From a virus, in IMG/VR virus record IMGVR_UViG_3300048904_000202, positions 1-64,000 of that record: a DNA stretch of 64,000 bases. The stretch is one strand, 5' to 3'. The translations under genes and the position numbers were made by a program. A model generated the notes under the pieces. That model did no database searches, had not been told where the DNA came from, and worked only from the letters and a program-made list of their open reading frames with translations. Shown piece by piece: positions 1 to 64,000 of the stretch (within the stretch, counting starts at the first letter, position 1; each line of letters begins with the position of its first letter).

Positions 1-1982
1 TCGACACGATCGACAATTTTGCCGATGTTGACCTGTCAGGACAGGTCGATGGTCAGGCGCTGATCCGCGTCGGCGGCGTCTGGAAGCCGGGCAATATCCC
101 GTCATCTGTCCACACCTTCCTTGCGCTTGATGACGTGCCTGACACGTACGGGGCGGCGGGGACGTTCGTTCGCGTCAATGGTGACGGTAATGGCGTCGAA
201 TTTATCGCGATCAATCAGGTGCCCGCCGGTACGGGAACCGAAGGTCAGATTCTGACCAAAGGCACCGGTACCGATTACGCGTGGGGAGATGCGCCTGTTG
301 CGCTGCCCAATGGAGGCACTACGGGGCAGGTCCTGACCAAAGCCTCCGACACGGACGGCGATGCCGAGTGGGCCGAACCTTCGGGAGGCGGCGGAGGCGG
401 AGCGTTGCCCGCTGGTGGAACACCCGGCCAGTTCCTCGCCAAGGCGTCGATTACGGATGGTGACGCGGATTGGGTAGACGCACCCACGGGGAGCGTGCCT
501 AGTGGAGGAACCACGGGTCAGGTATTGACGAAGTTGTCCGACACGGATGGCGATGTTGATTGGGCCGACGTGACGGGTATCGCGGACGGAACGCATTTCA
601 CGTCGCTATACTCGTGGAATCAGGCGGTCGATGGGAACCTCGCCGGAGGCACGACTATCGTCGTCGATGTCTCGGATTACGACGAAATTCTTCTGCTATA
701 CGATCGTGTCACCAAGACAACCGCATCGTCTGAAACGGTGCGATTCAGCACTGACGGCGGCGTCACTTTCGATAGCGGCAACAACTATCTCGTGGATTTG
801 ACCGCTTCGGGCGGCGTCGGCTTCTCGGATAATGCTCTCTATTCCAGTGGTAGCGGTTCGGGCTCGCGTGTGTTTATGTGGCGGGCTTCGAACCTGCGTA
901 GCGCAATTTCACCGAAGCCGGTATTCGGTAACCGGCAAGGCCTCTACGTTGGCTACGCCGCCGTAACGCACGTCCAGTTCACGATCGCTACGACCTACAA
1001 CGGCGGTAGGATCAATGTCCTAGGCCTGACCGCGAACGGTGGTGGCGGCAGTGGTAGCGGCTTGCCCGCAGGCGGTACCACCGGCCAGTTCCTTGCCAAG
1101 GCATCCGGCACTGACGGCGACGCCGATTGGGTGGACGCTCCCACGGGATCGGTACCTAGTGGAGGCACCACCGGTCAGGTCCTGACCAAGGTATCCAATG
1201 CAGATGGTGATGTCGATTGGGCGGATGCCGGTAGTAGTGGCACTCAGCGGGTGCTTGCCTCGGCGCGCATCGATTGCACCGCACCAACCGCACCGGTTGT
1301 ATCCCACGGCAGCAATGTCGCGTCGGTAACGAGGACCGGTACGGGTCGCTATACTGTCACCTTCAATACCGCGCTAGCCGATCTAACCAAAGTCGGGTTC
1401 AACAGCGGCGGCCAGTGGGCGCTTTCGGGCAGCAGCCACAACGGCATGGACGTGACAATCGATATGGCCGCAGGGAAGGGCCTCACGACGACGGAGATCA
1501 ACTTGGTCGCTCACGCCGTCAGTGATGTCGACTCAGCGAACGGTGAAATTTTCGACGCTGACGGATGGTTCTCTTTTGAACTGTACGATGTGACCGCCAC
1601 AGGTGGCGGTTCCGGCGGCGGTGGTGGGCCTGTTACCGAATCAATCATCATCCCGGTCGGCGACGAATCCGCAGCAGTGGTAGCCGGACCGACCCAAGTG
1701 AAATTCCGGATGCCTTACGCTTTCACCGTGACCAAGGTGAAAGCGTCGCTGAACGGTGCATCGAGCAGCGGAAATCCCACCGTGGATATCAATGAGGCGG
1801 GTGTGTCGATTCTTTCGACAAAGCTCTCGATTGACAGCGGCGAGACGACCTCAACGACCGCCACCACTGCTGCTGTGATCTCGGACCCAAGCTTGGCCGA
1901 TGACGCTGAAATCACGATCGACGTCGATATCGCGGGGACGGGCGCAACCGGACTCAAGGTTTACGTGATCGGTCATCAATAA
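1..1982 (+). CDS. Tail fibre protein, 5' end outside the window
   Basis: The frame is open from base 3 to the stop at 1980-1982, so the gene starts before the window and the visible part is about 660 residues. It contains at least six copies of a short module of the type GGTTGQVLTKxSDxDGDxxW, separated by Gly/Ser linkers, and a C-terminal beta-rich domain. Such modules are common in trimeric phage tail fibres that contact the host surface. The stop overlaps the next ATG by one base (TAATG), so the two fibre genes are probably cotranslated. The exact receptor is not deducible. Confidence 0.8.
   Translation, partial: DTIDNFADVDLSGQVDGQALIRVGGVWKPGNIPSSVHTFLALDDVPDTYGAAGTFVRVNGDGNGVEFIAINQVPAGTGTEGQILTKGTGTDYAWGDAPVALPNGGTTGQVLTKASDTDGDAEWAEPSGGGGGGALPAGGTPGQFLAKASITDGDADWVDAPTGSVPSGGTTGQVLTKLSDTDGDVDWADVTGIADGTHFTSLYSWNQAVDGNLAGGTTIVVDVSDYDEILLLYDRVTKTTASSETVRFSTDGGVTFDSGNNYLVDLTASGGVGFSDNALYSSGSGSGSRVFMWRASNLRSAISPKPVFGNRQGLYVGYAAVTHVQFTIATTYNGGRINVLGLTANGGGGSGSGLPAGGTTGQFLAKASGTDGDADWVDAPTGSVPSGGTTGQVLTKVSNADGDVDWADAGSSGTQRVLASARIDCTAPTAPVVSHGSNVASVTRTGTGRYTVTFNTALADLTKVGFNSGGQWALSGSSHNGMDVTIDMAAGKGLTTTEINLVAHAVSDVDSANGEIFDADGWFSFELYDVTATGGGSGGGGGPVTESIIIPVGDESAAVVAGPTQVKFRMPYAFTVTKVKASLNGASSSGNPTVDINEAGVSILSTKLSIDSGETTSTTATTAAVISDPSLADDAEITIDVDIAGTGATGLKVYVIGHQ
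225..1225 (+). repeat. Tail-fibre modular repeats (six imperfect copies)
   Basis: Imperfect in-frame repeats begin near 228, 307, 412, 505, 1066 and 1159. Each encodes Gly-Gly-Thr-x-Gly-Gln-(V/F/I)-Leu-x-Lys and ends in an Asp-Gly-Asp-x-x-Trp core. The copies at 412-570 and 1066-1225 form two near-identical doublets, which points to duplication or recombination within the fibre gene. Confidence 0.8.
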
Positions 1983-3517
1983 TGGGTATGTTCGTTCAAC
2001 CCGGCCGCTTTCATAATTACACGCTCCCCGTTGTGGGGGAAGTGGCAGCGAAGGACTTGGCGTTTGTCTACGACAAGTCCATCGACGTGTTCTCCGGACG
2101 CATCGCAAATCTGGACCGCCTCAACGAGCCATTCGACAGCGATACCGGCCAGTTCTCTCTATCGACGGACGCCACCTTGGGGACTTTCACTGTGGCATCA
2201 GGAATCGGAACTGTCGTGCAAGTCGGCGAACAGGCAACGTTCGTGAGAACGGGGCCAGACGTGACGATGCCGCAAGTATTCGTGCAAGCTGACGTTAATA
2301 AGGTCAGTGGAGCTCCATCAGGCTACGATAGTATGAGCGTCGGTATCGGAAAGGATAATAACAACTTCATCATCGCCAACGTCGATAAGCTCAACAGTAT
2401 TATTCGGGTAATCGCTAAGATAAGTGGGACCTACCACTTCCTCGATGTTCATTCCTATACAGTACCCAGTTCGTTTACTCTGGCCTTATCCATCGTTGGT
2501 AATTCGGCTTGCGCTTGGACGAATGAAGGAAGCGGGTGGGTGTGTCGATCCAAGGCTGATATCAGTTCCTACATAGACTTTCAGACCGCCGTGTATACGG
2601 GATGGAAAAGCTTTATTGGTGTCGCCGCCGGTAACTCGACATCTTGGTCTTTCGACAACTTGATCTTGTCGTATTTCTCCGGCGTCGGCATGCGCGATTT
2701 CGCATTGGTGACTCATGAGGACGGAACGCCGGTCCTGTTTGGCAGCAAGTATCGTCTGACGGCCACTGTGGCGGACCCGAATGCTTGGGGCTATTGGGGC
2801 GTTATCGAGTGGGACCCGGCGACAGAGACGGTCCAGATCGTTGGCATCATCATGACGCAGCGCAGCGGACGTATCGTCGGTGACGTGGCCGGACACATCG
2901 TCAAGAACGATGACAGCAGTTGGCGTTTGGTCATATCCACGTGGGGCAATCCGAGCCTGTCTGACGGCCTAGCAGTCATGCACAAAACGGGCCTTGTCAC
3001 GGACCCTACCACCGGAGCCTCGGTAATAACGGGACTCACTAAACTAACTCTGCCTCTAATCCCCGGCGGCTCCTCAGGCGGATCATACGATGCAATGATA
3101 ATCAAACACGGCGGCCTGTGGTACATCACATATGCCGTGGTCGATAACATCAGCTTCGCCGGGGAGAACTTCTACGTGGCGCTAGCGTCGTCAACGGACA
3201 TGATAACGTTTACCGGAATTGGAGCGGACTCTTCCCGAACGGTTGTAGAAGGGCCTAAGTTCATCAAGGTGAATACTGTGCCGTATATCATTGGTGGCGG
3301 TCGTGGACGGCAACCAGTATATGATTTGACCATGACGTACCTTGGAAACCCGACGTTCGATGTCGGATTATACACCGGTACGGATACGCAACCCCATGTT
3401 TCTACTGCACCGATCAGCGTAGATCGTGTCGCCTTTACGTGGGATGACACGAAATTCGGTGGACAGAGTTTTACGTGGGGCCGCTTACTTATCTACAAAG
3501 CGCCGAGATACACTTAA
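1982..3517 (+). CDS. Tail-associated beta-propeller-like protein (possible glycosidase fold)
   Basis: 511 residues starting with ATG in the TAATG junction. The N-terminal third is beta-rich and fibre-like. From about residue 230 the pattern (VTHEDGTPVLFGSKYRL, EGPKFIKVNTVPYIIGGG, GGSYDAMIIKHGGLWYITYA) resembles the five-bladed propellers of GH43-type glycosidases or sialidase-like proteins, with repeated (S/G)-x-D and W-Y blades. It could be a receptor-binding protein that cleaves or binds a surface glycan. Catalytic acids were not assigned, so enzymatic activity is an inference. Confidence 0.6.
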   Translation: MGMFVQPGRFHNYTLPVVGEVAAKDLAFVYDKSIDVFSGRIANLDRLNEPFDSDTGQFSLSTDATLGTFTVASGIGTVVQVGEQATFVRTGPDVTMPQVFVQADVNKVSGAPSGYDSMSVGIGKDNNNFIIANVDKLNSIIRVIAKISGTYHFLDVHSYTVPSSFTLALSIVGNSACAWTNEGSGWVCRSKADISSYIDFQTAVYTGWKSFIGVAAGNSTSWSFDNLILSYFSGVGMRDFALVTHEDGTPVLFGSKYRLTATVADPNAWGYWGVIEWDPATETVQIVGIIMTQRSGRIVGDVAGHIVKNDDSSWRLVISTWGNPSLSDGLAVMHKTGLVTDPTTGASVITGLTKLTLPLIPGGSSGGSYDAMIIKHGGLWYITYAVVDNISFAGENFYVALASSTDMITFTGIGADSSRTVVEGPKFIKVNTVPYIIGGGRGRQPVYDLTMTYLGNPTFDVGLYTGTDTQPHVSTAPISVDRVAFTWDDTKFGGQSFTWGRLLIYKAPRYT

Positions 3518-3527
3518 GGACATCTCA

Positions 3528-4364
3528 ATGAATATTTCCAACCACCTCCTCGAAGGGGTGGCCTTCCAGCGCTCGCCGAATGTCAGCGGAATGATGTCTC
3601 CGACTGGCGTCATCATGCACTACACGGCAGGCTACACCGGAGCTAGCGCCATCGCCTCGCTCACCAATCCGACCGCCAAGGTATCGGCGCATCTCGTGAT
3701 CGACCGCGATGGCACGATCACGCAGCTTGTCCCGTTCAATCGCGTCGCGTGGCACGCCGGACCCTCGATCCTCGACGGGATCAAGAACTGCAATGATTTT
3801 TGCATCGGCATCGAGTTCGTCAATCCGGGCTGGTTCAAGATGGGTCCGAACGGCGCAGTTATCGACGCCTACAATCATACGCTATCAGCAGCCGAGCGCG
3901 CCAAGTTCGATATGTCGATCGTCGCGCCGAATGCCCGTGTCGGCGGCGGCAATCTCATCTGGCCGAGATACACGGATGCGCAGATCGTTGCCGGGATGGC
4001 CGCGTTCAAGGCGATCATCGCGAATTACAAGATCGCTCACATCGCAGGCCACGAACAGATCGATACACGCGGCTGGAAAACCGATCCGGGAATTGCGTTC
4101 CCGATGGGCGACTTCAAGGCGGCGCTGCACGGTACTTCGGTGCCCGATCGCTCGGCCGGTCTGGAACGCATGGCGAGCAAGTTCCTCGTGAACATGCCCA
4201 AGCTCAATGTCCGCGCCCAGCCGAACGCCAGTGCGTCGGTGATCACCGTACTGTCCGGAGGAAGCGAGGTCGTCTTGGTCAAGGACCTCGGCGCGTGGAG
4301 CCTCGTCGAATACGCCCCCGGCAAGCAAGGCTACGTCGCCGACCAGTATCTTCGGAAGGAATAA
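3528..4364 (+). CDS. Endolysin: N-acetylmuramoyl-L-alanine amidase with SH3 domain
   Basis: 278 residues. The ATG at 3528 follows an AAGGA site; an upstream in-frame extension lies inside the previous gene. Residues 1-190 form a PGRP/Amidase_2 domain with zinc ligands visible in VIMHYTAG and in IAGHEQID followed by KTDPG (the AmpD-type His...His...Lys-x-Asp pattern). It should cut the amide bond between MurNAc and the stem peptide. Residues about 215-278 are a bacterial SH3 wall-binding domain (NVRAQPNASASVITVL, GYVADQYL). It is followed directly by the spanin pair, forming a lysis cassette. No signal peptide or holin was recognised. Confidence 0.9.
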   Translation: MNISNHLLEGVAFQRSPNVSGMMSPTGVIMHYTAGYTGASAIASLTNPTAKVSAHLVIDRDGTITQLVPFNRVAWHAGPSILDGIKNCNDFCIGIEFVNPGWFKMGPNGAVIDAYNHTLSAAERAKFDMSIVAPNARVGGGNLIWPRYTDAQIVAGMAAFKAIIANYKIAHIAGHEQIDTRGWKTDPGIAFPMGDFKAALHGTSVPDRSAGLERMASKFLVNMPKLNVRAQPNASASVITVLSGGSEVVLVKDLGAWSLVEYAPGKQGYVADQYLRKE

Positions 4365-4366
4365 TC

Positions 4367-4795
4367 ATGGAACCCATCGAATGGGCACTCATCGGTAAAA
4401 AGATCGGTGGGTTCTTCAAGTCCAAGTGGCTGTACATCGCGTTGGCCGTCATCGCGGTAGGTGGGGGCACCTACTTGTACCTCCAGCATGACAAGAAGGA
4501 AGCGGTGACCACGGCCGTCAAAGCGGCCGACACCACCGCGACCATCAAGTCTCAGGCGGCCGACATCGTCGTCACTACCCGAAACCAAGCCGTCGACCAG
4601 AAGATGGATCGACTCAAAGTCCAGACCGTGAAGGATTTCACCAATGCACGAGCAACTCTCCAAGCCGCGCCCGCGTCGGATCGCGATGCTCAAGCCCCTC
4701 GTGTCATCATTGATACTATCAATGACCTTGACCGCCTGCGGGCTGGGCGCGACGACGCGGGTACAGTTTCTAACACCGAAGTTCCGGCCGGATGA
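4367..4795 (+). CDS. i-spanin (Rz-like) inner membrane lysis protein
   Basis: 142 residues beginning two bases after the endolysin stop, with the endolysin's AAGGA end as ribosome site. One N-terminal transmembrane segment (WLYIALAVIAVGGGTYLYL) is followed by a hydrophilic, Ala/Lys/Asp-rich region likely to form a periplasmic coiled coil. Together with the lipoprotein overlapping it in another frame, this is the classic Rz/Rz1 architecture that fuses inner and outer membranes at the end of lysis. The call rests on topology and position rather than sequence identity. Confidence 0.75.
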   Translation: MEPIEWALIGKKIGGFFKSKWLYIALAVIAVGGGTYLYLQHDKKEAVTTAVKAADTTATIKSQAADIVVTTRNQAVDQKMDRLKVQTVKDFTNARATLQAAPASDRDAQAPRVIIDTINDLDRLRAGRDDAGTVSNTEVPAG

Positions 4796-5015
4796 ACTGG
4801 TCTGCATGGACGCGCCGCGCGGTCAGTTGCCGCCGACCGCGTCCAATGGGGATGTCTCCTCACGGATCATCGGCAATGATGAAGCCGGCGAGGACTGCCG
4901 TCAGAAGCTCGCCCGCGTCCGGATGAAGACGGAAGTCTTCGACGATGTCGTTGCCCAACTCAACGCCGGAAAAGACCCGTCCAAGCCGGCGAAGACCAAG
5001 AGGGACAAGAAGTGA
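4644..5015 (+). CDS. o-spanin (Rz1-like) outer membrane lipoprotein
   Basis: 123 residues starting inside the i-spanin gene in a different frame, after an AAGGA site. The basic n-region, hydrophobic stretch and lipobox LTAC-G place the lipidated Cys at about residue 32; an internal ATG at 4686 would give a shorter signal peptide. The remainder is polar with a Lys-rich tail. Overlapping out-of-frame genes with an N-terminal TM partner and a lipoprotein are diagnostic for two-component spanins. The stop overlaps the thyX GTG start (GTGA). Confidence 0.8.
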   Translation: MHEQLSKPRPRRIAMLKPLVSSLILSMTLTACGLGATTRVQFLTPKFRPDELVCMDAPRGQLPPTASNGDVSSRIIGNDEAGEDCRQKLARVRMKTEVFDDVVAQLNAGKDPSKPAKTKRDKK

Positions 5016-5920
5016 ACGCTCCGATCGTAATCCCGTCTGCACCCAAGCCGATCGAGTTCGTCCCCCTGTCGCCGTTGATCTCGGCCGTCGTTCTGGCGGA
5101 CTCGATCACGGCCGAAGGCGTGCGGCTGACAACCCTCGAACTCGTCTATCCGCGCTTCATCCACTCGGAGTTCATGACGCACCGGGTGTTCTCGAAGAAC
5201 GCGGCATCGAGTCGCGCCATCCCGTGGAAGCGGATGAAGCAGATGCTCCGGGATAACCCGGCCGTGCCGGCGTCTTGGCGCATGAACGAAGGTGGCATGC
5301 AGGGCTTCACCGTCGCCAACGAAGCCGTCACTCAGCAGGCTGAGCAGATTTGGCTTGGGCTGATGGAGCAGGCGATTGATCACGCCGACAAGATGGACGC
5401 GCTGGGCATCCATAAGCAGACCGTCAATCGCATGGTCGAGCCGTGGGTCCATATGAAGACCGTCATGACTGGCGTCTACTTCGACAATTTCGAAGTCCTT
5501 CGCGATCACGAAATGGCCGATCCCACGATCGAGGCGCTGGCCAAGGCGATCAAGGCGGCCCGTGCCGCATCGACGCCCAAGCAGCTTGCGGTAGGAGAGT
5601 GGCATCTGCCGTATATTTCCGATGATGATCTGGCGACGCTCGGGATCGAGAACGCCAAGCAGGTGTCGGCCGCTCGGTGCGCTCGCGTCAGCTACAACAA
5701 CATGTCTGGTAAGGTCTCGACGCTGGATGAGGATCAGGCGCTGTTCAATCGCCTACTGGTCGATCAGCCGATCCACGCGAGCCCAGCCGAGCATCAGGCG
5801 ACGCCGGACTGGAAGGAAGCGGGCGACTACCAGAACCGCCATCGGTGGGGAAATCTCGCCGGCTGGCAGCAGCACCGCAAGTTCCTCAAGTTCGAGAACA
5901 TGGACACTCCGATCATTTGA
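5012..5920 (+). CDS. thyX: Flavin-dependent thymidylate synthase ThyX
   Basis: 302 residues with a GTG start overlapping the spanin stop. The ThyX signature is present as HRVFSKNAASSR (the RHRxxSxNxxSxR-type motif that binds FAD and dUMP), with further conserved segments AARCARVSY and HASPAEHQATPD. The enzyme makes dTMP from dUMP using methylene-tetrahydrofolate and FADH2, and complements the phage ribonucleotide reductase further along. Alternative thymidylate synthases (ThyA) lack this motif, so the assignment is firm. Confidence 0.93.
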   Translation: MNAPIVIPSAPKPIEFVPLSPLISAVVLADSITAEGVRLTTLELVYPRFIHSEFMTHRVFSKNAASSRAIPWKRMKQMLRDNPAVPASWRMNEGGMQGFTVANEAVTQQAEQIWLGLMEQAIDHADKMDALGIHKQTVNRMVEPWVHMKTVMTGVYFDNFEVLRDHEMADPTIEALAKAIKAARAASTPKQLAVGEWHLPYISDDDLATLGIENAKQVSAARCARVSYNNMSGKVSTLDEDQALFNRLLVDQPIHASPAEHQATPDWKEAGDYQNRHRWGNLAGWQQHRKFLKFENMDTPII

Positions 5921-5938
5921 TCGGTGGTGTTAGGCTAA

Positions 5939-8148
<2,210 letters not shown>

Positions 8149-8149
<1 letters not shown>

Positions 8150-8346
8150 TGCTCGATTTCATCATCAACATCGGCTGGGCGCTTGGCGCGATAGTCGCAA
8201 TCATCGCCGTATTGGTAGCCGCCTTCTGGCTCTGGGATCAGGGCATCGTGAAGGTCATCCTGTTCTTCGCTGCCTGCCTTGCAGCCGTTGGCCTCGTTCT
8301 CTGGGAAATCGCCATGTTCGGCGGTTGGGTGAGGGGTCTTTTCTGA
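8149..8346 (+). CDS. Small two-helix membrane protein
   Basis: 65 residues; the ATG overlaps the ligA stop (TGATG). Almost the whole protein is hydrophobic, with segments near residues 8-28 and 35-58. No family was recognised. Two TM helices would fit a holin, but it lies far from the endolysin and nothing else supports that role. Confidence 0.65.
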
Positions 8347-8477
8347 TGTGCCCCAACCATGGAATCCTCAACGTGGATACCGGACTCTGCAACCAGACGC
8401 TCGCGTTCATGGCCGCGATCGTGACGACGATTGTCGTTTGCACGATCATCTACCTCCTCCCCGAGGAGCGCTTCTGA
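8346..8477 (+). CDS. Tiny single-span membrane protein
   Basis: 43 residues, overlapping its neighbours by TGATG at both ends. It has three Cys, two of them (CPNHG, LCNQ) in the polar N-terminus, and one C-terminal membrane segment (FMAAIVTTIVVCTIIYLL). No function is assigned. Confidence 0.6.
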   Translation: MCPNHGILNVDTGLCNQTLAFMAAIVTTIVVCTIIYLLPEERF

Positions 8478-8671
8478 TGTACCGCGTCCACATCATGGCA
8501 CGCTGGCCGCAGGTGTTCGACACTCTGGCCGGCGCCATCGGCTACATCCGCAACACTGCCGGTCTGTGGTACGCGCTTGAAGAGAAGAACGCGGACGGAC
8601 CGTGGCGTTGGCTCGTGGGCGCGTGGGAATCGCGCGACCGAGGCCAAGACGGTGTCGAGGACCGTTCCTGA
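8477..8671 (+). CDS. Hypothetical protein
   Basis: 64 residues in the chain of TGATG-coupled small genes after ligA. Trp- and Arg-rich with a WYALEEKNADGPWRWLVGAW segment typical of small beta-sheet phage proteins. Family not recognised. Confidence 0.65.
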   Translation: MYRVHIMARWPQVFDTLAGAIGYIRNTAGLWYALEEKNADGPWRWLVGAWESRDRGQDGVEDRS

Positions 8672-8850
8672 TGGCACGTCTGCAAGGCCGCGCCCGCGTT
8701 GATCAACTCCGCGCCGAGGGAAAAGGTACGTGGGAGATCAGCCGCACCCTGAAACGAGAGAAGCTGGAGGATGCGATCCTCGACATCCGCGACATCGCCG
8801 ACGTGAAGAGCGTCCTCGAACAAATGCTCAAAGAGATGGTGATCCACTGA
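8671..8850 (+). CDS. Hypothetical small helical protein
   Basis: 59 residues, TGATG-coupled on both sides. Predicted helical and charged (VDQLRAEG, LEDAILDIRDIADVKSVLEQM). Family not recognised. Confidence 0.6.
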   Translation: MARLQGRARVDQLRAEGKGTWEISRTLKREKLEDAILDIRDIADVKSVLEQMLKEMVIH

Positions 8851-9272
8851 TGACCGACGAACAGCACATGGCCGGTGCGGCGACACTGCTGGAGGTTGCA
8901 GGTACGCTGTACCGGGCCGCCAACGTCGCCGACCAGCTTGTGATCCTCCACCCGGACATCCCGTCGATCGCGCATTACGCCGCGCTTCGCCGCAAGCAGG
9001 CGGATGCCCATCTCGCCGCCGCCGAGGCGCTGGAGGACATGCCGCCGGCCGATGTCTTCTATCTGGAGGACGGCAAGCTCGGGTCGCAATACTCGATCCC
9101 GATGATTCTGACCTGCCCGTCCTGCGGCGAGCGTCACATCGACGAGGCGGCGTTCGAGAAGGTCGCCCATCACACCCACGCATGTCAGGGCTGCGGCATG
9201 GTCTGGCGGCCGGCGAAGGTCAACACCCACGGCGTCCGGTTCCTGCCGGGCTACACGAACGAGACGAACTGA
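8850..9272 (+). CDS. Zinc-ribbon hypothetical protein
   Basis: 140 residues. The N-terminal half is helical; the C-terminal half has two Cys pairs (CPSCGERH and CQGCGMVW) with intervening His residues, forming a likely zinc ribbon. It is TGATG-coupled to both neighbours. A nucleic-acid or protein-binding role is possible but not shown. Confidence 0.7.
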   Translation: MTDEQHMAGAATLLEVAGTLYRAANVADQLVILHPDIPSIAHYAALRRKQADAHLAAAEALEDMPPADVFYLEDGKLGSQYSIPMILTCPSCGERHIDEAAFEKVAHHTHACQGCGMVWRPAKVNTHGVRFLPGYTNETN

Positions 9273-9649
9273 TGCAGATCGAGATCATCAAGGTCCCCAA
9301 ACAGAAGTCGTGGGGCATCTCTCCAAACCGCGACAAGTACGGTCACATCCATACCGGCTACGTTGGCTACATGTCGACCTGTGCGGAGGAAGTGGGAACC
9401 AACGCGATCATCACGGGAGACTTCCACATCGACGGGATGTCGCGCGGTCGATCGGCAGCTAACTTCAACGGCCACTTTCGGGGCCACGAGGAGGCGGGGT
9501 ACCAGCTTGGTATGTCGGGAACCGTTGATCTTCTTCTGTTGCTACAGGCGGATGATCACTTCCACATCGTCGACGGTTACATCCGGGGAACATGGACGTT
9601 CGCCAAGCAGGGCGAGTCGATCTTCCTCAAGCCGCATGTTGGCGCGTGA
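9272..9649 (+). CDS. Hypothetical protein
   Basis: 125 residues, ATG coupled to the previous stop. A beta-rich protein with several His and Gly residues (GHIHTGYVGYM, GHFRGHEEAGYQ). No motif was recognised; the position in the early small-gene run suggests a host-takeover or accessory role. Confidence 0.65.
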   Translation: MQIEIIKVPKQKSWGISPNRDKYGHIHTGYVGYMSTCAEEVGTNAIITGDFHIDGMSRGRSAANFNGHFRGHEEAGYQLGMSGTVDLLLLLQADDHFHIVDGYIRGTWTFAKQGESIFLKPHVGA

Positions 9650-10047
9650 TGGGTGACCTTCCTGACGACTTCTGCCGCGACTGCGGCGTCCACCATCCGG
9701 AACTCGAAGACTGCGACGCATATGCGCTGATGCCGGTCGATCCGAGGTGGAAGCCGAAACCCAAGCCGGCGCCGCCGGTGGCAGCGTTGGTGGAACCATG
9801 GGCTGGCGAGCGCGGTGGACCGATCCCTCGCGGATACGCCGTCGTGAAGAAGCGCCGGACGGATGGTATGGTCATGATGATCTTCGGCTTCTTCCGGGAT
9901 CGCGACGCAGCCTACGCCTACTGCGCCAACGCTAACGAGTGGTACGGCGAGGGACATCCGCTGACACCGCTGGAGGTTATTGGCGACATCCTGATCGAGC
10001 CGCGTCTGTTTCCCGTCGAGTCGCTTCGTCGCGCCTCGCGGCGTTAG
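9649..10047 (+). CDS. Hypothetical protein with N-terminal Cys/His cluster
   Basis: 132 residues. The N-terminus (FCRDCGVHHPELEDC) could bind zinc, and is followed by a Pro/Lys linker and a globular C-terminal part. TGATG-coupled to the upstream gene. No family recognised. Confidence 0.65.
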   Translation: MGDLPDDFCRDCGVHHPELEDCDAYALMPVDPRWKPKPKPAPPVAALVEPWAGERGGPIPRGYAVVKKRRTDGMVMMIFGFFRDRDAAYAYCANANEWYGEGHPLTPLEVIGDILIEPRLFPVESLRRASRR

Positions 10048-10071
10048 TCTAAATCAACACGAGTACGATAA

Positions 10072-10596
10072 GTGTCACTCATCATCCCCAAGTTCTGCGA
10101 AAATTGCGGCAAGCAATATATCCTGACGCAGATCGCCGATCCTTACCGCGAGGAGGACGGCTCCCACGAGTGCCGCTTCTGTGGTCACAAGCGGTGGGAC
10201 AACCCACTGCCGGTCGTGGTCTGTGTCCAGTCGGTCGCCCACTGGTCCGGAGGGCTTGCCATCGCCCGCCGCGCGATCGAGCCCCGGATCGGAACGTGGA
10301 ACCTGATCGGCGGCCACATCAGCAACGGCGAGACGGCCGAGGAAGCAGCTATCCGAGAGTGGCGCGAGGAGACCAGCATCGAACCCGGCCGCGTCACCGG
10401 GCTCAGCAGCAGCTACGCCAACGGCAAGGGCCACATACTAATCGCCGTCCATTTCACACCGATCCCTTACGATCGCTGGCAGGAAGCGCGGCTGTGTAAG
10501 GAGAACGACGCCTTCTCCCTGTGGTTCGGGGCGCCCTGCGATCCCGTCCTCGGATTTCCCATCCATCAAGAAATAGCCAAGCGCTGGAAGGCTTGA
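10072..10596 (+). CDS. NUDIX hydrolase with N-terminal zinc ribbon
   Basis: 174 residues from a GTG start. The N-terminus has CxxC pairs (CENCG, CRFCG) as in NudC-type NUDIX proteins. The Nudix box is recognisable at about residues 80-103 (G-x5-E-x7-REWREET), except that the usual final Gly is Ser. It probably hydrolyses a nucleoside diphosphate linked to another group, for example NADH, ADP-ribose or a modified NTP. The substrate cannot be told from the sequence. Confidence 0.85.
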   Translation: MSLIIPKFCENCGKQYILTQIADPYREEDGSHECRFCGHKRWDNPLPVVVCVQSVAHWSGGLAIARRAIEPRIGTWNLIGGHISNGETAEEAAIREWREETSIEPGRVTGLSSSYANGKGHILIAVHFTPIPYDRWQEARLCKENDAFSLWFGAPCDPVLGFPIHQEIAKRWKA

Positions 10597-10598
10597 AC

Positions 10599-10970
10599 AT
10601 GTACAATGTCATCGGCGGCGTCTGGACCGACACCACCTTCACCGAGATCGTCCCCGGCACCGAGGAAGAGTACGGCCCATTCGAGAGCTACGACGAGGCC
10701 GTCAAGGTCTGGCGCGGCCGTATGGGCTGGATGGTCGATACCTGTGAACATCGGCTGTTCATTGTCCAGATCGGCATCGATTTCGCAGATGCCGAGCGCA
10801 TACTCGCCCGCACAGGCGTATTTGACGAACAACCAAATTTCGGCACGCGGACGCCTGAGCCGTCCCTGCGAACGCTGGTCTATGCCTACTACAGCACCTA
10901 TTTCCGGGCGGACGACAGCGAACGACTGACGGACGAATATTTCGCCGCTCTGACCCCGCTGCTCGCATGA
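10599..10970 (+). CDS. Hypothetical protein
   Basis: 123 residues with an ATG preceded by GGAAGG. Acidic and rich in aromatic residues. No domain recognised. Its stop overlaps the next start (ATGA). Confidence 0.65.
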   Translation: MYNVIGGVWTDTTFTEIVPGTEEEYGPFESYDEAVKVWRGRMGWMVDTCEHRLFIVQIGIDFADAERILARTGVFDEQPNFGTRTPEPSLRTLVYAYYSTYFRADDSERLTDEYFAALTPLLA

Positions 10971-11161
10971 CCTACGACCCTGATCCCAACGTCATGCGGA
11001 TGATGACTTCCGAAGAAATGGCCGTTGTCGAGGCAGGCGCGCGCGCCGGCCGAGCTGGTGAGCCGATCGAGGCCAATCCGCACCCTGAGAAGAGTGACCC
11101 ATGGTTCTCGTGGCGCTCGGGATGGCGTCGGCCGTCCATGTACATCGGAGACGAAGCATGA
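10967..11161 (+). CDS. Hypothetical protein
   Basis: 64 residues, ATGA-coupled to both neighbours. Hydrophilic, with an Ala/Gly/Arg segment (EAGARAGRAGEP) and a Trp-containing basic patch (WFSWRSGWRRP). Family unknown. Confidence 0.55.
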   Translation: MTYDPDPNVMRMMTSEEMAVVEAGARAGRAGEPIEANPHPEKSDPWFSWRSGWRRPSMYIGDEA

Positions 11162-11610
11162 GTCGCTACGTCACCAAGAAACACGGGCTGGTTATTGGCT
11201 CGGACAACATCTTCTTCGTGGTCGACCGCAATCACCCCGAGGGCGTCGAAGAGTTTCGCGACGGCTACAACTCGATCGTGGCCTTCTACGGCTATAGATT
11301 CGAGCGTAGTAGCACGGCGAACTGCTGGCTCCTGACCCCGGCACAACAACTGTGCTGGAGCAAGCAATCACGGCCGGAGGTACAAACTTTCGGAAGCAAG
11401 CCGTGGACCATCGACAAGCAGTTCTGGACTTTGCGTTCGTCGATCGAGCGATGGCTTAACGAACACATCGGCGCGCGCTACGACCGATGGGACACCTATA
11501 CCGAGTGCGAAAACTCCAACAGGACGCTGTTCTTCAAGCGCCGCAAGGACGCGCTCGCGTTCTGCGCCATGATCGATAGCCTGCTCGCCGGCATCAAGTT
11601 CAGCGTCTGA
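11158..11610 (+). CDS. Hypothetical protein
   Basis: 150 residues starting at the ATGA overlap. Mixed alpha/beta composition with no recognised motif; the segment SNRTLFFKRRKDALAFCAMIDSLL is typical of small structural domains in phage accessory proteins. It continues the coupled gene chain. Confidence 0.65.
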   Translation: MSRYVTKKHGLVIGSDNIFFVVDRNHPEGVEEFRDGYNSIVAFYGYRFERSSTANCWLLTPAQQLCWSKQSRPEVQTFGSKPWTIDKQFWTLRSSIERWLNEHIGARYDRWDTYTECENSNRTLFFKRRKDALAFCAMIDSLLAGIKFSV

Positions 11611-11987
11611 TGGTTCGCCACGGCGTCGCCCCGTTCCTTGAGTGCAGCACTGCCGGCGATCGTCGGTTCAGTGCTTATTGCGCCCGGATCAAGGCGCGCG
11701 GAGGCGCGTCGATCGAGGAATTGTATCAGGCCGCCAAGGTCTTCCGGAACGGAGACACCGGTCTCTCGATCGAAGAGGCGAGGGGCTTTCGACCGGTCAA
11801 CTTGAAGGAGTGCCGCGAACTCTACGCGACCCTTTGGGACGAATATATCTCTGAGAACCTCCCCCTCATCCCCGTCTTGTTGGCCCAGAGCGGCTTGCAG
11901 GATCGCTTCGGCCGCAAGGGCGGGCAATGCCAAGCCACGGAGCTTTGGCGCATCCGCGCGGCGCATCTACCCAAGGACGCCTCATGA
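11610..11987 (+). CDS. Conserved phage-type hypothetical protein
   Basis: 125 residues, TGATG-coupled. The segments SIEELYQAAKVFRNGDTGLS and CQATELWRIR look like those of small proteins repeatedly seen in large tailed phages, but no biochemical function is known to me. It is followed by the putative oxygenase gene with an ATGA overlap. Confidence 0.65.
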   Translation: MVRHGVAPFLECSTAGDRRFSAYCARIKARGGASIEELYQAAKVFRNGDTGLSIEEARGFRPVNLKECRELYATLWDEYISENLPLIPVLLAQSGLQDRFGRKGGQCQATELWRIRAAHLPKDAS

Positions 11988-12622
11988 CTCTCTATGGTAA
12001 GCTCCCCGACGATCTCGGAGAGATCGACATCTCGCCGACCGAGATGTGCTTCTGGATGTATACCCCGATCTCATTGCCGGGGCAGGCGCGCTACGTTCTG
12101 CCCGATAATCTCAAGCAGTTCGCGCCGATCGTCTCCCACGCCAAGTGGGCTAGGGTGGGTCAGTTCGAGGACGCCTACGTCTACCTGACCGCCAAGACCT
12201 TGTGGGTCGAGGGCTCGTATATCGGTAATCGGCCGGGCTGGCACTCGGATGGCTTCGGTACCGACGACATCAATTATATCTGGTGCGACCGCGCCCCGAC
12301 CGAGTTCGTCAAGACCGAGACGCCACTGTCTGACGATTGTGATCTCTCGATGCGGCAGATGGCTGCGATCGGCAAGGCCCATGAGATCGCGGGCCGCATC
12401 TTCACCTATCCGGACAAGCACCTGCTCCGGCTCGACCAGCGCGTTATCCATCGTTCTCCGGCCGCGTTCCCAGCAGGGATGAGAACCTTCGTGAAGGTGT
12501 CCTTGTCGGCCGATCGCTACGACCTGATTGGCAACTCGCGGAACCACTCACTGCCGGGTAGCGACTGGCCGCTCGTGCCGCGCCGGCTGGAACGCAACCA
12601 CCCGCAGTCGAGGCTCGCATGA
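11984..12622 (+). CDS. Putative Fe(II)/2-oxoglutarate-dependent oxygenase
   Basis: 212 residues with ATGA overlap. A jelly-roll signature is suggested by RPGWHSDGFGTDDINYIW (His-x-Asp iron ligands) and, about 90 residues later, VIHRSPAAFPAGMRTFVKVS (distal His plus the Arg that binds 2-oxoglutarate). That spacing and the HR-x-(n)-R ending match the double-stranded beta-helix dioxygenases. The substrate could be DNA, protein or a metabolite. This is motif-based inference. Confidence 0.5.
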   Translation: MTLYGKLPDDLGEIDISPTEMCFWMYTPISLPGQARYVLPDNLKQFAPIVSHAKWARVGQFEDAYVYLTAKTLWVEGSYIGNRPGWHSDGFGTDDINYIWCDRAPTEFVKTETPLSDDCDLSMRQMAAIGKAHEIAGRIFTYPDKHLLRLDQRVIHRSPAAFPAGMRTFVKVSLSADRYDLIGNSRNHSLPGSDWPLVPRRLERNHPQSRLA

Positions 12623-12801
12623 ACAAGGATCGTCTCAAGGTTTCGCTCAAGCTCGCACGCAAGATTGCGAAGGAAGACCCAGCGACCGAGCCCGTCCGCG
12701 ATCTAGATGGGCGCACCAAGTGGGTACCCGCCGTCGTGGTGCCACTCGACACGCTAAACCGCCTGATCAAGGCTGCCGCCAAGGAACTGTCACGCTCATG
12801 A
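12619..12801 (+). CDS. Small basic hypothetical protein
   Basis: 60 residues, ATGA-coupled at both ends. Lys-rich and helical (RLKVSLKLARKIAKEDPATE), possibly nucleic-acid binding. Family unknown. Confidence 0.6.
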   Translation: MNKDRLKVSLKLARKIAKEDPATEPVRDLDGRTKWVPAVVVPLDTLNRLIKAAAKELSRS

Positions 12802-13316
12802 CACCCGAACTCACCGAACTCCTCAAGCAGGCTAAGGCGCACGTGGATGCCATGACGCCGGAAGAGCGCGACGAGATGTTCATCCAGCAGCGACTTAGCT
12901 GGATGCGATCGGCACGACAGTATGTCGAAGGTGATCGTGAGACGGTTGTCGTCGTGGTACCGGCCGAAACCGCGCCGCTCTACGCGCACGGTCGTCCTAA
13001 CTACGACCAGATCGCCGCTGTAGCGGGCGTGGACCGCGATACGGCCAAGAAGGTCACACTGGCCGCTGCGTACGCCGGATCGCCTCCTGCGGCTCCGGAG
13101 CCCGATTATAAGGCGATCCTGATCGGCCTGTGTGCCCACCTCTATCTATGCGAGGGTAGGGGCGATGTTGGAGAGGACGTTTCGCGGGCGCTAAAGCTCG
13201 CAGGGATCACGCCGCCGGATCACATCGACAACGACAGTGATCTATCTGATTGGCTCGCGATCGAGCATGACGCGGAAAGCATCTGGGTGCTGAAAGCGCC
13301 CGGCGAAGTACGGTGA
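12798..13316 (+). CDS. Hypothetical protein
   Basis: 172 residues, ATGA-coupled. A helical N-terminus (ELTELLKQAKAHVDAMTPEER), a short beta segment and a C-terminal acidic region; the middle (YDQIAAVAGVDRDTAKKVTLAA) resembles a helix-turn-helix-like stretch. No firm function. Confidence 0.6.
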   Translation: MTPELTELLKQAKAHVDAMTPEERDEMFIQQRLSWMRSARQYVEGDRETVVVVVPAETAPLYAHGRPNYDQIAAVAGVDRDTAKKVTLAAAYAGSPPAAPEPDYKAILIGLCAHLYLCEGRGDVGEDVSRALKLAGITPPDHIDNDSDLSDWLAIEHDAESIWVLKAPGEVR

Positions 13317-13540
13317 CCACGTCGTCGCTCCCTGATCCTCAGTCGAATTATGCCTATTCAGGCGTTGAGGAGGATTGGGATGACGACGAACTTAGAAGGT
13401 CATCGGCTCAGTGGCTTTTTGACGAAGCACTGCTACCGGCGACAATCTTGTTCGCGACTTCATTACTGCTGTTCGGAACGATCTCGGCGATCTGGGCTAT
13501 GTTAAGGTTGACAGCCTCGATAGTCGCTTTGATCAAGTGA
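13313..13540 (+). CDS. Single-span membrane protein, last gene of the early rightward operon
   Basis: 75 residues with a GTG start in a GTGA overlap. The acidic N-terminus is followed by one or two hydrophobic segments (LLPATILFATSLLLFGTIS and AIWAMLRLTASIVAL). It is the last gene before a bidirectional terminator. Function unknown. Confidence 0.65.
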   Translation: MTTSSLPDPQSNYAYSGVEEDWDDDELRRSSAQWLFDEALLPATILFATSLLLFGTISAIWAMLRLTASIVALIK

Positions 13541-13551
13541 CAGCATTACAC

Positions 13552-13575
13552 AGCCCCGCGAGAAATCGTGGGGCT
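13552..13575. terminator. Bidirectional terminator between convergent operons
   Basis: A 10-bp stem (13552-13561 with 13566-13575, one G-U) with a GAAA loop lies between the end of the rightward operon and the end of the leftward repressor gene. It can serve both strands, though no long T-tract follows. Confidence 0.6.
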
Positions 13576-13600
13576 TCGTGATATACACACTGGGGAGGAA

Positions 13601-14335
13601 TTATTCGCCCGAGCGCATCTCGTCGCTGCGCCGGATTGTCGACACGACCCCGCCGAGAAAGTGGAGATCGCTGACCTTAGCCGTGAGCGCGCGACCATTC
13701 GGGTCCGAGAAGGAGATGGTCTTACCGCGTGGAGCCGCACCATAGTGTGGATTGACGCGGATCAATTCCATGCCGGCTTGCGTCTTGATGACATAGAGGC
13801 CGCCCTTGTCGGTGGGTGTCGTGATCGAGGTGTCCGAGATGAGCAGGTCGCCGGCTTCGATGCCGAAGGCCTTAGCTGCGTGAGGCATGACGTAGGCGAC
13901 GATATTGTCGCGCGAGATGCCTAGTTCGGTCACCCGTTCCTTGGAATAGGCCATAGTGGACGACACATATTGTCCGTCCTTGCCAAAGCTGATCTCAGGG
14001 AAAGAAATCATTTCCACGTCCTTGAGAGCGGAAATACCCTCCACGACATGCTCGCCGAACGCGATGTAGCTCGGGCTTACGCCCAACTGCTTCGCGATAA
14101 GTTCGACGACATCAAGGGGAGGCATGATATTGTTTGCCTCATACTGGACGATCGTCGCGCGCGATTTGGAAGACCCATCGCGGTTCTTGACGCGTTCGGC
14201 AAGGTCCTTCTGGGTCATTTCCTTTCGCATCCGCGCCCATGCGATACGACCGCCAAGGGTGGACGTGTCGACGTGGTCGGCTGCCCCCTTGATGTCTACG
14301 CGGCGAGGCGGAGCGGTTTCTGTCGCTGCCTGCAC
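13601..14335 (-). CDS. CI-like repressor: XRE helix-turn-helix with S24-like C-terminal domain
   Basis: 244 residues; the GTG at 14335 follows an AGGAGG site. Residues about 28-90 form an XRE helix-turn-helix (GRIAWARMRKEMTQKDLAE, VELIAKQLGVSPSYIAFG). The C-terminal half resembles the LexA/CI dimerisation domain (VMPHAAKAFGIEAGDLLIS), but the catalytic Ser expected before the Met is Val, so RecA-stimulated self-cleavage is doubtful. It stands alone between the two opposing early blocks, with a palindrome just upstream, as expected for a lysis/lysogeny or immunity regulator. Confidence 0.85.
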   Translation of the reverse strand: MQAATETAPPRRVDIKGAADHVDTSTLGGRIAWARMRKEMTQKDLAERVKNRDGSSKSRATIVQYEANNIMPPLDVVELIAKQLGVSPSYIAFGEHVVEGISALKDVEMISFPEISFGKDGQYVSSTMAYSKERVTELGISRDNIVAYVMPHAAKAFGIEAGDLLISDTSITTPTDKGGLYVIKTQAGMELIRVNPHYGAAPRGKTISFSDPNGRALTAKVSDLHFLGGVVSTIRRSDEMRSGE

Positions 14336-14369
14336 TGTTGCCTCCTTTCTGGTTTACCATTTCGGAAAA

Positions 14370-14384
14370 CGAATCACTGATTCG
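14370..14384. promoter_or_regulatory. Palindromic operator upstream of the repressor gene
   Basis: CGAATCA-C-TGATTCG is a perfect 15-bp palindrome 35 bp upstream of the repressor start. Position and symmetry fit an autoregulatory operator for a dimeric XRE repressor. A distinct 21-bp palindrome lies at 14479-14499. Confidence 0.55.
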
Positions 14385-14421
14385 CGAGTTGCGGTCTGGT
14401 CTAAAGCGAAATGAGTGTCAA

Positions 14422-14460
14422 CTAAAAATAACGGCCGGCCCGCCTGATGGCGAGCCGGCC
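14422..14460 (-). terminator. Rho-independent terminator of the glutaredoxin/nrdBA operon
   Basis: Read on the minus strand, a strong G+C stem (14433-14460; GGCCGGC/GCCGGCC plus CGCC/GGCG, four-base loop) is followed by a run of Ts (A-rich at 14422-14429 on the plus strand). It lies downstream of the glutaredoxin stop and should end the leftward nrd transcript. Confidence 0.75.
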
Positions 14461-14478
14461 TCAACATTTGTCCTCCGT

Positions 14479-14499
14479 TAGGGTAGCTTAACTACCCTA
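14479..14499. promoter_or_regulatory. 21-bp palindrome, possible operator
   Basis: TAGGGTAG-CTTAA-CTACCCTA is a perfect inverted repeat. Read together with the preceding GT it also contains GTTAG...TTAAC, a version of the phage promoter box. The region 14336-14577 holds only this, the repressor operator and the terminator; no gene was seen. Confidence 0.5.
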
Positions 14500-14577
14500 T
14501 ATGCGATCCGAGGCAACCATAGAAAAAGGCCGCTCAAACAATCTAGTGACCGATGTCAAGAGGGTGACCAATGTGGA

Positions 14578-14850
14578 TCAATCAATAGAATCGATAACAG
14601 ACCAATCCGTCGAAACATCATCCCACCCGCCCAATCGCCGACCGGAAGGGGCAGCCAAACTGAACACTTCCTCGGTCGCGAAGAGTTGGGGCACAGAGTT
14701 AACCCCTTCGCCCACGATGGCGTAGAACGCCTTGCGATCGACATCGTCAGATGCGTCGACCTCGGTGAAGGTAGCGCCTCGCTTGCGGAGTTCCAGCTTG
14801 AGGAGCGAGCAGAAGGGACAACCTGCCTTGGAAACGAGATAGAGAGCCAT
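14578..14850 (-). CDS. Glutaredoxin-like redox protein
   Basis: 90 residues, start ATG overlapping the nrdB stop. A thioredoxin fold with CPFC active site at residues 11-14 (SKAGCPFCSLLK), a conserved cis-Pro segment (SVPQLF) and a GG-D motif near residue 73. It is the natural electron donor for the adjacent class Ia ribonucleotide reductase, returning the NrdA disulfide to the thiol form. Confidence 0.88.
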   Translation of the reverse strand: MALYLVSKAGCPFCSLLKLELRKRGATFTEVDASDDVDRKAFYAIVGEGVNSVPQLFATEEVFSLAAPSGRRLGGWDDVSTDWSVIDSID

Positions 14851-15899
14851 TAGAGAACGGCTCCCTCTTTCGCGCCAGCGGCGGAATTACGCAACAGCAG
14901 TTTGATGCGATCGACGAACCCGAACGGGTTTCTATCCCAACCCGTGACACCGCCCTTCGAGTATTCGGTCGAGCGACCCTCGAAGAAGTTGGTGTGGGTA
15001 TGGGCCGTCGTCATCTCGTCGATCCACTCCAGCGGGTTGTCCTTCTGCCGGTAGATCGGCTTGAGGCCCAACTGGATCATGCGGCGATCGGCGATGTAGC
15101 GGATGTAGGTCTTGACCTCTTCCTTGGTGATGCCGGCGATCGTTCCCATGGCAAACATGAGGTCGATGAACTTGTCCTCCAGCTTCACCATCGTTTTCGC
15201 GATGTCGCGGATGGCGTCCTTGAGGTCGTCGTCCCAGAGGTCAGGGTTTTCGCGGATCAATGCGTGGAACAGCTTGATCATCATCTCGACGTGGTGCGAC
15301 TCATCGCGCAGCGACCACTCGACGATCGTTGACATACCCTTCATCAGCCCACGGCGCTTGAACGACAGCAGGACCGCGAAGGAGGAGAACAACTGCATTC
15401 CTTCGCCGAACGCCGAGAAGACGGCGACGTTGAGCGCGAGCTTGGCCTTTTTCGACCACTTGGTGCCGTCGCTCTTCAAACCACGATCGGCGAACATGTA
15501 GGCGTGCTTGGCCTGCATCTCCTCGAACTCGGCAAAGGCGGCGTAGTCGCTCTCCGGCATACCGACCGTGTCGATAAGCTGGGAATAGGCGTCGATGTGG
15601 TTGGCCTCGGCCGTCGAGAACGACGACAGCATCATCCGAATCTCGGTCGGCTTGAACGCCGGCATGTACTCGTCGATATAGCCGTTGTTGATGTCCTCAT
15701 CGCCCTTGGTGAAGAAGCGGAAAAGCTGCGTGAGCAGGTTGCGCTCCGCATCGCTCAGCTTCTCCCACCAGTCGTGCACGTCCTCTTGGAGCGGAACTTC
15801 CTCGGGCAGCCAGTGGAGTTGCTGCATCTTTTTGTAGGCATCGTAGGCCCACGGATATTCGAAGGGCTTGTACGCTTTCGACGGCTTGAGAAGGGGCAT
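14850..15899 (-). CDS. nrdB: Class Ia ribonucleotide reductase beta subunit NrdB
   Basis: 349 residues from the ATG at 15899, which overlaps the stop of the small gene upstream. Metal ligands are visible as EANH and, after a long helix, DESHHVE; the radical Tyr lies four residues after the first His (HIDAY), as in E. coli R2. It holds the di-iron tyrosyl radical used by NrdA. The C-terminus ends soon after WDRNPFGFVDRI, the usual region for interaction with alpha. Confidence 0.95.
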   Translation of the reverse strand: MPLLKPSKAYKPFEYPWAYDAYKKMQQLHWLPEEVPLQEDVHDWWEKLSDAERNLLTQLFRFFTKGDEDINNGYIDEYMPAFKPTEIRMMLSSFSTAEANHIDAYSQLIDTVGMPESDYAAFAEFEEMQAKHAYMFADRGLKSDGTKWSKKAKLALNVAVFSAFGEGMQLFSSFAVLLSFKRRGLMKGMSTIVEWSLRDESHHVEMMIKLFHALIRENPDLWDDDLKDAIRDIAKTMVKLEDKFIDLMFAMGTIAGITKEEVKTYIRYIADRRMIQLGLKPIYRQKDNPLEWIDEMTTAHTHTNFFEGRSTEYSKGGVTGWDRNPFGFVDRIKLLLRNSAAGAKEGAVL

Positions 15900-16141
15900 T
15901 AGCGGTAGCTCTCGGGCATGACGGTGTGGATGCTGGTGCGGTTGAAGTGGACTTCCGCGCCGGTGTGGACGCTGGTGCCGACATAGGTGTCCGGCATATC
16001 GGCGAACTCGGTTTGAATACCGATCACCCGTGCCCATTTCGTCGTTTCGGCAACGGCCGAACCATCCGGTTCAATATGTGAAGGATGGAGAAAATAGGGG
16101 TAGCTGTAGCCGACTGTGCGGCCGGCGAGATTATCCTTCAC
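15899..16141 (-). CDS. Small hypothetical protein between nrdA and nrdB
   Basis: 80 residues from a GTG that overlaps the nrdA end by 11 bases; its stop overlaps the nrdB ATG. No motif recognised. Tight coupling on both sides suggests it is expressed with, and may modulate, the reductase. Confidence 0.6.
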   Translation of the reverse strand: MKDNLAGRTVGYSYPYFLHPSHIEPDGSAVAETTKWARVIGIQTEFADMPDTYVGTSVHTGAEVHFNRTSIHTVMPESYR

Positions 16142-17894
16142 AGGCTAGGCATCCTTCTTCTTGAGCAGGAGCGATGAGTTCCATCTGCTCCACCTTGGTG
16201 TTCACGTTCTCGCCCTTCTGGAGGGTTTTGGTCCGCATGTAGTACATGGACTTGCTACCGCCGGCCCACGCCATGGCATGCACTTCCATGAGGTATTCCG
16301 CGTCCACGGTAGCGGGAACAGAAATATTGAGCGAAATTCCTTGGTCGACGAACGGGGTGCGATCGTTGTTCATCTGAACAGTATCGCGCTGGTCTGTCTC
16401 AAAGGCCGTCAAGAAGACCAGCTTCTCGGCCGGCGTCAGGAAGCTCAGATGCTGGACCGAGCCGTCATTGGCGAGAATGTCCTTCCACACCGCATCGGTG
16501 TTCTTGCCCTTGGCTTCCAGCAACGCTTCAAGTGCTGGGTTCTTGATCGTGTGCGAACCACTGAGCGTCTTGTGGATGTAGATGTTCTCCGGCCACTGCT
16601 CGATTGAAGGCGAGCAACCGAGGAAGATCGACGAAGACGCGTTTGGAGCAATGGCCATCTTGTGACCGAAGCGATGACCGGTACCGGCCATGTCGGGGGC
16701 TTCACCGCGCTCAGCGCCGAGCTTGAGCGACGCCGCGTCCGTCATCTTTTGCAGATGCTCGAACATCATGATGTTGTAACCGCGCGCGAGGTCCGAACCC
16801 CACGGGATCATCTTACGCTGGAGGAAGGAGTGCAGACCCATCGCGCCGAGACCGACCGACCGCTCGTTCTTGGCTGAGTTGATGGCACGCCACATCGTCT
16901 CGGGATCGGCGTTTTCGATGAAGTCCGTCAGCGTGTTGTCGAGCATCCGCATCAGGTCTTCGATGAACAGTGGATCGTCCTTCCACTCCTCCCACTTGTC
17001 GAGGTTGGTGGACGACAGGCAGCACACGGCCGTGCGATCGGCCGAGGTCGGCAGCATGATCTCGGTGCAGAGATTCGAATGATTGATGATCAGACCGAGC
17101 AGGCGAAGCGGCTCCGGAAGAGCCCGGTTCGCGGTGTCGGTGAACAGGATGAATGGCTCGCCGGTCTGGTGACGCGTCTCGACAAGCTTACGGAACAGCG
17201 AGCGGGCGTTGACCTGCTTCTTGACCTTGCCAGTTTTTGGCGACACGAGATTCCACATCTCGTTACGCAACACGGCCCACATAAATGCGTCCGGGATGTT
17301 GACTGCGTGGTGGAGATTGAGCGCCTTGCGATTGGCGTCGCCGCCCGAAGGCTTACGGATGCCGAGCCACTCTTCGATCTCGGGGTGCGAGATGTCGAGA
17401 TATCCGCAATAGGAACCGCGACGCGTCTTGCCCTGCGAGAAGGCGAGCATCAAACGATCGATGACGGTTACGAACGGGATGCCACCCGACGACGCTGAGC
17501 CCTTCGAGGTTTCCTCCGGCCCACGCACGGCGATGTAACCACCGACGCCGCCTCCCATGCTGGACAGCATGGAGGTCTCCTCGTAGTGGTCGAGAATGCC
17601 CTGACGACTGTCCGGCATGTAGTTCAGATAACAGGAAATCGGAAGTCCACGCTTCGTCCCACCGTTGGACAGCAACGGGGTTGCGAACATGAACCAACCC
17701 TTGGTCACATACTCGTAGAGACGCTGGGCATGAGCGGCATCATCAGCGAAGGCGGCGCAGGCGCGCGCGAAGGCATGTTGCGGACTGGTTTCCCCGGCGA
17801 CGAGATAGCGATCGGCGAGAGTTTCGAGGGCGTGTTGCGACAGGCGTGCATCACGCCCGAGGTCGATTACGACCTCGTTCGGGGAGACTGGCAT
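16131..17894 (-). CDS. nrdA: Class Ia ribonucleotide reductase alpha subunit NrdA, short form
   Basis: 587 residues, shorter than the roughly 760 of E. coli NrdA because the N-terminal ATP-cone is absent, so dATP feedback through that domain should be missing. Catalytic residues are seen in SNLCTEI (Asn, thiyl Cys, Glu), PISCYLN (redox Cys), SMYYMR (radical-transfer Tyr pair) and the C-terminal CLAC redox pair. It reduces NDPs to dNDPs with NrdB and glutaredoxin, the next genes downstream. Confidence 0.95.
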   Translation of the reverse strand: MPVSPNEVVIDLGRDARLSQHALETLADRYLVAGETSPQHAFARACAAFADDAAHAQRLYEYVTKGWFMFATPLLSNGGTKRGLPISCYLNYMPDSRQGILDHYEETSMLSSMGGGVGGYIAVRGPEETSKGSASSGGIPFVTVIDRLMLAFSQGKTRRGSYCGYLDISHPEIEEWLGIRKPSGGDANRKALNLHHAVNIPDAFMWAVLRNEMWNLVSPKTGKVKKQVNARSLFRKLVETRHQTGEPFILFTDTANRALPEPLRLLGLIINHSNLCTEIMLPTSADRTAVCCLSSTNLDKWEEWKDDPLFIEDLMRMLDNTLTDFIENADPETMWRAINSAKNERSVGLGAMGLHSFLQRKMIPWGSDLARGYNIMMFEHLQKMTDAASLKLGAERGEAPDMAGTGHRFGHKMAIAPNASSSIFLGCSPSIEQWPENIYIHKTLSGSHTIKNPALEALLEAKGKNTDAVWKDILANDGSVQHLSFLTPAEKLVFLTAFETDQRDTVQMNNDRTPFVDQGISLNISVPATVDAEYLMEVHAMAWAGGSKSMYYMRTKTLQKGENVNTKVEQMELIAPAQEEGCLACEG

Positions 17895-17937
17895 ATTGAT
17901 GTGGGGTCCGCTTTACGGGAGTGACAAAGGGCCGAGC

Positions 17938-17966
17938 AGTATATGCAAACTAACCTAAAAAGGCAA
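17938..17966 (-). promoter_or_regulatory. Promoter for nrdA operon
   Basis: On the minus strand TTGCCT and TATACT are separated by 17 bp, and GTTAGTTT sits six bases after the -35 hexamer, the same place as in other leftward phage promoters. It lies about 45 bp upstream of nrdA. The interval 17895-18033 contains no gene. Confidence 0.75.
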
Positions 17967-18033
17967 GAAGTCTATTTTTGCTAACCCATCTTGACACGAA
18001 TTTTCTGGGATCGGGACGGCTGTGCAATGGGTA

Positions 18034-18438
18034 TCAGAACGGCACTCCGGCCTGCCAACGACCCGATGAAGCGAAGTCCATCCGCTGGTAGTATCGAGGG
18101 GTGTGACGGAAGCGGCTCGACGGGTAAGCTGCGCCGAAGGTGTCACCGACGATCCAGAAGATGCCGGCGTGGTCACGGATAGCACCTACCATGTGGTTGA
18201 CTTGACCGTAGACCGTGCCCTCGGCAGTGACCATAACGCGCCAACGCGAGGATCGTGCTGCGCCGTTCCGACCGAGAGCATCGAGTGTCGTGGTCGTGAG
18301 ATCGTCACAATCACCTGCCCACCGGCGGCCCGCCAACACGTCCTGATAGAAGGACTGCCAGCGGTCCACCACGTCGGCCCGGTAATCGAAGCCGCGCCGG
18401 CAGATCGCGTCGACCCGCTTGATCTCATCACTTCGCAT
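18034..18438 (-). CDS. Transglutaminase-like cysteine peptidase domain protein
   Basis: 134 residues starting at the ATG that overlaps the upstream lipoprotein gene by 11 bases. The segment WAGDCDDLTTTTLDALG carries the nucleophile Cys in the G-(D)-C-(E/D)-D context of bacterial transglutaminase-like proteinases, followed by a candidate His in QVNHMVGAI and Asp in WIVGD. It may cleave or cross-link a host protein or wall peptide. The substrate is unknown. Confidence 0.7.
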   Translation of the reverse strand: MRSDEIKRVDAICRRGFDYRADVVDRWQSFYQDVLAGRRWAGDCDDLTTTTLDALGRNGAARSSRWRVMVTAEGTVYGQVNHMVGAIRDHAGIFWIVGDTFGAAYPSSRFRHTPRYYQRMDFASSGRWQAGVPF

Positions 18439-18583
18439 GGTGACACCAATCGAGCTTCGGCTGATCATGGCACTGCGCCGACACAGCTTCGTCCCAATAG
18501 TGAATTTCCTCGCCGGGCGCGACGCGGTGATGAGCGCAGCCGCCGAGCAAGATCGCCAGAAGAAGAAGCGACGCTCGGATCAT
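18428..18583 (-). CDS. Small lipoprotein (51 aa)
   Basis: A short signal peptide (MIRASLLLLAILL) with lipobox LLGGC is followed by a polar His/Cys-containing tail. It is ATGA-coupled to the aaRS-like gene upstream and overlaps the transglutaminase-like gene downstream, which also fixes that gene's start. It could place an activity at the periplasmic face, as in superinfection exclusion, but this is a guess. Confidence 0.65.
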   Translation of the reverse strand: MIRASLLLLAILLGGCAHHRVAPGEEIHYWDEAVSAQCHDQPKLDWCHHAK

Positions 18584-19185
18584 AGGACCTTCGATAACGC
18601 GTTGGCGATATCGAAGCGGGGCAGGGCGAGGCCGGTACCATATGCCCAGCGGCCGAACTCATGATGCTCGCGGATTCCGTAGGAACCAATCTCGATCCCG
18701 CCAAGGTCGATATCGCTTGATCCCTCGAAGGTCTTTACCGACAGATGATTAGCCCTTGCGTGGACCATGAAAAAATCCATCGCGGAAGCGCGGATCGCTT
18801 CTTCTGTCGCCTCTGGCCGGTTGTCGAAAAGCTCTACCTTCATGAAAGCGGTGCGGGTGAAGATGTTCTGTTCATCCTCGCAGCGAAAGCACGGCGTCAC
18901 CCCGACATAGCGGCCGGGCGCCAAATCAAGCGTTAGAAAACCCTGCTCTGCCGATCCGACCAAAGCCGACGCGTCGCCGCGTGTCTCCAACAGGTCTGTC
19001 CGGGGACCATAGTCGCCACCGTGATGGCAGGCGGTGCCGATCTGCCAGAAATCGAAGCCTTCTGGGAGTGTCGCTCGGACGACATAGTCCGAAACCAGCC
19101 ACGGAACCTCGACATAGGTATAGCTGAATCTTTCGTAGAAGTGGATGGCCTCGCCAAGCAGCCAGTAATTGATTTTGGGTGTCAT
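18580..19185 (-). CDS. Class II aminoacyl-tRNA synthetase-like catalytic domain protein
   Basis: 201 residues. The segments FRCEDEQNIFTRTAFMKVE (motif 2-like Arg...Glu with a flipping loop) and GIEIGSYGIREH...GTGLALPRFD (motif 3-like Gly-rich strand ending in Arg) resemble the class II synthetase core of the Gly/His/Pro/Ser group. No anticodon-binding domain is present, so it may be a synthetase paralogue that activates an amino acid for another acceptor. It sits in a phage that also carries a large tRNA set. Confidence 0.6.
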   Translation of the reverse strand: MTPKINYWLLGEAIHFYERFSYTYVEVPWLVSDYVVRATLPEGFDFWQIGTACHHGGDYGPRTDLLETRGDASALVGSAEQGFLTLDLAPGRYVGVTPCFRCEDEQNIFTRTAFMKVELFDNRPEATEEAIRASAMDFFMVHARANHLSVKTFEGSSDIDLGGIEIGSYGIREHHEFGRWAYGTGLALPRFDIANALSKVL

Positions 19186-19520
19186 GCAGCCAATCCAATC
19201 TTGTAGCCGTACTCGCGCACGCTCTCGATCACGATCGGCACACCAGCCTCCGCGAACTTGCGACGGATTTTGCAGATACGAGTCCTCACCACATCCGTGC
19301 CGCAGTATTCACCGCTGGGCAGGATCGCGAGCGCATCATAGGACGCCCGGCCGCGCCGCATCATCGTGTAAAGCTGACGTGATTCCGCCGGGGAAATGTT
19401 GAGCCGCTTACCCTTCCACAAGGTCTCGGGCGGGTTATAGCTGACGGCCAGATCGCCGAGCGTCAGCGTGTCTGGCGTCTCGGCGCCGCAATGCGGGCAG
19501 CAAGGAACGGGCGGTATCAC
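19182..19520 (-). CDS. Winged-helix (OmpR/PhoB-type) DNA-binding protein with zinc knuckle
   Basis: 112 residues, ATGA-coupled. The N-terminus has CCPHCG. The rest matches the C-terminal effector domain of response regulators: LSPAE-like start (ISPAESRQLYTMM), recognition helix region VVRTRICKIRRKF and the typical closing VREYGYKIG. There is no receiver domain. It probably regulates phage or host transcription without phosphorylation. Confidence 0.75.
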   Translation of the reverse strand: MIPPVPCCPHCGAETPDTLTLGDLAVSYNPPETLWKGKRLNISPAESRQLYTMMRRGRASYDALAILPSGEYCGTDVVRTRICKIRRKFAEAGVPIVIESVREYGYKIGLAA

Positions 19521-19798
19521 GTCCGCGCCTCCCGGTGCCCGGACTCGAACACACGCTTGGTCACCTCGGCCATTTCGTCGAGATCGTTGATGGTGATCGA
19601 TGGGTGGTGCTTGGCTAGCCAGCCCTTGATCGCACCAATCAGGTCCGATAGCTCGACAAGCGCCATGATCGCGACACCCTGCCGCAGGGCATCGTCGAAC
19701 TCATCGACCTCCTCGAAAATCTTCGAGACCTCACCGAACTCGCCGCGAGCGATGTTGGTAAGGTGGTAGCCCTGTGGTTTGTCCACCGCCTCAGTCAT
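19517..19798 (-). CDS. MazG-like nucleotide pyrophosphohydrolase (short)
   Basis: 93 residues from the ATG at 19798. Metal-binding motifs are clear: KIFEEVDEFDDAL (EExxE) and LVELSDLIGAI (ExxD). All-alpha NTP pyrophosphatases of this group hydrolyse NTPs or dNTPs to monophosphates. Two further MazG-like genes lie at 20711 and 28116, suggesting division of labour in nucleotide-pool control. Confidence 0.75.
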   Translation of the reverse strand: MTEAVDKPQGYHLTNIARGEFGEVSKIFEEVDEFDDALRQGVAIMALVELSDLIGAIKGWLAKHHPSITINDLDEMAEVTKRVFESGHREART

Positions 19799-20183
19799 CG
19801 AGGCCGGTCGTTTCGAAAAAGTCCACGCTCTCGGAATAATATCCGTTGCTTTGACCATTGAAGCGAAGGGTCACGTCACCGCCATGAGTGCGTAGCTTGT
19901 AGAAGGTCCACGTCCCGCTTTCACTGGCGTTCGAATCTTCTTCTCTGATCTCTTCCGCAAGGAGGACCGGACCGTCGTTAACGAGATCGGAAAGCTCGCC
20001 AATTACTTCGGCAAGGTAGACGTACTCGCAACAATCCTGCCGGTGATAGAGGACGAACGAACACCCGTCATCGGTATCGAAGAATACCGCATCCTCCAGT
20101 TGGAACTTACCGACTTCGGCCCGCGTCAGGACGCGATCAAGCAACACGTCGAACGAACGCATTTCATTATACGAAACGTACAT
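19791..20183 (-). CDS. Conserved hypothetical protein (DUF7448-like)
   Basis: 130 residues. The pattern CCEYVYLAEVIGELSDL followed by WTFYKLRTHGGDVTLRFNGQ and SNGYYSESVDF is that of a small phage family without a known activity. It begins with an ATG and its stop overlaps the MazG-like gene. Confidence 0.7.
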   Translation of the reverse strand: MYVSYNEMRSFDVLLDRVLTRAEVGKFQLEDAVFFDTDDGCSFVLYHRQDCCEYVYLAEVIGELSDLVNDGPVLLAEEIREEDSNASESGTWTFYKLRTHGGDVTLRFNGQSNGYYSESVDFFETTGLDD

Positions 20184-20219
20184 TGATACTCTCGGCTCAG
20201 CCGACGTGGGGGCGATGCG

Positions 20220-20372
20220 CTAGAACCAGCGTCCGATCGCGGCACCAAGCGCCAGCAGGGAAATGTGATAGATGACAACCGTGATGCAGCCGGTGACGAA
20301 GCAGCCCTTCGTGAACACCCGCTCCAGAACACCAAACGGGGCGTCGAACATCTCCGCGATGTGGTTACTCAT
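20220..20372 (-). CDS. Small membrane protein
   Basis: 50 residues; GGAGG lies five bases before the ATG. One strongly hydrophobic helix (CITVVIYHISLLALGAAIG). It is the first gene behind the palindromic promoter at 20387-20421. Function unknown. Confidence 0.7.
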   Translation of the reverse strand: MSNHIAEMFDAPFGVLERVFTKGCFVTGCITVVIYHISLLALGAAIGRWF

Positions 20373-20386
20373 AATCGCCTCCGTTG

Positions 20387-20421
20387 CCTTTGGAGTTAGC
20401 CAAACTAACTCCAAAGGTCAA
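20387..20421 (-). promoter_or_regulatory. Leftward promoter overlapped by a 31-bp perfect palindrome
   Basis: Minus-strand TTGACC and TAACTC are 17 bp apart. The interval 20387-20417 is a perfect palindrome (13-bp arms, 5-bp centre) containing GTTAG-CCAAA-CTAAC, so a regulator bound there would cover the promoter. It matches the shared phage box and its 6-bp spacing from the -35. Confidence 0.75.
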
Positions 20422-20433
20422 GCGAAATGGAGA

Positions 20434-20559
20434 TCAGGCGAAGACGAACTTCGCCATCGCCGCGATCGTCAACCCGGTGATAGCGACCCCGGCCGAAGCA
20501 CAGAAAACGAACCACACACGGAACGCGACAGGCATTTGCCTCCACATGTCAGCGAACAT
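20434..20559 (-). CDS. Tiny membrane protein
   Basis: 41 residues, ATGA-coupled to the gene upstream. One membrane helix (VWFVFCASAGVAITGLTIAA). Function unknown. Confidence 0.6.
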   Translation of the reverse strand: MFADMWRQMPVAFRVWFVFCASAGVAITGLTIAAMAKFVFA

Positions 20560-20711
20560 CAGAACACTCCGAGATATTTGAGGGCGACGGCCGCGATCAG
20601 ACCGAAGAAGGCAAGCTTGACGATGACGACACAGCCGCAGCCGATTAGCTGCCCTGCCGCTTCTTCCCTCTGCTTGCGACGTAGAGCGTCGTGATATGAC
20701 CAGTCTGCCAT
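20559..20711 (-). CDS. Tiny membrane protein
   Basis: 50 residues with a charged N-terminus (DALRRKQREEAAG) and one C-terminal helix (CGCVVIVKLAFFGLIAAVAL). It overlaps both neighbours by ATGA. Confidence 0.65.
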   Translation of the reverse strand: MADWSYHDALRRKQREEAAGQLIGCGCVVIVKLAFFGLIAAVALKYLGVF

Positions 20712-21310
20712 CAGTGCACCGTGGGCTTGTCGGCGCGCTGCTGGGCGGCAACATCGCTGTAGCCGTCCTTGTAGCGGACACCGAGTTTCGAGATGTTGGT
20801 GGCGAGAATTTCCGACAGCGTGATTCCGAAGAAGTCGCGGATCGTCTCCAGCACAGCTTGGAACTCTCCGAGCGCGGTGACAATCGCGGCGCGGTCCAGT
20901 TCCTTGTTGTAGATGACCCACTTCTTCACGGCGTCGAACACGTCCGCCGCCTTGCCGGGGAGGGCGAAGATCGCCTCTTCCATTTCGATTCCATTCACTG
21001 GGCCGGCGGCACATACCTCCGCGCGGGAGATGCCGAGCGGCGCTCGTAGACCTTCCGTGTAGAACTCAAGATCGCCGAGTTCTTCGACGACGTTCTCGAT
21101 GTCGAGCGTGTAGTCGCGGAAGAGGTGATCCGCCAGCGGGGCGAAGAGTTCGCCGGCCTCACCGGGGATGCACGAGGCCATATGCCATGCATGCGCTTTG
21201 TCCCCGGTAAGGCTGTCGAGAATGGCGTCACCGCTCTTGGCAAGATTGGCGACGAGTTGGGGGTGGGTGATCTGCTGCCCGGACGGCAGCGGGAAGAATG
21301 CGTTGTTCAA
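20711..21310 (-). CDS. Duplicated MazG-like pyrophosphohydrolase
   Basis: 199 residues from the TTG at 21310, chosen because AGGAG lies four bases before it and the previous gene has just ended; a longer start at 21349 would overlap that gene. The N-terminal half has the full active site (GEAGELF...NVVEELGDLEFY). The C-terminal half repeats the fold (KAADVFDAVKKW...ALGEFQAVLE) without the EExxE residues but ends in the family's N-x-x-KLGVRYKDGYSD tail. It is likely a dNTP pyrophosphatase. Confidence 0.8.
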   Translation of the reverse strand: MNNAFFPLPSGQQITHPQLVANLAKSGDAILDSLTGDKAHAWHMASCIPGEAGELFAPLADHLFRDYTLDIENVVEELGDLEFYTEGLRAPLGISRAEVCAAGPVNGIEMEEAIFALPGKAADVFDAVKKWVIYNKELDRAAIVTALGEFQAVLETIRDFFGITLSEILATNISKLGVRYKDGYSDVAAQQRADKPTVH

Positions 21311-21320
21311 GGAACTCCTA

Positions 21321-21602
21321 TCAGGCCGCCTCCTCGGCTGCCGTGTCATTGGCCGGCGCGTCGATCTTCTGGTCCGGGTTCACGATCGTACCGCCGGGGT
21401 TGCTGCGCATGATATCTTCTGCGTAATCCCAGACCTGCTTGAGGAACACGGGGTTCCCCATCTGGTCCTTGAGGAATACTGCGAAGAAGTGAGCGGCTGT
21501 GACGTGACCATCGTCGAGCTTGGTCCCTTCAATGACAACGTCGCAGGAGACGGTGCCGTCGTCGAGGTTGATGTCTTCGATGGTGATTACTGCCTTAGCC
21601 AT
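21321..21602 (-). CDS. Hypothetical protein
   Basis: 93 residues, ATG preceded by AGGAAGG. Beta-rich N-terminus, acidic Ala-rich C-terminal tail. It is transcribed with the MazG-like gene. Family unknown. Confidence 0.7.
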   Translation of the reverse strand: MAKAVITIEDINLDDGTVSCDVVIEGTKLDDGHVTAAHFFAVFLKDQMGNPVFLKQVWDYAEDIMRSNPGGTIVNPDQKIDAPANDTAAEEAA

Positions 21603-21687
21603 TAGTAGCGCCTTCCTGTTCCTGTTTGGTTCCTATTGGACCATGACCCATAACTAGGCTTGTAGGAAAGCGCTTTTTCGCGCCGGC

Positions 21688-22293
21688 CTATAGCCCTTGC
21701 AAAACGGTGAGAAAACGGAACTGGAACTCTTGAATGGCTTGCTGGGTAAAGCCCGGCAGACCCTTCCGATTGGCGATCCGACGACTCGCGGGAAGCGAGG
21801 CGATCAGACTGTCGATCAGAGCTTCACTTTCGTGTTCGCCCTCCTGCGGAGTGATCCAGTCCGCTTCGATGCCAAGCGTGACACCTCCTTCGTCCTCGAT
21901 CCCGCTTCCTTCATTGGGAAACCGAACATCAGTGATGACGACCTTGTTACCGGTCTCCATCAGGTCCTGTGTCCGACGCATCGTCGCGCCATGCCACAAG
22001 TCCTCTCCGATGAGCTTCCGCCCCCATTCGGTGCCGAGCGTCTGCATCGCATAGCGAGGCGTCTTCCCGGCCAGATACTCGGTGGGTACCTCTTTCAGGT
22101 CACCCTCGATCATCCGTTCGATCGTCTCCTTGTCCACCCCCTGATAGGCGAGAACAGTGGCGATCATTTCCTTCAAGGCGCCCGCGAACTTGACGTTCAC
22201 AAACCCTTGATTCAGCAGCGTTTCAGCCGCCGTATCCTTGCCCGATCCCTTGCGACCGATGAGGCCGATCAGGTGGGGCAATGTCGATGTCAT
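21688..22293 (-). CDS. Deoxynucleoside monophosphate kinase
   Basis: 201 residues from the ATG at 22293 (an in-frame ATG at 22329 is possible but lacks a clear ribosome site). P-loop GLIGRKGSGKDT, then VKFAGALKEMI, GTEWGRKLIGEDLW and VVITDVRFPNE, the order typical of T4 gp1-type dNMP kinases. It converts dNMPs to dNDPs and closes the path from ThyX and dCMP deaminase to dNTPs. Confidence 0.85.
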   Translation of the reverse strand: MTSTLPHLIGLIGRKGSGKDTAAETLLNQGFVNVKFAGALKEMIATVLAYQGVDKETIERMIEGDLKEVPTEYLAGKTPRYAMQTLGTEWGRKLIGEDLWHGATMRRTQDLMETGNKVVITDVRFPNEGSGIEDEGGVTLGIEADWITPQEGEHESEALIDSLIASLPASRRIANRKGLPGFTQQAIQEFQFRFLTVLQGL

Positions 22294-22487
22294 GGTTGTA
22301 ATCTCCGCGTTAGTTTCGATCCAGTGCAAGCGATGAACCGGTAGAAAAAAGGGGTTGAACCGATGGAACCCGTCGTTAACACGTTACCGAAACGAACAGG
22401 GCCGGCAGGCCGCAAACGGCTGAAAAGCGGGGCTTGTTTCGGAAACGTTACGTTAACACGTTGGCCGAAATGTCCATTGTGGGTATA
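22294..22487. other. Intergenic region with paired direct and inverted repeats
   Basis: This 194-bp gap holds two copies of CGTTAACACGTT (near 22373 and 22452), each followed by CCGAAA, and a pair GTTACCGAAAC / GTTTCGGAAAC in opposite orientation flanking a G+C-rich core (about 22382-22445). No ORF of note. It may be a regulatory region or an origin-like element; adjacency to the helicase gene is suggestive only. Confidence 0.45.
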
Positions 22488-23822
22488 TCAGTCAGCGACG
22501 ATAACTAGACGTTCCGCAGCACGGGTGATTGCCGTGTAAAGCCACTGATCGGCGGCCTCTTTGAACACGTATGATTCGTCGTGGACGATCACCTCATCCC
22601 ACTGCGAACCTTGCGATTTGTGGCAGGTGATGGCCCAGCCGAAGTCGATGTGATTGTCCGTTACCTTCGACTTGAAGGCGGCAGATTTCGACGCCGACGA
22701 GAAGTTCGGTTCGCGCGTGACGTGCTGTTCGAACAAGCCTTGGAAGGCGTACATCTCATGCAGGACGCCTTCGTCGTTGTGGACGCGTGCGAGGAACCGA
22801 GCCATGCCGTCCTCGGCGTCGCCGTGATCCATCGCCGAGAACACCTGCGTGCCATTGACCAGCGTGGGGTGCTGCTTCGAGTTCTTGCACATGATCAGCG
22901 GCTCGCCCTCCATCGGGAGGGTCGACTCAAAGCCACCGGCCTTCCGAAGACGGCTCGTGGTTTTCCAGCGGTGCTTGTTCGTGCCGACGATGATCTGGGC
23001 GTCGCGCTCCAGATCGAGCGTGTAGATGTCCTTCTTGCGCGGGACGATCAGCACACCGTCGCCGTAATCGCCAAAGTCGGCACGTCCGCCCTTGCGAACG
23101 ATCGTCGCGATGCGGATGATCGGGTTCTCAGCAGCCTGACGATGCACCTCGGTGAGGAACACGTCGGCCGATCCATCGAAGAAGCCCGGATCATCACCGA
23201 CCGGCGGAAGCTGTCCGGGATCACCCATCACCATGATGGGAATCTCGAAATACTCCATGTCTTCGGCGATCTTCTTGCCGACCATCGAGCCTTCGTCGCA
23301 GATGATGAGACGGATGTTCTCCTGCGTCAGGCGGGAGTCGGCGTTCATCTGGAAGCGCAGATCGTTAGTGTCGTACGCGCGATCGAGGTCCTTGGTGAGG
23401 ATAGCGATCTGGGTGTCGAGCGTCTTGAGATCGGCGCGCAGGTCACCGGACGGCGGCGGGATGATCCCGGCCTTCATCTCGACGTACTGCTTCTTGTGAT
23501 CCTCAAGCTCGCGCTCGATGATCTCGGCACGCTGCGGCTTGGGCAGGTAGATGAGCGAGTGGATCGTCGTCGGGTAGACGTTGATCCCTTGGGCGCGTAG
23601 CTTTTCGCCCATGATCTTCGCGGCCTTCCCGGTCGGCGCACAGAAGGCAACCTCGGAAGGTGAGAGTCCGGTGGACTCCATGATATCGGGCAGGATGGTG
23701 GACTTACCGGTGCCGGCGAACCCCGCGAGACGAAACACCGGCTGATGTGCGGTGTCGTTGCGGAACCAGTTCGCGACTTTCTTGACGGCGGCCCCCTGCT
23801 GCGGTGACAGGGTGAATCCCAT
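22488..23822 (-). CDS. SF1B DNA helicase (RecD2/Dda-like)
   Basis: 444 residues. Walker A GFAGTGKST at about 35, motif Ia region APTGKAA, Walker B variant LIICDEGSMVG, motif III MGDPGQLPPV, motif V AITCHKSQGSQWDEVIV and motif VI LYTAITRAAERL. All match RecD-like 5'-3' helicases used in phage replication and recombination. DEGS replaces the common DEAS. Confidence 0.92.
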   Translation of the reverse strand: MGFTLSPQQGAAVKKVANWFRNDTAHQPVFRLAGFAGTGKSTILPDIMESTGLSPSEVAFCAPTGKAAKIMGEKLRAQGINVYPTTIHSLIYLPKPQRAEIIERELEDHKKQYVEMKAGIIPPPSGDLRADLKTLDTQIAILTKDLDRAYDTNDLRFQMNADSRLTQENIRLIICDEGSMVGKKIAEDMEYFEIPIMVMGDPGQLPPVGDDPGFFDGSADVFLTEVHRQAAENPIIRIATIVRKGGRADFGDYGDGVLIVPRKKDIYTLDLERDAQIIVGTNKHRWKTTSRLRKAGGFESTLPMEGEPLIMCKNSKQHPTLVNGTQVFSAMDHGDAEDGMARFLARVHNDEGVLHEMYAFQGLFEQHVTREPNFSSASKSAAFKSKVTDNHIDFGWAITCHKSQGSQWDEVIVHDESYVFKEAADQWLYTAITRAAERLVIVAD

Positions 23823-23828
23823 GATCCC

Positions 23829-24134
23829 TCAGGCGAGCTTGATGTTGATCTTCGCCGGCTCACCTCTGACCTTCTGGATCAGCACCCATGCGAGGCACAT
23901 CGGAAGGTAGCAGCAGGCGGCGAGGAAGATGACGACCCACGAGATCACGAGCGTGATCGGCCAGCGGGCCACGAGATAGCTTACGCGGACGCCCTGAGTG
24001 ATCGCCGCGAAAAGCCGCGCCGCCGCTTGCTGCACGGCCTCGGGGTCCTTCTTCCAATACTGGTACACGACGATTGCGGTCGTGAAGACGAGGAGGATGA
24101 GAGGTCCGGCAACAAGCGGCGGAACGGTCTTCAT
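23829..24134 (-). CDS. Two-helix membrane protein
   Basis: 101 residues with an N-terminal signal-anchor-like helix (PPLVAGPLILLVFTTAIVV) and a second long hydrophobic stretch (PITLVISWVVIFLAACCYLP). The polar middle (KKDPEAVQQAAARLFAAI) would be exposed. No family recognised. Confidence 0.7.
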   Translation of the reverse strand: MKTVPPLVAGPLILLVFTTAIVVYQYWKKDPEAVQQAAARLFAAITQGVRVSYLVARWPITLVISWVVIFLAACCYLPMCLAWVLIQKVRGEPAKINIKLA

Positions 24135-24137
24135 GAC

Positions 24138-24437
24138 TTACGCCTTCTTGGGCGAAGTCGGCTCGGGCGCGTGGAAGCCCGGCGAACGGACCTCGAACAG
24201 TGCAAGCCCGGCGGAGAGGAAATCGCGAAATTCCTGTTCGCCCATCACCAGCGCGCCGCGCCCGTTGACGCTGACGGTCCAAGTGATCTGCGGCACCTTT
24301 TCGCCGTGCATCACATTGACGAGGACGTTGCTCTTCTCACAGAAGGCGCCGTTGATCTTGACGCCGGGACTCTGCTCGAAGTCACCGGTAATCTGAGCGT
24401 CGGGAAGACGCTTGAGGAAGTCGAATGGGCTGGACAC
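24138..24437 (-). CDS. Hypothetical protein
   Basis: 99 residues, mixed alpha/beta. Segments such as VNVMHGEKVPQITWTVSVNG and LVMGEQEFRDFLSAG were not matched to a family. It lies between the helicase-side genes and the low-complexity DNA-binding candidate. Confidence 0.65.
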   Translation of the reverse strand: MSSPFDFLKRLPDAQITGDFEQSPGVKINGAFCEKSNVLVNVMHGEKVPQITWTVSVNGRGALVMGEQEFRDFLSAGLALFEVRSPGFHAPEPTSPKKA

Positions 24438-24451
24438 AGAGGTCTCCTGAG

Positions 24452-24476
24452 CCCGCCGGGCGCGAGGCCCGGCGGG
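24452..24476. terminator. G+C-rich hairpin downstream of the repeat protein
   Basis: A perfect 10-bp stem (24452-24461 with 24467-24476) with a 5-base loop lies after the stop of the gene ending at 24511 on the minus strand. No T-tract follows, so it may slow or process the transcript rather than end it. Confidence 0.45.
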
Positions 24477-24510
24477 TGCTGATTGTCAGCAGTGGGGAAG
24501 TGCTTCGAGG

Positions 24511-25680
24511 TTAGTCGAAGCGACGCAGGCGAGCGTTGCTCGGGGCGCCACGACCGGAACGCGGCGCCGGAGCCTCGTCTTCCTCGGCCGGCTCTTCGCG
24601 ACGACCGCGACGGGGCGCGGGCGCCTCATCCTCTTCGGCCGGTTCTTCGCGGCGGCTGCGACGCGGCGCCGGAGCGACATCCTCGTCCTGAGCGTCTTCG
24701 TCGGCCGGAGCGGCGTCACGAGCGCGGCGAGCTTCCGAGCGACCACGCGGAGCCGGAGCGGCATCCTCGTCTTCGTCGGGCTCTTCACGCCGCGTTCCGC
24801 GACGCGGTGCCGGGGCCTCGTCCTCGTCGGCCGGCTCTTCACGACGGCTGCGGCGCGGGGCCGGAGCCTCGTCTTCCTCGGCCGGCTCTTCGCGACGACC
24901 GCGACGGGGCGCGGGCGCCTCATCCTCTTCGGCCGGTTCTTCGCGGCGGCTGCGACGCGGCGCCGGGGCCTCGTCTTCGTCGCGATCACGACGCGAGGCA
25001 GCCTTCGGCTTTTCCTCGGGCTCGTAGTCGCTCTCGTCGTCGCCATGGTCGCCGGCCATCATGGCCTCGGCCTCGGCCGCGCTGACCCAGCCGACGATCT
25101 TCATCACGAGGCTGTACTTGCGCCCGTGCTTCTTGACCTTCGGCATGTAGCTCTCGACCGTCAGTTCGACGATCGGGAGTTCGTCCGGATGCTGCATGAA
25201 GAGACGGCCATACTGGCCGGCGAGCTTCTTGAGCGAACGGACCTGACCACCGGTCGAAGTCTTGAACAGCAGCTTGGTACCGACCGCTTCGTCCTTGGTG
25301 TCCTCGCCGTAGCTGTACAGGACAGCCGAAACCGAGGCGGCTTCGCGCCAGCCGTCGTCGTCGTCGTTGAACGGGCCGTGGTCCGTCAGTTCGTGTTCGA
25401 GCGGCGGTTTGCCATCGACCACGTTGACCAGCACTTCCTCGACGACCTGACTGTCGTCCCAGCAAATCCAGCCGAGGGCCATGGATTGCATGTCGACGAT
25501 GATCAGCGACTTCTCCGGCAGATCGTCATCGTCCGAACCGAACGTGATGTCGCCCTTGTTGCCGTTGAACTTGAGATAGGCCCCATCGGCAACGCCGCGA
25601 GCCGCTTCGGCCCACGGGTTTGCGCCGCCATAAGCCGCGAGGGCGTTGCCGCCCCCGTTAGTGGTAACGAGAGAACCCAT
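24511..25680 (-). CDS. Putative DNA-binding protein with long charged repeat tail
   Basis: 389 residues. Residues 1-210 look globular (FGSDDDDLPEKSLIIVDM, LALGWICWDD-type strands, GRKYSLVMKIVGW). Residues 225-389 are low complexity, with about seven copies of a 17-residue unit of the type EEDEAPAPRRSRREEPA, ending GAPSNARLRRFD. Such acidic/basic tails occur in single-strand-binding and replication-accessory proteins. Location among helicase, nuclease and exonuclease genes supports a replication role; no SSB OB-fold motif was recognised. Confidence 0.6.
   Translation of the reverse strand: MGSLVTTNGGGNALAAYGGANPWAEAARGVADGAYLKFNGNKGDITFGSDDDDLPEKSLIIVDMQSMALGWICWDDSQVVEEVLVNVVDGKPPLEHELTDHGPFNDDDDGWREAASVSAVLYSYGEDTKDEAVGTKLLFKTSTGGQVRSLKKLAGQYGRLFMQHPDELPIVELTVESYMPKVKKHGRKYSLVMKIVGWVSAAEAEAMMAGDHGDDESDYEPEEKPKAASRRDRDEDEAPAPRRSRREEPAEEDEAPAPRRGRREEPAEEDEAPAPRRSRREEPADEDEAPAPRRGTRREEPDEDEDAAPAPRGRSEARRARDAAPADEDAQDEDVAPAPRRSRREEPAEEDEAPAPRRGRREEPAEEDEAPAPRSGRGAPSNARLRRFD
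24540..24990 (-). repeat. Tandem ~51-bp coding repeats
   Basis: The C-terminal coding region is built from near-identical units of about 51 bp (Asp-Glu-Ala-Pro-Ala-Pro-Arg-Arg core), with 24590-24660 and 24880-24960 almost identical over 70 bp. Length variation by recombination is expected. Confidence 0.75.
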
Positions 25681-25748
25681 ATCATCTCCAATGGGTGGTT
25701 AGGGGAATGACCGGTTGTGGACCCTTCACCGGTGGGAAGGTGGACCGC

Positions 25749-26060
25749 TTAGTTGGCGGCGGTCATGGCCGGGGTGTTGCCCGGCAGCGCGGCCTTGAGG
25801 GCCGCGATGATGGCGGCGGACGCCACCTTGTCCTCGATCTTGGACTTGATGGTTTCCACCTCGTCCTCGACCATCGCTGCGATGCGAGCGATTTCCGCCT
25901 TGGCGTGGCTCTCGGCGATCTCGATGTCCTCATGCATCGCGGCGACATCGAGGTGATGTTTGGCGAGGAATGCGTCGAGCCGGGCGTCGAGCTTCTTGAA
26001 GAACGCGACGATCGCGTTCGCGTCCCGCGCGATGACGCGCAGGAAGGCACTGGTCAGCAT
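25749..26060 (-). CDS. Coiled-coil hypothetical protein
   Basis: 103 residues from the ATG at 26060, chosen because the promoter lies upstream at 26132-26173. Heptad-rich helices (IVAFFKKLDARLDAFLAKHH, AEIARIAAMVEDEVETIKSK). Possibly a structural adaptor; function unknown. Confidence 0.65.
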   Translation of the reverse strand: MLTSAFLRVIARDANAIVAFFKKLDARLDAFLAKHHLDVAAMHEDIEIAESHAKAEIARIAAMVEDEVETIKSKIEDKVASAAIIAALKAALPGNTPAMTAAN

Positions 26061-26131
26061 GTCGGGTTGCTTTCCGTTATGGGTGAATGGAGGCGGTTGT
26101 CCATGAGCGGCTCTCCACGCTCGGCCTATTC

Positions 26132-26173
26132 TCGCTAGACCCAATGCCCATGAATGTCAAGTGAAACTAACAC
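26132..26173 (-). promoter_or_regulatory. Leftward promoter with GTTAGTTTCAC box
   Basis: Minus-strand TTGACA and TAGCGA are 17 bp apart; GTGTTAGTTTCAC lies directly upstream of the -35. The identical 18-base block GTGTTAGTTTCACTTGAC recurs at about 31010, 34195 and 39470. Confidence 0.65.
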
Positions 26174-26552
26174 TCGTGGTCATTGTTCTAGCGGTTGTAG
26201 AGGGTCGGGTCGGTCGAATAGTCGGGCGCACGTCCTTCATCCGCAGCACCATCGGAGTCCATGGGTTGTCCGCTGGCCGCCGGCTTTTTCTGGAGTCGAA
26301 GGGCGAGGATGAATCCTTGCTCGAACAAGTCACAGCCGTGCTTGAATGCGGTGGCATCCTTTTCGCTATCTTCTGCGCGTCGGTGTAAAGCGGAACGATC
26401 AAGGAGATCGGAGGCCGCCCGGCCGCTGCTTCCTGCATCTTGTCGAGGATGGCCGCAGTGCAAACCAACGGCTGATCTTTCACGGGATCACGTGGTGGTA
26501 GAGCGACGGTAGGGGAAGCAGCAAAGGCCGCTGCGAGCAACGCGATCATCAT
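26157..26552 (-). CDS. Possible secreted hypothetical protein
   Basis: 131 residues (ATG ATG at 26552/26549). The first 17 residues (MMIALLAAAFAASPTVA) form a signal-peptide-like segment. The rest is Ser/Thr/Arg/Pro-rich with no motif, and the stop lies within the -35 of the next promoter. The low-complexity tail makes coding status uncertain. Confidence 0.45.
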   Translation of the reverse strand: MMIALLAAAFAASPTVALPPRDPVKDQPLVCTAAILDKMQEAAAGRPPISLIVPLYTDAQKIAKRMPPHSSTAVTCSSKDSSSPFDSRKSRRPADNPWTPMVLRMKDVRPTIRPTRPSTTARTMTTSVSFT

Positions 26553-26557
26553 GTCGA

Positions 26558-27613
26558 TCAGTCCTTGAGCTTGACGGTCAGGCGCTCGTAGCCGTTGCCT
26601 TCTTTCTGATAGTCCTCGATCGACTTGCCGGCCTCGGCGAGGTCGGCCGCGAGCAATGTCTGGTCGAGGGATTTCTTGCCGCCGATCCACGCAAGCGAGA
26701 TCGAGAAGCGGTCGTCCGAGGCACCACGGCTGTCCGCCTTGCGGAGCAGTTCCTTGATTTCGACCTCGACGGCCTTCTTGTCTTCGTCCGCGTCCTTGGC
26801 GACTGCGGCGAGTTCCTTCTGCCGCGCGGCGAGGACCGCGAGACGTTCCAGCGTCTCGTCGTTGACCTTCTGCTTTTTCGTCGGCATCGCCTCCTCGGAC
26901 GCGATGGCGCATTCGGTCTGGAACTCGCAGAAGTCGCAAGCGCCGCTCAGCTTGCCCTCGGCCATCAGGTCCTTGGGATTCTCGGTGCGGAACACCTGCT
27001 TCGAGCGATCGATCGCGACCTGATAAATTTTCGGGTTGCGCTTGATCACGAAGATGCGGATGTCGGTGAGCCACGACGCGTTCATGTAGATGATGATCGC
27101 GTACTCGGGCCGATACTCGGTCAACTCGTGGAGAAGACCCATCTGCACCTGCGTCTGTCCGGCGTGGACCGGCTTCGCTTCCTTGATGTTGGCGCGCGGG
27201 TCGAACGACTTGAACTCGACCACGAAGCAATCGGACTCGATATCTTCGACCCCAAGCTGGGCGAGTGCATCACGCGGCGCGTCGATCACCAGACCGTCCG
27301 GCGTGGCGGACAGGCGGCCCTTCTTCAAGGTCTCTTGCTCATCACCCGCAAACAGGAACTCGCATCCCTTGGGAAGGATCGACTTGACGGCGGGGACCGC
27401 GAAATGATTTTCGATGATATCGCCGCGCGTCGCCGCACCCCAATCGGGGTTGTGGCCATCGTCGGGCTCGTACTGGTATTTCTTGAAGTACGCCTTGCGG
27501 ATGCAATCGAAGGCCTCGGACGCACCGACCGACGCATTGCGATCGTACTTCCAAGACTTCTCGTTCGACTCCTTGAAGCCGGCGAACATGTTGGCGAAAT
27601 CAAAGGCTGCCAT
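26558..27613 (-). CDS. Cas4/RecB-like PD-(D/E)XK nuclease with Fe-S-type cysteines
   Basis: 351 residues. Nuclease motifs are seen in order: RGDIIENHF, SATPDGLVI (the Asp), VVEFKS (E-x-K) and QTQVQMGLL. Four Cys are placed as in Cas4/AddB proteins: one early (FDCIRKAYF) and CDFCEFQTEC after the core. The C-terminal third is a coiled coil followed by a small domain (GNGYERLTVKLKD). It is probably a recombination or end-processing exonuclease working with the adjacent replication genes. Confidence 0.8.
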   Translation of the reverse strand: MAAFDFANMFAGFKESNEKSWKYDRNASVGASEAFDCIRKAYFKKYQYEPDDGHNPDWGAATRGDIIENHFAVPAVKSILPKGCEFLFAGDEQETLKKGRLSATPDGLVIDAPRDALAQLGVEDIESDCFVVEFKSFDPRANIKEAKPVHAGQTQVQMGLLHELTEYRPEYAIIIYMNASWLTDIRIFVIKRNPKIYQVAIDRSKQVFRTENPKDLMAEGKLSGACDFCEFQTECAIASEEAMPTKKQKVNDETLERLAVLAARQKELAAVAKDADEDKKAVEVEIKELLRKADSRGASDDRFSISLAWIGGKKSLDQTLLAADLAEAGKSIEDYQKEGNGYERLTVKLKD

Positions 27614-27622
27614 GTGGTGAAC

Positions 27623-27856
27623 TCAGTAGGGGTCCACGCTCGCGGACTGGCGGCGACGCGCCTCGTCGACCGGCGTGCGGACCTTGGTGGAAATGGGATG
27701 TGAGCAGGTTGGACAGTCGACCGTGATGAAGTCGCCGTCGCGCTGGTCACCGGCGATCTTGCCGTCTGCGCCGGTGAACTCGAACCTACAGGTGCACCGC
27801 GTGCAATCTGCCGTGTACTTGATCTCGGCGGGGACGATTCCCGGCTTGATGGCCAT
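27623..27856 (-). CDS. Zinc-ribbon small protein
   Basis: 77 residues with two Cys pairs (CTRCTC and CPTC) framing a beta ribbon (FEFTGADGKIAGDQRDGDFI). It overlaps the upstream stop by TGATG. Function unknown. Confidence 0.7.
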   Translation of the reverse strand: MAIKPGIVPAEIKYTADCTRCTCRFEFTGADGKIAGDQRDGDFITVDCPTCSHPISTKVRTPVDEARRRQSASVDPY

Positions 27857-28119
27857 CACGCCTCGTCCTCGTCCACGAAGGGTTCGGGCTTGTAGGGAGC
27901 GCCCTCCCAGATCACGTCCGCGATCTTGGTGGGGAGGGAGCCGAAGTCGTTGAGCCAATTGAGGTTGACCCACCGGTCTTCCAACGACATGTCGCCGCCA
28001 AACTCCATGGCGAGGCGCATCCCCTCCATGAGGTCTATCTGATGACCCTCGGTGCGGAGAGTGCCGTCCACGTAGATGCCGATCCAGTCGTCACCCTTAG
28101 CGACTACGAGATGGGTCAC
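27856..28119 (-). CDS. Hypothetical protein
   Basis: 87 residues, coupled to both neighbours. Aromatic-rich (DRWVNLNWLNDFGSLP) with an acidic tail. Not recognised. Confidence 0.65.
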   Translation of the reverse strand: MTHLVVAKGDDWIGIYVDGTLRTEGHQIDLMEGMRLAMEFGGDMSLEDRWVNLNWLNDFGSLPTKIADVIWEGAPYKPEPFVDEDEA

Positions 28120-28667
28120 TGGACCATCCGGGTTTTCAGCCCGACCTTCTCACTGGTCTTGTTGAACTTTCGGGTGGCCGCGTCGTCAGCATCGATCCCG
28201 GCGAGTGCCGCGATGATTGAGATGTTCGTCAGCGTCTCTTCGAGATGGATTTCCAAGTCACCCACGGTCGCCCGCGAGCCCGGCATCCCAAGTTCTTCAC
28301 GCTCCAGCTTTTTGACGACGTTGCAGGCCTTACCGGCCGAAATGGCCAGAGAGATAAGCGTGGAGCGGAGGTAGTCGTGCCGTTCTTCGGCCGAGACAGA
28401 CGGGTAGATGTGCGAATGAATCGATGGCAGTACGATGTTGAATCGCAAGGCCACGAGATCGATACAGATCACACCGTCGCCGATCTCATCGAGCAGCGCT
28501 TCGAAGCGCAAATCGCAGGGATTCCACGACCAGTCATCGGCCGCGTCGATTAATTCGGAGACCTCGCCGGCAAGCTCGTTGCTGGCATAGGTGTGGGTAG
28601 TCTTACCGGCCGCCCACTCGACCTGACGCACGAGGTTCGCTTCGCGTAGCGTGTTGTACGTGGCCAT
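28116..28667 (-). CDS. MazG-like dNTP pyrophosphohydrolase (third copy)
   Basis: 183 residues. Two helical halves: ELAGEVSELIDAADD and ALLDEIGDGVICIDLVA provide acidic pairs, followed by GKACNVVKKLEREEL and LEIHLEETLTNISIIA, then the family-like AATRKFNKTSEKVGL end. This resembles phage MazG-type all-alpha pyrophosphatases. It is placed directly before a RyR-domain gene. Confidence 0.65.
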   Translation of the reverse strand: MATYNTLREANLVRQVEWAAGKTTHTYASNELAGEVSELIDAADDWSWNPCDLRFEALLDEIGDGVICIDLVALRFNIVLPSIHSHIYPSVSAEERHDYLRSTLISLAISAGKACNVVKKLEREELGMPGSRATVGDLEIHLEETLTNISIIAALAGIDADDAATRKFNKTSEKVGLKTRMVQ

Positions 28668-29047
28668 CAGAGCGACGCCGCGCCGAAGCCGATGATCCCG
28701 GCCTGAGCCACGATCTTGAACAGCTTGTCCTTGAACTGCTGGTCGGCCGGAAGCTGGTCGAACGGCACGATACACGGGTGCGTCTTGGCTTCCGCGTCCT
28801 TGATCTCGCCATAGACCCAGCCGTCGTTGACCTTCTCGGCCATCCACGAGTCATGGGTCGCCGAGTCCGAGGCCTCGGGATTGTTGTTGACGAAGTGGAC
28901 GCCTTTGATGGCGCTTTCCTGCTGCCAGAGTGGCGATTCCGCCCACGGCTTCTGGCTGTTGTCGCCGGTAAAGATGCAGAACTTGCGGTTCGCCTCGTGG
29001 CAGCAGATCGCGATCAGCGTCGCGGCGGTGTCGCTAAGCTGTGTCAT
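28667..29047 (-). CDS. RyR-domain protein
   Basis: 126 residues. The C-terminal 90 residues carry the RyR signature: HDSWMAEKVNDGWVYGEIKD, followed by KTHPCIVPFDQLPADQQFKD. RyR domains recur in phages and bacterial nucleotide-sensing systems; the ligand here is unknown. Coupled upstream and downstream by ATG overlaps. Confidence 0.85.
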   Translation of the reverse strand: MTQLSDTAATLIAICCHEANRKFCIFTGDNSQKPWAESPLWQQESAIKGVHFVNNNPEASDSATHDSWMAEKVNDGWVYGEIKDAEAKTHPCIVPFDQLPADQQFKDKLFKIVAQAGIIGFGAASL

Positions 29048-29343
29048 CAGTTGAGCGCCTGACGCAGGGCGGCGCGGAGCGCTGACACGCTGATCATCGC
29101 GGTGTAGTCGGGATTGACCTGCGAGTGTTCGAGCGCTGCGGCGTAGGAGCAGATCACGAACGTCCCGTCCGCAAAGACGACCTGATGCTGGCCCTTGCTG
29201 TCGCTCGGATCACCCAGACCGTCCTCGCCTGTCGTGGCAAGGAACTCGGCCATGAGAGCGCTACGGGGCACGGTCATTTCGACCGTCTGGACATAGCTGT
29301 CCGTGGCGTCGTCGCGGACGCACGAAATCGTCTTGATGTTCAC
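29047..29343 (-). CDS. Hypothetical protein
   Basis: 98 residues starting with ATG and stopping in an overlap with the RyR gene. Alpha/beta composition, no motif recognised. Confidence 0.65.
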   Translation of the reverse strand: MNIKTISCVRDDATDSYVQTVEMTVPRSALMAEFLATTGEDGLGDPSDSKGQHQVVFADGTFVICSYAAALEHSQVNPDYTAMISVSALRAALRQALN

Positions 29344-29351
29344 GAGTTACC

Positions 29352-29555
29352 TCAGATTCTGTTGGCGTTTGCGATGGCGAGGCCGAGTTCGTGTGTGGCC
29401 TCGTCGATGTTCATGAATGGTCCGGTGCAGTCACCACGCAGCGGTTCGCGGAAGTACCACTCGCCGCGCTGGTGTCCGTTGAACTGGTCCGGGATGCGGA
29501 AGGGCACGCCCCACGGCCACTGCATGTCCGTCTTGATATGCAGGATGTTGCCCAT
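29352..29555 (-). CDS. Hypothetical protein
   Basis: 67 residues, Trp- and Pro-rich (MQWPWGVPFRIPDQFNGHQR). Start overlaps the upstream stop. Not recognised. Confidence 0.6.
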   Translation of the reverse strand: MGNILHIKTDMQWPWGVPFRIPDQFNGHQRGEWYFREPLRGDCTGPFMNIDEATHELGLAIANANRI

Positions 29556-29836
29556 CAGCCGACCAGTGCCGTGACGATCTTTTCGAGCCGGCAGACCGCG
29601 ATCTTGATGGATCGGCGATATGTCAGGAGACGTGCGACGTACTCTTCCGGGTCTTCGCCCGGCTCTGCTAGCCGTTCGAAAACTTCCTTGCGGAGACGAC
29701 GCACTTCGAACTCAGCCGCGACCGGTGTCAGGTGAATCGAGCGCGCGATCGGCTCGCCCCACGTCGTGTTGTTTCCCGCGCCCGAGGGATGGGGCAGAGA
29801 CACGACGACATAGGCGCGGTTCGGGATCGCGCTCAT
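29555..29836 (-). CDS. Hypothetical protein
   Basis: 93 residues with a beta-rich N-terminus and a helical Arg/Glu-rich C-terminus (RRLRKEVFERLAEPGEDPEE). It overlaps the exonuclease gene by four bases. Confidence 0.6.
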   Translation of the reverse strand: MSAIPNRAYVVVSLPHPSGAGNNTTWGEPIARSIHLTPVAAEFEVRRLRKEVFERLAEPGEDPEEYVARLLTYRRSIKIAVCRLEKIVTALVG

Positions 29837-30630
29837 ACCAGCACCTTCGACGCAATGATCTGCTCGGCCAGCGCGTTCTCGAAGGTCGTGCCGGACACGT
29901 TCAGTTCGGTATCGGCGCGGGTGATCATCTCAACGAGCGCGGCGCGCTTGTCGGCGGCCGTGGGGATGTCGAGCCAATTGACGACGTTCGGATCGAGGCC
30001 GCCCTTGATCAACTGTTCGTCGAGGTAACCAAGACCGCCTAGTTTATGGAACACGCGGCGCGTGGCGAGGATGTCGACGATGGCCGAGTGGGCGCCGTCC
30101 AGCCCTTCGTTGAAGAAGAACTGCATCGCCTCGATCAGCTTGGGCCACTTGAAGCCTGAGCCCTTGCCGTCTCCCTTGGGCAGCCGACACACCGGCGTCG
30201 CCGCGAGCATGGTGCAAATTGTCGGGCGACCGCATAGTACCGTTTTTGGCGACACGTCCGGCCGCAGCCGGTTGTATTCCATGCCGATGATCTTGGTGTC
30301 GAAGGCGACGTTGTGGCAGACGATGAAGTCGGCGTTCTCGGCCGCGACCACGAACAGTTCCACCGCGTCGGCGATCGGGATGCCGGACTCGCGGCACATC
30401 TCTTCCGTGATGCCAGTCAGTTCGCTGGCGATCTTGCCGATACCGGTCCCGGAGTCCTGCTGGATCGGCCAGTTGTCCGGCTCGATCAGCGTGTCCACGA
30501 CCATCGCATCGTGGCCATTCACCTCAAGGATGAAACCAAGCTGCGTGATGTGAGGCTGTTCGGGATGGTTGTACGGCTTAGATGCCTTGGGCAGGCCGGT
30601 CGTTTCCGTGTCGAAGTAAAGGACGTTCAC
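29833..30630 (-). CDS. DnaQ-like 3'-5' exonuclease
   Basis: 265 residues. DEDDh motifs: FDTETTGLP (Exo I), CHNVAFDTKI (Exo II) and HSAIVDILATRRVF (Exo III, His...Asp). It resembles the proofreading epsilon/ExoX family and may support the separate family A polymerase, or degrade host DNA. The C-terminal 50 residues are an additional helical segment. Confidence 0.85.
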   Translation of the reverse strand: MNVLYFDTETTGLPKASKPYNHPEQPHITQLGFILEVNGHDAMVVDTLIEPDNWPIQQDSGTGIGKIASELTGITEEMCRESGIPIADAVELFVVAAENADFIVCHNVAFDTKIIGMEYNRLRPDVSPKTVLCGRPTICTMLAATPVCRLPKGDGKGSGFKWPKLIEAMQFFFNEGLDGAHSAIVDILATRRVFHKLGGLGYLDEQLIKGGLDPNVVNWLDIPTAADKRAALVEMITRADTELNVSGTTFENALAEQIIASKVLV

Positions 30631-30959
30631 TCGGCACCGTCCATCTGGGCACGCAGCACCATCGGCGTGAGGGTGCGGCTGGCGGCGCTGCGGCTCTGTT
30701 CCAGCACATGTTCATCGAGTGCGGCATCGGAGGCGGCGAGACGCAACGCCTCGTGGGTCGCGTTCCGGATCGTCCGATAGGCGATCATGATCACGATCAG
30801 CAGCACGAAGGGCGCGACCGCGACGACGGGATTGATCTTCGTGTATCCGAAGAAGTTGCTGGCGGTCATCGCAGCCGAGGCGAGCGTGAGAACGACCGCT
30901 TCTGTGACGGTCACAGAACCGGGGTTCTCCGCATACGGGAGATCATCGAAATTGATCAT
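30627..30959 (-). CDS. Membrane protein, two helices
   Basis: 110 residues from the ATG at 30959, downstream of the promoter at 30985-31027. Two hydrophobic segments (VTEAVVLTLASAAMTASNFF and PVVAVAPFVLLIVIMIAY) then a helical cytosolic tail. Function unknown. Confidence 0.65.
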   Translation of the reverse strand: MINFDDLPYAENPGSVTVTEAVVLTLASAAMTASNFFGYTKINPVVAVAPFVLLIVIMIAYRTIRNATHEALRLAASDAALDEHVLEQSRSAASRTLTPMVLRAQMDGAE

Positions 30960-30984
30960 GTCGGGGAACTTTCGTTGTGCAGTT

Positions 30985-31027
30985 TCGATAGACACAGGAT
31001 GGTTAAATGTCAAGTGAAACTAACACT
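30985..31027 (-). promoter_or_regulatory. Leftward promoter with GTTAGTTTCAC box
   Basis: Minus-strand TTGACA and TATCGA with 17-bp spacing, preceded by GTGTTAGTTTCAC. It drives the membrane protein, exonuclease and following genes. Confidence 0.7.
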
Positions 31028-31403
31028 CGTCGTTACGGTCAGTGAGCGCAGGACCGAACTCGATGGGTCCGCGCGAGATCGTTGCTTCGCGGTAACCGTC
31101 GATTTTTGCTTGCCAGTGCAAGTCCCGCTTTTCGCTGAGGACGGCCCGCAAGGCGTTGAACCCATCGAAGCCCTCTGCGGCGAGATCATCGGCGCCGATA
31201 ACGAGACCGGCATCGTAATCGGCCGCAAACTGGCCGCCGTACGAGCGCTGCCAGTATTCACGCATAGAGACCGAGGCGTTGCCGGCCGCGCCGGGATTTC
31301 CGACGTTGTACGGACCTCCGCTGGTCGAGCCACCGAAGTGGGTGCCGACCGTGTAGGGTTTACCGACGCCGGGGCGCCGCTTGTCGCTGAGACGATAGGT
31401 CAT
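31020..31403 (-). CDS. Hypothetical protein
   Basis: 127 residues; AAGGA precedes the ATG at 31403. Gly-rich N-terminus (GTHFGGSTSGGPYNVGNPG) and a globular C-terminal half. Not recognised. Confidence 0.65.
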   Translation of the reverse strand: MTYRLSDKRRPGVGKPYTVGTHFGGSTSGGPYNVGNPGAAGNASVSMREYWQRSYGGQFAADYDAGLVIGADDLAAEGFDGFNALRAVLSEKRDLHWQAKIDGYREATISRGPIEFGPALTDRNDEC

Positions 31404-31507
31404 ATCAGGTCCTTGACTCGGTCGCCGTTGAAGCGGAGCGACCACCACGCCATGACGCCGGCCGCCAAAGCGACCACGCCGACAATTGCTGCGAGGTCCC
31501 AGATCAC
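31400..31507 (-). CDS. Tiny membrane protein
   Basis: 35 residues from a GTG in a GTGA overlap; one membrane helix (IVGVVALAAGVMAWWSL). It is ATGA-coupled to the following gene. Confidence 0.5.
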   Translation of the reverse strand: MIWDLAAIVGVVALAAGVMAWWSLRFNGDRVKDLI

Positions 31508-31692
31508 AGGCGGCTCACGGCCATGAGGGCGACGCCGATCAGCGCCAGCACGAACGAGACGCGCTTGTTCTCCGTCATGTCGTGGATCATGATCTTGTAG
31601 ATACCGCTGAGGCTGGCCAGCGCGAGCAGTGTCAGAAAGCCGCCGAGGAAGAGAACGATTCCGGGGCAATAGGCTTCGAGTCCGGTATTCAT
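31504..31692 (-). CDS. Small membrane protein
   Basis: 62 residues with two membrane helices (IVLFLGGFLTLLALASLSG and VSFVLALIGVALMAV). Overlaps both neighbours. Confidence 0.65.
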   Translation of the reverse strand: MNTGLEAYCPGIVLFLGGFLTLLALASLSGIYKIMIHDMTENKRVSFVLALIGVALMAVSRL

Positions 31693-31847
31693 GCGATGTC
31701 CTTCGGGAGTTGGAGGCAGCCAGTGCAGGTCACGTGGCTGCGACGGTAATCGGACCAGATGCCGACATTCGGTATGCCACAGGCCACCATGCCGGCTTCG
31801 TCTCGGGCTGGCTCTTCGTGACGCCAGTGGATCGTGTTATCGTCCAC
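31689..31847 (-). CDS. Small Cys-containing protein
   Basis: 52 residues from a GTG preceded by AAGGA. The pattern NTIHWRHEE...ACG...SHVTCTGC resembles zinc-binding mini-proteins found repeatedly in phages. ATGA-coupled to the next gene. Confidence 0.6.
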   Translation of the reverse strand: MDDNTIHWRHEEPARDEAGMVACGIPNVGIWSDYRRSHVTCTGCLQLPKDIA

Positions 31848-31935
31848 GTCGATTCCTTGGAGTGATGATGGAGATAACGAGGGCGGCCACGAGGCCGCCC
31901 ACGATGAGGGCTGGGAGATAATCGTCGGGGATCAA
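31837..31935 (-). CDS. Possible tiny membrane protein
   Basis: 32 residues from a TTG overlapping the polymerase stop (TTGA). One helix (YLPALIVGGLVAALVISII) and a basic tail. The unusual start lowers confidence. Confidence 0.4.
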   Translation of the reverse strand: MIPDDYLPALIVGGLVAALVISIITPRNRRGR

Positions 31936-34142
31936 TGCGTTTGAGCCCAGTTGTAGCCCCAATCAGCAGATGCCTCGACGGGGAGCAGAAAGTTTAGGTA
32001 CTTGCCGCACTCGATCGCTGCCCGCGTACAGATTTCCATGATCTCCTCGTGGAGACCTTCACGGCACGCGATCTGAATCTCGTCGTGCACCCAAGCGCAG
32101 AAGACGAAATCGCCATCCCAGCCATAGGTCAGGCCCGCGTCGGCGAGCATGTCTTCGACGAAGATCAACCACCAGTTAGCGATCGTCGCACCCATGCCCT
32201 GCAAGTCGGTGTTCAGCGCCGCGTGCTTCGAGCGGACGAACAGTTTGCGCCCGTCGAGCCCGGTCAGGTACTTGCGGTTCGCCTGACGCTGAATCTCGCG
32301 AATGACCTTCGAGAGCGCCGGCAGGTTGCGGAGGAAGCGGGCCTTGAGTTCCTTACCGATCTTCGCCTGAATGTGCGGCGGCGATAGCGGGCTCACGATC
32401 TTGCCGATCTTCTCGTCGCCCGCCCCGTAGAGGAAGGCGTAGATGAAGGTTTTGGCCGTATCGCGAGTCTCAAGCTCGGCGAGGCGCTGGTTTTCCGAGT
32501 GGATATCGCCTTCGAGAAGCACGCGGCCGTAAGCGCCGCCGTCGTACTTCGCCATTTCGTGAGCGAGGCAGCGAAGCTCGATGCCGGCCAAGTCGGAGCC
32601 GACAAGGACCCAACCCTCCGGCACACCGAAGAGCGAGCGGCACTCGTAGCCCCAACCACCCTTGAGCCCGAGGATGACGACCATGACGGTCGTGTCTTCC
32701 CCATTGTCGTCGGTGTGGCTCAGTTCCTGCCACGGAATCTTCTCACCGCGCTTACCAACCACGAGGACGGGACCGCCCTTCCACATGGCGTTGGCGCCGA
32801 CGATGCCCTGCTTACCGGTCCAGCGCTGGAGGTCCTTGACCTTCGCCTTCTTCTTACGAACGGCCGGGACCTGCGCGAGGTTCGGAAAGGCATGGGTCGC
32901 GCGCGTGGTGACCGCGCCGCAAGGATTGACGTAGGCATGAATGAACGAGTTTTCGTCCACCAGCTTGAGCCATGCTTGTTTACCGTCCGCAAGCTGGCCC
33001 ATCAGCTTGTTGACCGCCATCAGGTCCGCGAGTGGTTCAGCGACCGGGAATCGCTCGACGATACGACGCAGGATCACGTCGTTCGCTTTGACGTTCCCCT
33101 TCTCCGTATAGTCTTCGTCCTCCGGCTCCCATCCCATCTCTTGGAGACGGTCCGTGATCTGCGGACGCGAACGCGGATTGAACTCCTGCCACTGGATCGG
33201 GGTGTACCAAGCACCCTCTTCCCATTGCGGCTTGAGCGCGTCCTTGTACTTCGGCGAAGCATTCTTGCGGCGCTCGGGCTGACCGTACCAGCGTCGTTCC
33301 ATGTCGGGGTCCATCCCGAACTCGGGATATTCGCCACCGGTGACACAGCGGCCGACCGGCTGCGTGTCCATGCGCTTCTTCGGAATGTATCGACCGGGGA
33401 ACTCGACATCGAGCCGCTCTTCGAGACCGGTCTTGGCCTCGGTAAGATCGTCGGCCAGAACCTGACCACGCTCGCGGTCGAACATGAAGCCGTTGTCTTG
33501 CTGACGGGCCATCAGGTCCGCGAGCCGGTGCTGGACGTAGACGGCTTGTGGCGCGCCCTCACGCTGGTCGATCATCCGGACCAGCAGCGAGGTCACCTCA
33601 ACGTCGTTGACGCAGTATTCCTCAAGCTCCTCGGTCCACGTCCCCCAGACCCAGAGACGCATCTCGATCGAGTCCTTCGCGTAGCCACGCGCCAGACCGA
33701 TCTCTTCCTTGATCTTCTTGTAGTCGCCCTTGTACATGCCGAGGCGCTGGCCCCAGCTATCGAGCGTGTGCTTGCCGATGTTGATGCCATCGAGCTTACC
33801 GGCCTCATGGAGGCGGAAGTCCTTATCCTTCTGATCCGGGAAGAGCAGGCGGGCGAGGACGAGGGTGTCGCGGATGCGGGCCTTCGGCGTCCAGTCGAAC
33901 AACAGTTCGAGCATGGGAATATCGTAGGCCACGATGTTGTGGCCCCAGATTTCCTCGGCGTCGTCCAGCAGCGCGAACAGCTTGGGGATCGTGTTCTCGC
34001 GCTTGTTGCGCCGGAACACCCACCGCTGACCGGTATCGTAATCGCGGACGCAGACGCAGTGACAGACCGTGACCTGATGAAGCAGGCCATCGGTCTCGGC
34101 GTCGAACACCAAGCGGTGATATTTTGGGGGACGGAGCTTCAA
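31932..34142 (-). CDS. DNA polymerase A (T7-like) with 3'-5' exonuclease
   Basis: 736 residues with a TTG start preceded by GAGG. Exonuclease motifs FDAETDG and WGHNIVAYDIPML at the N-terminus; polymerase motif A LVGSDLAGIELRCLAHE, motif B RDTAKTFIYAFLYGAG and motif C WVHDEIQI. It is the replicative polymerase of the phage. Between NLAQVPAVRKKKAKVKD and GYECRSLFGVPEGW, where T7-like enzymes are short, there is an insert of about 70 residues (about 430-505). Confidence 0.95.
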   Translation of the reverse strand: MKLRPPKYHRLVFDAETDGLLHQVTVCHCVCVRDYDTGQRWVFRRNKRENTIPKLFALLDDAEEIWGHNIVAYDIPMLELLFDWTPKARIRDTLVLARLLFPDQKDKDFRLHEAGKLDGINIGKHTLDSWGQRLGMYKGDYKKIKEEIGLARGYAKDSIEMRLWVWGTWTEELEEYCVNDVEVTSLLVRMIDQREGAPQAVYVQHRLADLMARQQDNGFMFDRERGQVLADDLTEAKTGLEERLDVEFPGRYIPKKRMDTQPVGRCVTGGEYPEFGMDPDMERRWYGQPERRKNASPKYKDALKPQWEEGAWYTPIQWQEFNPRSRPQITDRLQEMGWEPEDEDYTEKGNVKANDVILRRIVERFPVAEPLADLMAVNKLMGQLADGKQAWLKLVDENSFIHAYVNPCGAVTTRATHAFPNLAQVPAVRKKKAKVKDLQRWTGKQGIVGANAMWKGGPVLVVGKRGEKIPWQELSHTDDNGEDTTVMVVILGLKGGWGYECRSLFGVPEGWVLVGSDLAGIELRCLAHEMAKYDGGAYGRVLLEGDIHSENQRLAELETRDTAKTFIYAFLYGAGDEKIGKIVSPLSPPHIQAKIGKELKARFLRNLPALSKVIREIQRQANRKYLTGLDGRKLFVRSKHAALNTDLQGMGATIANWWLIFVEDMLADAGLTYGWDGDFVFCAWVHDEIQIACREGLHEEIMEICTRAAIECGKYLNFLLPVEASADWGYNWAQTH

Positions 34143-34168
34143 GGGAGCCTCAACTAGAGGAAGGATCG

Positions 34169-34211
34169 TGTTAAGGGAAACTAACCCTATAAGTCAAGTG
34201 AAACTAACACT
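34169..34211 (-). promoter_or_regulatory. Leftward promoter with tandem GTTAGTTT boxes
   Basis: Minus-strand TTGACT and TTAACA are 17 bp apart. One GTTAGTTT lies in the spacer and a second (GTGTTAGTTTCAC) immediately upstream of the -35, offset by 23 bp. It serves the polymerase operon. The stretch 34143-34299 contains no gene; it also has repeated TGTCCGG motifs at 34215-34310. Confidence 0.75.
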
Positions 34212-34299
34212 CGCGATGTCCGGATAATGTCCGGCAATGGCCATGCGAAGCGGCAGAAATGGCGGATTTCGGTGGTTACACGCTCACGGCGATGTCCGG

Positions 34300-34602
34300 C
34301 TAATGTCCGGCAACGGCCGTATCGCGCCAATCGAACCCATTCGCCTTGCGGTAGATTGGTTCGCAGTGACAGGGTTCGGGGACGCAGTGGCAAAGCAGAT
34401 CGCAGCCTGCGAGCGCCGACACGTCGAGATCGGGGAGGACATGTTTCTCGAACTTGGCGATCACCATCGCCCGACTGCCATGGACACCGCCGCGATAGGG
34501 GTTGCCGTATGGCGACGACCGTCCGCAATACACCGCACCCCGAGGGATCGGGATGCGGTGCTGGTGCTTGATGTTGTAGATGCCCGGCCGCTTAGTCGTC
34601 AT
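34300..34602 (-). CDS. DUF4326-like protein
   Basis: 100 residues. The core VYCGRSSPYGNPYRGG and LLCHCVPEPCHCEPI match the DUF4326 pattern (IGR-x-SPyGNPF ... L-x-C-x-C-x-P-x-x-CH). Biochemical role unknown; frequent in phages. Confidence 0.8.
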   Translation of the reverse strand: MTTKRPGIYNIKHQHRIPIPRGAVYCGRSSPYGNPYRGGVHGSRAMVIAKFEKHVLPDLDVSALAGCDLLCHCVPEPCHCEPIYRKANGFDWRDTAVAGH

Positions 34603-34822
34603 GAGCGCTTGCGCCACACTCACCACAGACCACGATCGATTCGCATGTGCAGACTGACGTAAACACGGGCTCGCCCGTCTCCTCGGCGATCTCAACCTCG
34701 TCCCAGCACTGGCAAGGATATTGGTAGTCCACCATGCGTCCGCGACACGACCCCCGCCAACAGGTCTCGCCTGCGTACATCCCGTACTCTTTGGGATAGT
34801 CGTAGCTAGTCACGGGAGGCAT
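34592..34822 (-). CDS. Cys-rich small protein
   Basis: 76 residues with nine Cys (CWRGSC, CQC, CTC, CGEC), overlapping the next gene by 11 bases. Probably binds zinc. Function unknown. Confidence 0.65.
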   Translation of the reverse strand: MPPVTSYDYPKEYGMYAGETCWRGSCRGRMVDYQYPCQCWDEVEIAEETGEPVFTSVCTCESIVVCGECGASAHDD

Positions 34823-35106
34823 CGTGGACTGCCGCCACAGACATTGGTGAAGTGTCCGAACTCGAAGTCCTCGGGCTCGCCATACCACTCGGAGTCCTGA
34901 CCACATGACCGGCACTCGAACATAAGCGTTCCGTCCTTCGCCCACAGCCCGTCCGGAAGTGGGACTTCGGTCACGACGTAGGTGTCGCCGCCGAGGACGA
35001 TGGTCTCGACCTCGCCCGGCTCGATGCGACCTTCCCGCAGCGCCACGATGAAGGGATCATTGTCGTCCTTGATCGCGAGGCCGTAATACCAGTTGATCGG
35101 GATCAT
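34810..35106 (-). CDS. Hypothetical protein with C-terminal Cys cluster
   Basis: 98 residues; beta-rich N-terminus and a C-terminal CRSCG...C...C cluster. It overlaps neighbours on both sides. Not recognised. Confidence 0.65.
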   Translation of the reverse strand: MIPINWYYGLAIKDDNDPFIVALREGRIEPGEVETIVLGGDTYVVTEVPLPDGLWAKDGTLMFECRSCGQDSEWYGEPEDFEFGHFTNVCGGSPRCLP

Positions 35107-35252
35107 ACGAACGCGTCCGGATCGTCGGGCGTGTTGTCGTCGAGCCAGTCCATCACGCGCTCGAACCCAAGCATCGCGACGAAGATGGCAGCAGCGACGT
35201 TGAGTGGCGCCATGACGGCAACCGCAATCGTGAGATTAGAAGCTGAATTCAT
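35103..35252 (-). CDS. Small membrane protein
   Basis: 49 residues with one helix (LTIAVAVMAPLNVAAAIFVA) and an acidic C-terminus (DDNTPDDPDAFV). Confidence 0.6.
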   Translation of the reverse strand: MNSASNLTIAVAVMAPLNVAAAIFVAMLGFERVMDWLDDNTPDDPDAFV

Positions 35253-35718
35253 GCTGCTCCCCGGCAGCGGCACGGATGCCGTCGCGGATGAAGTGATTGA
35301 AGCCATAGTCGTGACAAACGACTCGACCATCGAGCATCCCGAAGTTGCCGAAATGAACGTCGTCGAAGAAAGCAGGAAGAGGACCTGCCTTGGTGTCGAT
35401 CAGGGCCGCGTGGAACTCTTCCTCGCTCCGAAATGGCAGGGTCTTCTTCTGAATGAGAGCGATACCGAGACTGTCTATTTCGATACAAGGAGCGAACCAC
35501 TTGGCGAGGGGTGTCAATTCGACTTCCTGCCACACTCGCATCTCGGCTACGTTGCAGAACTCCTTGCCGTAGTACTCGACCTTGACGACGCAGGTTTCAT
35601 CCTGCGTCAGTGCGTAGACCCGGCGGTAGGCGCCACTACCAATCTGCTTGTCCACGAAGAGTTCGAGGACACAGTTCTTGGCAGTGACTCCTTCGTCGTA
35701 AATTCGATCGGAAGACAT
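35236..35718 (-). CDS. Miniature protein-kinase-like fold protein
   Basis: 160 residues. N-lobe elements: GSGAYRRVYAL (Gly-rich loop) and CVVKVE (Lys). C-lobe elements: FFDDVHFGNFG (D-x-H-x-x-N catalytic-loop-like) and VVCHDYGFN (DFG-like). The length is about half of a standard kinase, so the helical C-lobe must be strongly reduced. It could phosphorylate or bind nucleotide. ATG overlaps the stop of the HTH-phosphoesterase gene. Confidence 0.6.
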   Translation of the reverse strand: MSSDRIYDEGVTAKNCVLELFVDKQIGSGAYRRVYALTQDETCVVKVEYYGKEFCNVAEMRVWQEVELTPLAKWFAPCIEIDSLGIALIQKKTLPFRSEEEFHAALIDTKAGPLPAFFDDVHFGNFGMLDGRVVCHDYGFNHFIRDGIRAAAGEQHEFSF

Positions 35719-37349
35719 CAGGCGTACCAGCGACCACGGTTCATCGTTATGATGGTCCGCTTGCCATTCTGGTACGTGATGATGTGGCTATGCGCCCACG
35801 ACGACAGGCCCTTGTTGTAGCCCATGTCGAGCTTGCCCGAGACGCCCGCCACATAGGCCCCGTCCCGGATCGCCGGGCTGTGGGTGTGACCGGTATTCGA
35901 CTTCTGGCCGGCGCGGGCAAAGGTCAGCGGCGAGCCCTTGGTACCATTGGCACCGAGGTGGCCGTGCATCCCGCACTCGATCGAGCCGCAAATGACGAAG
36001 CCTTGATCCTCGGAGATGAACACCGTGTCGTCGGGGATGCCCTTGTCGCGAAGGACCTTCTCCAGCACCGGCGGGCTGCTGTTGCCGGAAGCAAGCTGGC
36101 GATAGACCCACGATTGGCTTTCGAGGAAGAAGATCGCGTTCGCCGGATCGGTGCGGTAATCACCCTCCTTGAGCCAGCGGAGCAGAGCTTGATCGTGATT
36201 GGATTCCACCACGATGTCCTGCGTGTCGTCGCGGTGGACGGCGCGAAGAAATGACGCCGAGCCAGCGACCTCGTCTTCGACGCGATCGTAGCCCTTGTTG
36301 TGCATCATGAAGCGGAAGTACGGGTCCTTGATGCTGTGGTGGTTGCGGCGCTGCTGGTCGAACAGGTCGTGGTAGAATGCGAAGTTCGGCCGCAGGAAGT
36401 CGCATAGAGGCGTGTAATTCGGGTCCACGACGCGCGTCTTCGTCAGCGTATCGTAACCCCACGTCGTGTCCGCCACCACCGGGTCCAACTTGTCTTCATG
36501 GATGTCGCCGTAGGTGATAGCTTCGACATGGACACCTTCATCGACGCCGTCGCGCGTGACGTGGCAGTCCAAGTCGTAGAAGGACCCGTCGTCGAGTGAT
36601 GTCGCCAACAGATGCCGGCAGAAGGTCGAACCGTCCGGGGCAAGTTCGACCAGCACCGCGCCGATGACGTGGTGGAACATGCCCTTGATGCCGGCCTTTT
36701 TGCGGATATAGTTCGGCAACGTGACGCAGCCCGTCGTCATGATCTGCTTGGCGCGGTCGCCCTTCATCGTCGGGACCGATTCCAACTGCACCTTCGGGTG
36801 TGGGAACACGCCCCACCGCTTACCGGTGTAGGTCGAGAATCCAGACAGCGGAGTGACTGCCGTGGGGAGGGTGTTCATCTCGCCGCAAAACTCGACTTCG
36901 TCGCCGATGCGAATGCGATCGTGGATGATGTACTCGTCGATCAGCGGGTGGAAACCGACCTTGGGCGAGCGCGTGTCATGATCCTCGAACAGCGTCTTGC
37001 TGTACGTGAATCCGCCGATCATGATCTCGCAGTTCTCCAGCCACTCGGCGTAGACCTTGAGACAGGTGAGGAAATCTTCATGGACCTTCGAGGAGTCCTG
37101 CGCGGCCGTGAAGATGAAGTAGCGCGGCAGGCCGTCGATCGGCTCGAACACCTGCGGGCGCGGCGGCCGGTTCGCGGTGAAGACGAACGTCTCCTGTTCC
37201 GCGTCCTGATCGAGCTTCTTGAGCAGGCGTTCGGCGTCGCGCTTGAGGCGCATACGGATCGTGGACTCCGCGATGCCAAGTTCACGGGCAGCAGGACGAA
37301 TCCCGCCGTGTTCGGCCACGGTCGACTGGAGTTGCAGAATGGAGAGCAT
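35718..37349 (-). CDS. HTH protein with calcineurin-like phosphoesterase domain
   Basis: 543 residues. N-terminus is a helix-turn-helix (GIRPAARELGIAESTIRMRL). The central and C-terminal parts carry a metallophosphoesterase pattern: VESNHDQALLRW, CGMHGHLGANG and SNTGHTHSP, ending in a globular segment. Proteins of this layout are known from large phages (I recall similarity to the T5 A1 region, not verified). It may act on DNA ends or nucleotides. Confidence 0.65.
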   Translation of the reverse strand: MLSILQLQSTVAEHGGIRPAARELGIAESTIRMRLKRDAERLLKKLDQDAEQETFVFTANRPPRPQVFEPIDGLPRYFIFTAAQDSSKVHEDFLTCLKVYAEWLENCEIMIGGFTYSKTLFEDHDTRSPKVGFHPLIDEYIIHDRIRIGDEVEFCGEMNTLPTAVTPLSGFSTYTGKRWGVFPHPKVQLESVPTMKGDRAKQIMTTGCVTLPNYIRKKAGIKGMFHHVIGAVLVELAPDGSTFCRHLLATSLDDGSFYDLDCHVTRDGVDEGVHVEAITYGDIHEDKLDPVVADTTWGYDTLTKTRVVDPNYTPLCDFLRPNFAFYHDLFDQQRRNHHSIKDPYFRFMMHNKGYDRVEDEVAGSASFLRAVHRDDTQDIVVESNHDQALLRWLKEGDYRTDPANAIFFLESQSWVYRQLASGNSSPPVLEKVLRDKGIPDDTVFISEDQGFVICGSIECGMHGHLGANGTKGSPLTFARAGQKSNTGHTHSPAIRDGAYVAGVSGKLDMGYNKGLSSWAHSHIITYQNGKRTIITMNRGRWYA

Positions 37350-37355
37350 GAAACC

Positions 37356-38183
37356 TCAGTGCTTGGTGGTGGCGGGGCTGGGCGCGAAGTCGGGGTGCGA
37401 GTAGGCGATGCCGCCAGAGCCGGCCTTGTGGCGCCAATCCCAGATGAACCACGCGTAGTTGTGGCGTGGAGAACCGGTGGACCCGGCGATCCAACGCGGG
37501 CGCTTCGTCACCACGATCTTCTTGTGAAACGGAGGTAGACCGAACAGGTCCATACGGTTCTTACCGCAGTCGAACTCGTTGCGGAGAAACATCGCGACCT
37601 GTCCGCGTACCGGTTGCATGAGCTTGATCGCGTGACGGGCGAACTTCTCGGCCAGTCCGTCCGCGTATGGCGGGTTGGTGATGATCGAGCGGACGTTCGG
37701 ATTGGGAAGACCGGCCTGCATGAGGAAGTCCATCCCCGGCGTGCCGTAGCCTTGATCGTGGAGGTCGCTGCTCCACGTCTCGAAGCCGTAGTCCATCAGG
37801 CGGAGCGAGATGTCTCCCTTACCGCAGGCCGGCTCCCAGATCAGGTTGGGTGCGCCATGCGGCGCAAAATGCTCCAGCAAGCAGTCCACGTTCTCGGGTG
37901 GAGTCGGATAGAAGTCCGCCTCGATCCGTTCGTAGCCGCTGTCGCCTAGCATGGCGGCGTCACGGTTCGCGGCGACCTTGCGACGAAGAATGTCACGCTC
38001 AAGCTCGGTGAGCGGGAACGACTGTCCGTTAGGAATCTCGACACCAGCGTCGGCGAAGAGTTGCTGATCCGGCGTCAAGTCGTCGACATTGAGGCCCATG
38101 GCGGGCAGCGGCGATCGGTTCTCGTAGGCATACGAGCCGGGTTCGACCTCCTTCCACGGAAGGTCGGAAAGCAAATCGTTCAT
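37356..38183 (-). CDS. DNA adenine methyltransferase-like protein
   Basis: 275 residues. AdoMet motif I WEPACGKGDIS at about residue 115 and motif IV ITNPPYADG at about 165 define an N6-adenine-type Rossmann methyltransferase. The N-terminal 100 residues are extra. It may modify phage DNA against restriction; no cognate endonuclease is nearby. Confidence 0.8.
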   Translation of the reverse strand: MNDLLSDLPWKEVEPGSYAYENRSPLPAMGLNVDDLTPDQQLFADAGVEIPNGQSFPLTELERDILRRKVAANRDAAMLGDSGYERIEADFYPTPPENVDCLLEHFAPHGAPNLIWEPACGKGDISLRLMDYGFETWSSDLHDQGYGTPGMDFLMQAGLPNPNVRSIITNPPYADGLAEKFARHAIKLMQPVRGQVAMFLRNEFDCGKNRMDLFGLPPFHKKIVVTKRPRWIAGSTGSPRHNYAWFIWDWRHKAGSGGIAYSHPDFAPSPATTKH

Positions 38184-38184
38184 G

Positions 38185-38709
38185 TCAGTCCTGACGGGGA
38201 ATTACGACCATCTCGACGCCGGCTTCCGCGAAGATCGCGGCAGTCTTGGCGAGAGAAGAGGCCCAGCGGTCGGCGGCCTCGACTGGCACCGCTCGCGTCA
38301 CCACGCGTTTGATGCCGGCCTGCACGACGAACACGGCGCAGCGGTCGCAAGGAGGGAAGGTGTTGTAGAGTGTGAAGCCATCCACAGGCCCGTGGGCATT
38401 GAGGATGGCGTTCATCTCAGCGTGGACGACGCGGCTGTACTTGGTCTCCCGGTCCTCATAGAGTTCCGGCGCGTCAGACAACCCGCGAGGGAAGCCGTTG
38501 TAGCCGACCGAGGCAACGGTGTTCGTTGGTCGGACGATGACCGAGCCCACCTTCGTGGACGGGTCCTTCGACGCGGTGGCGACGTACTCGGCCATGCCGA
38601 GGTAGAAGCAGTCCCACTTCGCGCGTCGCTGAGCGTCCGCGAAAATCCGCTGTCGACCGGGGGAGAGATCGTCCAGCCGGTCGACTACCTCATCAGCGAT
38701 CGTGCCCAT
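38185..38709 (-). CDS. dCMP deaminase
   Basis: 174 residues. Zinc motifs HAEMNAIL and FPPCDRCA, with TKVGSVIVRP and GYNGFPRG, the latter diagnostic for dCMP deaminases. It produces dUMP for ThyX. Confidence 0.93.
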   Translation of the reverse strand: MGTIADEVVDRLDDLSPGRQRIFADAQRRAKWDCFYLGMAEYVATASKDPSTKVGSVIVRPTNTVASVGYNGFPRGLSDAPELYEDRETKYSRVVHAEMNAILNAHGPVDGFTLYNTFPPCDRCAVFVVQAGIKRVVTRAVPVEAADRWASSLAKTAAIFAEAGVEMVVIPRQD

Positions 38710-39419
38710 CAGGCAGCCGCTCGAAGAACGTCACTGGCCGTGATCTCCTCCCACTTCGCAAGGAAGCGGGTCATGGCCGTCTTGCGATCCCAGACGTGGA
38801 AGTCGGGAACCACGTCGTCGATCGTGAAGCCGGGATGATCGTCTTCGTTGATGTAGGGGACGACCGGTGGACCGGCCATCTTGTCGCGCTCCAAGAAGAT
38901 CATCCAGTTGTCGACGATCTTGGTGAGCTTGGTGATCTCCGGCGTGACGATGACGCCGAACTCGGCCACCAATCGATCCATCAACGCGGCTTCGTAGATG
39001 TAATAGTCGCCGTTACCGAGCGCTCCCTTGATGGGACGCGGGAAGTCCTTGAGATAGGCTTCCGACCAGTCATGGGCGAACGCGTAACCGATCGGCGACG
39101 GGTGGTTGTCCCAGTCAACCTCGGGCATGATCACCCGACGCTTGGCGTACGCGATGTCGGCTGTATGCACGAGATGCTGGGCGACCGAATAATCGAGCGG
39201 GAAGCCGTCCTCATCGACGAGGATACCGCCCCAGCGACGCTCACCGGCCAGCACCATGCCGATGAACTCCATGTCGAAGTCGTTGCCGGGGTGGTTTGCT
39301 TCGAGCGGCCAGAAGTAGCGGCCGTGGGTGATCTGGCAGGCGTTGCTCAGATCGGAGACAAGCGCGATCGAGCGGTTGCGGGCGACGGCTGTCGCCCACT
39401 GTGCGGGAGTTCGGAGCAT
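38709..39419 (-). CDS. HD-superfamily hydrolase (YfbR-like)
   Basis: 236 residues. HD-type metal ligands are suggested by YSVAQHLVHTADIA and FAHDWSEAYLKDFPRPIK, the pattern of 5'-deoxynucleotidases. A function in trimming dNMP pools fits neighbours dCMP deaminase and MazG. First gene after the promoter at 39445-39487. Confidence 0.7.
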   Translation of the reverse strand: MLRTPAQWATAVARNRSIALVSDLSNACQITHGRYFWPLEANHPGNDFDMEFIGMVLAGERRWGGILVDEDGFPLDYSVAQHLVHTADIAYAKRRVIMPEVDWDNHPSPIGYAFAHDWSEAYLKDFPRPIKGALGNGDYYIYEAALMDRLVAEFGVIVTPEITKLTKIVDNWMIFLERDKMAGPPVVPYINEDDHPGFTIDDVVPDFHVWDRKTAMTRFLAKWEEITASDVLRAAA

Positions 39420-39444
39420 TTAGGATGTCCTTTCGGGAGGTCAG

Positions 39445-39487
39445 GCGTTAGCCAAACTAACTCTCAAAGTCAAGTGAAACTAACACT
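39445..39487 (-). promoter_or_regulatory. Leftward promoter with tandem GTTAGTTT boxes
   Basis: Minus-strand TTGACT and TAACGC are 17 bp apart; GTTAGTTTGGCTAAC lies in the spacer, and GTGTTAGTTTCAC abuts the -35. The two boxes are 23 bp apart. Confidence 0.75.
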
Positions 39488-39777
39488 CACGCAGCCGCGA
39501 GCGTCCAGTCGATCTCGTCGTCATACGCCTTGGCGATGTACCAGAAGACGCAGAGCGTCCACGCGGCGTTCGAGAGCAACATCGAGCCGGCGCCGGCCAC
39601 CGACCACATGTCGAGGCGTTGCCAGAAATAGACCATCTCGACCGCGTTCGTCGTCATGAAGACGAAGGTCGGAATCAGGCTCACGCCCTTCACCGCCTTG
39701 TCCTTGACGATCTGGTGGACGTGTAGCCAGCAGACGATCGAGCAGGCGAAGAAGCAGACCGAGAGAAGGGGGCTCAT
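39487..39777 (-). CDS. Three-helix membrane protein, SemiSWEET-like
   Basis: 96 residues with three predicted helices. The loop HQIVKDKAVKGVSLIPTF recalls the PQ-loop signature (Pro-Gln...K-s-x-x-G-x-S-l-x-P) of SemiSWEET sugar transporters, which also have three helices in about 95 residues. His replaces the motif's Pro. A transport role is inferred from topology and this short match only. Confidence 0.45.
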   Translation of the reverse strand: MSPLLSVCFFACSIVCWLHVHQIVKDKAVKGVSLIPTFVFMTTNAVEMVYFWQRLDMWSVAGAGSMLLSNAAWTLCVFWYIAKAYDDEIDWTLAAA

Positions 39778-39785
39778 GGAGGTTC

Positions 39786-40049
39786 CTATGACTGGCAACT
39801 GCCGGTGTGGCCGACGCCGCGATAGCAATAGTATGTGTGGCACTTGCCGCAGGCAGCGCAGCTTTGCAGCATTCCGACGCCGTGCGGACAGGTCCACGGA
39901 GGCAGTACGACCCGCTGTTGGCGAGCATCACAATCGGGGCGCTTGCAGCGCTCTACGATAAGTTCGGCGCCGCTGATTGACGGGTCAGCGACCCTCGTTT
40001 CGACCTGCCATTTGTGATCGCCCAACCGGCATAACCAACGACCGATCAC
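39786..40049 (-). CDS. Zinc-ribbon protein of the xLCxLGxH family, long member
   Basis: 87 residues from a GTG in a GTGA overlap. N-terminus MIGRWLCRLGDHKWQ aligns with the small proteins at 40046, 40434 and 40995. It has two further Cys clusters (CKRPDCD, CAACGKCHTYYC). Function unknown. Confidence 0.65.
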   Translation of the reverse strand: MIGRWLCRLGDHKWQVETRVADPSISGAELIVERCKRPDCDARQQRVVLPPWTCPHGVGMLQSCAACGKCHTYYCYRGVGHTGSCQS

Positions 40050-40186
40050 AGCGGTGAACTCTCGCCGCACCGCTCGCAATAGAAGCAGTCGTGAAATTGT
40101 CCGTCCTCAAGGGAATAATAGCGCATCCGTTCCGTGGACCAGCGGTGGAAACCGAGTCGGCAGAAGAGGAGTTCGAAAATGAACAT
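40046..40186 (-). CDS. Small xLCxLGxH-family zinc protein
   Basis: 46 residues: MFIFELLFCRLGFHRWS then CFYCERCGE. Paralogous in layout to the other xLCxLGxH proteins here; joined upstream by a GACGCGTGATG junction. Confidence 0.65.
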   Translation of the reverse strand: MFIFELLFCRLGFHRWSTERMRYYSLEDGQFHDCFYCERCGESSPL

Positions 40187-40434
40187 CACGCGTCTTCCAA
40201 AACAGCAGCGATGACCATGTCGAGCCCGTCTTGACCCGCCGCTCGCCAAGAGGAAAAGCTGACAGGCACGATCTCGCCGGTATCACGGTTGAGCAAAGTG
40301 ACATTGGTATAGTCGTCGCCGTGAAAGGCGCCGAAGCTATAGAACGTAATCAAGTAGTGCTCGTTCGCGTCCATCTCCCTACGCGCTTCGGCGAACATAG
40401 CGCCGTCCACCTTGATGCGATATTCGACATCCAT
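40186..40434 (-). CDS. Hypothetical protein
   Basis: 82 residues between two members of the zinc family, ending with ...EDA then GCGTGATG coupling. Mixed alpha/beta (HYLITFYSFGAFHGDDYTNV). Not recognised. Confidence 0.65.
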   Translation of the reverse strand: MDVEYRIKVDGAMFAEARREMDANEHYLITFYSFGAFHGDDYTNVTLLNRDTGEIVPVSFSSWRAAGQDGLDMVIAAVLEDA

Positions 40435-40571
40435 CACGCGTCCTCCGGCATTTCGATCTCGCAGCGACCGCACGCGAGATAGAGACGGATGTTGCCCGTC
40501 CGGACGTTGTACGCCTTGCGCCAGAACGGCGATCGACGATGCCAGCCTAGCCAGCAGAGCAGCTTGCCCAT
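40434..40571 (-). CDS. Small xLCxLGxH-family zinc protein
   Basis: 45 residues: MGKLLCWLGWHRRSPFW followed by LYLACGRCEIE. Same layout as the neighbours and the same GCGTGATG junction at its end. Confidence 0.65.
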   Translation of the reverse strand: MGKLLCWLGWHRRSPFWRKAYNVRTGNIRLYLACGRCEIEMPEDA

Positions 40572-40747
40572 CAGTTGATCCTCGACGCAGCAGCTTCGAC
40601 ATCGAGCATGGCGTCGGTCAGGCCGCGCTTTGTCAGCATGACGGACGGACGCTCGATCGGGCCGAGCAACTGGATTGCTGCCTTGAGGAAGCCTACGCCT
40701 TTCTCGACCTCGGCGCGGGCGAGCGCCATGCGGGTTGCGTCGTCCAT
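40571..40747 (-). CDS. Hypothetical helical protein
   Basis: 58 residues, helical (ALARAEVEKGVGFLKAAIQL). It starts in the repeated CGCGTGATG junction. Not recognised. Confidence 0.6.
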   Translation of the reverse strand: MDDATRMALARAEVEKGVGFLKAAIQLLGPIERPSVMLTKRGLTDAMLDVEAAASRIN

Positions 40748-40995
40748 CACGCGCCGTCCGCCACTTGAAACGGCGGAACAATGACGTGCCCCAACGCGGT
40801 CACGTAGCGCCACGTCTCCCGACCCAGCTTGACTTCGTACCATGTGAAAATGAGGTTGTAAGGCGAGGCAGCAGCATGAAGCTCCGGGAACGCGTCGAGC
40901 GAAGGACAATAACAATTCCCCGGACCCTCAGCGAGCCACTTGGCTCCGTCGATCTCGTCCCACAGGTCAATGAGTTGTCTCTTGGTGATGTCCAT
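40747..40995 (-). CDS. Hypothetical protein
   Basis: 82 residues, starting in the repeated junction. Contains DLWDEIDGAKWLAEGPGN and YEVKLGRETWRYV. Not recognised. Confidence 0.65.
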   Translation of the reverse strand: MDITKRQLIDLWDEIDGAKWLAEGPGNCYCPSLDAFPELHAAASPYNLIFTWYEVKLGRETWRYVTALGHVIVPPFQVADGA

Positions 40996-41126
40996 CACGC
41001 GTTCTCCCGCGTCGTGCCGCACCGGTGACGACATTCCTGCTTGACGTGCCACTTACGGGTGCGGAGGTTGAAGGAGATCGACGGGACAAAGCGATGCTGA
41101 CCGAGCCAGCAGAGGATGCGATGCAT
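40995..41126 (-). CDS. Small xLCxLGxH-family zinc protein
   Basis: 43 residues: MHRILCWLGQHRFVPS then QECRHRCGTT. Fourth member of the paralogous group. Coupled by GCGTGATG on both sides. Confidence 0.65.
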   Translation of the reverse strand: MHRILCWLGQHRFVPSISFNLRTRKWHVKQECRHRCGTTRENA

Positions 41127-41749
41127 CACGCGTGCCGATCGTCGTCGGGGTACGGGCCGCTGATCCGCACCGAGAGGATCGCCATGTCATCGCCCAAGCC
41201 GACCGACGACAGCGCGCAAGGCGTATCGTTGCTCGTGATGTACGTGATGTGGGCGATGGCGACGCGGCCGGTGTAGCCGCCGCCGAACGGATCGAACTCG
41301 CGCAGCAGCATCCGGTCACCGACCTTATAGCTGCGGTCCTTCTTGTTCCGCATGTCGTGGAGCTTCTTGCCCGCGACCATTGGCTCGAAGAACTGCGGCC
41401 ACGACTTGACCTCGTAGTCGTAGGGCGGGAGGCCGGTCGGGATCGTGTTCGGCACCGGGTCGGCCAGCGTATGGGCGGCCGGCGGGATCAGCGGCGCGTA
41501 CAGATCGTCGGCCGTGGTGGCGTTGCGGATCACCTGATCTCGGTCCATCCAGCCATGTTGGAACTGCTCGCGCTCCGGGGTGCCCGGAAGATACCGATCG
41601 TCGCGAACGTCGATGTGCTGTCCTGCATCGCGAGCCCGCTGACCTGCGATGTTGGCTTCGCTCCGGCACTTCCATTGGATGGGAGGGAGTCCGTCAATGA
41701 CCTTGCGACGGTACTCGGGCGATGCCGCTGCTAACTCGAAGTTTTCCAT
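41126..41749 (-). CDS. ASCH/DUF3850-like RNA-binding domain protein
   Basis: 207 residues. The C-terminal 95 residues (VKSWPQFFEPMVAGKKLHD, RSYKVGDRMLLREF, GYTGRVAIAHITYI) match the DUF3850 branch of ASCH/PUA-like folds, thought to bind RNA. The N-terminal part includes a conserved-looking WKCRSEANIAGQRARDAG segment of unknown role. Confidence 0.75.
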   Translation of the reverse strand: MENFELAAASPEYRRKVIDGLPPIQWKCRSEANIAGQRARDAGQHIDVRDDRYLPGTPEREQFQHGWMDRDQVIRNATTADDLYAPLIPPAAHTLADPVPNTIPTGLPPYDYEVKSWPQFFEPMVAGKKLHDMRNKKDRSYKVGDRMLLREFDPFGGGYTGRVAIAHITYITSNDTPCALSSVGLGDDMAILSVRISGPYPDDDRHA

Positions 41750-41994
41750 TACGATGCCTTCTTGGCTGATGTTTGGAGGGTGCGGACGAAGTGCTGGACG
41801 ACCGAGCCCCGGACCACGTCGACCTGAAAGTCTTCGTCCTTGGCCGCATCGATCTCGGCGACCTGCCGGCGCATGTGGTCTGCGTGGGCGCGGACCTGCG
41901 AGATCATGTCGTCCACGGTGCAGACGCCATGGTCCATGAACCCGTGGTGGGCCTTGCTGCCGGGTAACCGGATGCGCGTCATTGTGTCTGCCAT
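41749..41994 (-). CDS. Hypothetical protein
   Basis: 81 residues; helical middle (DDMISQVRAHADHMRRQVAE). Start ATG at 41994 overlaps the next gene's stop. Not recognised. Confidence 0.6.
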   Translation of the reverse strand: MADTMTRIRLPGSKAHHGFMDHGVCTVDDMISQVRAHADHMRRQVAEIDAAKDEDFQVDVVRGSVVQHFVRTLQTSAKKAS

Positions 41995-42266
41995 CAGGAA
42001 ACCTTGCGATTGACGGCACCGTGTTCGGCCATGCAGCGGAAGCCGATCGTCGTAATCTTCCGCATGATGTCGAGCGCGCCCATCTCCGGTGCGGACTCGG
42101 TGGACCAAGCGGCGCGCGCCTTGGCGGCATATTCCTCGATCAGGAGAATGCGTTCGCCGATCGACAGCACACCATCTCCGTTCGGGCCGCTCTCCGGCCA
42201 CACGAAATCCTGATAGGCGAGTTCAGAGTCGATCGCGGCGATTACTTCTTCCTTGGTAGCGGTCAT
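41994..42266 (-). CDS. Conserved phage hypothetical protein
   Basis: 90 residues. The helices VIAAIDSELAYQDFVW and LLIEEYAAKARAAW, and the end FRCMAEHGAVNR, resemble a small family often seen near phage helicases. No function known. Confidence 0.7.
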   Translation of the reverse strand: MTATKEEVIAAIDSELAYQDFVWPESGPNGDGVLSIGERILLIEEYAAKARAAWSTESAPEMGALDIMRKITTIGFRCMAEHGAVNRKVS

Positions 42267-42269
42267 GAG

Positions 42270-44090
42270 TTAGGCTGCTTTCTTGTAGCTGGAGGGATCG
42301 GTCCCATCGACGGCGCGCTCAATGATCTCGATACGCGTGATGAGGGTTTGTACCGTGTTCGCGTCCATCGTCCCGTCCACGACGAGGTACTGAATGAGGA
42401 CGTTGTGTTCGAGACCGTAGCGGTGGGCGCGGTCCTCGCACTGTTCCATGTCACCGGGCACCGACCACATCTCCACGAACACGACCACGGTCGCTTCCGT
42501 CAGTGTGTGACCGACGCCGGCCGCCTTGAGGTTGCCGATGATGACTCGGCATTCGGGGTCAGGCGCGATGTGGTTGTCGTTGTCGCCTTGGAACCGAAGC
42601 TTCTCGGCCTCGACCTTCTTGGCCGTCATGCCGCCCACGATCTTGGCCGCAGTGGGGAAGGCTTCGTACAGGCCAGCCACCACGTCCTTGTGGATGGCGA
42701 AGATGATCACCTTCTCGCCGGCCTCCACGAGGCGCTTGATATGCTCGATCGCCATCGGCAGCTTCGAGAGCGCCAGATCATGTCGAGCCTCAGAGTAAGC
42801 CGCGAACCCCGGCTCGATTTCACCCGGAGCCAGATCGCCGATGTCAGCGTTCTTGAAACCCTGCGGCAGAATCTTGGTCATGCAGTCCAGCACGAAGCCG
42901 GGGTCGAGGTCCTTGTGGGCGACCTTGGGCTTGTACTCGACGTTGTCGTTGGCGGCGGCCAGCATCGCGAGCGCTGAGGTGAACTTGTCGCGCTCGGTCT
43001 TGATGAGCTTCTTCAAGCCCTCGGCTGGGAAGACCACCACCTGACGGGTCTTCTCGGGCAGGTCTTTCAGGACGTTCGACTTCAAGCGGCGGATCATGAA
43101 GGTCTTCCGCAGCTTTTCGTTCAGTTCGTCTTCGTTCGAACCACCATCGGCGACAAACCCGAAGTCGCCCTGATAGCCAGCACAATAGCGGGTACCGAAG
43201 TCGATCCAGTTCTTGCCGAGACCACGCGGATCGAAGTCGCGGATCATCGGCCACATGTCTGCCGGCCGCTTCATCATCGGCGTCCCGGTGAGCATCACGC
43301 GGTACTCGGCGCGAAGACACGGAACCTTGAGTATCGTGGTCCGGCCATTCTTGTCCGGTCGGCTCTTGATAGCGAACTTCTTCCGCTTCGTTTCGCTGTT
43401 CCATTCGCCATAGTCGCCGAAGATCGCTTGAGTGCGCTTCGACTTCCCGTTCGACAGGTATTGGGCCTCGTCGCAGATCAGGATGTCCCAATGGTCACGC
43501 CACAAGGTGTCCCGATTGCGGGCGAGAATGTCGTAGTTGACGATGACGAAATCGGTCTCCGGGATTTCTCCCCCGAATGCGACACCGATGGTCAGGCCCT
43601 TGTCCAAGAGCCACTTCGTCATCTCCTTGAGCCAGTTGAGCTTCAAGGTCGCCGGACACACGATCAGACCTGACCGCAGTCCGAGGTTGTTGATCACGCC
43701 GATCGCTTGGATCGTCTTGCCGAGACCCGGCGAGTCGGCGATCAGCGTGTCGTACCGTTCGCAGGCGTAGAGGATGCCCGCCTTCTGGTAAGGGAGGTAG
43801 TCGAGGACCTCTCCCTTATGGTTCTTGATGTAGGGGACAGGGATGTCCGCCTCGGCGTGCATCGCATAGGATGCCGCCAGTTCCGCCTCATGCTGGTCGA
43901 CGATCCCCTTGAGCCGCGAGTAGGCTTCGCCCACACACGAGTCCAAGAAGATGGCGGCCTTACGCCAGTCTCGGGTGTACCATTTGCGCATGCCCAGCGC
44001 GTCGAAGATGAAGCCCGCTTCCTTGAGGGCGTCCTTCTCCGACAATCGGCATGTCGCTACCCAACAATCGTCGATCAGCGTGATTTGCAC
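42270..44090 (-). CDS. SNF2-family (SF2) helicase
   Basis: 606 residues, GTG start. Walker A region IADSPGLGKTIQAIG, motif Ia PATLKLNWLKEM, motif II CDEAQYLSN, motif III MLTGTPMMKRPADMW and motif VI CEDRAHRYGLEHNV. The family is that of phage SNF2/ATP-dependent translocases (T4 UvsW or DarB-like helicases). It may remodel forks or displace proteins. Confidence 0.9.
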   Translation of the reverse strand: MQITLIDDCWVATCRLSEKDALKEAGFIFDALGMRKWYTRDWRKAAIFLDSCVGEAYSRLKGIVDQHEAELAASYAMHAEADIPVPYIKNHKGEVLDYLPYQKAGILYACERYDTLIADSPGLGKTIQAIGVINNLGLRSGLIVCPATLKLNWLKEMTKWLLDKGLTIGVAFGGEIPETDFVIVNYDILARNRDTLWRDHWDILICDEAQYLSNGKSKRTQAIFGDYGEWNSETKRKKFAIKSRPDKNGRTTILKVPCLRAEYRVMLTGTPMMKRPADMWPMIRDFDPRGLGKNWIDFGTRYCAGYQGDFGFVADGGSNEDELNEKLRKTFMIRRLKSNVLKDLPEKTRQVVVFPAEGLKKLIKTERDKFTSALAMLAAANDNVEYKPKVAHKDLDPGFVLDCMTKILPQGFKNADIGDLAPGEIEPGFAAYSEARHDLALSKLPMAIEHIKRLVEAGEKVIIFAIHKDVVAGLYEAFPTAAKIVGGMTAKKVEAEKLRFQGDNDNHIAPDPECRVIIGNLKAAGVGHTLTEATVVVFVEMWSVPGDMEQCEDRAHRYGLEHNVLIQYLVVDGTMDANTVQTLITRIEIIERAVDGTDPSSYKKAA

Positions 44091-44096
44091 GAAGGC

Positions 44097-44729
44097 TTAG
44101 CCGAGATTCACCCGGAACAGCACGTCCTTGGCGTCGGCATCGATGACGACGGTCTCGAACGCCTCTTCGACCATCTGACTGAGGACTCCCTTGACGCCGA
44201 TGGTCGCGATCTCGTCGCGTGTGGCGAAGCGCTCGCAAATCGCCGCGCCCGTCAGCGTGGGCAGGATATCGTCCAGCGTCGCCGGCTCGCCGAAGGGCGA
44301 CTGACCGTCTTCCAACTTGGTCTGCACCTGCCTGATGGCGCTCTGGGTGATGCGAACGTCGATCGCCTCGCCGAGACCGTCCATTGTGCGGGCACGATTG
44401 AGCAGGTACCTCGGGTTGAAAACCGCGTCGTGCATGTCGGTGTCGTTGAGCAGGTCGGCGTCGGCGAGCGCCTTGAGGATCACGAGCAAGAGGGTGGTCT
44501 TGCCGGCGCCCTGACGGCCGTTGACGCTGATCGTGAACGCGGCGGGAGCGGCGACGGCTTCGTCCTTCTGCCGATTGATCTCGGCGGCGCACGCCTTGGT
44601 CTGGTCGCAGTCGTTCGTCGCGGTCGGGAGGGGCAGGGGGCCGCAAACCGCCTCGAACTCGCTGATCAGGTTGTCGGCTTCGCGCGGAGTGAGGCCGAGG
44701 ACGTTGGTGAGGATTTCCTTGGGGGACAT
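44097..44729 (-). CDS. P-loop ATPase-like protein
   Basis: 210 residues with Walker A SVNGRQGAGKTTLLLVI at about residue 70 and an N-terminal helical domain (KEILTNVLGLTPREADNLIS). No clear Walker B was assigned. Preceding the SNF2 gene, it is probably a nucleotide-dependent partner; function unknown. Confidence 0.65.
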   Translation of the reverse strand: MSPKEILTNVLGLTPREADNLISEFEAVCGPLPLPTATNDCDQTKACAAEINRQKDEAVAAPAAFTISVNGRQGAGKTTLLLVILKALADADLLNDTDMHDAVFNPRYLLNRARTMDGLGEAIDVRITQSAIRQVQTKLEDGQSPFGEPATLDDILPTLTGAAICERFATRDEIATIGVKGVLSQMVEEAFETVVIDADAKDVLFRVNLG

Positions 44730-44846
44730 GTGTTAGTCTCGCTTTACACTGGTGGACGTAGCTCCGCCGTGTCGATCTTTTTGAACGGCGGTGTGGATCG
44801 GAGCGGGGAAGTCAAAGAAGATTGACAATCCCGGCGGCGATTGGGT

Positions 44847-45029
44847 TCAGGACAGGTTAGTTTGACCGTCCTGTTTGAGGTCGATCATGGTCCGCTCGAT
44901 GGAGCCGGACCATGTGGTGCCTAGCATCTGGATCATCCCGGCGGCGCGGAGCGCGTCGATCATCACGTCGAGCGCTTCGGCGTCGCGAAGGCTATCCGCG
45001 TCGGTGATGATGATCATCGGCGTTCCCAC
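44847..45029 (-). CDS. Small hypothetical protein
   Basis: 60 residues (DADSLRDAEALDVMIDALRA). The start lies in the end of the preceding gene. The gap 44730-44846 has a box-like GTTAGTCTCGCTTTACA at 44734 and an imperfect hairpin (CAGGAC...GTCCTG, 44850-44875), but no gene. Confidence 0.5.
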   Translation of the reverse strand: MGTPMIIITDADSLRDAEALDVMIDALRAAGMIQMLGTTWSGSIERTMIDLKQDGQTNLS

Positions 45030-45943
45030 CGAAGCAGGCGCTTGCGCCGCCTGTGTTCCGCGACAGCGCCGTTGGCGATGTCGAGGCGTTCTTCCGGCGA
45101 CAGGTCATAGACCTCGTCCGGCGCGTCCACGGTAACCTCGGAGCCGTAGAAGCGGCTGGGCCGTTCGGTGACGGTCGTGGGAACAGCGCCCGTTGGAGAG
45201 GTGACGGCGATCTTGTTGGTGATCTCTGAGGGCTTCCCCGCGTCGCTCATCTCACCATCAAGCTTAGCGTAACCTTCCCAAGGGAACTGTGGGTCCTTGA
45301 AGCCGGCGAGGCTCGCGATTTCGTCGTGCGTGGCGGGACGCACGAGTTCGGGGGCGAAGCGCTCCTTCACGCCGGTGGGGTAGTCGCTGTAGGTAAAGGC
45401 CCAGATACCTCCGTCGACATCGACGTAGCTGACCTTCCCAAGCCGTTCGATGAACTGGTCGGTTCGGTCAATGAAAACGATGTCTCCCGTGGCGAATGCC
45501 GGGGCGCCGGCCATGCTCGGCGCTGGACTCAAGCCTTCTTTCACCGCCCACGCGAGGTTCGCGATGAACTGCAACTCGCGCGTCGAGAAGCCGCCAACCG
45601 AGTCAGCATCTTCCTTGTCGCGGCCGGTCATCATGTGCCGGATCACGTCGTCCATCATCTTCTGGGCGCTGGGCAGCATCCTCGGGTTGCCGAAGATGTA
45701 GGCGTAGGCGGCCGTCTTGCTCGGGTTCTTCATCTTGCGGCCATACAGCCACGCGATGAAGCTCAAGGCGCGCGACTGCATCACGCCCTTGGCGTGAAGG
45801 ACGGCGAGAACGGCGGCTGCTTGAGCGTCGCTCAGTTCCTTGAGGTCTTCGGCGAGGAAGCAGAGGTCCATGATGTCGTGGCTCTCGACGATGAGAGCGT
45901 CGCCGACGTGCGGCACCACTGGAGGTAGACTCGATTGACGCAT
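45014..45943 (-). CDS. Hypothetical protein, first gene of the leftward operon
   Basis: 309 residues; AGGAG six bases before the ATG at 45943. Helical N-terminal half (DLKELSDAQAAAVLAVLHAK, LSFIAWLYGRKM), a beta-rich centre (GDIVFIDRTDQFIERLGKVS) and a basic tail (AEHRRRKRLLRWERR). No domain recognised. As the first gene of a very long operon it may be an early regulator. Confidence 0.65.
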   Translation of the reverse strand: MRQSSLPPVVPHVGDALIVESHDIMDLCFLAEDLKELSDAQAAAVLAVLHAKGVMQSRALSFIAWLYGRKMKNPSKTAAYAYIFGNPRMLPSAQKMMDDVIRHMMTGRDKEDADSVGGFSTRELQFIANLAWAVKEGLSPAPSMAGAPAFATGDIVFIDRTDQFIERLGKVSYVDVDGGIWAFTYSDYPTGVKERFAPELVRPATHDEIASLAGFKDPQFPWEGYAKLDGEMSDAGKPSEITNKIAVTSPTGAVPTTVTERPSRFYGSEVTVDAPDEVYDLSPEERLDIANGAVAEHRRRKRLLRWERR

Positions 45944-45966
45944 TCCATGCTCCTTGAGAGTTAGTC

Positions 45967-45994
45967 TCCCTAACCATTTCTCTTGCAAAGTCAA
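45967..45994 (-). promoter_or_regulatory. Leftward promoter candidate upstream of the 309-residue gene
   Basis: Minus-strand TTTCACTTGACT -35 region, 16 bp to TAGGGA, with GTTAG-GGAGA-CTAAC next to it. It shares TTTCACTTGAC with the other leftward promoters; the -10 is weak. The opposite strand starts a rightward gene at 46018. Confidence 0.5.
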
Positions 45995-46017
45995 GTGAAA
46001 CCAGCTATAGGAAAGGC

Positions 46018-46266
46018 ATGCAGGAAGCCAAAGTAACGCGGGGCCGGACCAGTCCGTTGCCTGACCCCGAGGAATGGGCCGTCCAGATCAAGGGTGATTG
46101 GGACGAAGCTGACTGCCTTTGTCAGGGAAAAGTGCCAGCCGACAAGCAAGTCGTTTACGAACGACGCATCCTCCGAGAGCGCGACGAGAAATGGGTGTGG
46201 AAGCCCTTCATGCGCCTTCACATCGACTGCCCGATCCACGGCCCCAATCGCAACCCGGAGGACTAA
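46018..46266 (+). CDS. Hypothetical protein
   Basis: 82 residues; AGGAAAGG precedes the ATG. Contains CLC and a C-terminal HIDCPIHGP, so a zinc site is possible. First gene of the rightward block. Confidence 0.65.
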   Translation: MQEAKVTRGRTSPLPDPEEWAVQIKGDWDEADCLCQGKVPADKQVVYERRILRERDEKWVWKPFMRLHIDCPIHGPNRNPED

Positions 46267-46268
46267 CC

Positions 46269-46460
46269 ATGCCGCGTGGGCTCAGCCCGAATAATTGCAA
46301 CGATATTGAGCGCACCGGCGTCATCCCTCCCGAGTGCCTGTTCCTCAACGATACCCTGCATTTCTGTCCGTCGTGGCAGGGTGCGCTTATTGACGATACG
46401 GACCCCGAGTTCGATCGTTGCCGCTGTGAAGGAGTACCACGTGCAGCCGACCCGCGCTGA
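46269..46460 (+). CDS. Small Cys-containing hypothetical protein
   Basis: 63 residues with Cys near NNCNDIE, PPECLF, HFCPSW and DRCRCEG. It overlaps the next gene by 20 bases. Not recognised. Confidence 0.55.
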   Translation: MPRGLSPNNCNDIERTGVIPPECLFLNDTLHFCPSWQGALIDDTDPEFDRCRCEGVPRAADPR

Positions 46461-46815
46461 TATCGCCACGCAGGTTGCCAGCGACCGCCGACCATCAGGT
46501 CCGGACGGTGCCGCCAATTGCGATCGTACCGCTTTCATCTTCGAGGTGTTCGAGTGCGATGCTCTGGACCTCGATGCCCACTACGATTTCCTCAACATCA
46601 CGACCTGCAAAGACCTCGATCAGGTCGAGGCGTGTAAGCACATCGCTCTCCTCAAGATGCAGTACACCAAGGAGTTGGCGGATTATGGGCTGATCCAACC
46701 GATCGACGCGGACGTGACGCTGAATTTCCTGACGCTCACCGTACAGCGCATCAACTGGCATCTCCAGCATCTCGGTATGGGTCGCCGCACACCTCCGTTT
46801 CCCGGCCTGAATTAA
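46441..46815 (+). CDS. Hypothetical protein
   Basis: 124 residues from the GTG at 46441, chosen because AAGGAG lies six bases before it. Helical (CKDLDQVEACKHIALLKMQY). Function unknown. Confidence 0.6.
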   Translation: MQPTRADIATQVASDRRPSGPDGAANCDRTAFIFEVFECDALDLDAHYDFLNITTCKDLDQVEACKHIALLKMQYTKELADYGLIQPIDADVTLNFLTLTVQRINWHLQHLGMGRRTPPFPGLN

Positions 46816-46842
46816 CCAAACCCAACAATTTGTCCTCATGTG

Positions 46843-46871
46843 TTGACTCGTGGACGGTGACTCGATACTTC
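46843..46871 (+). promoter_or_regulatory. Promoter for the tyrosine recombinase gene
   Basis: TTGACT at 46843 and ATACTT/TACTTC 16-17 bp downstream, 38 bp before the ATG, which is preceded by AGGAGG. Sequence-level prediction only. Confidence 0.5.
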
Positions 46872-46908
46872 GAGCCACCGAAAGCGAATCACACAGGAGG
46901 CACAACCC

Positions 46909-47526
46909 ATGGCGACAAAGCGCGCCAAGATTCTCGACGAGGGGCAGTTCAACAAGCTGCTCCTGTACATCGACCAGAACTCGAACATGCCAGAGCGTGA
47001 TCGACTGATCGTCATGCTCTCCTTCAAGGCTGGTCTGCGCGTCGCGGAGATCGCGAAGATCGACTTCACCGCGATGACCGATCCGGAAGGCCGGATCGCC
47101 AAGACGATCCATGTCTACTCGAACGTCGCGAAGAAGAATCGCGAGCGCGAGGTGCCCATGCACCCGATGGTGAAGAATGCCTTCGCCGCGTTCCGGAAGA
47201 AATATCCGGATGCGCCCTGCGTCGCCATCTCGTCGCAGCCTTTCCAGCACGGCCGCTCCATCTGGGACTCGCCGGCTCCGCTCATCCGCATGAGCGTCAA
47301 CGCCCTCACACTATATTATCGCCGGCTGCTCATCGCGGCCGGGTTCGACGGCTGCTCGACGCACTCGGGCAGGCGGACGTTTGCGACTGACGTGTCCCGC
47401 ATCCTGTCGCGGCACCACCAGTCGATCAAGGACCTCCAGAGACTGATGGGCCATGCCCGTCTGGACACAACGGAACGGTATCTGGAACCTTCCAATGACA
47501 CATTCAATCTCGTGGCCGCGATCTGA
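46909..47526 (+). CDS. Tyrosine recombinase, catalytic domain only
   Basis: 205 residues. Catalytic set: Arg in AGLRVAEIAK, Lys in SNVAKKNRERE, HxxR in THSGRRTF, His in MGHARLDTTERY and the nucleophile Tyr just after. The usual N-terminal core-binding SAM-like domain is missing, so it may bind DNA poorly alone or resolve specialised sites. It could integrate the phage genome or resolve dimers; no att core was recognised beside it. Confidence 0.88.
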   Translation: MATKRAKILDEGQFNKLLLYIDQNSNMPERDRLIVMLSFKAGLRVAEIAKIDFTAMTDPEGRIAKTIHVYSNVAKKNREREVPMHPMVKNAFAAFRKKYPDAPCVAISSQPFQHGRSIWDSPAPLIRMSVNALTLYYRRLLIAAGFDGCSTHSGRRTFATDVSRILSRHHQSIKDLQRLMGHARLDTTERYLEPSNDTFNLVAAI

Positions 47527-47553
47527 TACGTGGACATGAACGTGAACTGAGAC

Positions 47554-47583
47554 TTGACAGTGAAGCAAGACTCAAACTAGACG
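47554..47583 (+). promoter_or_regulatory. Promoter for the histone-like gene
   Basis: TTGACA at 47554 and CTAGAC/TAGACG 17-18 bp downstream, 31 bp before the start codon at 47614, which follows AAAGGAGAC. The gap has no other feature. Confidence 0.5.
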
Positions 47584-47613
47584 CAAATCATCAATAGGAA
47601 AAGGAGACACAAT

Positions 47614-48246
47614 ATGGCTACCCCGACCACCAAAACTGCACCCAAAGCTACCACCAAGCGCGTTACCGGTAAAGCAGGCTCGACCGCGCCGAAGCGGGCG
47701 CCCAAGTCCGAGCAGCAGCAGGCCGGCGGCACGACCGCGCTGGAGAAGTCGCGCGCTCACATCACTGGGCAACCGGCGGCCGGGGGCAAGCCAGCCGGCG
47801 CAGCGCCGGAAGTAAAAGCTCCAGCGGATTCGCTGAATGCCGGTGGCGCCGCGATCGAGAACAAGGTGGCCGGCGAGGGCGCGATTGCGACCGACCAGAT
47901 CATCACCGAAGCCGATGGCACCATGCGCGGCGGCACCAAGCGGGTGAAGATCGAGGTGATGGAGGTCCTGTCGCGCGGTGGTCTCAACACGCGCCGCGAG
48001 GAGGAATATCCCTTCACCGCTCTTCCGATGTCCGAAGTGATCGACGGTAAGCCCAAGGGTCCGTCGTTCTTCATTCCGAAGAGCGATGCTCCGGACCAGA
48101 AGGTCGCCACCGCCCGCAAGCGTTATCGCGGCAAGGACGTGCAGTTCGTGACGCGCAAGCACGAGGAAGTCGTCGAGGGCGAAGAGAAGAAGGGCAAGCA
48201 GCCCGGTCTCCGCGTCTGGAAGGTTCCGGGCGGCACTCTCCGATAA
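47614..48246 (+). CDS. Basic, histone H1-like DNA-binding protein
   Basis: 210 residues. The N-terminus is a Lys/Ala/Thr/Pro-rich tail (TKTAPKATTKRVTGKAG, TAPKRAPKSEQQQAGG) like bacterial H1-type proteins, and the C-terminal half is globular (RKRYRGKDVQFVTRKHEE). Its own promoter and a strong terminator imply high expression. It may compact phage DNA or be a virion protein. Confidence 0.6.
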   Translation: MATPTTKTAPKATTKRVTGKAGSTAPKRAPKSEQQQAGGTTALEKSRAHITGQPAAGGKPAGAAPEVKAPADSLNAGGAAIENKVAGEGAIATDQIITEADGTMRGGTKRVKIEVMEVLSRGGLNTRREEEYPFTALPMSEVIDGKPKGPSFFIPKSDAPDQKVATARKRYRGKDVQFVTRKHEEVVEGEEKKGKQPGLRVWKVPGGTLR

Positions 48247-48267
48247 GCTTCCGGCTTCGGCTGGATC

Positions 48268-48302
48268 GGCCGTCGCCCGTTAGCGGGCGGCGGCCTTTTT
48301 AT
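48268..48302 (+). terminator. Rho-independent terminator
   Basis: A 12-bp stem (48268-48279 with 48284-48295, one G-U) with TTAG loop is followed by TTTTTATT. It ends the histone-like transcript. Confidence 0.9.
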
Positions 48303-48736
48303 TGAACTACTCCGGACGAACGGGGTTGACGGCGCAGCGAGAATAAGCCATCTCGCGGTAGAGAGTTGAGTCGGACTCACATTCTCGCTTGACTTGTCGA
48401 GTGAAAGTGTGCATATGGCCACTCTCCCTGAACGGGGCCGCCGGTATATCCCCCAACAGCCGGCGGCCCTAAGGGATGCTCCATGGTTTACCGAGGGGCT
48501 GGATCAGCCCGCCAAACCTACCCGGACGCCGCCTAGCTTGGGCAGACGAAGGATAACATAGGCAGGTCCGGCAGTGATGAGAGTGAAAGCGGTCGTTCTT
48601 GATGGCCCTTCGTGAAGTGGGAGATAAGCGCCTCACGGATCGCTGGTCTTGATGGAGCGGAGTTAGTAACCCGCTGTCAGGGTAAGTGGTCCAGTCTCGT
48701 GGTAAGCCGTGGACAAAATAATTTCACAAAGGGGGG
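48303..48736 (+). other. Gene-poor region with strong hairpin
   Basis: No convincing gene was seen. A perfect 10-bp inverted repeat (48435-48444 with 48460-48469) closes a 15-base loop, and a 48-codon ORF starting at ATG 48415 runs through it, without a convincing ribosome site. TTGACT at 48389 may be a promoter. A small RNA or leader is possible. Confidence 0.4.
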
Positions 48737-48766
48737 TTGACTTTAGTCCATGAGTTGGACTATAAG
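48737..48766 (+). promoter_or_regulatory. Promoter P1 for the tRNA array
   Basis: TTGACT, 18-bp spacer, TATAAG, 50 bp upstream of a leader peptide. The -10 is identical to those at 56587 and 57765. Confidence 0.75.
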
Positions 48767-48816
48767 CTGCACTCCAACGCGGTTCGCCGCATTTGAAAGA
48801 GTTTCGAGTTCCAGTC

Positions 48817-48909
48817 ATGGCACGCAATATCAACAACCCAGCACCAATGATCGCCGCCGTCGCGGCGATTGTGGTTGTGCGTGTCGAAGACGGAGGAACG
48901 CAGGTCTAG
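48817..48909 (+). CDS. ilv-like leader peptide (30 aa)
   Basis: A 30-residue peptide with a run of Ala/Val/Ile (IAAVAAIVVVRV), starting after P1 and ending 35 bp before a terminator. The run resembles leader peptides of branched-chain amino acid attenuators (for example E. coli IvbL). It may sense Val/Ala/Ile charging to control the tRNA array. The ribosome site is weak. Confidence 0.45.
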   Translation: MARNINNPAPMIAAVAAIVVVRVEDGGTQV

Positions 48910-48944
48910 CCCGACCTACATTCCTGACACCACCGAATTTGAAG

Positions 48945-48980
48945 GGCCTCAGATCATCCGATCCGGGGCCTTTTTCTTTT
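48945..48980 (+). terminator. Attenuator-type terminator before the first tRNA
   Basis: An imperfect stem (GGCC-TC-A-GATC with GATC-CGG-GGCC, 48945-48970) followed by TTTTTCTTTT. It lies between the leader peptide and tRNA-Pro, so readthrough or antitermination is needed for the tRNA array. Confidence 0.7.
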
Positions 48981-48991
48981 CACGGTTTTGT

Positions 48992-49068
48992 CAGGGTGTG
49001 GCTCAGTCCGGTAGAGCGTGCCCCTCGGAAGGGTGAGGTCGCGGGTTCGAATCCCGCCGCCCTGACCA
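48992..49068 (+). tRNA. tRNA-Pro (anticodon CGG), A37 variant
   Basis: Acceptor CAGGGTG/CGCCCTG, D, anticodon and T arms all pair; CCA is encoded. Loop CTCGGAA gives anticodon CGG. Position 37 is A, whereas tRNA-Pro nearly always has G37. Confidence 0.85.
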
Positions 49069-49158
49069 AACCGTGATCCACTGAGGTGGTTCGCAAGATT
49101 TGAAGTTGACCGACTGGTCGCTTCCGACTAGCAGCACCGCCTCACTCGATGTGGTTGG

Positions 49159-49235
49159 CGGGAAGTGGCGCAGTCTGGTAGCGCACCGGTCTCGGGGTCC
49201 GGGGGTCGCAGGTTCGAATCCTGTCTTCCCGACCA
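49159..49235 (+). tRNA. tRNA-Pro (anticodon CGG)
   Basis: Acceptor CGGGAAG/CTTCCCG, discriminator A, CCA encoded. Loop CTCGGGG. The last anticodon-stem pair (31:39) is T-T. Confidence 0.9.
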
Positions 49236-49238
49236 CAT

Positions 49239-49315
49239 TGCAGTGTAGCTCAGCCCGGTAGAGCGGCGGATTCATGCTCCGCGCAGCGTTGGTTCAAATC
49301 CAGCCACTGCAACCA
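49239..49315 (+). tRNA. tRNA with CAT anticodon (Met or Ile2)
   Basis: Acceptor TGCAGTG/CACTGCA, loop TTCATGC. It lacks initiator hallmarks (C1-A72 mismatch, three G-C pairs), so it is elongator Met or, if lysidine-modified, Ile. CCA is encoded. Confidence 0.88.
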
Positions 49316-49329
49316 GTTTCGTAGGTAAT

Positions 49330-49405
49330 GCGGGATTAGCTCAGGGGTAGAGCGTCGGTATGACATGCCGAGACAGCGGTGGTTCAAATCCATCATTCCG
49401 CACCA
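49330..49405 (+). tRNA. tRNA-Val (anticodon GAC)
   Basis: Acceptor GCGGGAT/ATTCCGC, loop ATGACAT, CCA encoded. Very similar to the next gene, so a tandem duplication with anticodon change. Confidence 0.9.
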
Positions 49406-49410
49406 CCTAC

Positions 49411-49486
49411 GCCTCGTTAGCTCAGGGGTAGAGCGTCGGTATCACACACCGAGCCAGCGGTGGTTCAAATCCATCACGAGGCACCA
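49411..49486 (+). tRNA. tRNA-Val (anticodon CAC)
   Basis: Acceptor GCCTCGT/ACGAGGC, loop ATCACAC, CCA encoded. Confidence 0.9.
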
Positions 49487-49835
49487 GATAGAGGCTGAAA
49501 TGCCGAAACATCGGAATTAACCAGTCCGAGAAGGTTGCAGTTACGAAGAACATGCACCGGCAGGCAGGGTGGTCCCCTGACGATACCGGACTTGGTATGT
49601 AGGCTTCGTCAGCGAGCAGCGTCCGGTGCGAGAGCATCAGACCAGTGATGGTCAGGCGGCCGTGGGTCCGAGGCAGATACCCACCGAAATTTCCCGGTCC
49701 CAGCCGGCCGTCAGTCCCATGGGACGATCGCCACACAAAGGGAGGGTAAACGGTGTGACAGTACCGGCGGCGCGCAATCCCGCGATCAGCCGCTGCGGAA
49801 AGCACACGGGCCGGAGACAAGACATACCGGGCTAC
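49487..49835 (+). ncRNA. Structured spacer within the tRNA array, no gene seen
   Basis: A 349-base gap without a convincing ORF. Nested complementary segments GCACCGG (49554)/CCGGTGC (about 49622), CTGACGA/TCGTCAG and TACC/GGTA form one compact folded domain (about 49550-49630); TGGGT/ACCCA and CGGCCG/CGGCCG form a second (about 49660-49715). It could be a stable non-coding RNA or processing spacer. No known RNA family was recognised. Confidence 0.45.
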
Positions 49836-49912
49836 GGGGATGTAGCTCAGTTGGGTAGAGCGCCTGCCTTGCAAGCAGGATGTCGCGAGTTCGAACCTCG
49901 CCTTCTCCACCA
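49836..49912 (+). tRNA. tRNA-Ala (anticodon TGC)
   Basis: Acceptor GGGGATG/CTTCTCC with the G3-U70 alanine identity pair; loop CTTGCAA. CCA encoded. Confidence 0.92.
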
Positions 49913-49922
49913 GCCCGGTTGT

Positions 49923-49999
49923 TTGCCGTAGCCGAACAAGGTGGACGGGGCTGACTGTTAATCAGCTTATGGTAGGTTCGATGCCTACACGGCAAGCCA
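49923..49999 (+). tRNA. tRNA-Asn (anticodon GTT)
   Basis: Acceptor TTGCCGT/ACGGCAA, discriminator G, loop CTGTTAA. CCA encoded. Confidence 0.9.
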
Positions 50000-50014
50000 G
50001 TTTCAAAGACCCGT

Positions 50015-50092
50015 CCTCGGGTAGCTCAGTTGGTAGAGCGGTGGACCGATAATCCATGTCTTGCGGTGGTTCAAACCCACCCCTGAGGACCA
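50015..50092 (+). tRNA. tRNA-Ile (anticodon GAT), C33 variant
   Basis: Acceptor CCTCGGG/CCTGAGG, loop CCGATAA. Position 33 is C rather than the near-universal U. CCA encoded. Confidence 0.82.
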
Positions 50093-50229
50093 TCTATTAC
50101 CGTCCGTTTATCTGTCCCGGTAGGGCGCGGAGATACGGCTTGGTGAAGATGTACCGTCTATAGGCTGCGGCTGCTTCGGCCCCGTCAGCTTGGCCGGTGC
50201 ACTCTAAGCGCGGTAATCACCAGCCCCGG

Positions 50230-50258
50230 AGCCCGTCACCCTAGTGGTGGCGGGCTTT
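50230..50258 (+). terminator. Terminator after the first tRNA group
   Basis: AGCCCGTCACC (50230-50240) pairs with GGTGGCGGGCT (50246-50256, one G-U); CTTTGTG follows. The stretch 50093-50229 has no gene. Confidence 0.75.
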
Positions 50259-50304
50259 GTGATTCATGCTCAGCAACATTCCGACACATTTAAGCAAAGA
50301 ATGA

Positions 50305-50335
50305 CTTGACATATGCGAGTCTAGAGTTAGTGATA
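50305..50335 (+). promoter_or_regulatory. Promoter for the lipoprotein/ATP-grasp cassette
   Basis: TTGACA at 50305 with TGATAC 19 bp or AGTGAT 17 bp downstream. GTTAG precedes the -10. The gene at 50366 begins 30 bp later after AGGGAG. Confidence 0.5.
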
Positions 50336-50365
50336 CTCATCACCCATCCAAGGGAGATTCGCAAA

Positions 50366-50893
50366 ATGGTCAAGAAGGTTATTCTCGCTGCCACCGTGGC
50401 CGGCCTCGCGCTGACTGCTTCGGCCTGTAACCGGGCTCCCGCCTATGGTTACTACAACGACGGCTACTATGCCGGCGCAAACACGCAGGTCTGCACCGAT
50501 CGCGCCGGCCGCCGCGTCCCCGATATCAACTGCCAGCAGGCCTATTACGGCGGCGGCTACAATCCCTACCTCTGGTATTATGTCGGCGGCGGTTACCCCG
50601 TTCCCTATTACGGGACCGTGGTCCACGGCGGTACTTGGTCGCGTCCGTCGAACTTCCGCAGTTATGTCCGCGCACCGGCTCAAGCCAACGTGACCCGCTC
50701 GGTCGCCGTTTCGCGCGGCGGCCTCGGCTCGACCAGCCGCAGCTTCGCGCAGACCTATTCATCGCCGTCGCGCTCGTATTCGTCGAGCAGCTATTCGTCG
50801 CCGTCCCGATCCTACTCGTCGAGCAGCTATAGCTCGTCGCGTTCGTCGTTCAGCGGGGGCGGGCGCTCGTTCGGCGGGAGCGTCAGTTCGTGA
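50366..50893 (+). CDS. Ser/Tyr-rich lipoprotein, YgiB/DUF1190-like position
   Basis: 175 residues. Signal peptide with lipobox ASAC at Cys 21. Then a Gly/Tyr-rich domain (GYYNDGYYAGANTQVC) and a C-terminal tail of Ser-Tyr repeats (SYSSSSYSSPSRSYSSSS). It is GTGA-coupled to a YgiC-like ATP-grasp gene, as YgiB is in bacterial ygiBC operons. The sequence match to DUF1190 is weak; the pairing is the main argument. Confidence 0.6.
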   Translation: MVKKVILAATVAGLALTASACNRAPAYGYYNDGYYAGANTQVCTDRAGRRVPDINCQQAYYGGGYNPYLWYYVGGGYPVPYYGTVVHGGTWSRPSNFRSYVRAPAQANVTRSVAVSRGGLGSTSRSFAQTYSSPSRSYSSSSYSSPSRSYSSSSYSSSRSSFSGGGRSFGGSVSS

Positions 50894-52041
50894 AGCGCAT
50901 CCAGACCACCCCGCGTACTGACTGGCAGGCCCGTATTCGTGATGCGGGGATGGTCTGGGCAGGCGCTGACACCGGCGGCTGGAATGAGTCCGCCTATTAC
51001 TCCTTCACCAATGAGGACATCGAGCGGATCGGCGAAGCCACCGCCGACCTCTATCGGCTGTTCATCCATTGCGGCGACGCAATGCTGGACTACCGCGACT
51101 TCTACTGGCTGCGTCAGATGGGGATGCCCGAGTGGCTGTTCCCCTATCTCAAGGCGGCGTGGGACGCGGAACCACCGGCTCTCAATTTCGGTCGCTTCGA
51201 TCTCGGGTTCGACGGTCGCAATGACCCGAAGCTGTTCGAGTTCAACTGCGACACGCCCGGCAGCCTGATCGAGGCATCGTTGGCGCAAGCGATCTGGCGC
51301 GAGGACCTGTTCCCGCGCGGTGACCAGTTCAACGGTATCAACCGGGCGCTCGTGTCGCGCTGGGCCGACCTTCGCACCTCGTTCTACGGTCGCACCTTCC
51401 ACATGACGCACGTCTTCGACGAGGACGGCGAGGACACAGCCATCACCAACTATCTGGCCGAGACCGCTCGCATGGCTGGTCTCGATCCCATGATGGTGGT
51501 GATCGACGACATCGGTCAGGACGAGGAAGGTCGCTTCGTTGACGCCGACGACATCCTCATGGACGTGGTGTACAAGCACTACCCGTGGGAGTGGATCGTC
51601 CGTGAAGAATACGGCCGCGCCATCGTCGAGCAGTCCTCGGACCCGATGCTATGGATCGAGCCGATCTGGAAGATGCTCTGGTCGAACAAGGGAATCCTCG
51701 TCGTCGCCAAGGCGCTGGAGCCCGAGAACCCTTACCTGCTTAACGCCAGCTTCGGGGATACCGGCGCGAAGGACTTCGTGAAGAAGCCCATCTTCTCGCG
51801 ACGTGGTGAGAACATCGAGATCGTAGATCAGCGCCAGACCAGCGCGCGGTCCACCGGCGGCTACGGTGCCGAGGGCTTCGTCTATCAGGAGAAGTTCGAT
51901 CTCCCCGAGATGGCTCCCGGCATCTTCCCGGTGATCGACTCGTGGATCGTCGGCGGCGTCGCAGTCGGCATGGGTGTCCGCGAAGGCGGCCTCATCACAG
52001 ACAGTTCGGCGGCTTTCGTCCCTCACATTATCGAGGGGTGA
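50890..52041 (+). CDS. Glutathionylspermidine synthase-like ATP-grasp enzyme (YgiC-like)
   Basis: 383 residues, GTG start. The pre-ATP-grasp fold and ATP site are suggested by FGRFDLGFDGRNDPKLFEFN (the family's FD-f-...-kl-E-N segment), DTPGSLIEASLAQ, SNKGILVVAKAL and KPIFSRRGENIEI. The family forms amide bonds between a peptide and an amine, but YgiC itself has no proven substrate. It lies between the lipoprotein and, further on, a potassium channel. Confidence 0.85.
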   Translation: MKRIQTTPRTDWQARIRDAGMVWAGADTGGWNESAYYSFTNEDIERIGEATADLYRLFIHCGDAMLDYRDFYWLRQMGMPEWLFPYLKAAWDAEPPALNFGRFDLGFDGRNDPKLFEFNCDTPGSLIEASLAQAIWREDLFPRGDQFNGINRALVSRWADLRTSFYGRTFHMTHVFDEDGEDTAITNYLAETARMAGLDPMMVVIDDIGQDEEGRFVDADDILMDVVYKHYPWEWIVREEYGRAIVEQSSDPMLWIEPIWKMLWSNKGILVVAKALEPENPYLLNASFGDTGAKDFVKKPIFSRRGENIEIVDQRQTSARSTGGYGAEGFVYQEKFDLPEMAPGIFPVIDSWIVGGVAVGMGVREGGLITDSSAAFVPHIIEG

Positions 52042-52042
52042 G

Positions 52043-52324
52043 ATGAGCTACGACGGCAGTGTGAAGTGGCAGCATGTCGAGGCTGCTCTGGCCCGTGATG
52101 GCTTCGCGCTGACGTTCGCCTGCACCTACGGCGAGTCTCTCCCCGCCGACCTTGAGTACACCGGCCGGGAAACCGGCTGGGAACTTCGCCGGAAGCTGAA
52201 ATCCTACTGTGCCTCACATGGGATCACCAACTTCCAGATCATTCGCAACACGAGCTACCACCGCGATCTGCACGGCAACGCCGTCTACGAGTTGTGGACT
52301 CGCCCTAACCAGATTGAGGGCTGA
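52043..52324 (+). CDS. Hypothetical protein
   Basis: 93 residues with a ribosome site GAGGGG. Alpha/beta (FALTFACTYGESLPADLEYT). Not recognised. Confidence 0.65.
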   Translation: MSYDGSVKWQHVEAALARDGFALTFACTYGESLPADLEYTGRETGWELRRKLKSYCASHGITNFQIIRNTSYHRDLHGNAVYELWTRPNQIEG

Positions 52325-52325
52325 C

Positions 52326-52547
52326 ATGGACGCGACACAATTCTGCTACTGGCTACAGGGCCTTTTCGAACTCGGCGAGCCGACGACGCTCGACGAAGTT
52401 CAGGTCGATCTCATCAAGCGACATCTCGCGATGGCTTTCGAGCATGACATCGACCGTCGCCCGCCAGTCGAAGAGCAGAAGGTCCTCAACAACATCCATG
52501 CTGGAACAACGCCCGCGTTTCAGCGGCCAAAAGGGATGAGGTGCTGA
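52326..52547 (+). CDS. Hypothetical protein
   Basis: 73 residues, helical (FCYWLQGLFELGEPTTLDEV, VDLIKRHLAMAFEHDI). This resembles a small accessory domain found in many phage genomes; no known role. Confidence 0.65.
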   Translation: MDATQFCYWLQGLFELGEPTTLDEVQVDLIKRHLAMAFEHDIDRRPPVEEQKVLNNIHAGTTPAFQRPKGMRC

Positions 52548-52548
52548 C

Positions 52549-52779
52549 ATGGATACCGATCCCGCCACAATCGCGTCGAAGCTCAACCGTGGACAGAAGT
52601 CCACCATCCGCTGCCTCGACGATACCCCGTCCGTTCTCGGCTGCGCCGAACCAACGGCTTTACGGCTTTCGCGCGCCACAACTCGCCGGCCGGCGCTGAC
52701 CTATTACACGCAAGGCGCTTCGTGGAAGATGTTCGCCCTCACGCCGATCGGACTCGAAGTTCAGGAGCATTGTTCGTGA
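52549..52779 (+). CDS. Hypothetical protein
   Basis: 76 residues; a winged-helix-like profile (LNRGQKSTIRCLDD, then FALTPIGLEVQEHC) of a small phage family with possible DNA-binding function. Confidence 0.6.
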   Translation: MDTDPATIASKLNRGQKSTIRCLDDTPSVLGCAEPTALRLSRATTRRPALTYYTQGASWKMFALTPIGLEVQEHCS

Positions 52780-53300
52780 CCAGTCCCGCCATGCACTACG
52801 CCATCACGGCCCACGCCATCACGGCCCACGCCATCACGGCCCACGCCGGCCAAACCTATGGCGACAATGCGGTTCCCTACACGGAACATCTCTTCGCGGT
52901 CCGACAGGTGCTGCGGGACTTCGGGTATTTCGGCGACTATGAAGATGCCGGCGTCCTCCATGACGTGATCGAGGACACCGCCGAGAGCCGCCGCACCGTG
53001 GCCGTCAAGTTCGGAGATCGGGTCGCCACCATGGCGTGGGTCTGCACCGGCGTTGGCCCGAACCGCGTCGTTCGCAACTGGTCCATCTACGCCAAGATGA
53101 GCATGTTTCCCGAGGCCGCGCCGGTGAAGGTCGCCGATCGGATCGCGAATGTCGAGCAGGCCACACCCGGATCGAAACACGCCAAGATGTATCTCGCCGA
53201 AGCGGGTGAGTTCCACGAACACGTCGCGCGGCTCGTGCCTCCACTGATGCAGGCCCGTCTCCTGCGGGCCTACGACGCCGCAGCACAGGTGCCGGCATGA
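52776..53300 (+). CDS. HD-domain hydrolase (SpoT/MESH1-like)
   Basis: 174 residues from a GTG overlapping the previous stop; an ATG 15 bases later is an alternative. HD motif VLHDVIEDTAE, the preceding YTEHLFAVRQVL (first His) and KVADRIANVEQ (last Asp) match RelA/SpoT hydrolase-type HD proteins. It could degrade (p)ppGpp or another nucleotide alarmone. The N-terminus has three tandem AITAH units coded by identical 15-bp repeats (52799-52846). Confidence 0.75.
   Translation: MTSPAMHYAITAHAITAHAITAHAGQTYGDNAVPYTEHLFAVRQVLRDFGYFGDYEDAGVLHDVIEDTAESRRTVAVKFGDRVATMAWVCTGVGPNRVVRNWSIYAKMSMFPEAAPVKVADRIANVEQATPGSKHAKMYLAEAGEFHEHVARLVPPLMQARLLRAYDAAAQVPA
52799..52846 (+). repeat. Three tandem 15-bp repeats
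   Basis: Three consecutive copies of GCCATCACGGCCCAC encode AITAH three times near the start of the HD-domain gene. Copy number could vary without breaking the frame. Confidence 0.85.
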
Positions 53301-53416
53301 CCCTCGGTGGCTTCCTCCTCATGCTGGTGATCGTGTTCGTCATCGTCCTGTTCGTCGCGATCGTATGCGGCGTGGACCTGTCGGACATCTTCTTCTTCCT
53401 GCCGGACGGTAACTGA
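53297..53416 (+). CDS. Tiny membrane protein
   Basis: 39 residues, overlapping both neighbours; one long helix (FLLMLVIVFVIVLFVAIV) with an acidic C-terminus. It lies directly upstream of the channel-associated membrane gene. Confidence 0.6.
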   Translation: MTLGGFLLMLVIVFVIVLFVAIVCGVDLSDIFFFLPDGN

Positions 53417-53616
53417 TGACCGCGCGCCAGTTCGTCTTCCTACTCCAGTGGGGTTGGTTGATGTTGCTCGCTGGTCTCTTCTCGCTTCTCTGCATGCCGA
53501 TGTTCGCCATGCACGCGTGGATGGAGCGCAAGCCTCATCCGTGGCGCTGGGCGTGGGGTGTGGTGTCGAGCGGCGGCTTTCGGGATTTCGCGAAGGATTG
53601 GAGAAAGTACGGATGA
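53416..53616 (+). CDS. Small membrane protein before the channel gene
   Basis: 66 residues; one N-terminal membrane helix (FVFLLQWGWLMLLAGLFSLL) and a Trp/Arg-rich cytosolic tail (HPWRWAWGVVSSGGFRDFAK). ATGA-coupled to the channel gene, so possibly an accessory subunit (inference). Confidence 0.6.
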   Translation: MTARQFVFLLQWGWLMLLAGLFSLLCMPMFAMHAWMERKPHPWRWAWGVVSSGGFRDFAKDWRKYG

Positions 53617-54125
53617 ACAAGCTCCAAGCCGCGACCGACACCGTCAAGGAACTGCTCTGCTGGTACGTCATCCTGCTGTTCGCAGCAGCCGGCGTCTACA
53701 TGTTCGCGGAACACACATCACTCGACGACGCGCTCTATTGGGCAGCGACCACCGCGACCTCGACCGGGTATGGTGACCTGTCGCCGAAGACGATCGCCGG
53801 CCGGATTGATGCCGTGCTGCTCATGCACATCTCGATCTTCGTCATCGCGCCCATGATGATCGTCCGCCTCATCGACAGGATGCGCGTCGATCCGAACGTC
53901 TTCACGGACGAGGAGCAGAAGGAGGTGCTGGAACACCTGCGAGCGATCCGGGACAAGGTCGGTGAGCCGGATTACGGCAAGTCGCCCCGTCTAGCTCAGA
54001 CGCTCAGGCAGCTTCGCAACACCTATTACCACATGCTGCGAGCGCCTGATTTCTGCACGAAGGCTGCTGCGGCCTCCATCAAGATGGCGATCGACCAGCT
54101 TGAGAAAGTGGCGAAGGAACAGTGA
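53613..54125 (+). CDS. Potassium channel (two-TM, TxGYGD filter)
   Basis: 170 residues with ATGA overlap. Order: TM1 (LLCWYVILLFAAAGVYMF), pore helix (DDALYWAATTATS), selectivity filter STGYGDLSP, TM2 (AVLLMHISIFVIAPMMIV), then a 90-residue helical cytosolic tail without an obvious RCK/TrkA-N domain. The filter and two-TM layout are those of KcsA/MthK-type channels. It should conduct K+ as a tetramer and could depolarise the host membrane or regulate ion balance during infection. Confidence 0.88.
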   Translation: MNKLQAATDTVKELLCWYVILLFAAAGVYMFAEHTSLDDALYWAATTATSTGYGDLSPKTIAGRIDAVLLMHISIFVIAPMMIVRLIDRMRVDPNVFTDEEQKEVLEHLRAIRDKVGEPDYGKSPRLAQTLRQLRNTYYHMLRAPDFCTKAAAASIKMAIDQLEKVAKEQ

Positions 54126-54289
54126 TGGACGACATCGACGTGGATCAGTTCGTGGCCGAAGAGATCGAGAGCCTCCGCCGCTTCGCTGCGATGTGGAAAT
54201 CCGAATCGGCGAACGACCCGGAAATCTGGCCGGCGAACATGCGGCGCGGCGAATGGGATGAGCAGTTCCGCTCGTACGAGGGCGCGTGA
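54125..54289 (+). CDS. Small acidic hypothetical protein
   Basis: 54 residues, coupled to the channel stop and the next ATG. Helical and acidic (DQFVAEEIESLRRFAAMW). Function unknown. Confidence 0.6.
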   Translation: MDDIDVDQFVAEEIESLRRFAAMWKSESANDPEIWPANMRRGEWDEQFRSYEGA

Positions 54290-54597
54290 TGACGGACCCT
54301 ATCGGCAACTGCGAATGCGGCGCACCGCTGGCTGAGACCGGTCCGCCGATCTGGGAAACCTACTGCACGGACGAGAAGTGCAAGGTCGCTTGGAACAAAC
54401 TGGTCAAGGCTATCCGCGAGGCGCCGTTGCCGCCGCTTACCGGACGATATGCCGCCGAGATCAAGCAGATCGCTGCCGAGCTTCGCCATACCTACGACCA
54501 TCTGGTGAATGGCACCACCAGTGATCCCGCCGAATTGGCGAGAGGCCTGCTCGGCCCACAGATCGTGCGGCTTGAGAAGCTGACAGGAGGGAAGTGA
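54289..54597 (+). CDS. Hypothetical protein with N-terminal Cys cluster
   Basis: 102 residues. CECGAPL ... CTDEKCKVAW suggests a zinc site, followed by a helical region (YAAEIKQIAAELRHTYDHLV). Not recognised. Confidence 0.65.
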   Translation: MTDPIGNCECGAPLAETGPPIWETYCTDEKCKVAWNKLVKAIREAPLPPLTGRYAAEIKQIAAELRHTYDHLVNGTTSDPAELARGLLGPQIVRLEKLTGGK

Positions 54598-55229
54598 TGA
54601 AGAACAACGTCTATTACGAAGCCGTCGCAGGTGAGGTTCTCGCCTTCTGCTTCGACTACCGCGAGCGCCTGATCGCAAAGCGCGACGTGTTTCAGGAGTA
54701 CGCCAAGTCCAAGGGCGCGAAGGGCTGGGTTGGTTCATGGGGTGATTTCTTCGGCCTGCTCTATGAGCGCGATGCCGATCGCCCTAAAGGCCTTGTTGCC
54801 GCCAAGCGCAAGACCAACGACGGCTACACTGTCTGGCGTCCCCATGGGAAGTCGCCCGAGGGTAAGGAACTTCGCCGCGAGTTCGACGACCTTGGTCGAG
54901 AGCCACGTGGTCACGAGTTCTGCAAGCGGTTCAACATCCCGGAGTCCTTGAGCTACCGGAAGTCCGAGGAGTGCTACGGCACCATGGCGCTCAACGCCAT
55001 CTTCCCCGACTCGGCCTTCATCGGCTGGACCGGAGAAGGTGACGATCTTCGCTTCTGGGTCGTGCTACCGGACGTGGATGGTGCCATCGCCGACAAGACT
55101 GCCGAGGGTTACACCTGCGATCCTGCTTCGTGGACTCTGCCGGCCGGGCTAATTCTCTCCAGCCGAGCCCGCTACGATCTCGCCGTGGCGCAGGCCAAGG
55201 TGCGGGAAGAGGAGCTTGAGGCGGCGTGA
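54597..55229 (+). CDS. Hypothetical protein
   Basis: 210 residues with an ATG in a TGATG overlap. Segments WGDFFGLLYERDADRPKGLV and FIGWTGEGDDLRFWVVLPDV. No known domain recognised. Confidence 0.65.
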   Translation: MKNNVYYEAVAGEVLAFCFDYRERLIAKRDVFQEYAKSKGAKGWVGSWGDFFGLLYERDADRPKGLVAAKRKTNDGYTVWRPHGKSPEGKELRREFDDLGREPRGHEFCKRFNIPESLSYRKSEECYGTMALNAIFPDSAFIGWTGEGDDLRFWVVLPDVDGAIADKTAEGYTCDPASWTLPAGLILSSRARYDLAVAQAKVREEELEAA

Positions 55230-55444
55230 TCACCGACGATCAACTGGTGGCGCTGCTCATCGACGCCCACACCACCCGGCACGATCCCGAGTTCGGATCG
55301 AGCTATCACCAGACCGACCGCTTCGATGTCGAGATCGAGAACGGGATCATCAAGGTCGGCACCGGCGGAGGTGACTTCTACGCGGTGACGCTCGATCTCG
55401 AACAGTTCCGTGCCGGCGTCGAAGCCCTGATCCGGAGCGATTGA
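55226..55444 (+). CDS. Hypothetical protein
   Basis: 72 residues; GTG start in a GTGA overlap. Acidic, beta-rich (DRFDVEIENGIIKVGTGGGD). Not recognised. Confidence 0.6.
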   Translation: MITDDQLVALLIDAHTTRHDPEFGSSYHQTDRFDVEIENGIIKVGTGGGDFYAVTLDLEQFRAGVEALIRSD

Positions 55445-55638
55445 TGCTCACCTACCTAGACCGGGCTTTCTGCACCGCCAAGTGTCTCACCCTCGATTGT
55501 CCACGCAACGTGACGCCAGAGGTCGAAGCGGCTGCGGAGAAATGGTGGGGAGGCCCGGATTTCCCGATGAGGCTCATGCCGCTCAATGAGCAGTGTGATG
55601 GCTACCAGCCAGCGCCGGAGGGCATCTGCAATGCCTAA
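55444..55638 (+). CDS. Cys-containing small protein
   Basis: 64 residues; Cys at CTAKCLTLDC and at EQCDGY and GIC suggest a metal site. TGATG-coupled. Not recognised. Confidence 0.6.
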   Translation: MLTYLDRAFCTAKCLTLDCPRNVTPEVEAAAEKWWGGPDFPMRLMPLNEQCDGYQPAPEGICNA

Positions 55639-56002
55639 GGCCGGACGATTGCAGTGCAAGGACATCCCGGATCAGCCGATCCTCCAGTTCCTACACGACC
55701 AGCCGGTAGTTGGCACCAGCGTCAGCAAGGACGGGTTACCGTTCAGGCGTTGGACCAACTGGTTCTGGGACCCGAAAGGATCATATGAGCCAAATCCTGA
55801 ATACGAATACTTGCCTGACAACTCCGTTGCTCGTGCAATGCCGGAAGGCGTCTGTGACAAGCTGCGGATCGCCAAGATGGCGATGATGATCCGGCGCGGC
55901 ATTGTGGATGGATGTCCGTGCGGGTGCCGAGGCGACTTTGTGATCACCAAGAAGGGCGAGGACCTGCTTGCCAAAATGAAAGAGGCCGAATGCCAGACGT
56001 AA
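55631..56002 (+). CDS. Hypothetical protein
   Basis: 123 residues; GGAGG nine bases before the ATG. Middle WTNWFWDPKGSYEPNPEYEY and C-terminal CPCGCRGDF. A Cys-pair structural site is possible. Confidence 0.65.
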   Translation: MPKAGRLQCKDIPDQPILQFLHDQPVVGTSVSKDGLPFRRWTNWFWDPKGSYEPNPEYEYLPDNSVARAMPEGVCDKLRIAKMAMMIRRGIVDGCPCGCRGDFVITKKGEDLLAKMKEAECQT

Positions 56003-56526
56003 CGTTCACAGATGACGTGCAGGTGGTGGGCCTCCCGTTCAAACCCGGTGATTGGGCCGTCGATCCGTGCGGCGAACGTGTAGCGAAGGTCGTTCGCGTC
56101 TACCGGTGCGGCGAAGATGTGCTGCTCGATCTCTCGATCTACAGCCATAAGGGCGAACGCCTCGGCCGGACCTCTCCGGCGATGGGTGGTCCAACGAAGA
56201 CCGAGCCCGCGTGTGATGCAAAGAATTGGGAGAGGATCGCCGAGCCTGACTTTCCGATCACCATAAAGTGGGTGCCCAGCAGCGACGGTAAGGTGTCGGC
56301 GCGATATTGGGCAGGGGATCGTCTGCCGCCAGCCAACTACGTCCCTCGGCCGAAGAAACCGAAGGCGAAGCCGGCGACGCGTCGCTCCGATTTCCCAGCG
56401 ACGCTGGACAAGGAAGAGTACCAGCATCTGGTGGAGCTTTTCGCCGGTGCCAACGATCCGATCGCCATCTCGATCGTGACCAAGGCGCAGGGGATGCTCG
56501 ACTGGTACACGAAGATCGGACTCTAG
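55990..56526 (+). CDS. Hypothetical protein
   Basis: 178 residues overlapping the previous gene by 13 bases. Beta-rich N-terminus, Lys/Pro-rich hinge (YVPRPKKPKAKPATRR) and a helical C-terminus (LDKEEYQHLVELFAGANDPI). Not recognised. Confidence 0.65.
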   Translation: MPDVTFTDDVQVVGLPFKPGDWAVDPCGERVAKVVRVYRCGEDVLLDLSIYSHKGERLGRTSPAMGGPTKTEPACDAKNWERIAEPDFPITIKWVPSSDGKVSARYWAGDRLPPANYVPRPKKPKAKPATRRSDFPATLDKEEYQHLVELFAGANDPIAISIVTKAQGMLDWYTKIGL

Positions 56527-56563
56527 CCAGACAAACTTTTTTCGTCCTTATGTCGATTTTGGG

Positions 56564-56592
56564 TTGACCTAGACCATCCGCCTGTGTATAAG
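56564..56592 (+). promoter_or_regulatory. Promoter P2 for tRNA group 2
   Basis: TTGACC, 17-bp spacer, TATAAG; the block CCTGTGTATAAGCC is repeated at P3. It drives the run of tRNAs from Lys to Phe. An 18-codon ORF (56640-56696) follows it but may be accidental. Confidence 0.8.
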
Positions 56593-56732
56593 CCCACCTC
56601 TCGACGCACTTCCGCGTCAACAGGATTATTGAGACCACCATGTTCTTCGGGACCAAACGAGATCGCCGAGAAGGCGAACGAGGTTTTAGCCTCTAACCCG
56701 GTGGTGTGTCCTGCTGCCGGTGTCGTTTTGAC

Positions 56733-56809
56733 GGATCGGTAGCTCAATAGCGTAGAGCGGTGGGTTCTTACCCCGCAGGTTGTGGGTTCGACCCCCACCC
56801 GATCCTCCA
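56733..56809 (+). tRNA. tRNA-Lys (anticodon CTT)
   Basis: Acceptor GGATCGG/CCGATCC, discriminator T (unusual for Lys), CCA encoded. Loop TTCTTAC. Confidence 0.9.
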
Positions 56810-56882
56810 AAACGACATCGGTAAAATTGACACCCCATCGGCGACCCCGGTGGGGTTTTTCGCGTCCGCATTCTCGGCTCAT

Positions 56883-56957
56883 GGATCGGTAACTCAATGG
56901 GCAGAGTGGCGGACTTTTAATCCGAGGGTGTGGGTTCGAGGCCCACCCGATCTACCA
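56883..56957 (+). tRNA. tRNA-Lys (anticodon TTT)
   Basis: Acceptor GGATCGG/CCGATCT, loop CTTTTAA, CCA encoded. Confidence 0.9.
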
Positions 56958-56973
56958 AATTTCACGGGCCTGA

Positions 56974-57046
56974 GCGGTTGTAGTCTCAGCGGTAGAGCGT
57001 CGGCTTGCCAAGTCGAAGGTCGCGGGTTCGATCCCCGCCTGCCGCT
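56974..57046 (+). tRNA. tRNA-Gly (anticodon GCC), CCA not encoded
   Basis: Acceptor GCGGTTG/CTGCCGC; loop TTGCCAA; discriminator T followed by CAA, so CCA must be added by tRNA nucleotidyltransferase. Confidence 0.85.
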
Positions 57047-57162
57047 CAAGCCCGTGATCACAAGTTTCCAGCGGGGTCCGCGCCAGTCCAAGACCTTCAT
57101 GGGAAAGCCGATCGACCATAGGACCAGCGCAGTTGGTCGATCGTGAAATGAGATGTGTTGAT

Positions 57163-57237
57163 GCGGCCGTAGCCAAGCGGTCAAGGCAGGAGGCTTCCAC
57201 CCTCCCAGCGCGGGTTCGATCCCCGCCGGCCGCTCCA
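57163..57237 (+). tRNA. tRNA-Gly (anticodon TCC)
   Basis: Acceptor GCGGCCG/CGGCCGC, loop CTTCCAC, CCA encoded. Confidence 0.92.
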
Positions 57238-57248
57238 TCACCTCTCAC

Positions 57249-57323
57249 GGACACGTAGCTCAGTGGTAGAGTCTCGCACTGTCGATGCGAGTGTCGCGGG
57301 TTCGATCCCCGTCGTGTCCGCCA
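57249..57323 (+). tRNA. tRNA-Asp (anticodon GTC)
   Basis: Acceptor GGACACG/CGTGTCC, discriminator G, loop CTGTCGA, CCA encoded. Confidence 0.92.
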
Positions 57324-57329
57324 CTTCAC

Positions 57330-57405
57330 GGCCCGTTCGTCTAGCTGGACAGGACGACCGCCTCTCACGCGGTAAGCAGGGGTTCGATCCCCCTACGGGC
57401 TACCA
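57330..57405 (+). tRNA. tRNA-Glu (anticodon CTC)
   Basis: Acceptor GGCCCGT/ACGGGCT, loop CTCTCAC, CCA encoded. Confidence 0.9.
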
Positions 57406-57426
57406 GTACCCACATGCTTTCAGCAT

Positions 57427-57500
57427 GGCCCCATAGACTAAGGGTAGGTCGCCAGTTTTTCACGCTGGAAGTCGGAGTTCAATTCTCCGTGGGGCTACCA
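57427..57500 (+). tRNA. tRNA-Glu (anticodon TTC)
   Basis: Acceptor GGCCCCA/TGGGGCT, loop TTTTCAC, CCA encoded. Confidence 0.9.
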
Positions 57501-57542
57501 ATTTGACGGACACCGCGCTGGTCGCGATCCGTCCACGAGTAC

Positions 57543-57618
57543 GCCGCTATAGCTCAACAGGATAGAGCGCGGGATTACGAATCCCAAGGTCGAGGTTCGA
57601 GTCCTCGTAGCGGCTCCA
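57543..57618 (+). tRNA. tRNA-Arg (anticodon ACG)
   Basis: Acceptor GCCGCTA/TAGCGGC, loop TTACGAA; A34 would need host deamination to inosine. CCA encoded. Confidence 0.92.
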
Positions 57619-57626
57619 GCCTCTTC

Positions 57627-57701
57627 GCCGAGGTAGCTCAGTGGTAGAGCGCCGGCTTGAAATCCCGGAAGTCGCAGGTTCAACTCCTGCTCTCGGCACC
57701 A
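57627..57701 (+). tRNA. tRNA-Phe (anticodon GAA)
   Basis: Acceptor GCCGAGG/TCTCGGC, loop TTGAAAT. The 31:39 pair is C-C. CCA encoded. Confidence 0.9.
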
Positions 57702-57741
57702 TCTCCAAATAGGGAAAATAACACTGCGTCAAAAATAGTTG

Positions 57742-57770
57742 TTGACACTACCACTCGACCTGTGTATAAG
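57742..57770 (+). promoter_or_regulatory. Promoter P3 for tRNA group 3
   Basis: TTGACA, 17-bp spacer, TATAAG; the block before the -10 matches P2. A 26-codon ORF begins at 57779, followed by a GGGGAG/CTCCCC hairpin (57859-57884). Confidence 0.8.
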
Positions 57771-57893
57771 CCGCTCCATGTTCACACAGACCCTCTTGAG
57801 CCTAACCGGCACGACGCTTTGGCATTATTGCCAACAGCATCTGAGTTCATCCCTCTAAGGGGAGTGGTCTGACGCCCGCTCCCCTCTCCATAC

Positions 57894-57981
57894 GGAGGGT
57901 TGGCAGAGTGGGTTATTGCGGCGGTCTCGAAAACCGCTGAACCGAAAGGTTCCGTGGGTTCAAATCCCACACCCTCCTCCA
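57894..57981 (+). tRNA. tRNA-Ser (anticodon CGA)
   Basis: Class II tRNA with long variable arm (GAACCGAAAGGTTC region); acceptor GGAGGGT/ACCCTCC, loop CTCGAAA. CCA encoded. Confidence 0.92.
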
Positions 57982-57990
57982 GATTTTCAG

Positions 57991-58030
57991 AGCGTCAGCA
58001 GCCTACGGGCCGCTGGCGCTTTTTCGTTTT
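57991..58030 (+). terminator. Terminator between tRNA-Ser and tRNA-Tyr
   Basis: AGCGTCAGC (57991-57999) pairs with GCTGGCGCT (58012-58020, one G-U) and TTTTTCGTTTT follows. It limits readthrough into the downstream tRNAs. Confidence 0.75.
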
Positions 58031-58120
58031 GGGTCGTCTTCCCCTCGCCGGACTGTAACCCCGGTGCCATCGAACCGAGGGGCTGTGTGGCGGGAGGTTC
58101 GAGTCCTCGACGACCCACCA
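58031..58120 (+). tRNA. tRNA-Tyr-like (anticodon GTA), abnormal D/variable region
   Basis: Acceptor GGGTCGT/ACGACCC, loop CTGTAAC and T loop TTCGAGT identify tRNA-Tyr. Only ten bases separate acceptor and anticodon stem, so a normal D arm is missing. CCCCTCG in that segment is complementary to CGAGGGG in the long variable region. The 31:39 pair is A-C. CCA encoded. Confidence 0.6.
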
Positions 58121-58163
58121 TTCTATTCCAGCAGGAGTACGATCAAGAGTTCACGAGTTGCAC

Positions 58164-58251
58164 GCACTGGTGGCGGAACTGGATATACGCAGCAAGCTCA
58201 GACCTTGCCGCCCTTTGAGGATTGTGGGTTCGAGTCCCACCCGGTGTACCA
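58164..58251 (+). tRNA. tRNA-Leu (anticodon CAG)
   Basis: Class II tRNA; acceptor GCACTGG/CCGGTGT, stem GCAAG/CTTGC, loop CTCAGAC. CCA encoded. Confidence 0.9.
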
Positions 58252-58262
58252 GCAACTCGAAC

Positions 58263-58347
58263 GCGGATGTGGTGAAATAGGTAAACGCAGCGGGTCGAGA
58301 GCCCGCCGGCTTCGGCCTTGTGGGTTCAAGTCCCACCTTCCGCACCA
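58263..58347 (+). tRNA. tRNA-Leu (anticodon GAG), C33 variant
   Basis: Acceptor GCGGATG/CTTCCGC, stem GCGGG/CCCGC, loop TCGAGAG with C at position 33. CCA encoded. Confidence 0.85.
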
Positions 58348-58361
58348 GTTACCTCGTGATT

Positions 58362-58435
58362 GCCGGCGTAGCTCAATGGTAGAGCTACGGCGTCGTAACC
58401 CGTAGACCTGAGTTCGATTCTCAGCGCCGGCTCCA
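58362..58435 (+). tRNA. tRNA-Thr (anticodon CGT)
   Basis: Acceptor GCCGGCG/CGCCGGC, loop GTCGTAA, C-C at 31:39. CCA encoded. Confidence 0.88.
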
Positions 58436-58462
58436 CGAGTTGATCAGTGTCCATGGGCGTGG

Positions 58463-58539
58463 TGTGGCCTAACGCAATACAGTGCGCGGCCGGATTGTGA
58501 CTCCGGTGCTAGAGGGTGCAGGTCCCTCAGGTCACCCCA
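58463..58539 (+). tRNA. tRNA-His (anticodon GTG) inside a 12-bp inverted repeat
   Basis: Acceptor GTGGCCT/AGGTCAC, discriminator C (His-specific), CCA encoded, loop TTGTGAC. T loop is TGCAGGT rather than TTCRANY. CCATGGGCGTGG upstream (58451-58462) is exactly complementary to CCACGCCCATGG downstream (58537-58548), so the precursor has a long stem over the mature ends. Confidence 0.75.
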
Positions 58540-58553
58540 CGCCCATGGATAGT

Positions 58554-58627
58554 TGCCCCTTCGGCTAATGGTAAGCCTTCTGACTCTGAATCAGACAATC
58601 GAGGTTCGATTCCTCGCGGGGCATCCA
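58554..58627 (+). tRNA. tRNA-Gln (anticodon CTG)
   Basis: Acceptor TGCCCCT/CGGGGCA, loop CTCTGAA, CCA encoded. Confidence 0.9.
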
Positions 58628-58682
58628 GATTAGGGAGACGACGATATGGACGATACTCTCGATCGACAACCGAACGGCTTAA

Positions 58683-58756
58683 TGCCCGTTCGGCTAATGG
58701 TAAGTCGCTGCACTTTGAATGCGGAGACCTTGGTTCGATCCCAAGACGGGCATCCA
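58683..58756 (+). tRNA. tRNA-Gln (anticodon TTG)
   Basis: Acceptor TGCCCGT/ACGGGCA, loop CTTTGAA, CCA encoded. Confidence 0.92.
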
Positions 58757-58758
58757 GA

Positions 58759-59085
58759 TCAGAGCGTCGTGTATCCGTTATCGATGCACATGCTCATGAT
58801 GCCGTAACGCAGTGTGGTGTTGTCCGCCGGGCTGGTGACATAGGCCTGATCGGCCCGAACGATGTGGCCAGCGGCGTTGCGGTAAATCGCTACCTTGAAG
58901 GTGCGGCCGTTCGCCCGTCCGCACACGACAACGGCGTCGGACTTGACCGGATCGGTTGCGATCTGCGGACGGTTGGGCAGGAAGCTGGCGATGGCGTTAG
59001 AGATCACAACCTTCTCGGTAGGCAGCAAGGGGCGCGCCTCGGCCGAGGGTGTAGCGACAAGAGCCGCGATGAGGATTAAGGACAT
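58759..59085 (-). CDS. Secreted hypothetical protein antisense within the tRNA array
   Basis: 108 residues; signal peptide MSLILIAALVATPSAEA and a mature part with two Cys (VVVCGRANG, MSMCIDNG) that could form a disulfide. AGGAG lies ahead of the ATG. It is the only protein gene on the minus strand inside the tRNA array, so probably a recent insertion. Function unknown. Confidence 0.7.
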   Translation of the reverse strand: MSLILIAALVATPSAEARPLLPTEKVVISNAIASFLPNRPQIATDPVKSDAVVVCGRANGRTFKVAIYRNAAGHIVRADQAYVTSPADNTTLRYGIMSMCIDNGYTTL

Positions 59086-59164
59086 GGGGGTTCTCCTATC
59101 TGGTGGAATTTCTGCCGGACCATAGGATGGACCGATAAAGGAGACAACAAGATTCAGGGTTAAC

Positions 59165-59251
59165 GGAAGGTTGGCCGAGCGGTAAGGCACCCGCTTGCTA
59201 GGCGGGCGAGACCTCAGGGTTGCGTGGGTTCGATCCCCACACCTTCCTCCA
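59165..59251 (+). tRNA. tRNA-Ser (anticodon GCT)
   Basis: Class II; acceptor GGAAGGT/ACCTTCC, stem CCCGC/GCGGG, loop TTGCTAG. CCA encoded. Confidence 0.92.
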
Positions 59252-59258
59252 CCCTGTT

Positions 59259-59307
59259 TGCGTCATATATGGCGCACTAACCGGCTTTATGCGTCATATA
59301 TGGCGCA
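59259..59307 (+). repeat. Two direct palindromic repeats between tRNAs
   Basis: The 18-bp TGCGTCATATATGGCGCA occurs at 59259-59276 and 59290-59307, a 31-bp period. Each copy is itself an imperfect palindrome around CATATATG. Operator-like, or residue of an element. Confidence 0.7.
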
Positions 59308-59310
59308 AAC

Positions 59311-59384
59311 GGCGCGATGGCCGAGTGGTAAGGCTCCGGATTGCAACCCCGGCATCGCCGGTTCAATTCCGGCTCGCGTCTCCA
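59311..59384 (+). tRNA. tRNA-Cys (anticodon GCA)
   Basis: Acceptor GGCGCGA/TCGCGTC, discriminator T, loop TTGCAAC. The 31:39 pair is A-C. CCA encoded. Confidence 0.9.
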
Positions 59385-59391
59385 GTTTCAT

Positions 59392-59466
59392 ATCGGTGTA
59401 GCTCAGTGGTAGAGCGGCGGCTTCCAATCCCGCGCGTCCGAGGTTCGATTCCTTGCACCGGTGCCA
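59392..59466 (+). tRNA. tRNA-Trp (anticodon CCA)
   Basis: Acceptor ATCGGTG/CACCGGT, discriminator G, loop TTCCAAT, C-C at 31:39. CCA encoded. Confidence 0.9.
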
Positions 59467-59973
59467 TTACGCTCCCAGCGGCTTGCGGAGGATGCCCCAT
59501 TGGGAAATCCCCGCCTTGCGCAGCAGGGAGACGGGCTCGAAAGCAGTGATGCTGTTGAAATACACGAGATGGTCATGGGGACTGGTTCGACGCTGATTTA
59601 GTCCGAGCGTTTCCAGTATCCGCATCACCCAATCCATATGAGGAACCGGCGAGGTCAGTAGCAACACGCCGCCGGGTTTTAGCAGGGCCTTCGCCTCCTC
59701 CGTGAAATCAACATGCTCGATCACCTCGAAGGCCACGATCGCGTCAAACGACGCAGGCTCCAAACCGAGCTTTCGCCAATCGCGGATATCTCCGACGACA
59801 TCGGCTGGCTCGACGATGTCATTCCCCACATAGTTGATCCATCCGTGGCTGCGAAGATACTCACCCACCCACCGCGACCCACACCCGATCTCTAGGATGC
59901 GGGCGTCTTTTGGCAGCGGGTTCAAAAAATACTCGATCTTCTTGCGCTGTGCATATTCACTCAGGGCCGGCAT
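59467..59973 (-). CDS. Class I SAM-dependent methyltransferase
   Basis: 168 residues. Motif I RILEIGCGSRWVGEYL, acidic end of strand 2 GNDIVEPAD, post-I FDAIVAFEVIEHVD and GGVLLLTSPVPHMDW are the Rossmann methyltransferase order. Likely substrates are small molecules or a nucleotide; none is indicated. The TAA/TGA end abuts tRNA-Trp on the opposite strand. Confidence 0.8.
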   Translation of the reverse strand: MPALSEYAQRKKIEYFLNPLPKDARILEIGCGSRWVGEYLRSHGWINYVGNDIVEPADVVGDIRDWRKLGLEPASFDAIVAFEVIEHVDFTEEAKALLKPGGVLLLTSPVPHMDWVMRILETLGLNQRRTSPHDHLVYFNSITAFEPVSLLRKAGISQWGILRKPLGA

Positions 59974-60109
59974 GACACCCCTCCTCGTCGCTCTAGATCG
60001 ACCCTAAAGGCCTGATGGTTAACACTTTCCTACCGGAAAGAAACCAACTTATCAAACCACTTAAAGAGCGAAACGATCAGTCGGGGTCCGTACGGTCCAC
60101 GATGCGAAA

Positions 60110-60137
60110 AAAGATGGGCCACGTATGGTCCATCTTT
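60110..60137. terminator. Bidirectional terminator upstream of the structural genes
   Basis: An 11-bp stem (AAAGATGGGCC with GGTCCATCTTT, one G-U) and ACGTAT loop, flanked by A-runs on the left and TTT on the right. The gap 59974-60222 otherwise contains no gene. Confidence 0.75.
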
Positions 60138-60222
60138 ATGCACGCTTCATGTTGATTTGGTATCCTCTTGGGTCCGCGTCCCTCTCTGGATGCGTCATCC
60201 CCATCATCCACGAGGAAGTACC

Positions 60223-60651
60223 ATGTCGAAGAGCAATACCTTCGAGAACGATCTGCTCAAGCTCATTTTTCAGGGGATCGCCATTCCGGGCATCGCTGAC
60301 AACACTGCGACAGCGCCGTTGGGCAATCTGTACGTCGCGCTCCACACTGCCGATCCGGGCGAGGGTGGTGACCAGACCACCAACGAAGTGAACTACACCG
60401 GTTATGCCCGTGTCGCTGTCACCCGTTCGGGCGCTGGCTGGACCGTTGCTGGCTCAGTCGTGAGCCCGACGATTAATATCGACTTCCCCACAGGCACCGG
60501 AGGCGCCTCTACCGCAGCTTTCTTCTCGGTTGGTACCGCGCTGAACGGCGCCGGCAAGATTCTGTACTCGGGCACGATCACTCCGAGCATCGCCTGCGGC
60601 AACGGCGTCACCCCGCGTATCTCGACCGCCTCCACCATCACCGAGGATTAA
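60223..60651 (+). CDS. Phage virion-type structural protein
   Basis: 142 residues from the ATG at 60223. The segment LGNLYVALHTADPGEGGDQT followed by NYTGYARVAVTRSG is a widespread phage structural pattern (LYvaLHtadPGe...Y-x-GYaRv). It lies directly before fibre-type genes. Exact location in the virion is not deducible. Confidence 0.75.
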   Translation: MSKSNTFENDLLKLIFQGIAIPGIADNTATAPLGNLYVALHTADPGEGGDQTTNEVNYTGYARVAVTRSGAGWTVAGSVVSPTINIDFPTGTGGASTAAFFSVGTALNGAGKILYSGTITPSIACGNGVTPRISTASTITED

Positions 60652-60672
60652 TCCTCGGCCCGAGGGGGCTTC

Positions 60673-62283
60673 ATGTCGAACGTCTTCACCGACTCCTTCT
60701 CCGGTAGCGCCACGGTCGTCGATCTTTCGACGCACACAGGCGAGACCGGACATGGATGGCTAGTTCATCCGGGTTTTTCCGGTGGAGCGATGCGAGTCTC
60801 TCCGCCGGGCGAAGTCACGTGTCCGGCGTTCTCCGACACTGCCTACATCATCAATCAGGACTTGCCGGCCGGCGACCTCGATTTCAAGGTCAGCATTCTT
60901 TACAACCCTTCGGGCGCGTTCAGGGACGGCGGTATTATCTTTCGCGCGTCGACCACCGCCAAGACCTGTTACCTGATTCACTCAAGCCTCAACACCACCT
61001 ACCTCAGTCGTTACCTAAACGGTACGGAAACGGTATTGGCGGCCGGGGATTTCGCCCGCACCAGTAACACCTACTACACGATGAGTGTGCGGGTGCGCGG
61101 AACCCGGATCACCATTCTCATGAATGGTACGCAGGTCGTTGATTTCGACGACACCAGCACTGCTGGTGCCAACTTGCCGTCGCCGGGCCGGTTCGGTCTG
61201 TATGGTCCGGCCGGTAACAAGTTCGACGATCTCCAGATCGATACCGCCGCTGCTGCCGCTACCTCGGCAGATGGTCTGGTGGCAGGAACTTCATCGGCAG
61301 TAGCGACCGGCGTCACCATCAAGAACGCGTCAATGCTGTCCACGAACGGCGCGAGCGCGGCAGGGACCGGGACTGCTGTCATCACTGCTAACGGTGCCGC
61401 CGGTAGTAGCAGCACGGTCGGCGCAGTCGGCATCACGATCATCGAATCGATGTTCGCCATCCTCGGACAGGCGACTGGCGATGCGTTGACGCAAGTGGGC
61501 TACACCGGTTTTGGCAACGCGGCGGGTTCGGCGACCGCAGTAGCTGAAAGTGTTCTCTTCGAGACCGTTGTAGCGGTCGGTTCTGCATCTGGGACCACCG
61601 ATACACGAGTCACCACGAAGAGTTTTTCGCTCGGTTCCATGAGCAGCCGGGGAGCGTCGGACGCCTTCGCAATCAGTCGTGACGTACTGCCGGGCGAGAC
61701 GTTTGGGCGTTCCCTCAACAACGCCGCAACGGTGTCCGGTGTCGGATCATCGGTGGTAACATCGATTGGCTTTTCGCGAGGCCTCGCTGAGGTTACCAGC
61801 ATCCATGCCCAAGGGTTCTTGACCGGTGTCGGTCTTGCTCAGGGCTTCTCGTTTGCCACCACCGACCCTCCCGAGCCAGTTGTCCATGCTGCGGTGGGAG
61901 CGTCGGTAAGTAAAGCAACGCTGCATATCGTCGCTTTGACCAACTTGATGGCCGCGCTCGGTCGTGCGTCTGGGAACTCGTTTGCCGGCGCGCCGCGCCG
62001 CGTCATCATCGCAGGGGCCGCCTTGTCTGGTGGCGGTTCTTCGAGCGAGATCATCACGGCCAAGATCGCGCAAGCCGACGCGGCGTCGATCTCGATCTCC
62101 ACGCTTACCGCGATCTCGGGATCGTTCATCCACAAGCCGCCTCCGGTTACCCAGACCATGGTGCTGGCGGCGGTACCTCGCTCGCTTTCACTGCCGGCCG
62201 CCGGTCCTCGGATCATCACGCTCGCGGCACGAGCTTCCCGCACCATCACTCTCGCATCCCAAGCACGGACCATCACGCTATGA
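60673..62283 (+). CDS. Large tail fibre / appendage protein
   Basis: 536 residues. Residues 1-195 resemble a LamG/laminarin-like jelly-roll (DSFSGSATVVDLSTH, LDFKVSILYNPSGAFRDGG, RVRGTRITILMNGTQVVDF). The rest is a long Ala/Ser/Thr/Gly-rich segment of short repeats ending RTITLASQARTITL. The layout fits a receptor-binding fibre. It shares an ATGA overlap with the next gene. Confidence 0.75.
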   Translation: MSNVFTDSFSGSATVVDLSTHTGETGHGWLVHPGFSGGAMRVSPPGEVTCPAFSDTAYIINQDLPAGDLDFKVSILYNPSGAFRDGGIIFRASTTAKTCYLIHSSLNTTYLSRYLNGTETVLAAGDFARTSNTYYTMSVRVRGTRITILMNGTQVVDFDDTSTAGANLPSPGRFGLYGPAGNKFDDLQIDTAAAAATSADGLVAGTSSAVATGVTIKNASMLSTNGASAAGTGTAVITANGAAGSSSTVGAVGITIIESMFAILGQATGDALTQVGYTGFGNAAGSATAVAESVLFETVVAVGSASGTTDTRVTTKSFSLGSMSSRGASDAFAISRDVLPGETFGRSLNNAATVSGVGSSVVTSIGFSRGLAEVTSIHAQGFLTGVGLAQGFSFATTDPPEPVVHAAVGASVSKATLHIVALTNLMAALGRASGNSFAGAPRRVIIAGAALSGGGSSSEIITAKIAQADAASISISTLTAISGSFIHKPPPVTQTMVLAAVPRSLSLPAAGPRIITLAARASRTITLASQARTITL

Positions 62284-62564
62284 GCTTCCCCAAGTTCCCG
62301 CATCCAAAAGACCCCGACGACGTGGCGGACTATGCCATCGATTGGACAGCACGACTCGACGCCGGTGATTCCCTTGCGGACTCTCTCTTCGAGGTGGTGT
62401 CGGGTACCATTTTGCTGGGCGCTCAATCGATCGACGGCAACAAGGCCACCGTCTGGGTCAACGGTGGCGAAGACGGTGAAACGGCCACCATCCTCAACCG
62501 CGTGACGACCACCGGTGGGCGGCAATACGACCAGACGTTCGCGCTAAAAATTAAGACGCAGTGA
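62280..62564 (+). CDS. Small tail-associated protein
   Basis: 94 residues. The N-terminus PKFPHPKDPDDVADYAIDW and the end VTTTGGRQYDQTFALKIK are typical of a small phage family found next to fibre genes (carbohydrate-binding or neck/tail accessory). The stop lies ten bases before the promoter of the RNA unit. Confidence 0.75.
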   Translation: MSFPKFPHPKDPDDVADYAIDWTARLDAGDSLADSLFEVVSGTILLGAQSIDGNKATVWVNGGEDGETATILNRVTTTGGRQYDQTFALKIKTQ

Positions 62565-62573
62565 TATTCTTAG

Positions 62574-62602
62574 TTGACAGTGATGCGAATCACGTCTAGT
62601 AA
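62574..62602 (+). promoter_or_regulatory. Promoter of the non-coding RNA unit
   Basis: TTGACA, 17-bp spacer, TAGTAA. The transcript would run to the terminator at 63805, about 1.2 kb, without a convincing protein gene. Confidence 0.75.
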
Positions 62603-62739
62603 GACTCAACACCGAGGGCAATGCTTCCGCTGCGTTCTTGGTTAGCGCCGTTCAGGTGGGTCACTGGACCCTTAAAGGCATGACCATCCATCACATCTGT
62701 GATGGTCCGCCGCCTGAGTGGAGCGACAAGTGATTACCG

Positions 62740-62844
62740 ATCACTGGCGATCGGGATAGATGGTAACGGGCGCCCGCTTTCTCCCCTTGGGCCGGCGCAC
62801 GGTGTTTCTAGGGCTTCGAGCCGTCTATCTCGGTCGCCAGTGAT
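62740..62844 (+). ncRNA. Structured RNA element with 24-bp stem
   Basis: Bases 62740-62763 and 62821-62844 pair over 24 consecutive positions, with three G-U pairs, enclosing 57 bases. The motif CGCCAGTGATG recurs at 62835 and 62953. Not matched to a known RNA; located just upstream of the tmRNA acceptor piece. Region 62603-62739 shows one further hairpin (CCATCAC/GTGATGG) but no gene. Confidence 0.55.
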
Positions 62845-62944
62845 GTTCACTTGCGATGCGGCAGGCCTTGCCGACCGTGGAGGTCGGTTGGTCAACACTA
62901 GGCCGGCGAGGCAGGGAGTAGTGTCCCGGCAACGAGCTTTGGTC

Positions 62945-63034
62945 TGCCCCATCGCCAGTGATGGCGAGATGATCGTAATTCGGACGATCGAAGTTTTGGC
63001 TCGGACGCGGGGGCGGTTCCCGCCGGTTCCACCA
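62945..63034 (+). ncRNA. ssrA: Permuted tmRNA, acceptor piece
   Basis: The 3' part of tmRNA lies upstream of the 5' part. It ends CGGTTCC-A-CCA at 63034; CGGTTCC pairs with all seven bases GGGGCCG that begin the coding piece, including the G3-U70 alanine identity pair. The T-arm stem is GCGGG/CCCGC but the loop is GGCGGTT instead of TTCRANY. TCGGACGCGGG before it matches the usual 3' region of tmRNAs. The 5' end of the piece is approximate. Confidence 0.75.
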
Positions 63035-63123
63035 CGAGCCCCGATATTACTGCCACTAGGGGCGACCTACCGCTCCGAAGAGGCGCGGAGTTATCGGCCG
63101 CGCTCTGTGTTCGGGGTTGATGA
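63035..63123 (+). ncRNA. tmRNA intervening segment
   Basis: The 89 bases between the CCA of the acceptor piece and the GGGG start of the coding piece correspond to the excised segment of a two-piece tmRNA. No other feature was seen in it. Confidence 0.6.
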
Positions 63124-63300
63124 TGGGGCCGAAGTAGGATTCGACGGGCAAGGCGGAGGTTAGGACGCGATCTAGCATGACCGACTACGCTTCGGCGAGA
63201 CAGGTCACCGTTTGTAAATGCGAACGACAACACTCCGGTGGTTGTCGCCCGCGACGAGGTTCGCCTCGCCGCGTAAGCGATAACTCTCAGCCTCCGGACT
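63124..63300 (+). ncRNA. ssrA: Permuted tmRNA, coding piece with proteolysis tag
   Basis: Begins GGGGCCGAAGTA followed by the tmRNA signature GGATTCGACGGG (63136-63147). The resume codon GCG at 63220 opens the tag ANDNTPVVVARDEVRLAA, ending in TAA at 63274-63276. The ANDN start and small hydrophobic LAA end are classic ssrA features. A hairpin (CTCAG/CTGAG) follows. The 3' end of the piece is approximate. It would rescue stalled ribosomes with a phage-specific, unusually long 18-residue tag. Confidence 0.85.
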
Positions 63301-63351
63301 GAGAAAAGGGGCTCGGGGCCAGCCTTGCAACAGAATGGCCCCACGAGATTT

Positions 63352-63430
63352 GAGGTAGCTGGAGGTCGCCGGTTCGAGTCCGGTCATCCCCTGATCCGGG
63401 ATGTAGCTCAGATGGTAGAGCGCCAGCGTA
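63352..63430 (+). tRNA. Candidate circularly permuted tRNA A (3' half before 5' half)
   Basis: 3' half: anticodon strand GCTGG (63358-63362), variable AGGTC, T arm GCCGG-TTCGAGT-CCGGT, acceptor CATCCCC ending 63391. 5' half: GGGATG (63398-63403), TA, D arm GCTC-AGATGGTA-GAGC, anticodon strand CCAGC (63423-63427). GGGATG pairs with CATCCC and CCAGC with GCTGG only in this reversed order. Six bases (TGATCC) separate the halves. The anticodon cannot be read with confidence and CCA is not encoded. Confidence 0.5.
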
Positions 63431-63508
63431 GGGGAGACACCGGTTCGACTCCGGTCCGGCTGTTGATCAGCAGCCGTTAGCTTAGAGGTAAAGCGCCTCG
63501 ATTTTGGG
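63430..63508 (+). tRNA. Candidate circularly permuted tRNA B (3' half before 5' half)
   Basis: 3' half: GGGG (63431-63434), AGAC, T arm ACCGG-TTCGACT-CCGGT (63439-63455), acceptor CCGGCTG. 5' half: CAGCCGT (63471-63477), TA, D arm GCTT-AGAGGTA-AAGC, anticodon strand CCTCG (63496-63500) and loop ATTTTGG. CAGCCG pairs with CGGCTG and CCTC with GGGG. Eight bases (TTGATCAG) lie between the halves. The anticodon is unresolved. Confidence 0.5.
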
Positions 63509-63804
63509 ACGTGGTGAAACGATACATCCACATCTCCTTGAGCCGGCGAAAGCCTGACTGCCGGGAAAGTACGGTGAAGAGCAGTGCGGATGGAGGGCAC
63601 TTGATCTTCGGATCAAGTCCGGGCAACAGAAACCCTCCACTGGTTTCGGGCTTTCAGCCCAGACGAGATGGGGTGGCAAGACAGCGCCGGGTGCGTCCGG
63701 CGTGGCACGCACGCTAAGGCTGATGCTGATGTGTCTTGGGACCATCCCACCTATTTGCCGGGAGCAGGTTTGTGTCTCCCAATACAAAGTGATCCCGGCG
63801 GGTT
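63509..63804 (+). ncRNA. Structured 3' part of the RNA unit, no gene seen
   Basis: About 300 bases with several hairpins: GGC-GAAA-GCC near 63543, ACTTGATC-TTCG-GATCAAGT (63600-63619) nested in GGAGGG/CCCTCC, and GCCGG/CCGGC pairs near 63690. There is no convincing ORF. It may be part of the processing of the permuted RNAs or an independent RNA; no known family was recognised. Confidence 0.5.
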
Positions 63805-63844
63805 AGGCCCGGTCGTTTTTCGGAACGACCGGGCCTTTCCTTTT
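63805..63844 (+). terminator. Terminator of the RNA unit
   Basis: A perfect 13-bp stem (63805-63817 with 63824-63836) with a TTTCGG loop, followed by TTCCTTTT. Confidence 0.92.
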
Positions 63845-63863
63845 GCGAAAGTGTTACTTTCGC

Positions 63864-63892
63864 TTGACATCTGGTGTTAGTTTAGCTTAACA
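63864..63892 (+). promoter_or_regulatory. Rightward promoter with tandem GTTAGTTT-type boxes
   Basis: TTGACA, 17-bp spacer, TTAACA. GTTAGTTTAGCTTAACA lies in the spacer and -10; GTTACTTTCGCTTGACA lies 23 bp upstream. Same architecture as the leftward promoters at 34169 and 39445. Confidence 0.8.
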
Positions 63893-63920
63893 GTCTGAGA
63901 CAACAGACACAGGGCCGTTC

Positions 63921-64000
63921 ATGACCACGATCGCGTACCGTAGTGGCACCCTCGCTGCTGACTCTCAGATCGCTTACAGTAACTACCTGAACGGGCAACG
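63921..64000 (+). CDS. HslV/proteasome-beta-like protease, 3' end outside the window
   Basis: The 26 codons visible begin MTTIAYRSGTLAADSQ, the N-terminus of Ntn-hydrolase proteases in which Thr2 becomes the nucleophile after Met removal and the Ala-Asp follows 12 residues later. Phage versions are known. The rest lies beyond the window. It is controlled by the strong box-containing promoter at 63864. Confidence 0.6.
   Translation, partial: MTTIAYRSGTLAADSQIAYSNYLNGQ

Follow-up and report, generated by a model that had tools for sequence, protein, structure and literature searches.

A putative YgiBC/YjfMC-type lipoprotein–ligase pair and a potassium channel gene within the tRNA cluster of a large phage

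The window analyzed here, a 64,000-nt stretch of a 164 kb phage genome whose host is probably a sphingomonad bacterium, carries within a tRNA gene cluster a set of genes for a lipoprotein, an ATP-grasp ligase and a potassium channel. The features of this slot are as follows.

50015..50092, + strand: tRNA-Ile(gat), identified by ARAGORN; left border of the slot, also in Sphingobium phage Lacusarx and in a related phage, L027
50305..50345, + strand: upstream element CTTGACATATGCG..CTAGAGT, possible promoter
50366..50893, + strand: DUF1190-like lipoprotein, 175 aa (phrog_24063, 2e-6; lipobox)
50890..52041, + strand: YgiC/YjfC-type ATP-grasp protein, 383 aa, predicted peptide–polyamine ligase (PF03738, 1.3e-106)
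52043..52324, + strand: small ORF, 93 aa, no relatives found
52326..52547, + strand: small ORF, 73 aa (phrog_28500, function not assigned)
52549..52779, + strand: small ORF, 76 aa, no relatives found
52776..53300, + strand: HD-domain hydrolase, 174 aa (PF13328, 1e-7; phrog_990, 8.5e-26; TIGR00691, 2e-7), most similar to the SpoT/RelA hydrolase domain
53297..53416, + strand: single-span hydrophobic ORF, 39 aa (hydropathy; overlap of −4 nt)
53416..53616, + strand: hydrophobic ORF, 66 aa, no convincing relative
53613..54125, + strand: two-TM K+ channel, 170 aa (PF07885, 2.1e-12; phrog_14690)
54122..55638, + strand: five more small genes with end-to-start overlaps
56733..56809, + strand: tRNA-Lys(ctt), right border of the slot

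A first-pass annotation had described these genes largely as they are found. All lie on one strand between the tRNA genes, and the stop codon of the lipoprotein gene overlaps the GTG start of the ligase gene by 4 nt, which is the GTGA coupling that had been claimed. The two tiny membrane ORFs followed by a channel are also present, but the description omitted the four ORFs that precede them (52043–52324, 52326–52547, 52549–52779 and 52776–53300), and the ATP-grasp gene is not directly before them. The distance between the ligase and channel genes is 1.57 kb, with six ORFs in between. Genes stay closely coupled (−4 to +1 nt) past the channel, through at least five more; this is therefore a trait of the whole operon-like stretch and not of the trio. 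This spacing argues for a single transcript. The upstream element is kept 5′ of the lipoprotein gene in L027. Since a search for a sigma-70 promoter with standard spacing 5′ of the lipoprotein gene gave no match, a promoter role for the element is a guess. A phage-wide promoter at this position was ruled out by that result and by the finding that an exact match to the element occurs only once in the 164 kb of the genome.

Judged by its sequence, the phage ligase is a divergent member of the YgiC/YjfC type (PF03738), in agreement with the earlier YgiC-like label. It matches PF03738 over positions 1–371 of 371 with 357 bits (cut-off, 29.3), and its closest solved relatives are YgiC and YjfC, the best being YgiC 7uk8 (2.6e-64). 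The protein is co-linear with residues 9–392 of YgiC, while its match to GspS is confined to the synthetase part, with no N-terminal amidase. Alignment to E. coli GspS showed that R102, D104, E117, N119, K267, K299 and R364 are kept, which we take to be the equivalents of the GspS catalytic residues R316, D318, E330, N332, K498, K533 and R598. At positions that are near-invariant (94–100% in 157 relatives), the ligase keeps 54 residues and changes nine, including E305R, so its activity or substrate may differ. These changes, together with the long branch of the protein, a frameshifted copy in L027 and a copy split by a stop in Aeromonas phage LAh_8, could be read as signs of a decaying or inactive enzyme. 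We consider this very improbable, as the catalytic residues are all kept, the frame is full length and differences to relatives show an excess at third codon positions, which indicates selection on the protein.

The enzyme is likely a polyamine–peptide ligase, an activity predicted from its family. Proteins of the YgiC/YjfC type are named peptide--spermidine ligases in RefSeq. The published peptide–spermidine ligase study reportedly describes activity on small peptides. The E. coli YgiC and YjfC proteins are reported to be peptide–spermidine ligases, as cited in PMC12568646. Synthesis of polyamines by the phage was considered and ruled out, since no match was found in the phage to PF01564 (spermidine synthase) or PF02784 (ornithine/arginine decarboxylase), the two families tested.

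The lipoprotein has the lipobox LTASAC with Cys21, an SRGGLG motif near the C-terminus, a Ser-rich repeat extension and the C-terminal sequence ...GRSFGGSVSS, which runs four residues beyond the usual ...SFGG end. It shares 38–44% identity with sphingomonad and phage lipoproteins, and 35% with LAV_00088 of Lacusarx. It had been likened to DUF1190 lipoproteins. The lipobox, the RGG motif and the position before the ligase agree with that comparison, but the protein falls below the Pfam cut-off of 22 bits; as it had no PF06693 match at E <= 1, it is termed DUF1190-like. Comparison of its profile with DUF1190 by hhalign aligned only 24 N-terminal columns, corresponding to the signal peptide, and an iterated HMM reached it at 5e-5 with strong composition bias. 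The Lacusarx homologue matches PF06693 at 0.004. The structure model of the window lipoprotein (mean pLDDT 56.5) was too poor for a fold search.

The lipoproteins linked to ligases share two features, an observation that is new here: the motif RGG[F]G and a C-terminus under constraint. The last residue is G, S, A or E in all 65 of them (shuffle mean 50, maximum 61), and Gly occupies position −2 in 50 of the 65 (mean 20, maximum 34 in 5000 shuffles); among other lipobox ORFs, only 26% end in G, S, A or E. Phages with the lipoprotein and no ligase have a GG end in 12/12 cases. The Lacusarx lipoprotein, encoded in a genome without the ligase, has lost the tail motif and ends in RRR; a PF03738 ligase is found in only 16/149 genomes of its host family. 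We tentatively propose that the lipoprotein tail may be the substrate of the ligase or its docking site, although the constraint could instead reflect folding, sorting or binding. A bolder and rather doubtful extension is that DUF1190-type lipoproteins are dedicated ligase substrates whose G-[G/S/A/E] end would be capped with a polyamine. Phages of hosts that, like sphingomonads, often have no ligase would then supply both proteins, while enterobacterial phages would bring only a GG-ended lipoprotein for the host YgiC/YjfC to modify. In the literature examined, no description was found of C-terminal polyamination of proteins in phage–host interplay.

An unlikely alternative is that the ligase makes small glutathionylspermidine-like conjugates and so adjusts the level of free polyamine, with the channel doing likewise for K+. 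Together the two would set the counter-ions required by phage DNA for replication and packaging, and the lipoprotein would be a sensor or binding protein. This would fit the activity given for YgiC/YjfC in the RefSeq names and in PMC12568646, the regulation of K+ channels by polyamines (PMC11107197) and the genome of phage Motura, where genes for a homospermidine synthase, a DUF1190 lipoprotein and a ligase lie in a row. However, it leaves unexplained both the C-terminal constraint and the GG end in ligase-less phages, and this phage lacks matches to the two polyamine synthesis families.

The gene set very probably belongs to a YgiBC/YjfMC-type module. As in the E. coli ygiB-ygiC and yjfIJKLMC loci, a lipoprotein gene lies directly upstream of a PF03738 ligase gene, the ligase has the same length and no amidase domain, and the lipoprotein, like those of the YgiB/YjfM type, has the RGG[FY]G motif and ends in small residues. 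Unlike in E. coli, the lipoprotein does not reach the cut-off for DUF1190, the ligase differs at nine conserved sites and the slot has a K+ channel but no PspA, DUF2491 or DUF350 gene, there being no such Pfam match among the slot ORFs; no DUF350-profile match was found in 46–62 kb. Bacterial neighborhoods combining an ATP-grasp enzyme, a DUF1190 lipoprotein and a channel, which had been mentioned in the first-pass annotation, are indeed published: Ravi et al. (2024) described a variant of the PspA/CesT-Tir operon with ATP-grasp, K+ channel, DUF350, DUF1190 and DUF2491 (PMC11237479). That operon resembles the phage set in joining ligase, channel and DUF1190-type lipoprotein, but its channel has an intracellular ligand sensor while the phage channel is a two-TM protein with a short private tail.

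Among 62 distinct viral PF03738 loci, a DUF1190-like lipoprotein lies within 3 kb in 55 and at most 30 nt upstream of the ligase in 26; a channel is present in eight. The LAh_8 group (LAh8_32-34), from an unrelated genus, also has the three genes in one phage block, but in the order channel–DUF1190–ligase and with the ligase annotated as two ORFs. Several IMG/VR contigs likewise carry two or three of the genes next to each other. The order is LemA–lipoprotein–ligase–channel at locus L003, channel–lipoprotein–ligase–DUF350-like at L005 and DUF350–lipoprotein–ligase–channel at L023; in L084 the channel directly adjoins other genes of the set, and L027 has the set in the same tRNA slot. On the chromosome of Sphingomonas sp. 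JC676, a lipoprotein–ligase–channel trio lies beside a metabolic gene; its products are 43%, 46% and 50% identical to those of the phage, respectively, but it is cellular and has nothing inserted between ligase and channel. The ligase was found in 16 of 149 sphingomonad genomes searched, with an adjacent channel in one of the 16; the lipoprotein was found in four, each time beside the ligase. Recurrence in unrelated phages and in the Sphingomonas chromosome rules out chance co-location, and the linkage of two or three of these genes as a recurring module, claimed earlier from this locus, is thereby upheld.

The channel is the weakest link within the window: its claimed link to the other two genes holds for the module elsewhere, but the genes are not adjacent in this phage. 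The protein itself scored 47 bits against Ion_trans_2 (PF07885; cut-off, 22.5), and the filter said to be intact is so, with the sequence TSTGYGD (E 2e-12 for Ion_trans_2). The protein has two TM helices and a pore helix, with helices predicted at residues 11–33, 37–49 and 61–90, and the model gave KcsA/NaK-like fold matches (best E, 1.1e-3). Residues 1–115, including an FT-EEQ motif, are conserved among phage channels; residues 116–170 form an extra, unconserved two-helix tail. The same-slot channel of L027 is of a different subfamily (32–34% identity), and 74 of 80 viral loci with channels of this family have no ligase. Given these two findings and the non-adjacency, its association with the other two genes may be loose. 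Lipoprotein and ligase might even form one functional unit and the channel be an unrelated accessory sharing the operon, a view further favored by the six intervening ORFs and the single adjacent channel among the 16 sphingomonad ligase genomes. We regard it as possible but somewhat improbable: the channel is directly adjacent in LAh_8, L003, L005, L084 and JC676, the published bacterial operons contain a ligand-sensing K+ channel (PMC11237479), and the 50% identity to the JC676 channel suggests that the three genes came together. On balance, functional coupling of the channel to lipoprotein and ligase is an even call.

Our best overall explanation, to which we give an equal chance of being right or wrong, is a reduced, phage-carried YgiBC/YjfMC-type module in which the lipoprotein tail is the acceptor or docking site and the channel is optional. 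The module would derive from an alphaproteobacterial source and sit in an early host-takeover region. The ligase would consume ATP in coupling a polyamine to the carboxylate of a peptide. The lipoprotein encoded by the preceding gene would offer its flexible C-terminal tail as the natural acceptor, or at least as a place for docking. Modification would take place in the cytosol, ahead of the tail's passage through the membrane, so that infected cells would display a lipoprotein in their envelope whose end is polycationic. As an optional extra, the channel translated from this stretch would control how K+ flows across the inner membrane.

As for the benefit to the phage, remodeling of the envelope that excludes competing phages or protects the infected cell, as had been suggested, seems quite unlikely. 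The lipoprotein would face the envelope, bacterial operons link these genes to PspA envelope stress (PMC11237479) and the tRNA slot lies in a region termed host takeover in Lacusarx (PMC5648845). However, PADLOC models of known anti-phage defense or exclusion systems gave no match to eight proteins, and presence is patchy even in close phages: Lacusarx has the same tRNA-Ile/tRNA-Lys slot and a related lipoprotein, but that lipoprotein stands alone. The YgiBC/YjfMC–DUF1190 set is functionally obscure in bacteria, and the phage comparison turns a vague guess about the envelope into a concrete question, namely whether the lipoprotein C-terminus is the substrate of the ligase. These genes recur in phages, partially or as a full set, and in this phage group they occupy a site linked to takeover of the host, which implies that the pathway matters during infection.

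Two other readings were rejected. A domain shared by the channel tail and the ORF at 54286–54597 was too weak (E 1.4; 36 of 5000 shuffles were as good). The tiny membrane ORFs are not conserved parts of the module, as they have no worthwhile relatives and are absent between ligase and channel in L027 and L023. In L023, a small putative lipoprotein lies between these two genes.

The gap between tRNA-Ile(gat) and tRNA-Lys(ctt) in the window (bases 1-64000 of the 164,476-base IMG/VR virus record) holds a run of plus-strand genes with an end-to-start spacing of -4 to +1 nt:

50366-50893, plus strand: DUF1190-like lipoprotein
50890-52041, plus strand: PF03738 ATP-grasp ligase
between the ATP-grasp and HD hydrolase genes, plus strand: three small ORFs
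52776-53300, plus strand: HD hydrolase
between the HD hydrolase and channel genes, plus strand: two tiny hydrophobic ORFs
53613-54125, plus strand: 2-TM potassium channel
after the channel, plus strand: five or more additional small genes

The first-pass annotation had described a lipoprotein gene coupled to a YgiC-like ATP-grasp gene, then two tiny membrane proteins and a channel; it left out four genes that separate the ATP-grasp gene from the tiny membrane ORFs, but the rest of the observation stood. The HD hydrolase is similar to the SpoT/RelA hydrolase domain (TIGR00691, 2e-7) and so may hydrolyse alarmones or nucleotides. At its N-terminus the 15-nt unit GCCATCACGGCCCAC occurs three times in frame, where slippage is possible.

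A profile search matched PF03738 over the full length of the ligase (1e-106). The catalytic residues of E. coli GspS, which we take to be R316, D318, E330, N332, K498, K533 and R598, correspond through the family-profile alignment to R102, D104, E117, N119, K267, K299 and R364, so that all seven are present. At positions nearly invariant among 157 relatives, 54 residues were kept and nine changed, including E305R. A quick tree placed the protein on a long branch within a 13-row clade (SH-aLRT 99) in which every cellular sequence comes from a sphingomonad or a member of Caulobacterales, and differences between its gene and relatives are concentrated in third codon positions. On these grounds we read it as a predicted functional but divergent enzyme of alphaproteobacterial origin. 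Among proteins of solved structure, E. coli YgiC and YjfC come closest; RefSeq calls both peptide--spermidine ligases, and PMC12568646 cites Pederick 2023 as concluding the same.

The channel has the selectivity filter TSTGYGD, and its model, with two membrane helices and a pore helix, resembles the KcsA and NaK structures. In a structure search with this model no PDB match reached E 0.001; one uncultured phage channel did. Residues 1-115 align with other phage channels and share with them an FT-EEQ motif beyond the second helix; the remaining residues, 116-170, are predicted to add two helices not present in relatives. A downstream ORF (54286-54597) shows a weak similarity, LR.TY.H, to this private tail (53978-54040), equalled by 36 of 5000 shuffles. 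The closest channel found (50% identity) is that of Sphingomonas sp. JC676, directly 3' of lipoprotein and ligase genes; this trio looks chromosomal because a glucoamylase gene adjoins it.

The window lipoprotein carries a lipobox, and its counterparts in related phages and sphingomonads share 38-44% identity with it. We call it DUF1190-like because it missed the Pfam DUF1190 threshold and aligned with true DUF1190 proteins, in profile comparison, only at the signal peptide. Ser-rich near repeats (50757-50860, SSPSRSYSSSSY twice) make its tail longer than its relatives'; Sphingobium phage Lacusarx has a comparable extension.

Eighty viral ligase loci were examined, 62 of them distinct at 90% identity. 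A DUF1190-like lipoprotein lay within 3 kb of the ligase in 55 of the 62, in 26 of these within 30 nt upstream; as a rough negative control, the loosest lipoprotein criterion gave nothing in most actinobacterial loci. A channel was present in 8/62, and the complete trio was seen in Aeromonas phage LAh_8 and in viral loci L003, L005, L023, L027 and L084. L027, a related phage, shares the window's order of tRNA genes and carries the cassette in the identical slot; a frameshift near codon 107 of its ligase gene may be an assembly error. From the channel side the picture is sobering: 74 of 80 viral channel loci had no ligase nearby. Among 149 Sphingomonadaceae genomes the ligase occurred in 16 and the lipoprotein in four, each time adjoining a ligase; the channel adjoined the cassette in JC676 only.

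A stop codon breaks the LAh_8 ligase (L006:4001-5209), for which two ORFs are annotated. In Achromobacter phage Motura (L009:2303-5128) the gene directly ahead of the DUF1190-like protein and ligase has a saccharopine-dehydrogenase fold and bears the annotation homospermidine synthase, which ties polyamine synthesis to the pair. A LemA-family gene and a membrane protein stand ahead of lipoprotein, ligase and channel in the IMG/VR contig L003 (6484-9481), and phage 44RR (L010) has a Band_7 gene near its DUF1190 gene and ligase; these LemA and Band_7 neighbours resemble bacterial membrane-stress operons.

Lipoprotein tails were compared in 65 clusters (60% identity over the tail). RGG[FLIW]G lay inside the last 60 residues in 56, mostly about 13-18 residues from the C-terminus. 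The last residue was G, S, A or E in 65/65 and Gly stood at -2 in 50/65, as against means of 50 (maximum 61) and 20 (maximum 34) when the tail behind the motif was shuffled per lipoprotein in 5000 trials, counts to be read with the relatedness of the sequences and a profile search that may favour similar tails in mind. Of the other lipobox ORFs in those loci, 26% ended in G, S, A or E. A GG end is also seen in E. coli YgiB and YjfM, and the window lipoprotein has the usual GRSFGG followed by an extra SVSS.

Enzymes of the neighbouring ligase's class activate a peptide carboxylate and join it to a polyamine amine, and a small, Gly-flanked conserved C-terminus is how a substrate or docking tail would be expected to look. 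From this chemistry and the constrained C-terminus we tentatively propose that the ligase caps the lipoprotein with polyamine, which we regard as possible rather than probable; a constrained C-terminus need not mean a substrate. The channel may share in the cassette's action or be a passenger.

Twelve phages, 11 enterobacterial in the broad sense (mostly jumbo) and one of Xanthomonas, encode the lipoprotein with no PF03738 protein in the genome. All 12 lipoproteins keep the GG end and 11 keep RGGFG; three examples are:

L316:1135-1758: DUF1190 lipoprotein with GG end, ligase-less phage
L315:2447-3064: DUF1190 lipoprotein with GG end, ligase-less phage
L318:1135-1758: DUF1190 lipoprotein with GG end, ligase-less phage

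Among enterobacteria, E. coli at least has both ligases natively. Lacusarx also has no ligase, and its host family is poor in them; its lipoprotein (LAV_00088, 35% identical to that of the window), the sole cassette gene in the matching tRNA slot, has lost the motif and ends in RRR.

The gene combination is already known from bacteria, where ATP-grasp, K+ channel, DUF350, DUF1190 and DUF2491 genes occur with or without PspA (PMC11237479), and the window cassette is another instance; phage GspS-like genes have been on record since 2006 (PMC1524935). No description of the phage module or of the C-terminal rule was found in the literature searched. New here are this rule and the lipoprotein-only phages.

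The Lacusarx authors termed the region holding the slot host takeover (PMC5648845), a location that suggests an early, host-directed action of the cassette. Within this phage group the tRNA-Ile/tRNA-Lys gap holds varying cargo, with the lipoprotein alone in Lacusarx (L015:13301-13864), lipoprotein, ligase, channel and NUDIX genes in L027 (5494-8520) and a 6.6 kb run in the window. As in Lacusarx, a tyrosine recombinase gene (46909-47526; PF00589, 3e-18) is found upstream of the tRNA genes; its product might exchange cargo in this region. A phage tmRNA gene (62942-63367) with the tag ANDNTPVVVARDEVRLAA lies downstream of the 26 arrayed tRNA genes.

Follow-up and report, generated by a model that had tools for sequence, protein, structure and literature searches.

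By the order and predicted pairing of its parts, the closest known kind to the RNA described here is the bacterial Y RNA YrlA, a single tRNA mimic with the protein partner Ro60/Rsr. In Salmonella, YrlA is encoded with rtcBA, and its tRNA-like domain has been suggested to act as a competitive inhibitor of anticodon nuclease (PMC7790460). YrlA-type tRNA mimics occur in bacterial RNA-repair operons, where their function is unsettled. It has been proposed that some phages encode a protein resembling Ro60 together with putative Y RNAs (PMC12282133), and phage tRNAs have been connected with escape from tRNA-targeting defences (PMC10264068). For Mycobacterium phage DS6A, a tmRNA-like RNA without a CDS is mentioned, which is reported to be a form of tmRNA that inhibits the host tmRNA (PMC11915505). 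Circularly permuted tRNA genes are known from red and green algae and from Thermofilum (PMC3978253). In the literature searched, we found no paper that treats permuted tRNAs of phages or tRNA mimics in tandem; a doubled YrlA may already have been described in the bacterial Y RNA literature.

The window, the whole stretch of 64,000 nucleotides that was analysed, comes from a virus record of 164,476 bases. One block in it (62574–63844), which a first-pass annotation had described as a coordinated module of structured RNAs, was inspected at the level of single bases and examined for RNA families, tRNA-type genes and ORFs with Rfam, ARAGORN and ORF tools. The features of the block and of its downstream border are as follows.

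62574–62602, + strand, promoter P1 (TTGACA-17 nt-TAGTAA)
62740–62844, + strand, 24-bp-stem element (arms 62740–62763 and 62821–62844)
62896–62926, + strand, core of a conserved element, CACTRGGSCGGC..GGGAGTAGTG (exact pattern match)
62942–63367, + strand, permuted tmRNA (ARAGORN; Rfam RF04321 and RF01849)
63358–63427, + strand, tRNA-like module 1 (T-arm 63368–63384, D-arm 63406–63421)
63428–63430, + strand, 3-nt joiner GTA between the closing stems of modules 1 and 2
63431–63499, + strand, tRNA-like module 2 (T-arm 63439–63455, D-arm 63480–63494)
63505–63800, + strand, 3' folded RNA segment (fold z = −2.95, terminator excluded; none of 200 shuffles equally stable)
63757–63799, + strand, conserved terminal domain of the 3' RNA (outer stem GCCGGGA/TCCCGGC around TGTCTCC)
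63805–63846, + strand, intrinsic terminator (14-pair stem 63805–63836 and T-rich tail)
63864–63892, + strand, promoter of the HslV/proteasome-like gene (TTGACA-N17-TTAACA)

A non-coding RNA locus at a conserved position

Sequence comparison identifies the interval 62574–63846 as a non-coding RNA locus at a conserved position in a tRNA-rich phage of the Lacusarx/Erythrobacter-phage kind. The relatives compared include the Sphingobium phage Lacusarx (L004), the Erythrobacter phages vB_EliS-L02 (L003) and XM05 (L189), and the IMG/VR contigs L006, L014, L160, L161, L165 and L169. Judging from these related phages, the host is probably a sphingomonad or Erythrobacter relative. P1 is missed by a strict consensus scan because its −10 element fits the consensus at only three of six positions. 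The promoter with 17-bp spacing claimed in the first-pass annotation is nevertheless borne out, the layout TTGACA-N17-TA recurring at the corresponding place in eight relatives (L004, L006, L160, L161, L165, L169, L189 and L011), with a similar spacer motif, CGAATCRC, in L189 and the L160 clade. The terminator, too, has counterparts in nine relatives, and a G+C-rich stem follows the TGTCTCC-bearing domain in all ten phages compared; only the claimed stem length of 13 bp needed correction, to 14 bp. As P1 and the terminator both recur in related phages, the block ends are conserved signals, as far as sequence tells.

The block lies between a Gp77-like tail adaptor gene and an HslV/proteasome-like gene starting at 63921, whose promoter is conserved ahead of the same gene in L003, L006, L014, L189 and L160–L169. 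In the relatives, the RNA block with its tmRNA is followed by the next gene, and where this is the HslV gene, a primase-like gene and rtcB come after it, as far as these records were read. The shared layout thus begins with an upstream gene or an array of tRNAs, which is followed by P1, the RNAs with the tmRNA among them, the terminator, the HslV-like gene, the primase-like gene and rtcB. For the HslV protein, a single-sequence search of IMG/VR gave no match, and a query built from a four-sequence alignment succeeded. The rtcB gene of this phage (67947–69227) lies about 4 kb downstream of the block, outside the window, and rtcB is also present in all six related phage records of the same kind that were searched.

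The longest ORFs in the block, of 154 aa (+ strand) and 148 aa (− strand), both cross the tmRNA, and searches of Pfam and PHROG with five internal ORFs gave no match for any of them, in line with the earlier statement that the block holds no convincing protein gene. A group I intron or a permuted intron-exon arrangement around the modules was considered and rejected, as there was no Rfam group I match at E values up to 5. No GOLLD RNA was found in the window; in the close relative L006, a GOLLD-like RNA (8700–9051, − strand; 108 bits, truncated by the locus end) lies beside the tRNA array. Among the linear tRNAs of the window, tRNA-Gly(gcc) at 56974–57047 is the sole one without an encoded CCA, and its acceptor stem is poor as called.

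The 24-bp-stem element folds with z = −6.0 (0 of 200 shuffles equally stable), and the permuted tmRNA is supported by ARAGORN and by Rfam scores of 82.1 bits (RF04321) and 76.7 bits (RF01849), both above gathering, so that these two elements were correctly recognised in the first pass. By its sequence, the tmRNA is clearly of the permuted alphaproteobacterial kind, with a permuted tRNA-like domain and a tag reading frame. Its acceptor piece has the CCA end encoded at 63032–63034, the coding piece runs from about 63125, and the tag ORF, at about 63220–63276, specifies ANDNTPVVVARDEVRLAA (ARAGORN). The order of acceptor piece, intervening segment and coding piece, with the CCA encoded, is that of the permuted two-piece tmRNA family (RF01849, RF04321), from which this tmRNA differs in being phage-borne with its own tag; it is otherwise ordinary. 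Between the stem element and the tmRNA, the exact pattern CACTRGGSCGGC..GGGAGTAGTG was found in the IMG/VR sequences searched only in the window, in Lacusarx (L004/L009) and in L006, and blastn gives 79.7% for the element against Lacusarx. As read by eye, 62896–62926 is perhaps an H-type pseudoknot; the fold of 62850–62950 without pseudoknots is not significant (z = −1.04). In L006, comparable long stems flanked by CCAGTGATG were seen by eye ahead of the tmRNA, and in Lacusarx (L004, 4080–4769) P1 and the tmRNA are separated by a tRNA-like sequence, the interior of which is odd, and by an ORF resembling a homing endonuclease.

The further folded segment of about 300 bases, as anticipated, is more stable than its shuffles. 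Its terminal domain is present in ten phages, with compensatory changes in the outer stem and with TGTCTCC. Seven relatives (L003, L014, L189, L160, L161, L165 and L169) have a separate promoter for this 3' RNA, TTGACG-N17-TA in the L160 clade and XM05 and TTGACA-N17-TATCAG in L003 and L014, so at least two transcription starts exist at the locus in most relatives; in L006, a TTGACA lies just ahead of the tmRNA. Within the block of the window there is no TTGAC site besides P1, and one long transcript is therefore plausible in this phage. The short terminator-linked RNA with its own promoter and TGTCTCC (L003 at 4220, L014 at 3312, L189 at 2323, L160 at 3492; about 110 nt in XM05) is, by its sequence features, a candidate phage sRNA.

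The contents between these ends evidently turn over quickly when the phages are compared. In the L160 clade and XM05, the tmRNA comes immediately after P1, and neither the 24-bp-stem element as such nor the two tRNA-like modules were found at the corresponding place in the relatives; L006, too, is without the modules. Degenerate tRNA-like pieces with the T-loop sequence GGTTCGANTCC follow the tmRNA in L160, L161, L165, L169 and L189, filling the interval that the modules occupy in the window. Conservation of the block in related phages, which the first-pass annotation had proposed as a check, thus holds for the ends and the tmRNA but not for the stem element or the modules. Likewise, a dedicated RNA locus with conserved ends is upheld by synteny, but a single coordinated unit only in part, given the internal 3' RNA promoter in seven relatives. 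Because of these internal promoters and the unshared elements, we regard the locus as conserved with exchangeable contents, rather than as a proven co-regulated module.

Two closed tRNA bodies in one RNA

Modules 1 and 2 were originally taken for two permuted tRNAs. In both, the order is T-arm, acceptor strand, short loop, acceptor strand, D-arm, and the strands flanking the would-be anticodon loop pair in the exact tRNA register, one base after the D-arm and four to six bases before the T-arm. Module 1 has the closing stem GCTGG/CCAGC (5 of 5 pairs) and the acceptor hairpin CATCCCC-TGATC-CGGGATG (6 of 7 pairs); module 2 has the closing stem GGGG/CCTC (4 of 5 pairs) and the acceptor hairpin CGGCTGT-TGATCA-GCAGCCG (7 of 7 pairs), and its MFE fold contains the T, acceptor and D arms. 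When halves of this phage's own tRNAs were combined in 650 mismatched ways, one combination reached the values of module 1 and two those of module 2. Module 1 resembles the tRNA-Ala and tRNA-Pro halves of the same phage.

Neither module has an anticodon loop or a CCA. A canonical 7-nt anticodon loop with U33 and a purine at position 37 is not obtainable from the joined module ends: the best loop that module 1 allows, GTAGGTA, carries U at position 37, and the anticodon stem of module 2 is incomplete. With the closing stems only 3 nt apart, there is no room for two anticodon loops. CCA is absent from the linker of 5–6 nt between the acceptor strands of both modules and is encoded by 25 of the 26 linear tRNAs of the window and by the tmRNA. 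As read from sequence and pairing, modules 1 and 2 thus form one RNA (63358–63499) of two closed tRNA bodies and are not tRNA genes; the permuted, tRNA-like character seen in the first pass stands, and "tandem tRNA-like RNA" is the better name.

This RNA shares with YrlA the order of T-arm, closed acceptor hairpin, D-arm and closing stem, as well as the character of a tRNA mimic without anticodon. It differs in having two modules head to head, in a phage in which no TROVE/Rsr was found. The Rfam YrlA model (RF02553) matches module 1 with 38.1 bits and module 2 with 23.4 bits, both over about model positions 23–85 of 114 and both below the gathering score of 69 bits; positions 1–22 and 86–114, which hold the Ro60/Rsr-binding stem, are unmatched by the modules. 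Abutting linear tRNAs reach 33.8 bits with the same model, so the YrlA score alone proves little, and we rejected it as proof of membership. On account of the score, the part of the model that is matched and the lack of Rsr, we file the tandem RNA as a variant and not as a YrlA member: it looks like a doubled, Ro-less, phage-borne YrlA variant. With circularly permuted tRNA genes it shares a 3' half upstream of the 5' half and an acceptor stem across the junction, unlike them having no assemblable anticodon loop, a 3-nt joiner and two modules in one RNA. It resembles the DS6A RNA as a phage-encoded tRNA-like RNA without the usual reading function; no tandem permuted design is reported for the DS6A RNA.

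Recurrence in viruses and Bacteroidota

A search of IMG/VR for a D-arm followed by a T-arm at a shorter distance than in a normal linear tRNA returned at least 119 stretches, most of which are linear RNAs of tRNA-like form whose anticodon region is short and a subset of which are tandem permuted pairs. At least about 16 other viral contigs have the same tandem architecture. In an alignment of twelve tandem RNAs, RNAalifold recovered both T-arms, the acceptor hairpins, the D-arms and closing stem 2. With perfect pairing over 4 bp or more as the measure, 11 of the 12 RNAs have closing stem 1 (19 of 132 mismatched pairs) and 10 of 12 have closing stem 2 (38 of 132 mismatched pairs); the closing stems covary across the tandem RNAs, and the short joiner between them is conserved. 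Further members (L246, L304, L196, L294, L309 and L310) scored 82–106 bits with a covariance model, R1, that omits closing stem 1 and was built from sequences later matched, its E-values being rough. Searching two tandem RNAs against annotated phages with blastn gave only partial tRNA matches.

A stricter pattern that omits the closing stem, run on species genomes, found ten loci, all in Bacteroidota (Emticicia, Flavobacterium, Niabella, Saprospiraceae and others), with exactly one copy in each of the ten genomes and none with the reversed-pattern control. In the second set of twelve RNAs found by a pattern without the closing stem (these ten and two viral contigs), all twelve have closing stem 1, versus 37 of 132 mismatched pairs. 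The R1 scores of the Bacteroidota copies (59–90 bits) overlap those of linear tandem tRNAs (up to about 77 bits), and these copies were therefore judged by pattern, register and closing stems. In several of them an anticodon-like hairpin seems to be retained in module 2, beyond the D-arm, which counts against the RNA class never having an anticodon.

In five of the ten Bacteroidota genomes, rtcB lies on the same strand within 4 kb downstream of the RNA (1.9, 1.9, 2.2, 1.9 and 3.9 kb). In two Flavobacterium genomes it lies 8.6 and 9.5 kb away, with TROVE/Rsr in the same stretch, so that rtcB is within 10 kb in seven of ten and TROVE/Rsr is present in two of ten; in three Saprospiraceae the RNA and rtcB are on different contigs. 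Given genomes of 4–11 Mb with few rtcB genes, this proximity appears far from random, although the species are related to one another. The other phages with tandem RNAs, mostly fragments, show neither TROVE/Rsr nor rtcB, and because of the latter the rtcB link is not general.

Proposed role and competing explanations

The explanation that we favour for the locus as a whole, with a probability of roughly 0.45, is that of an RNA locus with a tmRNA, a closed double tRNA mimic serving as decoy or scaffold, and a 3' sRNA. In this phage, P1 would transcribe the whole block, and RNase P and 3'-processing enzymes would free a two-piece tmRNA, as expected from its family, which would rescue ribosomes with the phage tag. 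The double tRNA mimic would stay closed and, like a Y RNA, bind proteins for which the elbow and acceptor of a tRNA are the recognition sites, such as anticodon nucleases or other tRNA-handling enzymes, and it would have neither an anticodon that could be cut nor a 3' end that could be charged; the phage RtcB would mend the tRNAs that are cut. The 3' RNA would be a separate sRNA with the conserved UGUCUCC segment. The role of decoy or scaffold is our best guess, drawn by analogy with YrlA. More tentatively, the tandem RNA could represent an unnamed, widespread phage RNA class, in which two closed anticodon-less tRNA bodies, joined at their anticodon-stem ends and shared with Bacteroidota rtcB repair loci, would occupy tRNA-cutting or tRNA-handling proteins during infection, here within an RNA locus with a tmRNA and an RNA ligase downstream.

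A genuine YrlA-type Y RNA would instead bind the host Ro60/Rsr and tether it to PNPase. YrlA is the only Rfam family besides tRNA that matches the modules well, the Bacteroidota relatives include rsr/rtcB neighbourhoods, and the phages proposed to have putative Y RNAs and a protein like Ro60 (PMC12282133) point the same way; the sub-gathering score confined to the tRNA-like part, the doubling of the module and a phage without Rsr make this reading doubtful. We also think it unlikely that recombination in the tRNA array simply left functionless inverted halves of degenerating tRNA genes. That the closest relatives lack the modules and have T-loop-bearing fragments in the same interval, and that module 1 is similar to phage tRNA-Ala and tRNA-Pro halves, would fit such decay, but decay does not account for acceptor and closing stems kept in the correct register, nor for a tandem design with covarying closing stems that recurs in unrelated phages and in Bacteroidota.

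True permuted tRNA genes, whose precursor would be cut at both ends of each module, closed into a circle by the phage RtcB and reopened in the acceptor loop, as in red and green algae, to give two functional tRNAs, appear improbable. The halves are inverted as in permuted tRNA genes (PMC3978253), the T- and D-arm consensus is intact, rtcB is nearby, and permuted tRNAs whose anticodon arms are intact exist in other viral contigs. Against this stand the U37 of the module 1 loop, the incomplete anticodon stem of module 2, linkers without CCA in a phage whose linear tRNAs encode it, and a joiner too short for two anticodon loops, the shortness of which is conserved. A phage with a doubled mimic, tRNAs, a tmRNA and RtcB offers a natural system for testing the YrlA decoy idea (PMC7790460) during infection. 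For annotators the case carries a caution, as abutting half-tRNAs can be one designed RNA and not broken tRNA genes.

Two other kinds of tRNA-related RNA were observed in viral contigs. Linear tRNA-like RNAs with a 6–7-bp acceptor stem and only 14–22 nt between D- and T-arm occur in L221, L239, L192, L211, L263, L272, L307 and at least about 70 other viral contigs. In unrelated viral contigs, another class of permuted tRNA runs in the order anticodon arm, T-arm, acceptor hairpin (3–9 nt loop) and D-arm (L116 at 4973 and 5134; L036 at 3319; L093 at 4637, − strand; L113 at 13122, − strand; L117 at 2208; L050 at 6816; L120 at 2615; L122 at 2391). These anticodon-arm-first RNAs may be real permuted tRNA genes, and they are often flanked by pairing (G)GTTA and TAA(A)CC sequences and by recurring short motifs.

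Follow-up and report, generated by a model that had tools for sequence, protein, structure and literature searches.

tmRNA rescues ribosomes that have become stuck and marks the incomplete protein for degradation. In the two-piece form, according to the work of Keiler and Williams as relayed in PMC9004378 and PMC11915505, tRNA-processing enzymes divide the precursor into two parts, an acceptor piece and a coding piece, which are base-paired; alanine is attached, and SmpB and the charged tmRNA enter stalled ribosomes. Phage-encoded tmRNAs of this kind are already known, as those of Methylophilales phage Melnitz (PMC9004378) and of Sphingobium phage Lacusarx (reported in 2017, PMC5648845) have been published. 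Of the 133 distinct phage tmRNAs in a 2022 survey by ARAGORN, 53 were of the two-piece form (PMC9004378), and the 2025 tmRNA database includes 79 bacteriophage sequences (PMC11915505). Any impression of rarity that a sequence-only reading of the locus described here might give is therefore overstated.

The window, which is the whole stretch of 64,000 nucleotides that was analysed, belongs to a virus record of 164,476 bp. This record represents a phage related to Lacusarx and to the Erythrobacter phages XM05 and vB_EliS-L02 (hereafter L02). The carrier is a large virus of sphingomonad-like bacteria; its long reading frames include a phage DNA polymerase, a ribonucleotide reductase, an NAD-dependent ligase, a helicase, and a DNA-transfer protein. 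Host contamination was rejected because phage genes are present throughout the contig and because the contig has phage relatives. The phage also carries 26 ordinary tRNA genes, of which 25 encode CCA. A glutathionylspermidine-synthase-like gene (phrog_6215) is located between the two tRNA clusters, at positions 50890-52041 of the window.

Identification of the permuted tmRNA gene

ARAGORN called a permuted tmRNA with the tag ANDNTPVVVARDEVRLAA at 62942-63367, which is the sole tmRNA gene of the window. In a cmscan search at gathering thresholds, RF01849 (alpha_tmRNA) matched positions 62952-63344 with 76.7 bits (E 4.4e-19, cut-off 50 bits) and RF04321 (tmRNA_permuted) matched positions 62971-63276 with 82.1 bits (E 3.5e-14, cut-off 47 bits). 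The gene had been proposed, from its letters, to be a phage-encoded, two-piece tmRNA of the alphaproteobacterial kind, and a score below threshold had been named as counting against this. As both models exceed their cut-offs, that objection does not apply, and the proposal holds on both points. The E-values, together with ten homologues showing compensatory changes, rule out a chance match.

The gene lies on the plus strand, with the acceptor piece upstream of the coding piece. The acceptor piece (62942-63034) was delimited by ARAGORN with an approximate 5' end, the matches of RF01849 and RF04321 starting at 62952 and 62971, respectively, and it ends in an encoded CCA. It includes the sequence GATCG (62971-62975), which forms the 5' strand of the helix joining both pieces; the 3' strand, CGATC (63168-63172), is found in the coding piece, and both strands fall in paired columns of RF04321 and RF01849. 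The T arm, GCGGG-GGCGGTT-CCCGC (63007-63023), forms five of five pairs. It is followed by the acceptor 3' strand (63024-63034), which comprises CGGTTCC at 63024-63030, A73 at 63031, and CCA at 63032-63034. As had been read from the sequence, this strand forms seven of seven pairs with GGGGCCG (63125-63131), including G3-U70, beside which G4-U69 is a second wobble. The 90-nt intervening segment between CCA and G1 (63035-63124), which measures 65-94 nt across 11 phages, is expected to be removed during maturation.

The 5' end of the coding piece (63125-63152) comprises the acceptor 5' strand and the D-loop region with the motif GGATTCGACGG, a putative SmpB site, and corresponds to the 5' tRNA domain of ARAGORN. 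This piece had been placed at 63124, which is off by one, since GGGGCCG starts at 63125. The tag reading frame (63220-63276) consists of 18 codons followed by TAA, with GCG as the resume codon, and ends in small hydrophobic residues; the frame proposed earlier is the same as that called by ARAGORN, and ten other phages have homologous tags. The coding piece also extends further than had been recognised: its 3' part, with the conserved segment GCAACAGAA, covers 63277-63344, where RF01849 matches up to model position 354/355, and ARAGORN extends it to 63367. The tmRNA gene of the window is real, well delimited, and conserved.

Upstream of the tmRNA, a long inverted repeat (ATCACTGGCGA... / ...TCGCCAGTGAT) is present at 62738-62855 of the window, and the sequence CGCCAGTGAT from this region recurs at about 62951.

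Conservation in phages and comparison with bacterial tmRNAs

The permuted tmRNA is also located after the tRNA array in Lacusarx, L02, XM05, and the IMG/VR relatives L013-L023. It is annotated as ssrA in Lacusarx (GenBank KY629563) and is unannotated in the two Erythrobacter phages. In L02 (OL955261), it was found by ARAGORN (L003:3954-4362); in XM05 (PV416404), it is missed by ARAGORN but obtains 99.9 bits with Rfam (L004:1756-2118). In XM05, the 3' part of the tmRNA is overlapped by a gene for a predicted protein that lies on the other strand (L004:2051-2188). A permuted tmRNA is also present in Mesorhizobium phage Cp1R7A-A1, and no plasmid relatives of the tmRNA were found.

Conservation was assessed on 11 phage tmRNAs, namely that of the window and ten homologues. 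The acceptor stem is fully paired (7/7) in all 11, with five different stem sequences and G3-U70 throughout, and the T stem is likewise fully paired (5/5) in all 11, with four different stem sequences; ACCA is encoded in every one of them. These compensatory changes indicate selection on the structure of the tmRNA. The tags, which are 13-18 aa long in this set, are similar in sequence. Over the last 12 tag codons, the window and L02 differ by four synonymous changes and no amino-acid change, which indicates that the peptide is under selection, although the number of sites is small. Based on the compensatory changes and the conserved tag, we rejected the reading of this gene as a pseudogene.

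Permuted tmRNAs above the cut-off are carried by 174 of the 190 sampled alphaproteobacterial genomes. With 82 bits, the tmRNA of the window scores well below most of the alphaproteobacterial matches listed, which range from approximately 124 to 166 bits, so some loss of fit to host factors is possible. The tag had been considered to be long and the phage's own. Its length stands out against the 10-15 aa of the 28 alphaproteobacterial tmRNAs whose tags were read, but related phages share this feature. The bacterial tag most similar to that of the phage is ANDNAVVTQRQALAA (L059). In a tree with bacterial tmRNAs, which is based on a short alignment with long branches and on the best-scoring bacterial loci, all phage tmRNAs are found on one side of a branch with a support of 100/96. 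This argues against a recent capture of the tmRNA from a host.

RNA cassette and neighbouring genes

Downstream of the tmRNA, two modules in tandem on the plus strand exhibit a circularly permuted tRNA-like architecture of the YrlA type, with a closing stem, a T arm, an acceptor-like hairpin, and a D arm. In module A (63358-63427), the closing stem forms five of five pairs and the acceptor six of seven Watson-Crick pairs. In module B (63431-63499), the acceptor also shows six of seven Watson-Crick pairs, and the closing stem is fully paired (4/4) with one G-U. As a chance level, 7 of 600 pairings of unrelated acceptor strands, taken from the phage's own tRNAs, reached six of seven Watson-Crick pairs. 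Neither module encodes CCA, TGATC and TTGATCAG standing in its place. The YrlA model RF02553 gave 38.1 bits for module A (63360-63425) and 23.4 bits for module B (63432-63497), both below its cut-off of 69 bits. Free folding of 63345-63530 is no better than that of shuffled sequences (z -1.29); the case for the modules is thus built on pairing within the tRNA-like scheme and not on free energy. No gene for the TROVE/Rsr partner (PF05731) was found in nine phage records, the control being detected in Deinobacterium; an Rsr supplied by the host is still conceivable. A pattern search of IMG/VR returned no closer relatives of the modules.

ARAGORN called no tRNA at the two modules, and we rejected their reading as ordinary tRNA genes because of the permuted order and the lack of encoded CCA. 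An ordinary tRNA at 63403-63456 (RF00005, 29.7 bits) was also rejected, as this hit combines the first portion of module A with the 3' portion of module B; its acceptor strands do not pair, whereas six of seven positions pair within each module. Modules A and B are likely to be YrlA-like tRNA mimics. We did not assign them to YrlA itself because of the scores below the cut-off, the absence of TROVE in the phages, and the lack of free-folding support. Six other phage contigs of IMG/VR (L117, L118, L133, L113, L096, and L110) carry apparently complete bacterial Y RNAs, in which a terminal stem encloses a permuted tRNA-like module; TTACTTC occurs close to the 5' side and TGTTC close to the 3' side.

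The modules are followed by a structured RNA without known family (63500-63804, plus strand), for which no credible match to RNase P RNA or any other Rfam family was obtained. The folding of the region 63500-63850 exceeds that of shuffled sequences by 5.4 standard deviations (z -5.4), and the position of the last hairpin is kept in eight relatives. An intrinsic terminator with a 14-pair stem (63805-63836, plus strand) closes the cassette. The last hairpin contains a GTCTCC motif; both this hairpin and the terminator after it are found at the corresponding position in eight related phages. Together, they show a weak likeness to RF02278, a toxic small RNA of Betaproteobacteria (24.5 bits, cut-off 50).

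In XM05 and in the IMG/VR relatives L013, L014, L017, and L018, a different RNA takes the place of the modules after the tmRNA (L018:2413-2619, L017:2434-2623, L013:2401-2609, L014:2401-2624, and, for XM05, L004:2120-2312). This RNA is closed by a long terminal stem (CATCTTTTTCGCCA/TGGCGAAAGAGATG) and contains two hairpins that resemble T loops, between which a further hairpin varies in sequence from phage to phage. The three examples tested (L018, L017, and L004) fold 3.7-5.3 standard deviations better than shuffled sequences. The reading with two T-loops is tentative because both T-like segments could pair with each other.

A gene for an HslV-family (Ntn-hydrolase-like) peptidase of 146 aa (phrog_1040, E 1.2e-32) starts at 63921 on the plus strand and continues beyond the end of the window at 64000 to approximately 64361 of the contig. 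Its product is 57 and 61% identical to the proteins of L02 and XM05, respectively, and the Erythrobacter-type phages have such a gene within about 1 kb after the tmRNA. Brevundimonas nasdae (L050) is the only bacterium for which a genome contig with a relative of this protein was found (41% identity), and this contig may be a prophage. A gene for an RtcB RNA ligase (L049, contig 68043-69224) follows the hslV-like gene at a distance of about 4 kb.

Taken as a whole, the tmRNA could be the first part of a longer RNA cassette, reaching to the terminator at 63836, which would also produce tandem permuted tRNA mimics that act without Rsr. These might serve as decoys for anticodon nucleases or other tRNA-handling enzymes, or might be circularised or joined by the phage RtcB. 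We regard this as a speculative and rather unlikely reading; if true, it would represent a combined translation-protection locus that has not been described before.

Proposed function of the phage tmRNA

No SmpB, SspB, or AAA_2 (Clp/HslU-type) unfoldase was found in nine phage records, the positive controls being detected; the host would therefore have to supply charging, delivery, and proteolysis. It is highly probable that the phage carries a working gene for a two-piece tmRNA of the alphaproteobacterial type, the likely use of which is to sustain ribosome rescue late in infection. By analogy with known tmRNAs, we infer its processing, charging, use of SmpB, and role in degradation as follows. 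The precursor would be transcribed with the acceptor piece first, and host tRNA-processing enzymes would excise the 90-nt intervening segment, such that the acceptor piece ending in CCA at 63034 could base-pair with the coding piece starting at G63125. The host AlaRS would charge this RNA through recognition of G3-U70, and the host SmpB and EF-Tu would bring it to stalled ribosomes. The ribosome would then switch to the phage tag and release a protein ending in ...RDEVRLAA, which is predicted to be recognised by host Clp-type proteases. Together with the 26 tRNAs and RtcB, the phage tmRNA would probably maintain rescue at late stages of infection, when host RNAs are being turned over.

Other roles can be weighed against the same features. 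The phage tmRNAs diverge from the bacterial ones and none of the nine phage records encodes SmpB, as might be expected if the tmRNA acted mainly as an inhibitor or decoy that titrates the host SmpB and rescue factors instead of supporting productive tagging; such a role has been suggested for mycobacteriophage DS6A, whose tmRNA-like RNA has no tag (PMC4131195, PMC11915505). However, a full tag frame is similar in the 11 phages, and only synonymous changes separate the window from L02 over the last 12 codons. As a decoy would need no conserved peptide, this role is less likely, and we consider it improbable. The presence of rtcB in all nine phage records searched, beside many tRNAs and the tRNA-like modules, is consistent with counter-measures against RNA damage. 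In this context, the tmRNA might resist or replace a host tmRNA cut by an anti-phage ribonuclease, or clear ribosomes stalled by mRNA-cutting toxins. Escape from host defence may be a role of this tmRNA; the sequence-only reading had suggested it as one possibility, besides a redirection of stalled-ribosome rescue. The same facts are explained by a general maintenance of rescue, and we judge the defence role unlikely.

The low model scores relative to most bacterial copies would also agree with a decaying, unused copy captured from a host and left, for instance, by integration at ssrA. This is very hard to reconcile with the compensatory changes that keep every acceptor and T-stem pair, with the conserved tag peptide and the synteny kept across phages, and with the grouping of the phage sequences, and we consider it extremely improbable. 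Sustained ribosome rescue remains the preferred function. The tRNA-like modules, rtcB, and the HslV-like gene beside the tmRNA suggest a phage region for keeping translation running, which makes the function of the phage tmRNA more approachable; it is the adjoining RNA cassette that most deserves further study. Since the tag is conserved as a peptide, and since XM05, L02, and Lacusarx have hosts that can be grown in culture, phage-directed tagging is accessible to mass spectrometry.

Comparison with known systems

The tmRNA of the window shares with the alphaproteobacterial two-piece tmRNAs (RF01849, RF04321) the gene order, the acceptor G3-U70, the encoded CCA, and the T arm, as well as the GGATTCGAC motif and an ANDN... 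tag ending in AA. It differs from them in its longer tag (18 aa, compared with 10-15 aa among those sampled), its longer intervening segment (90 nt against 12-45 nt where this was measured in the sampled bacteria), its lower scores, and its location in a phage. With regard to bacterial Y RNAs, modules A and B exhibit the same order of closing stem, T arm, acceptor hairpin, and D arm as YrlA (RF02553). In contrast to YrlA, they score below the cut-off, occur as two units in tandem, and have neither a recognisable Ro-binding terminal stem nor a phage Rsr/TROVE gene.

Among phages, the tmRNAs of Lacusarx, L02, and XM05 share with that of the window the place after the tRNA array, the permuted form, and tags of the VV...RLAA type, that of XM05 ending in MALAA. 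Their sequences differ, with 76-82% identity in parts only, and Lacusarx lacks an HslV-like gene beside its tmRNA. A further phage lineage, of the Lacusarx and Erythrobacter-phage type, is added to the small number in which a two-piece tmRNA is complete and has been maintained in evolution. Melnitz and the 53 distinct calls of the 2022 survey (PMC9004378) likewise represent phage-encoded permuted tmRNAs akin to the alphaproteobacterial ones. However, Melnitz is an OM43 myophage with a glutamine riboswitch, whereas the phage of the window is a relative of sphingomonad phages, and its tmRNA is followed by tRNA-like modules and an HslV-like gene.
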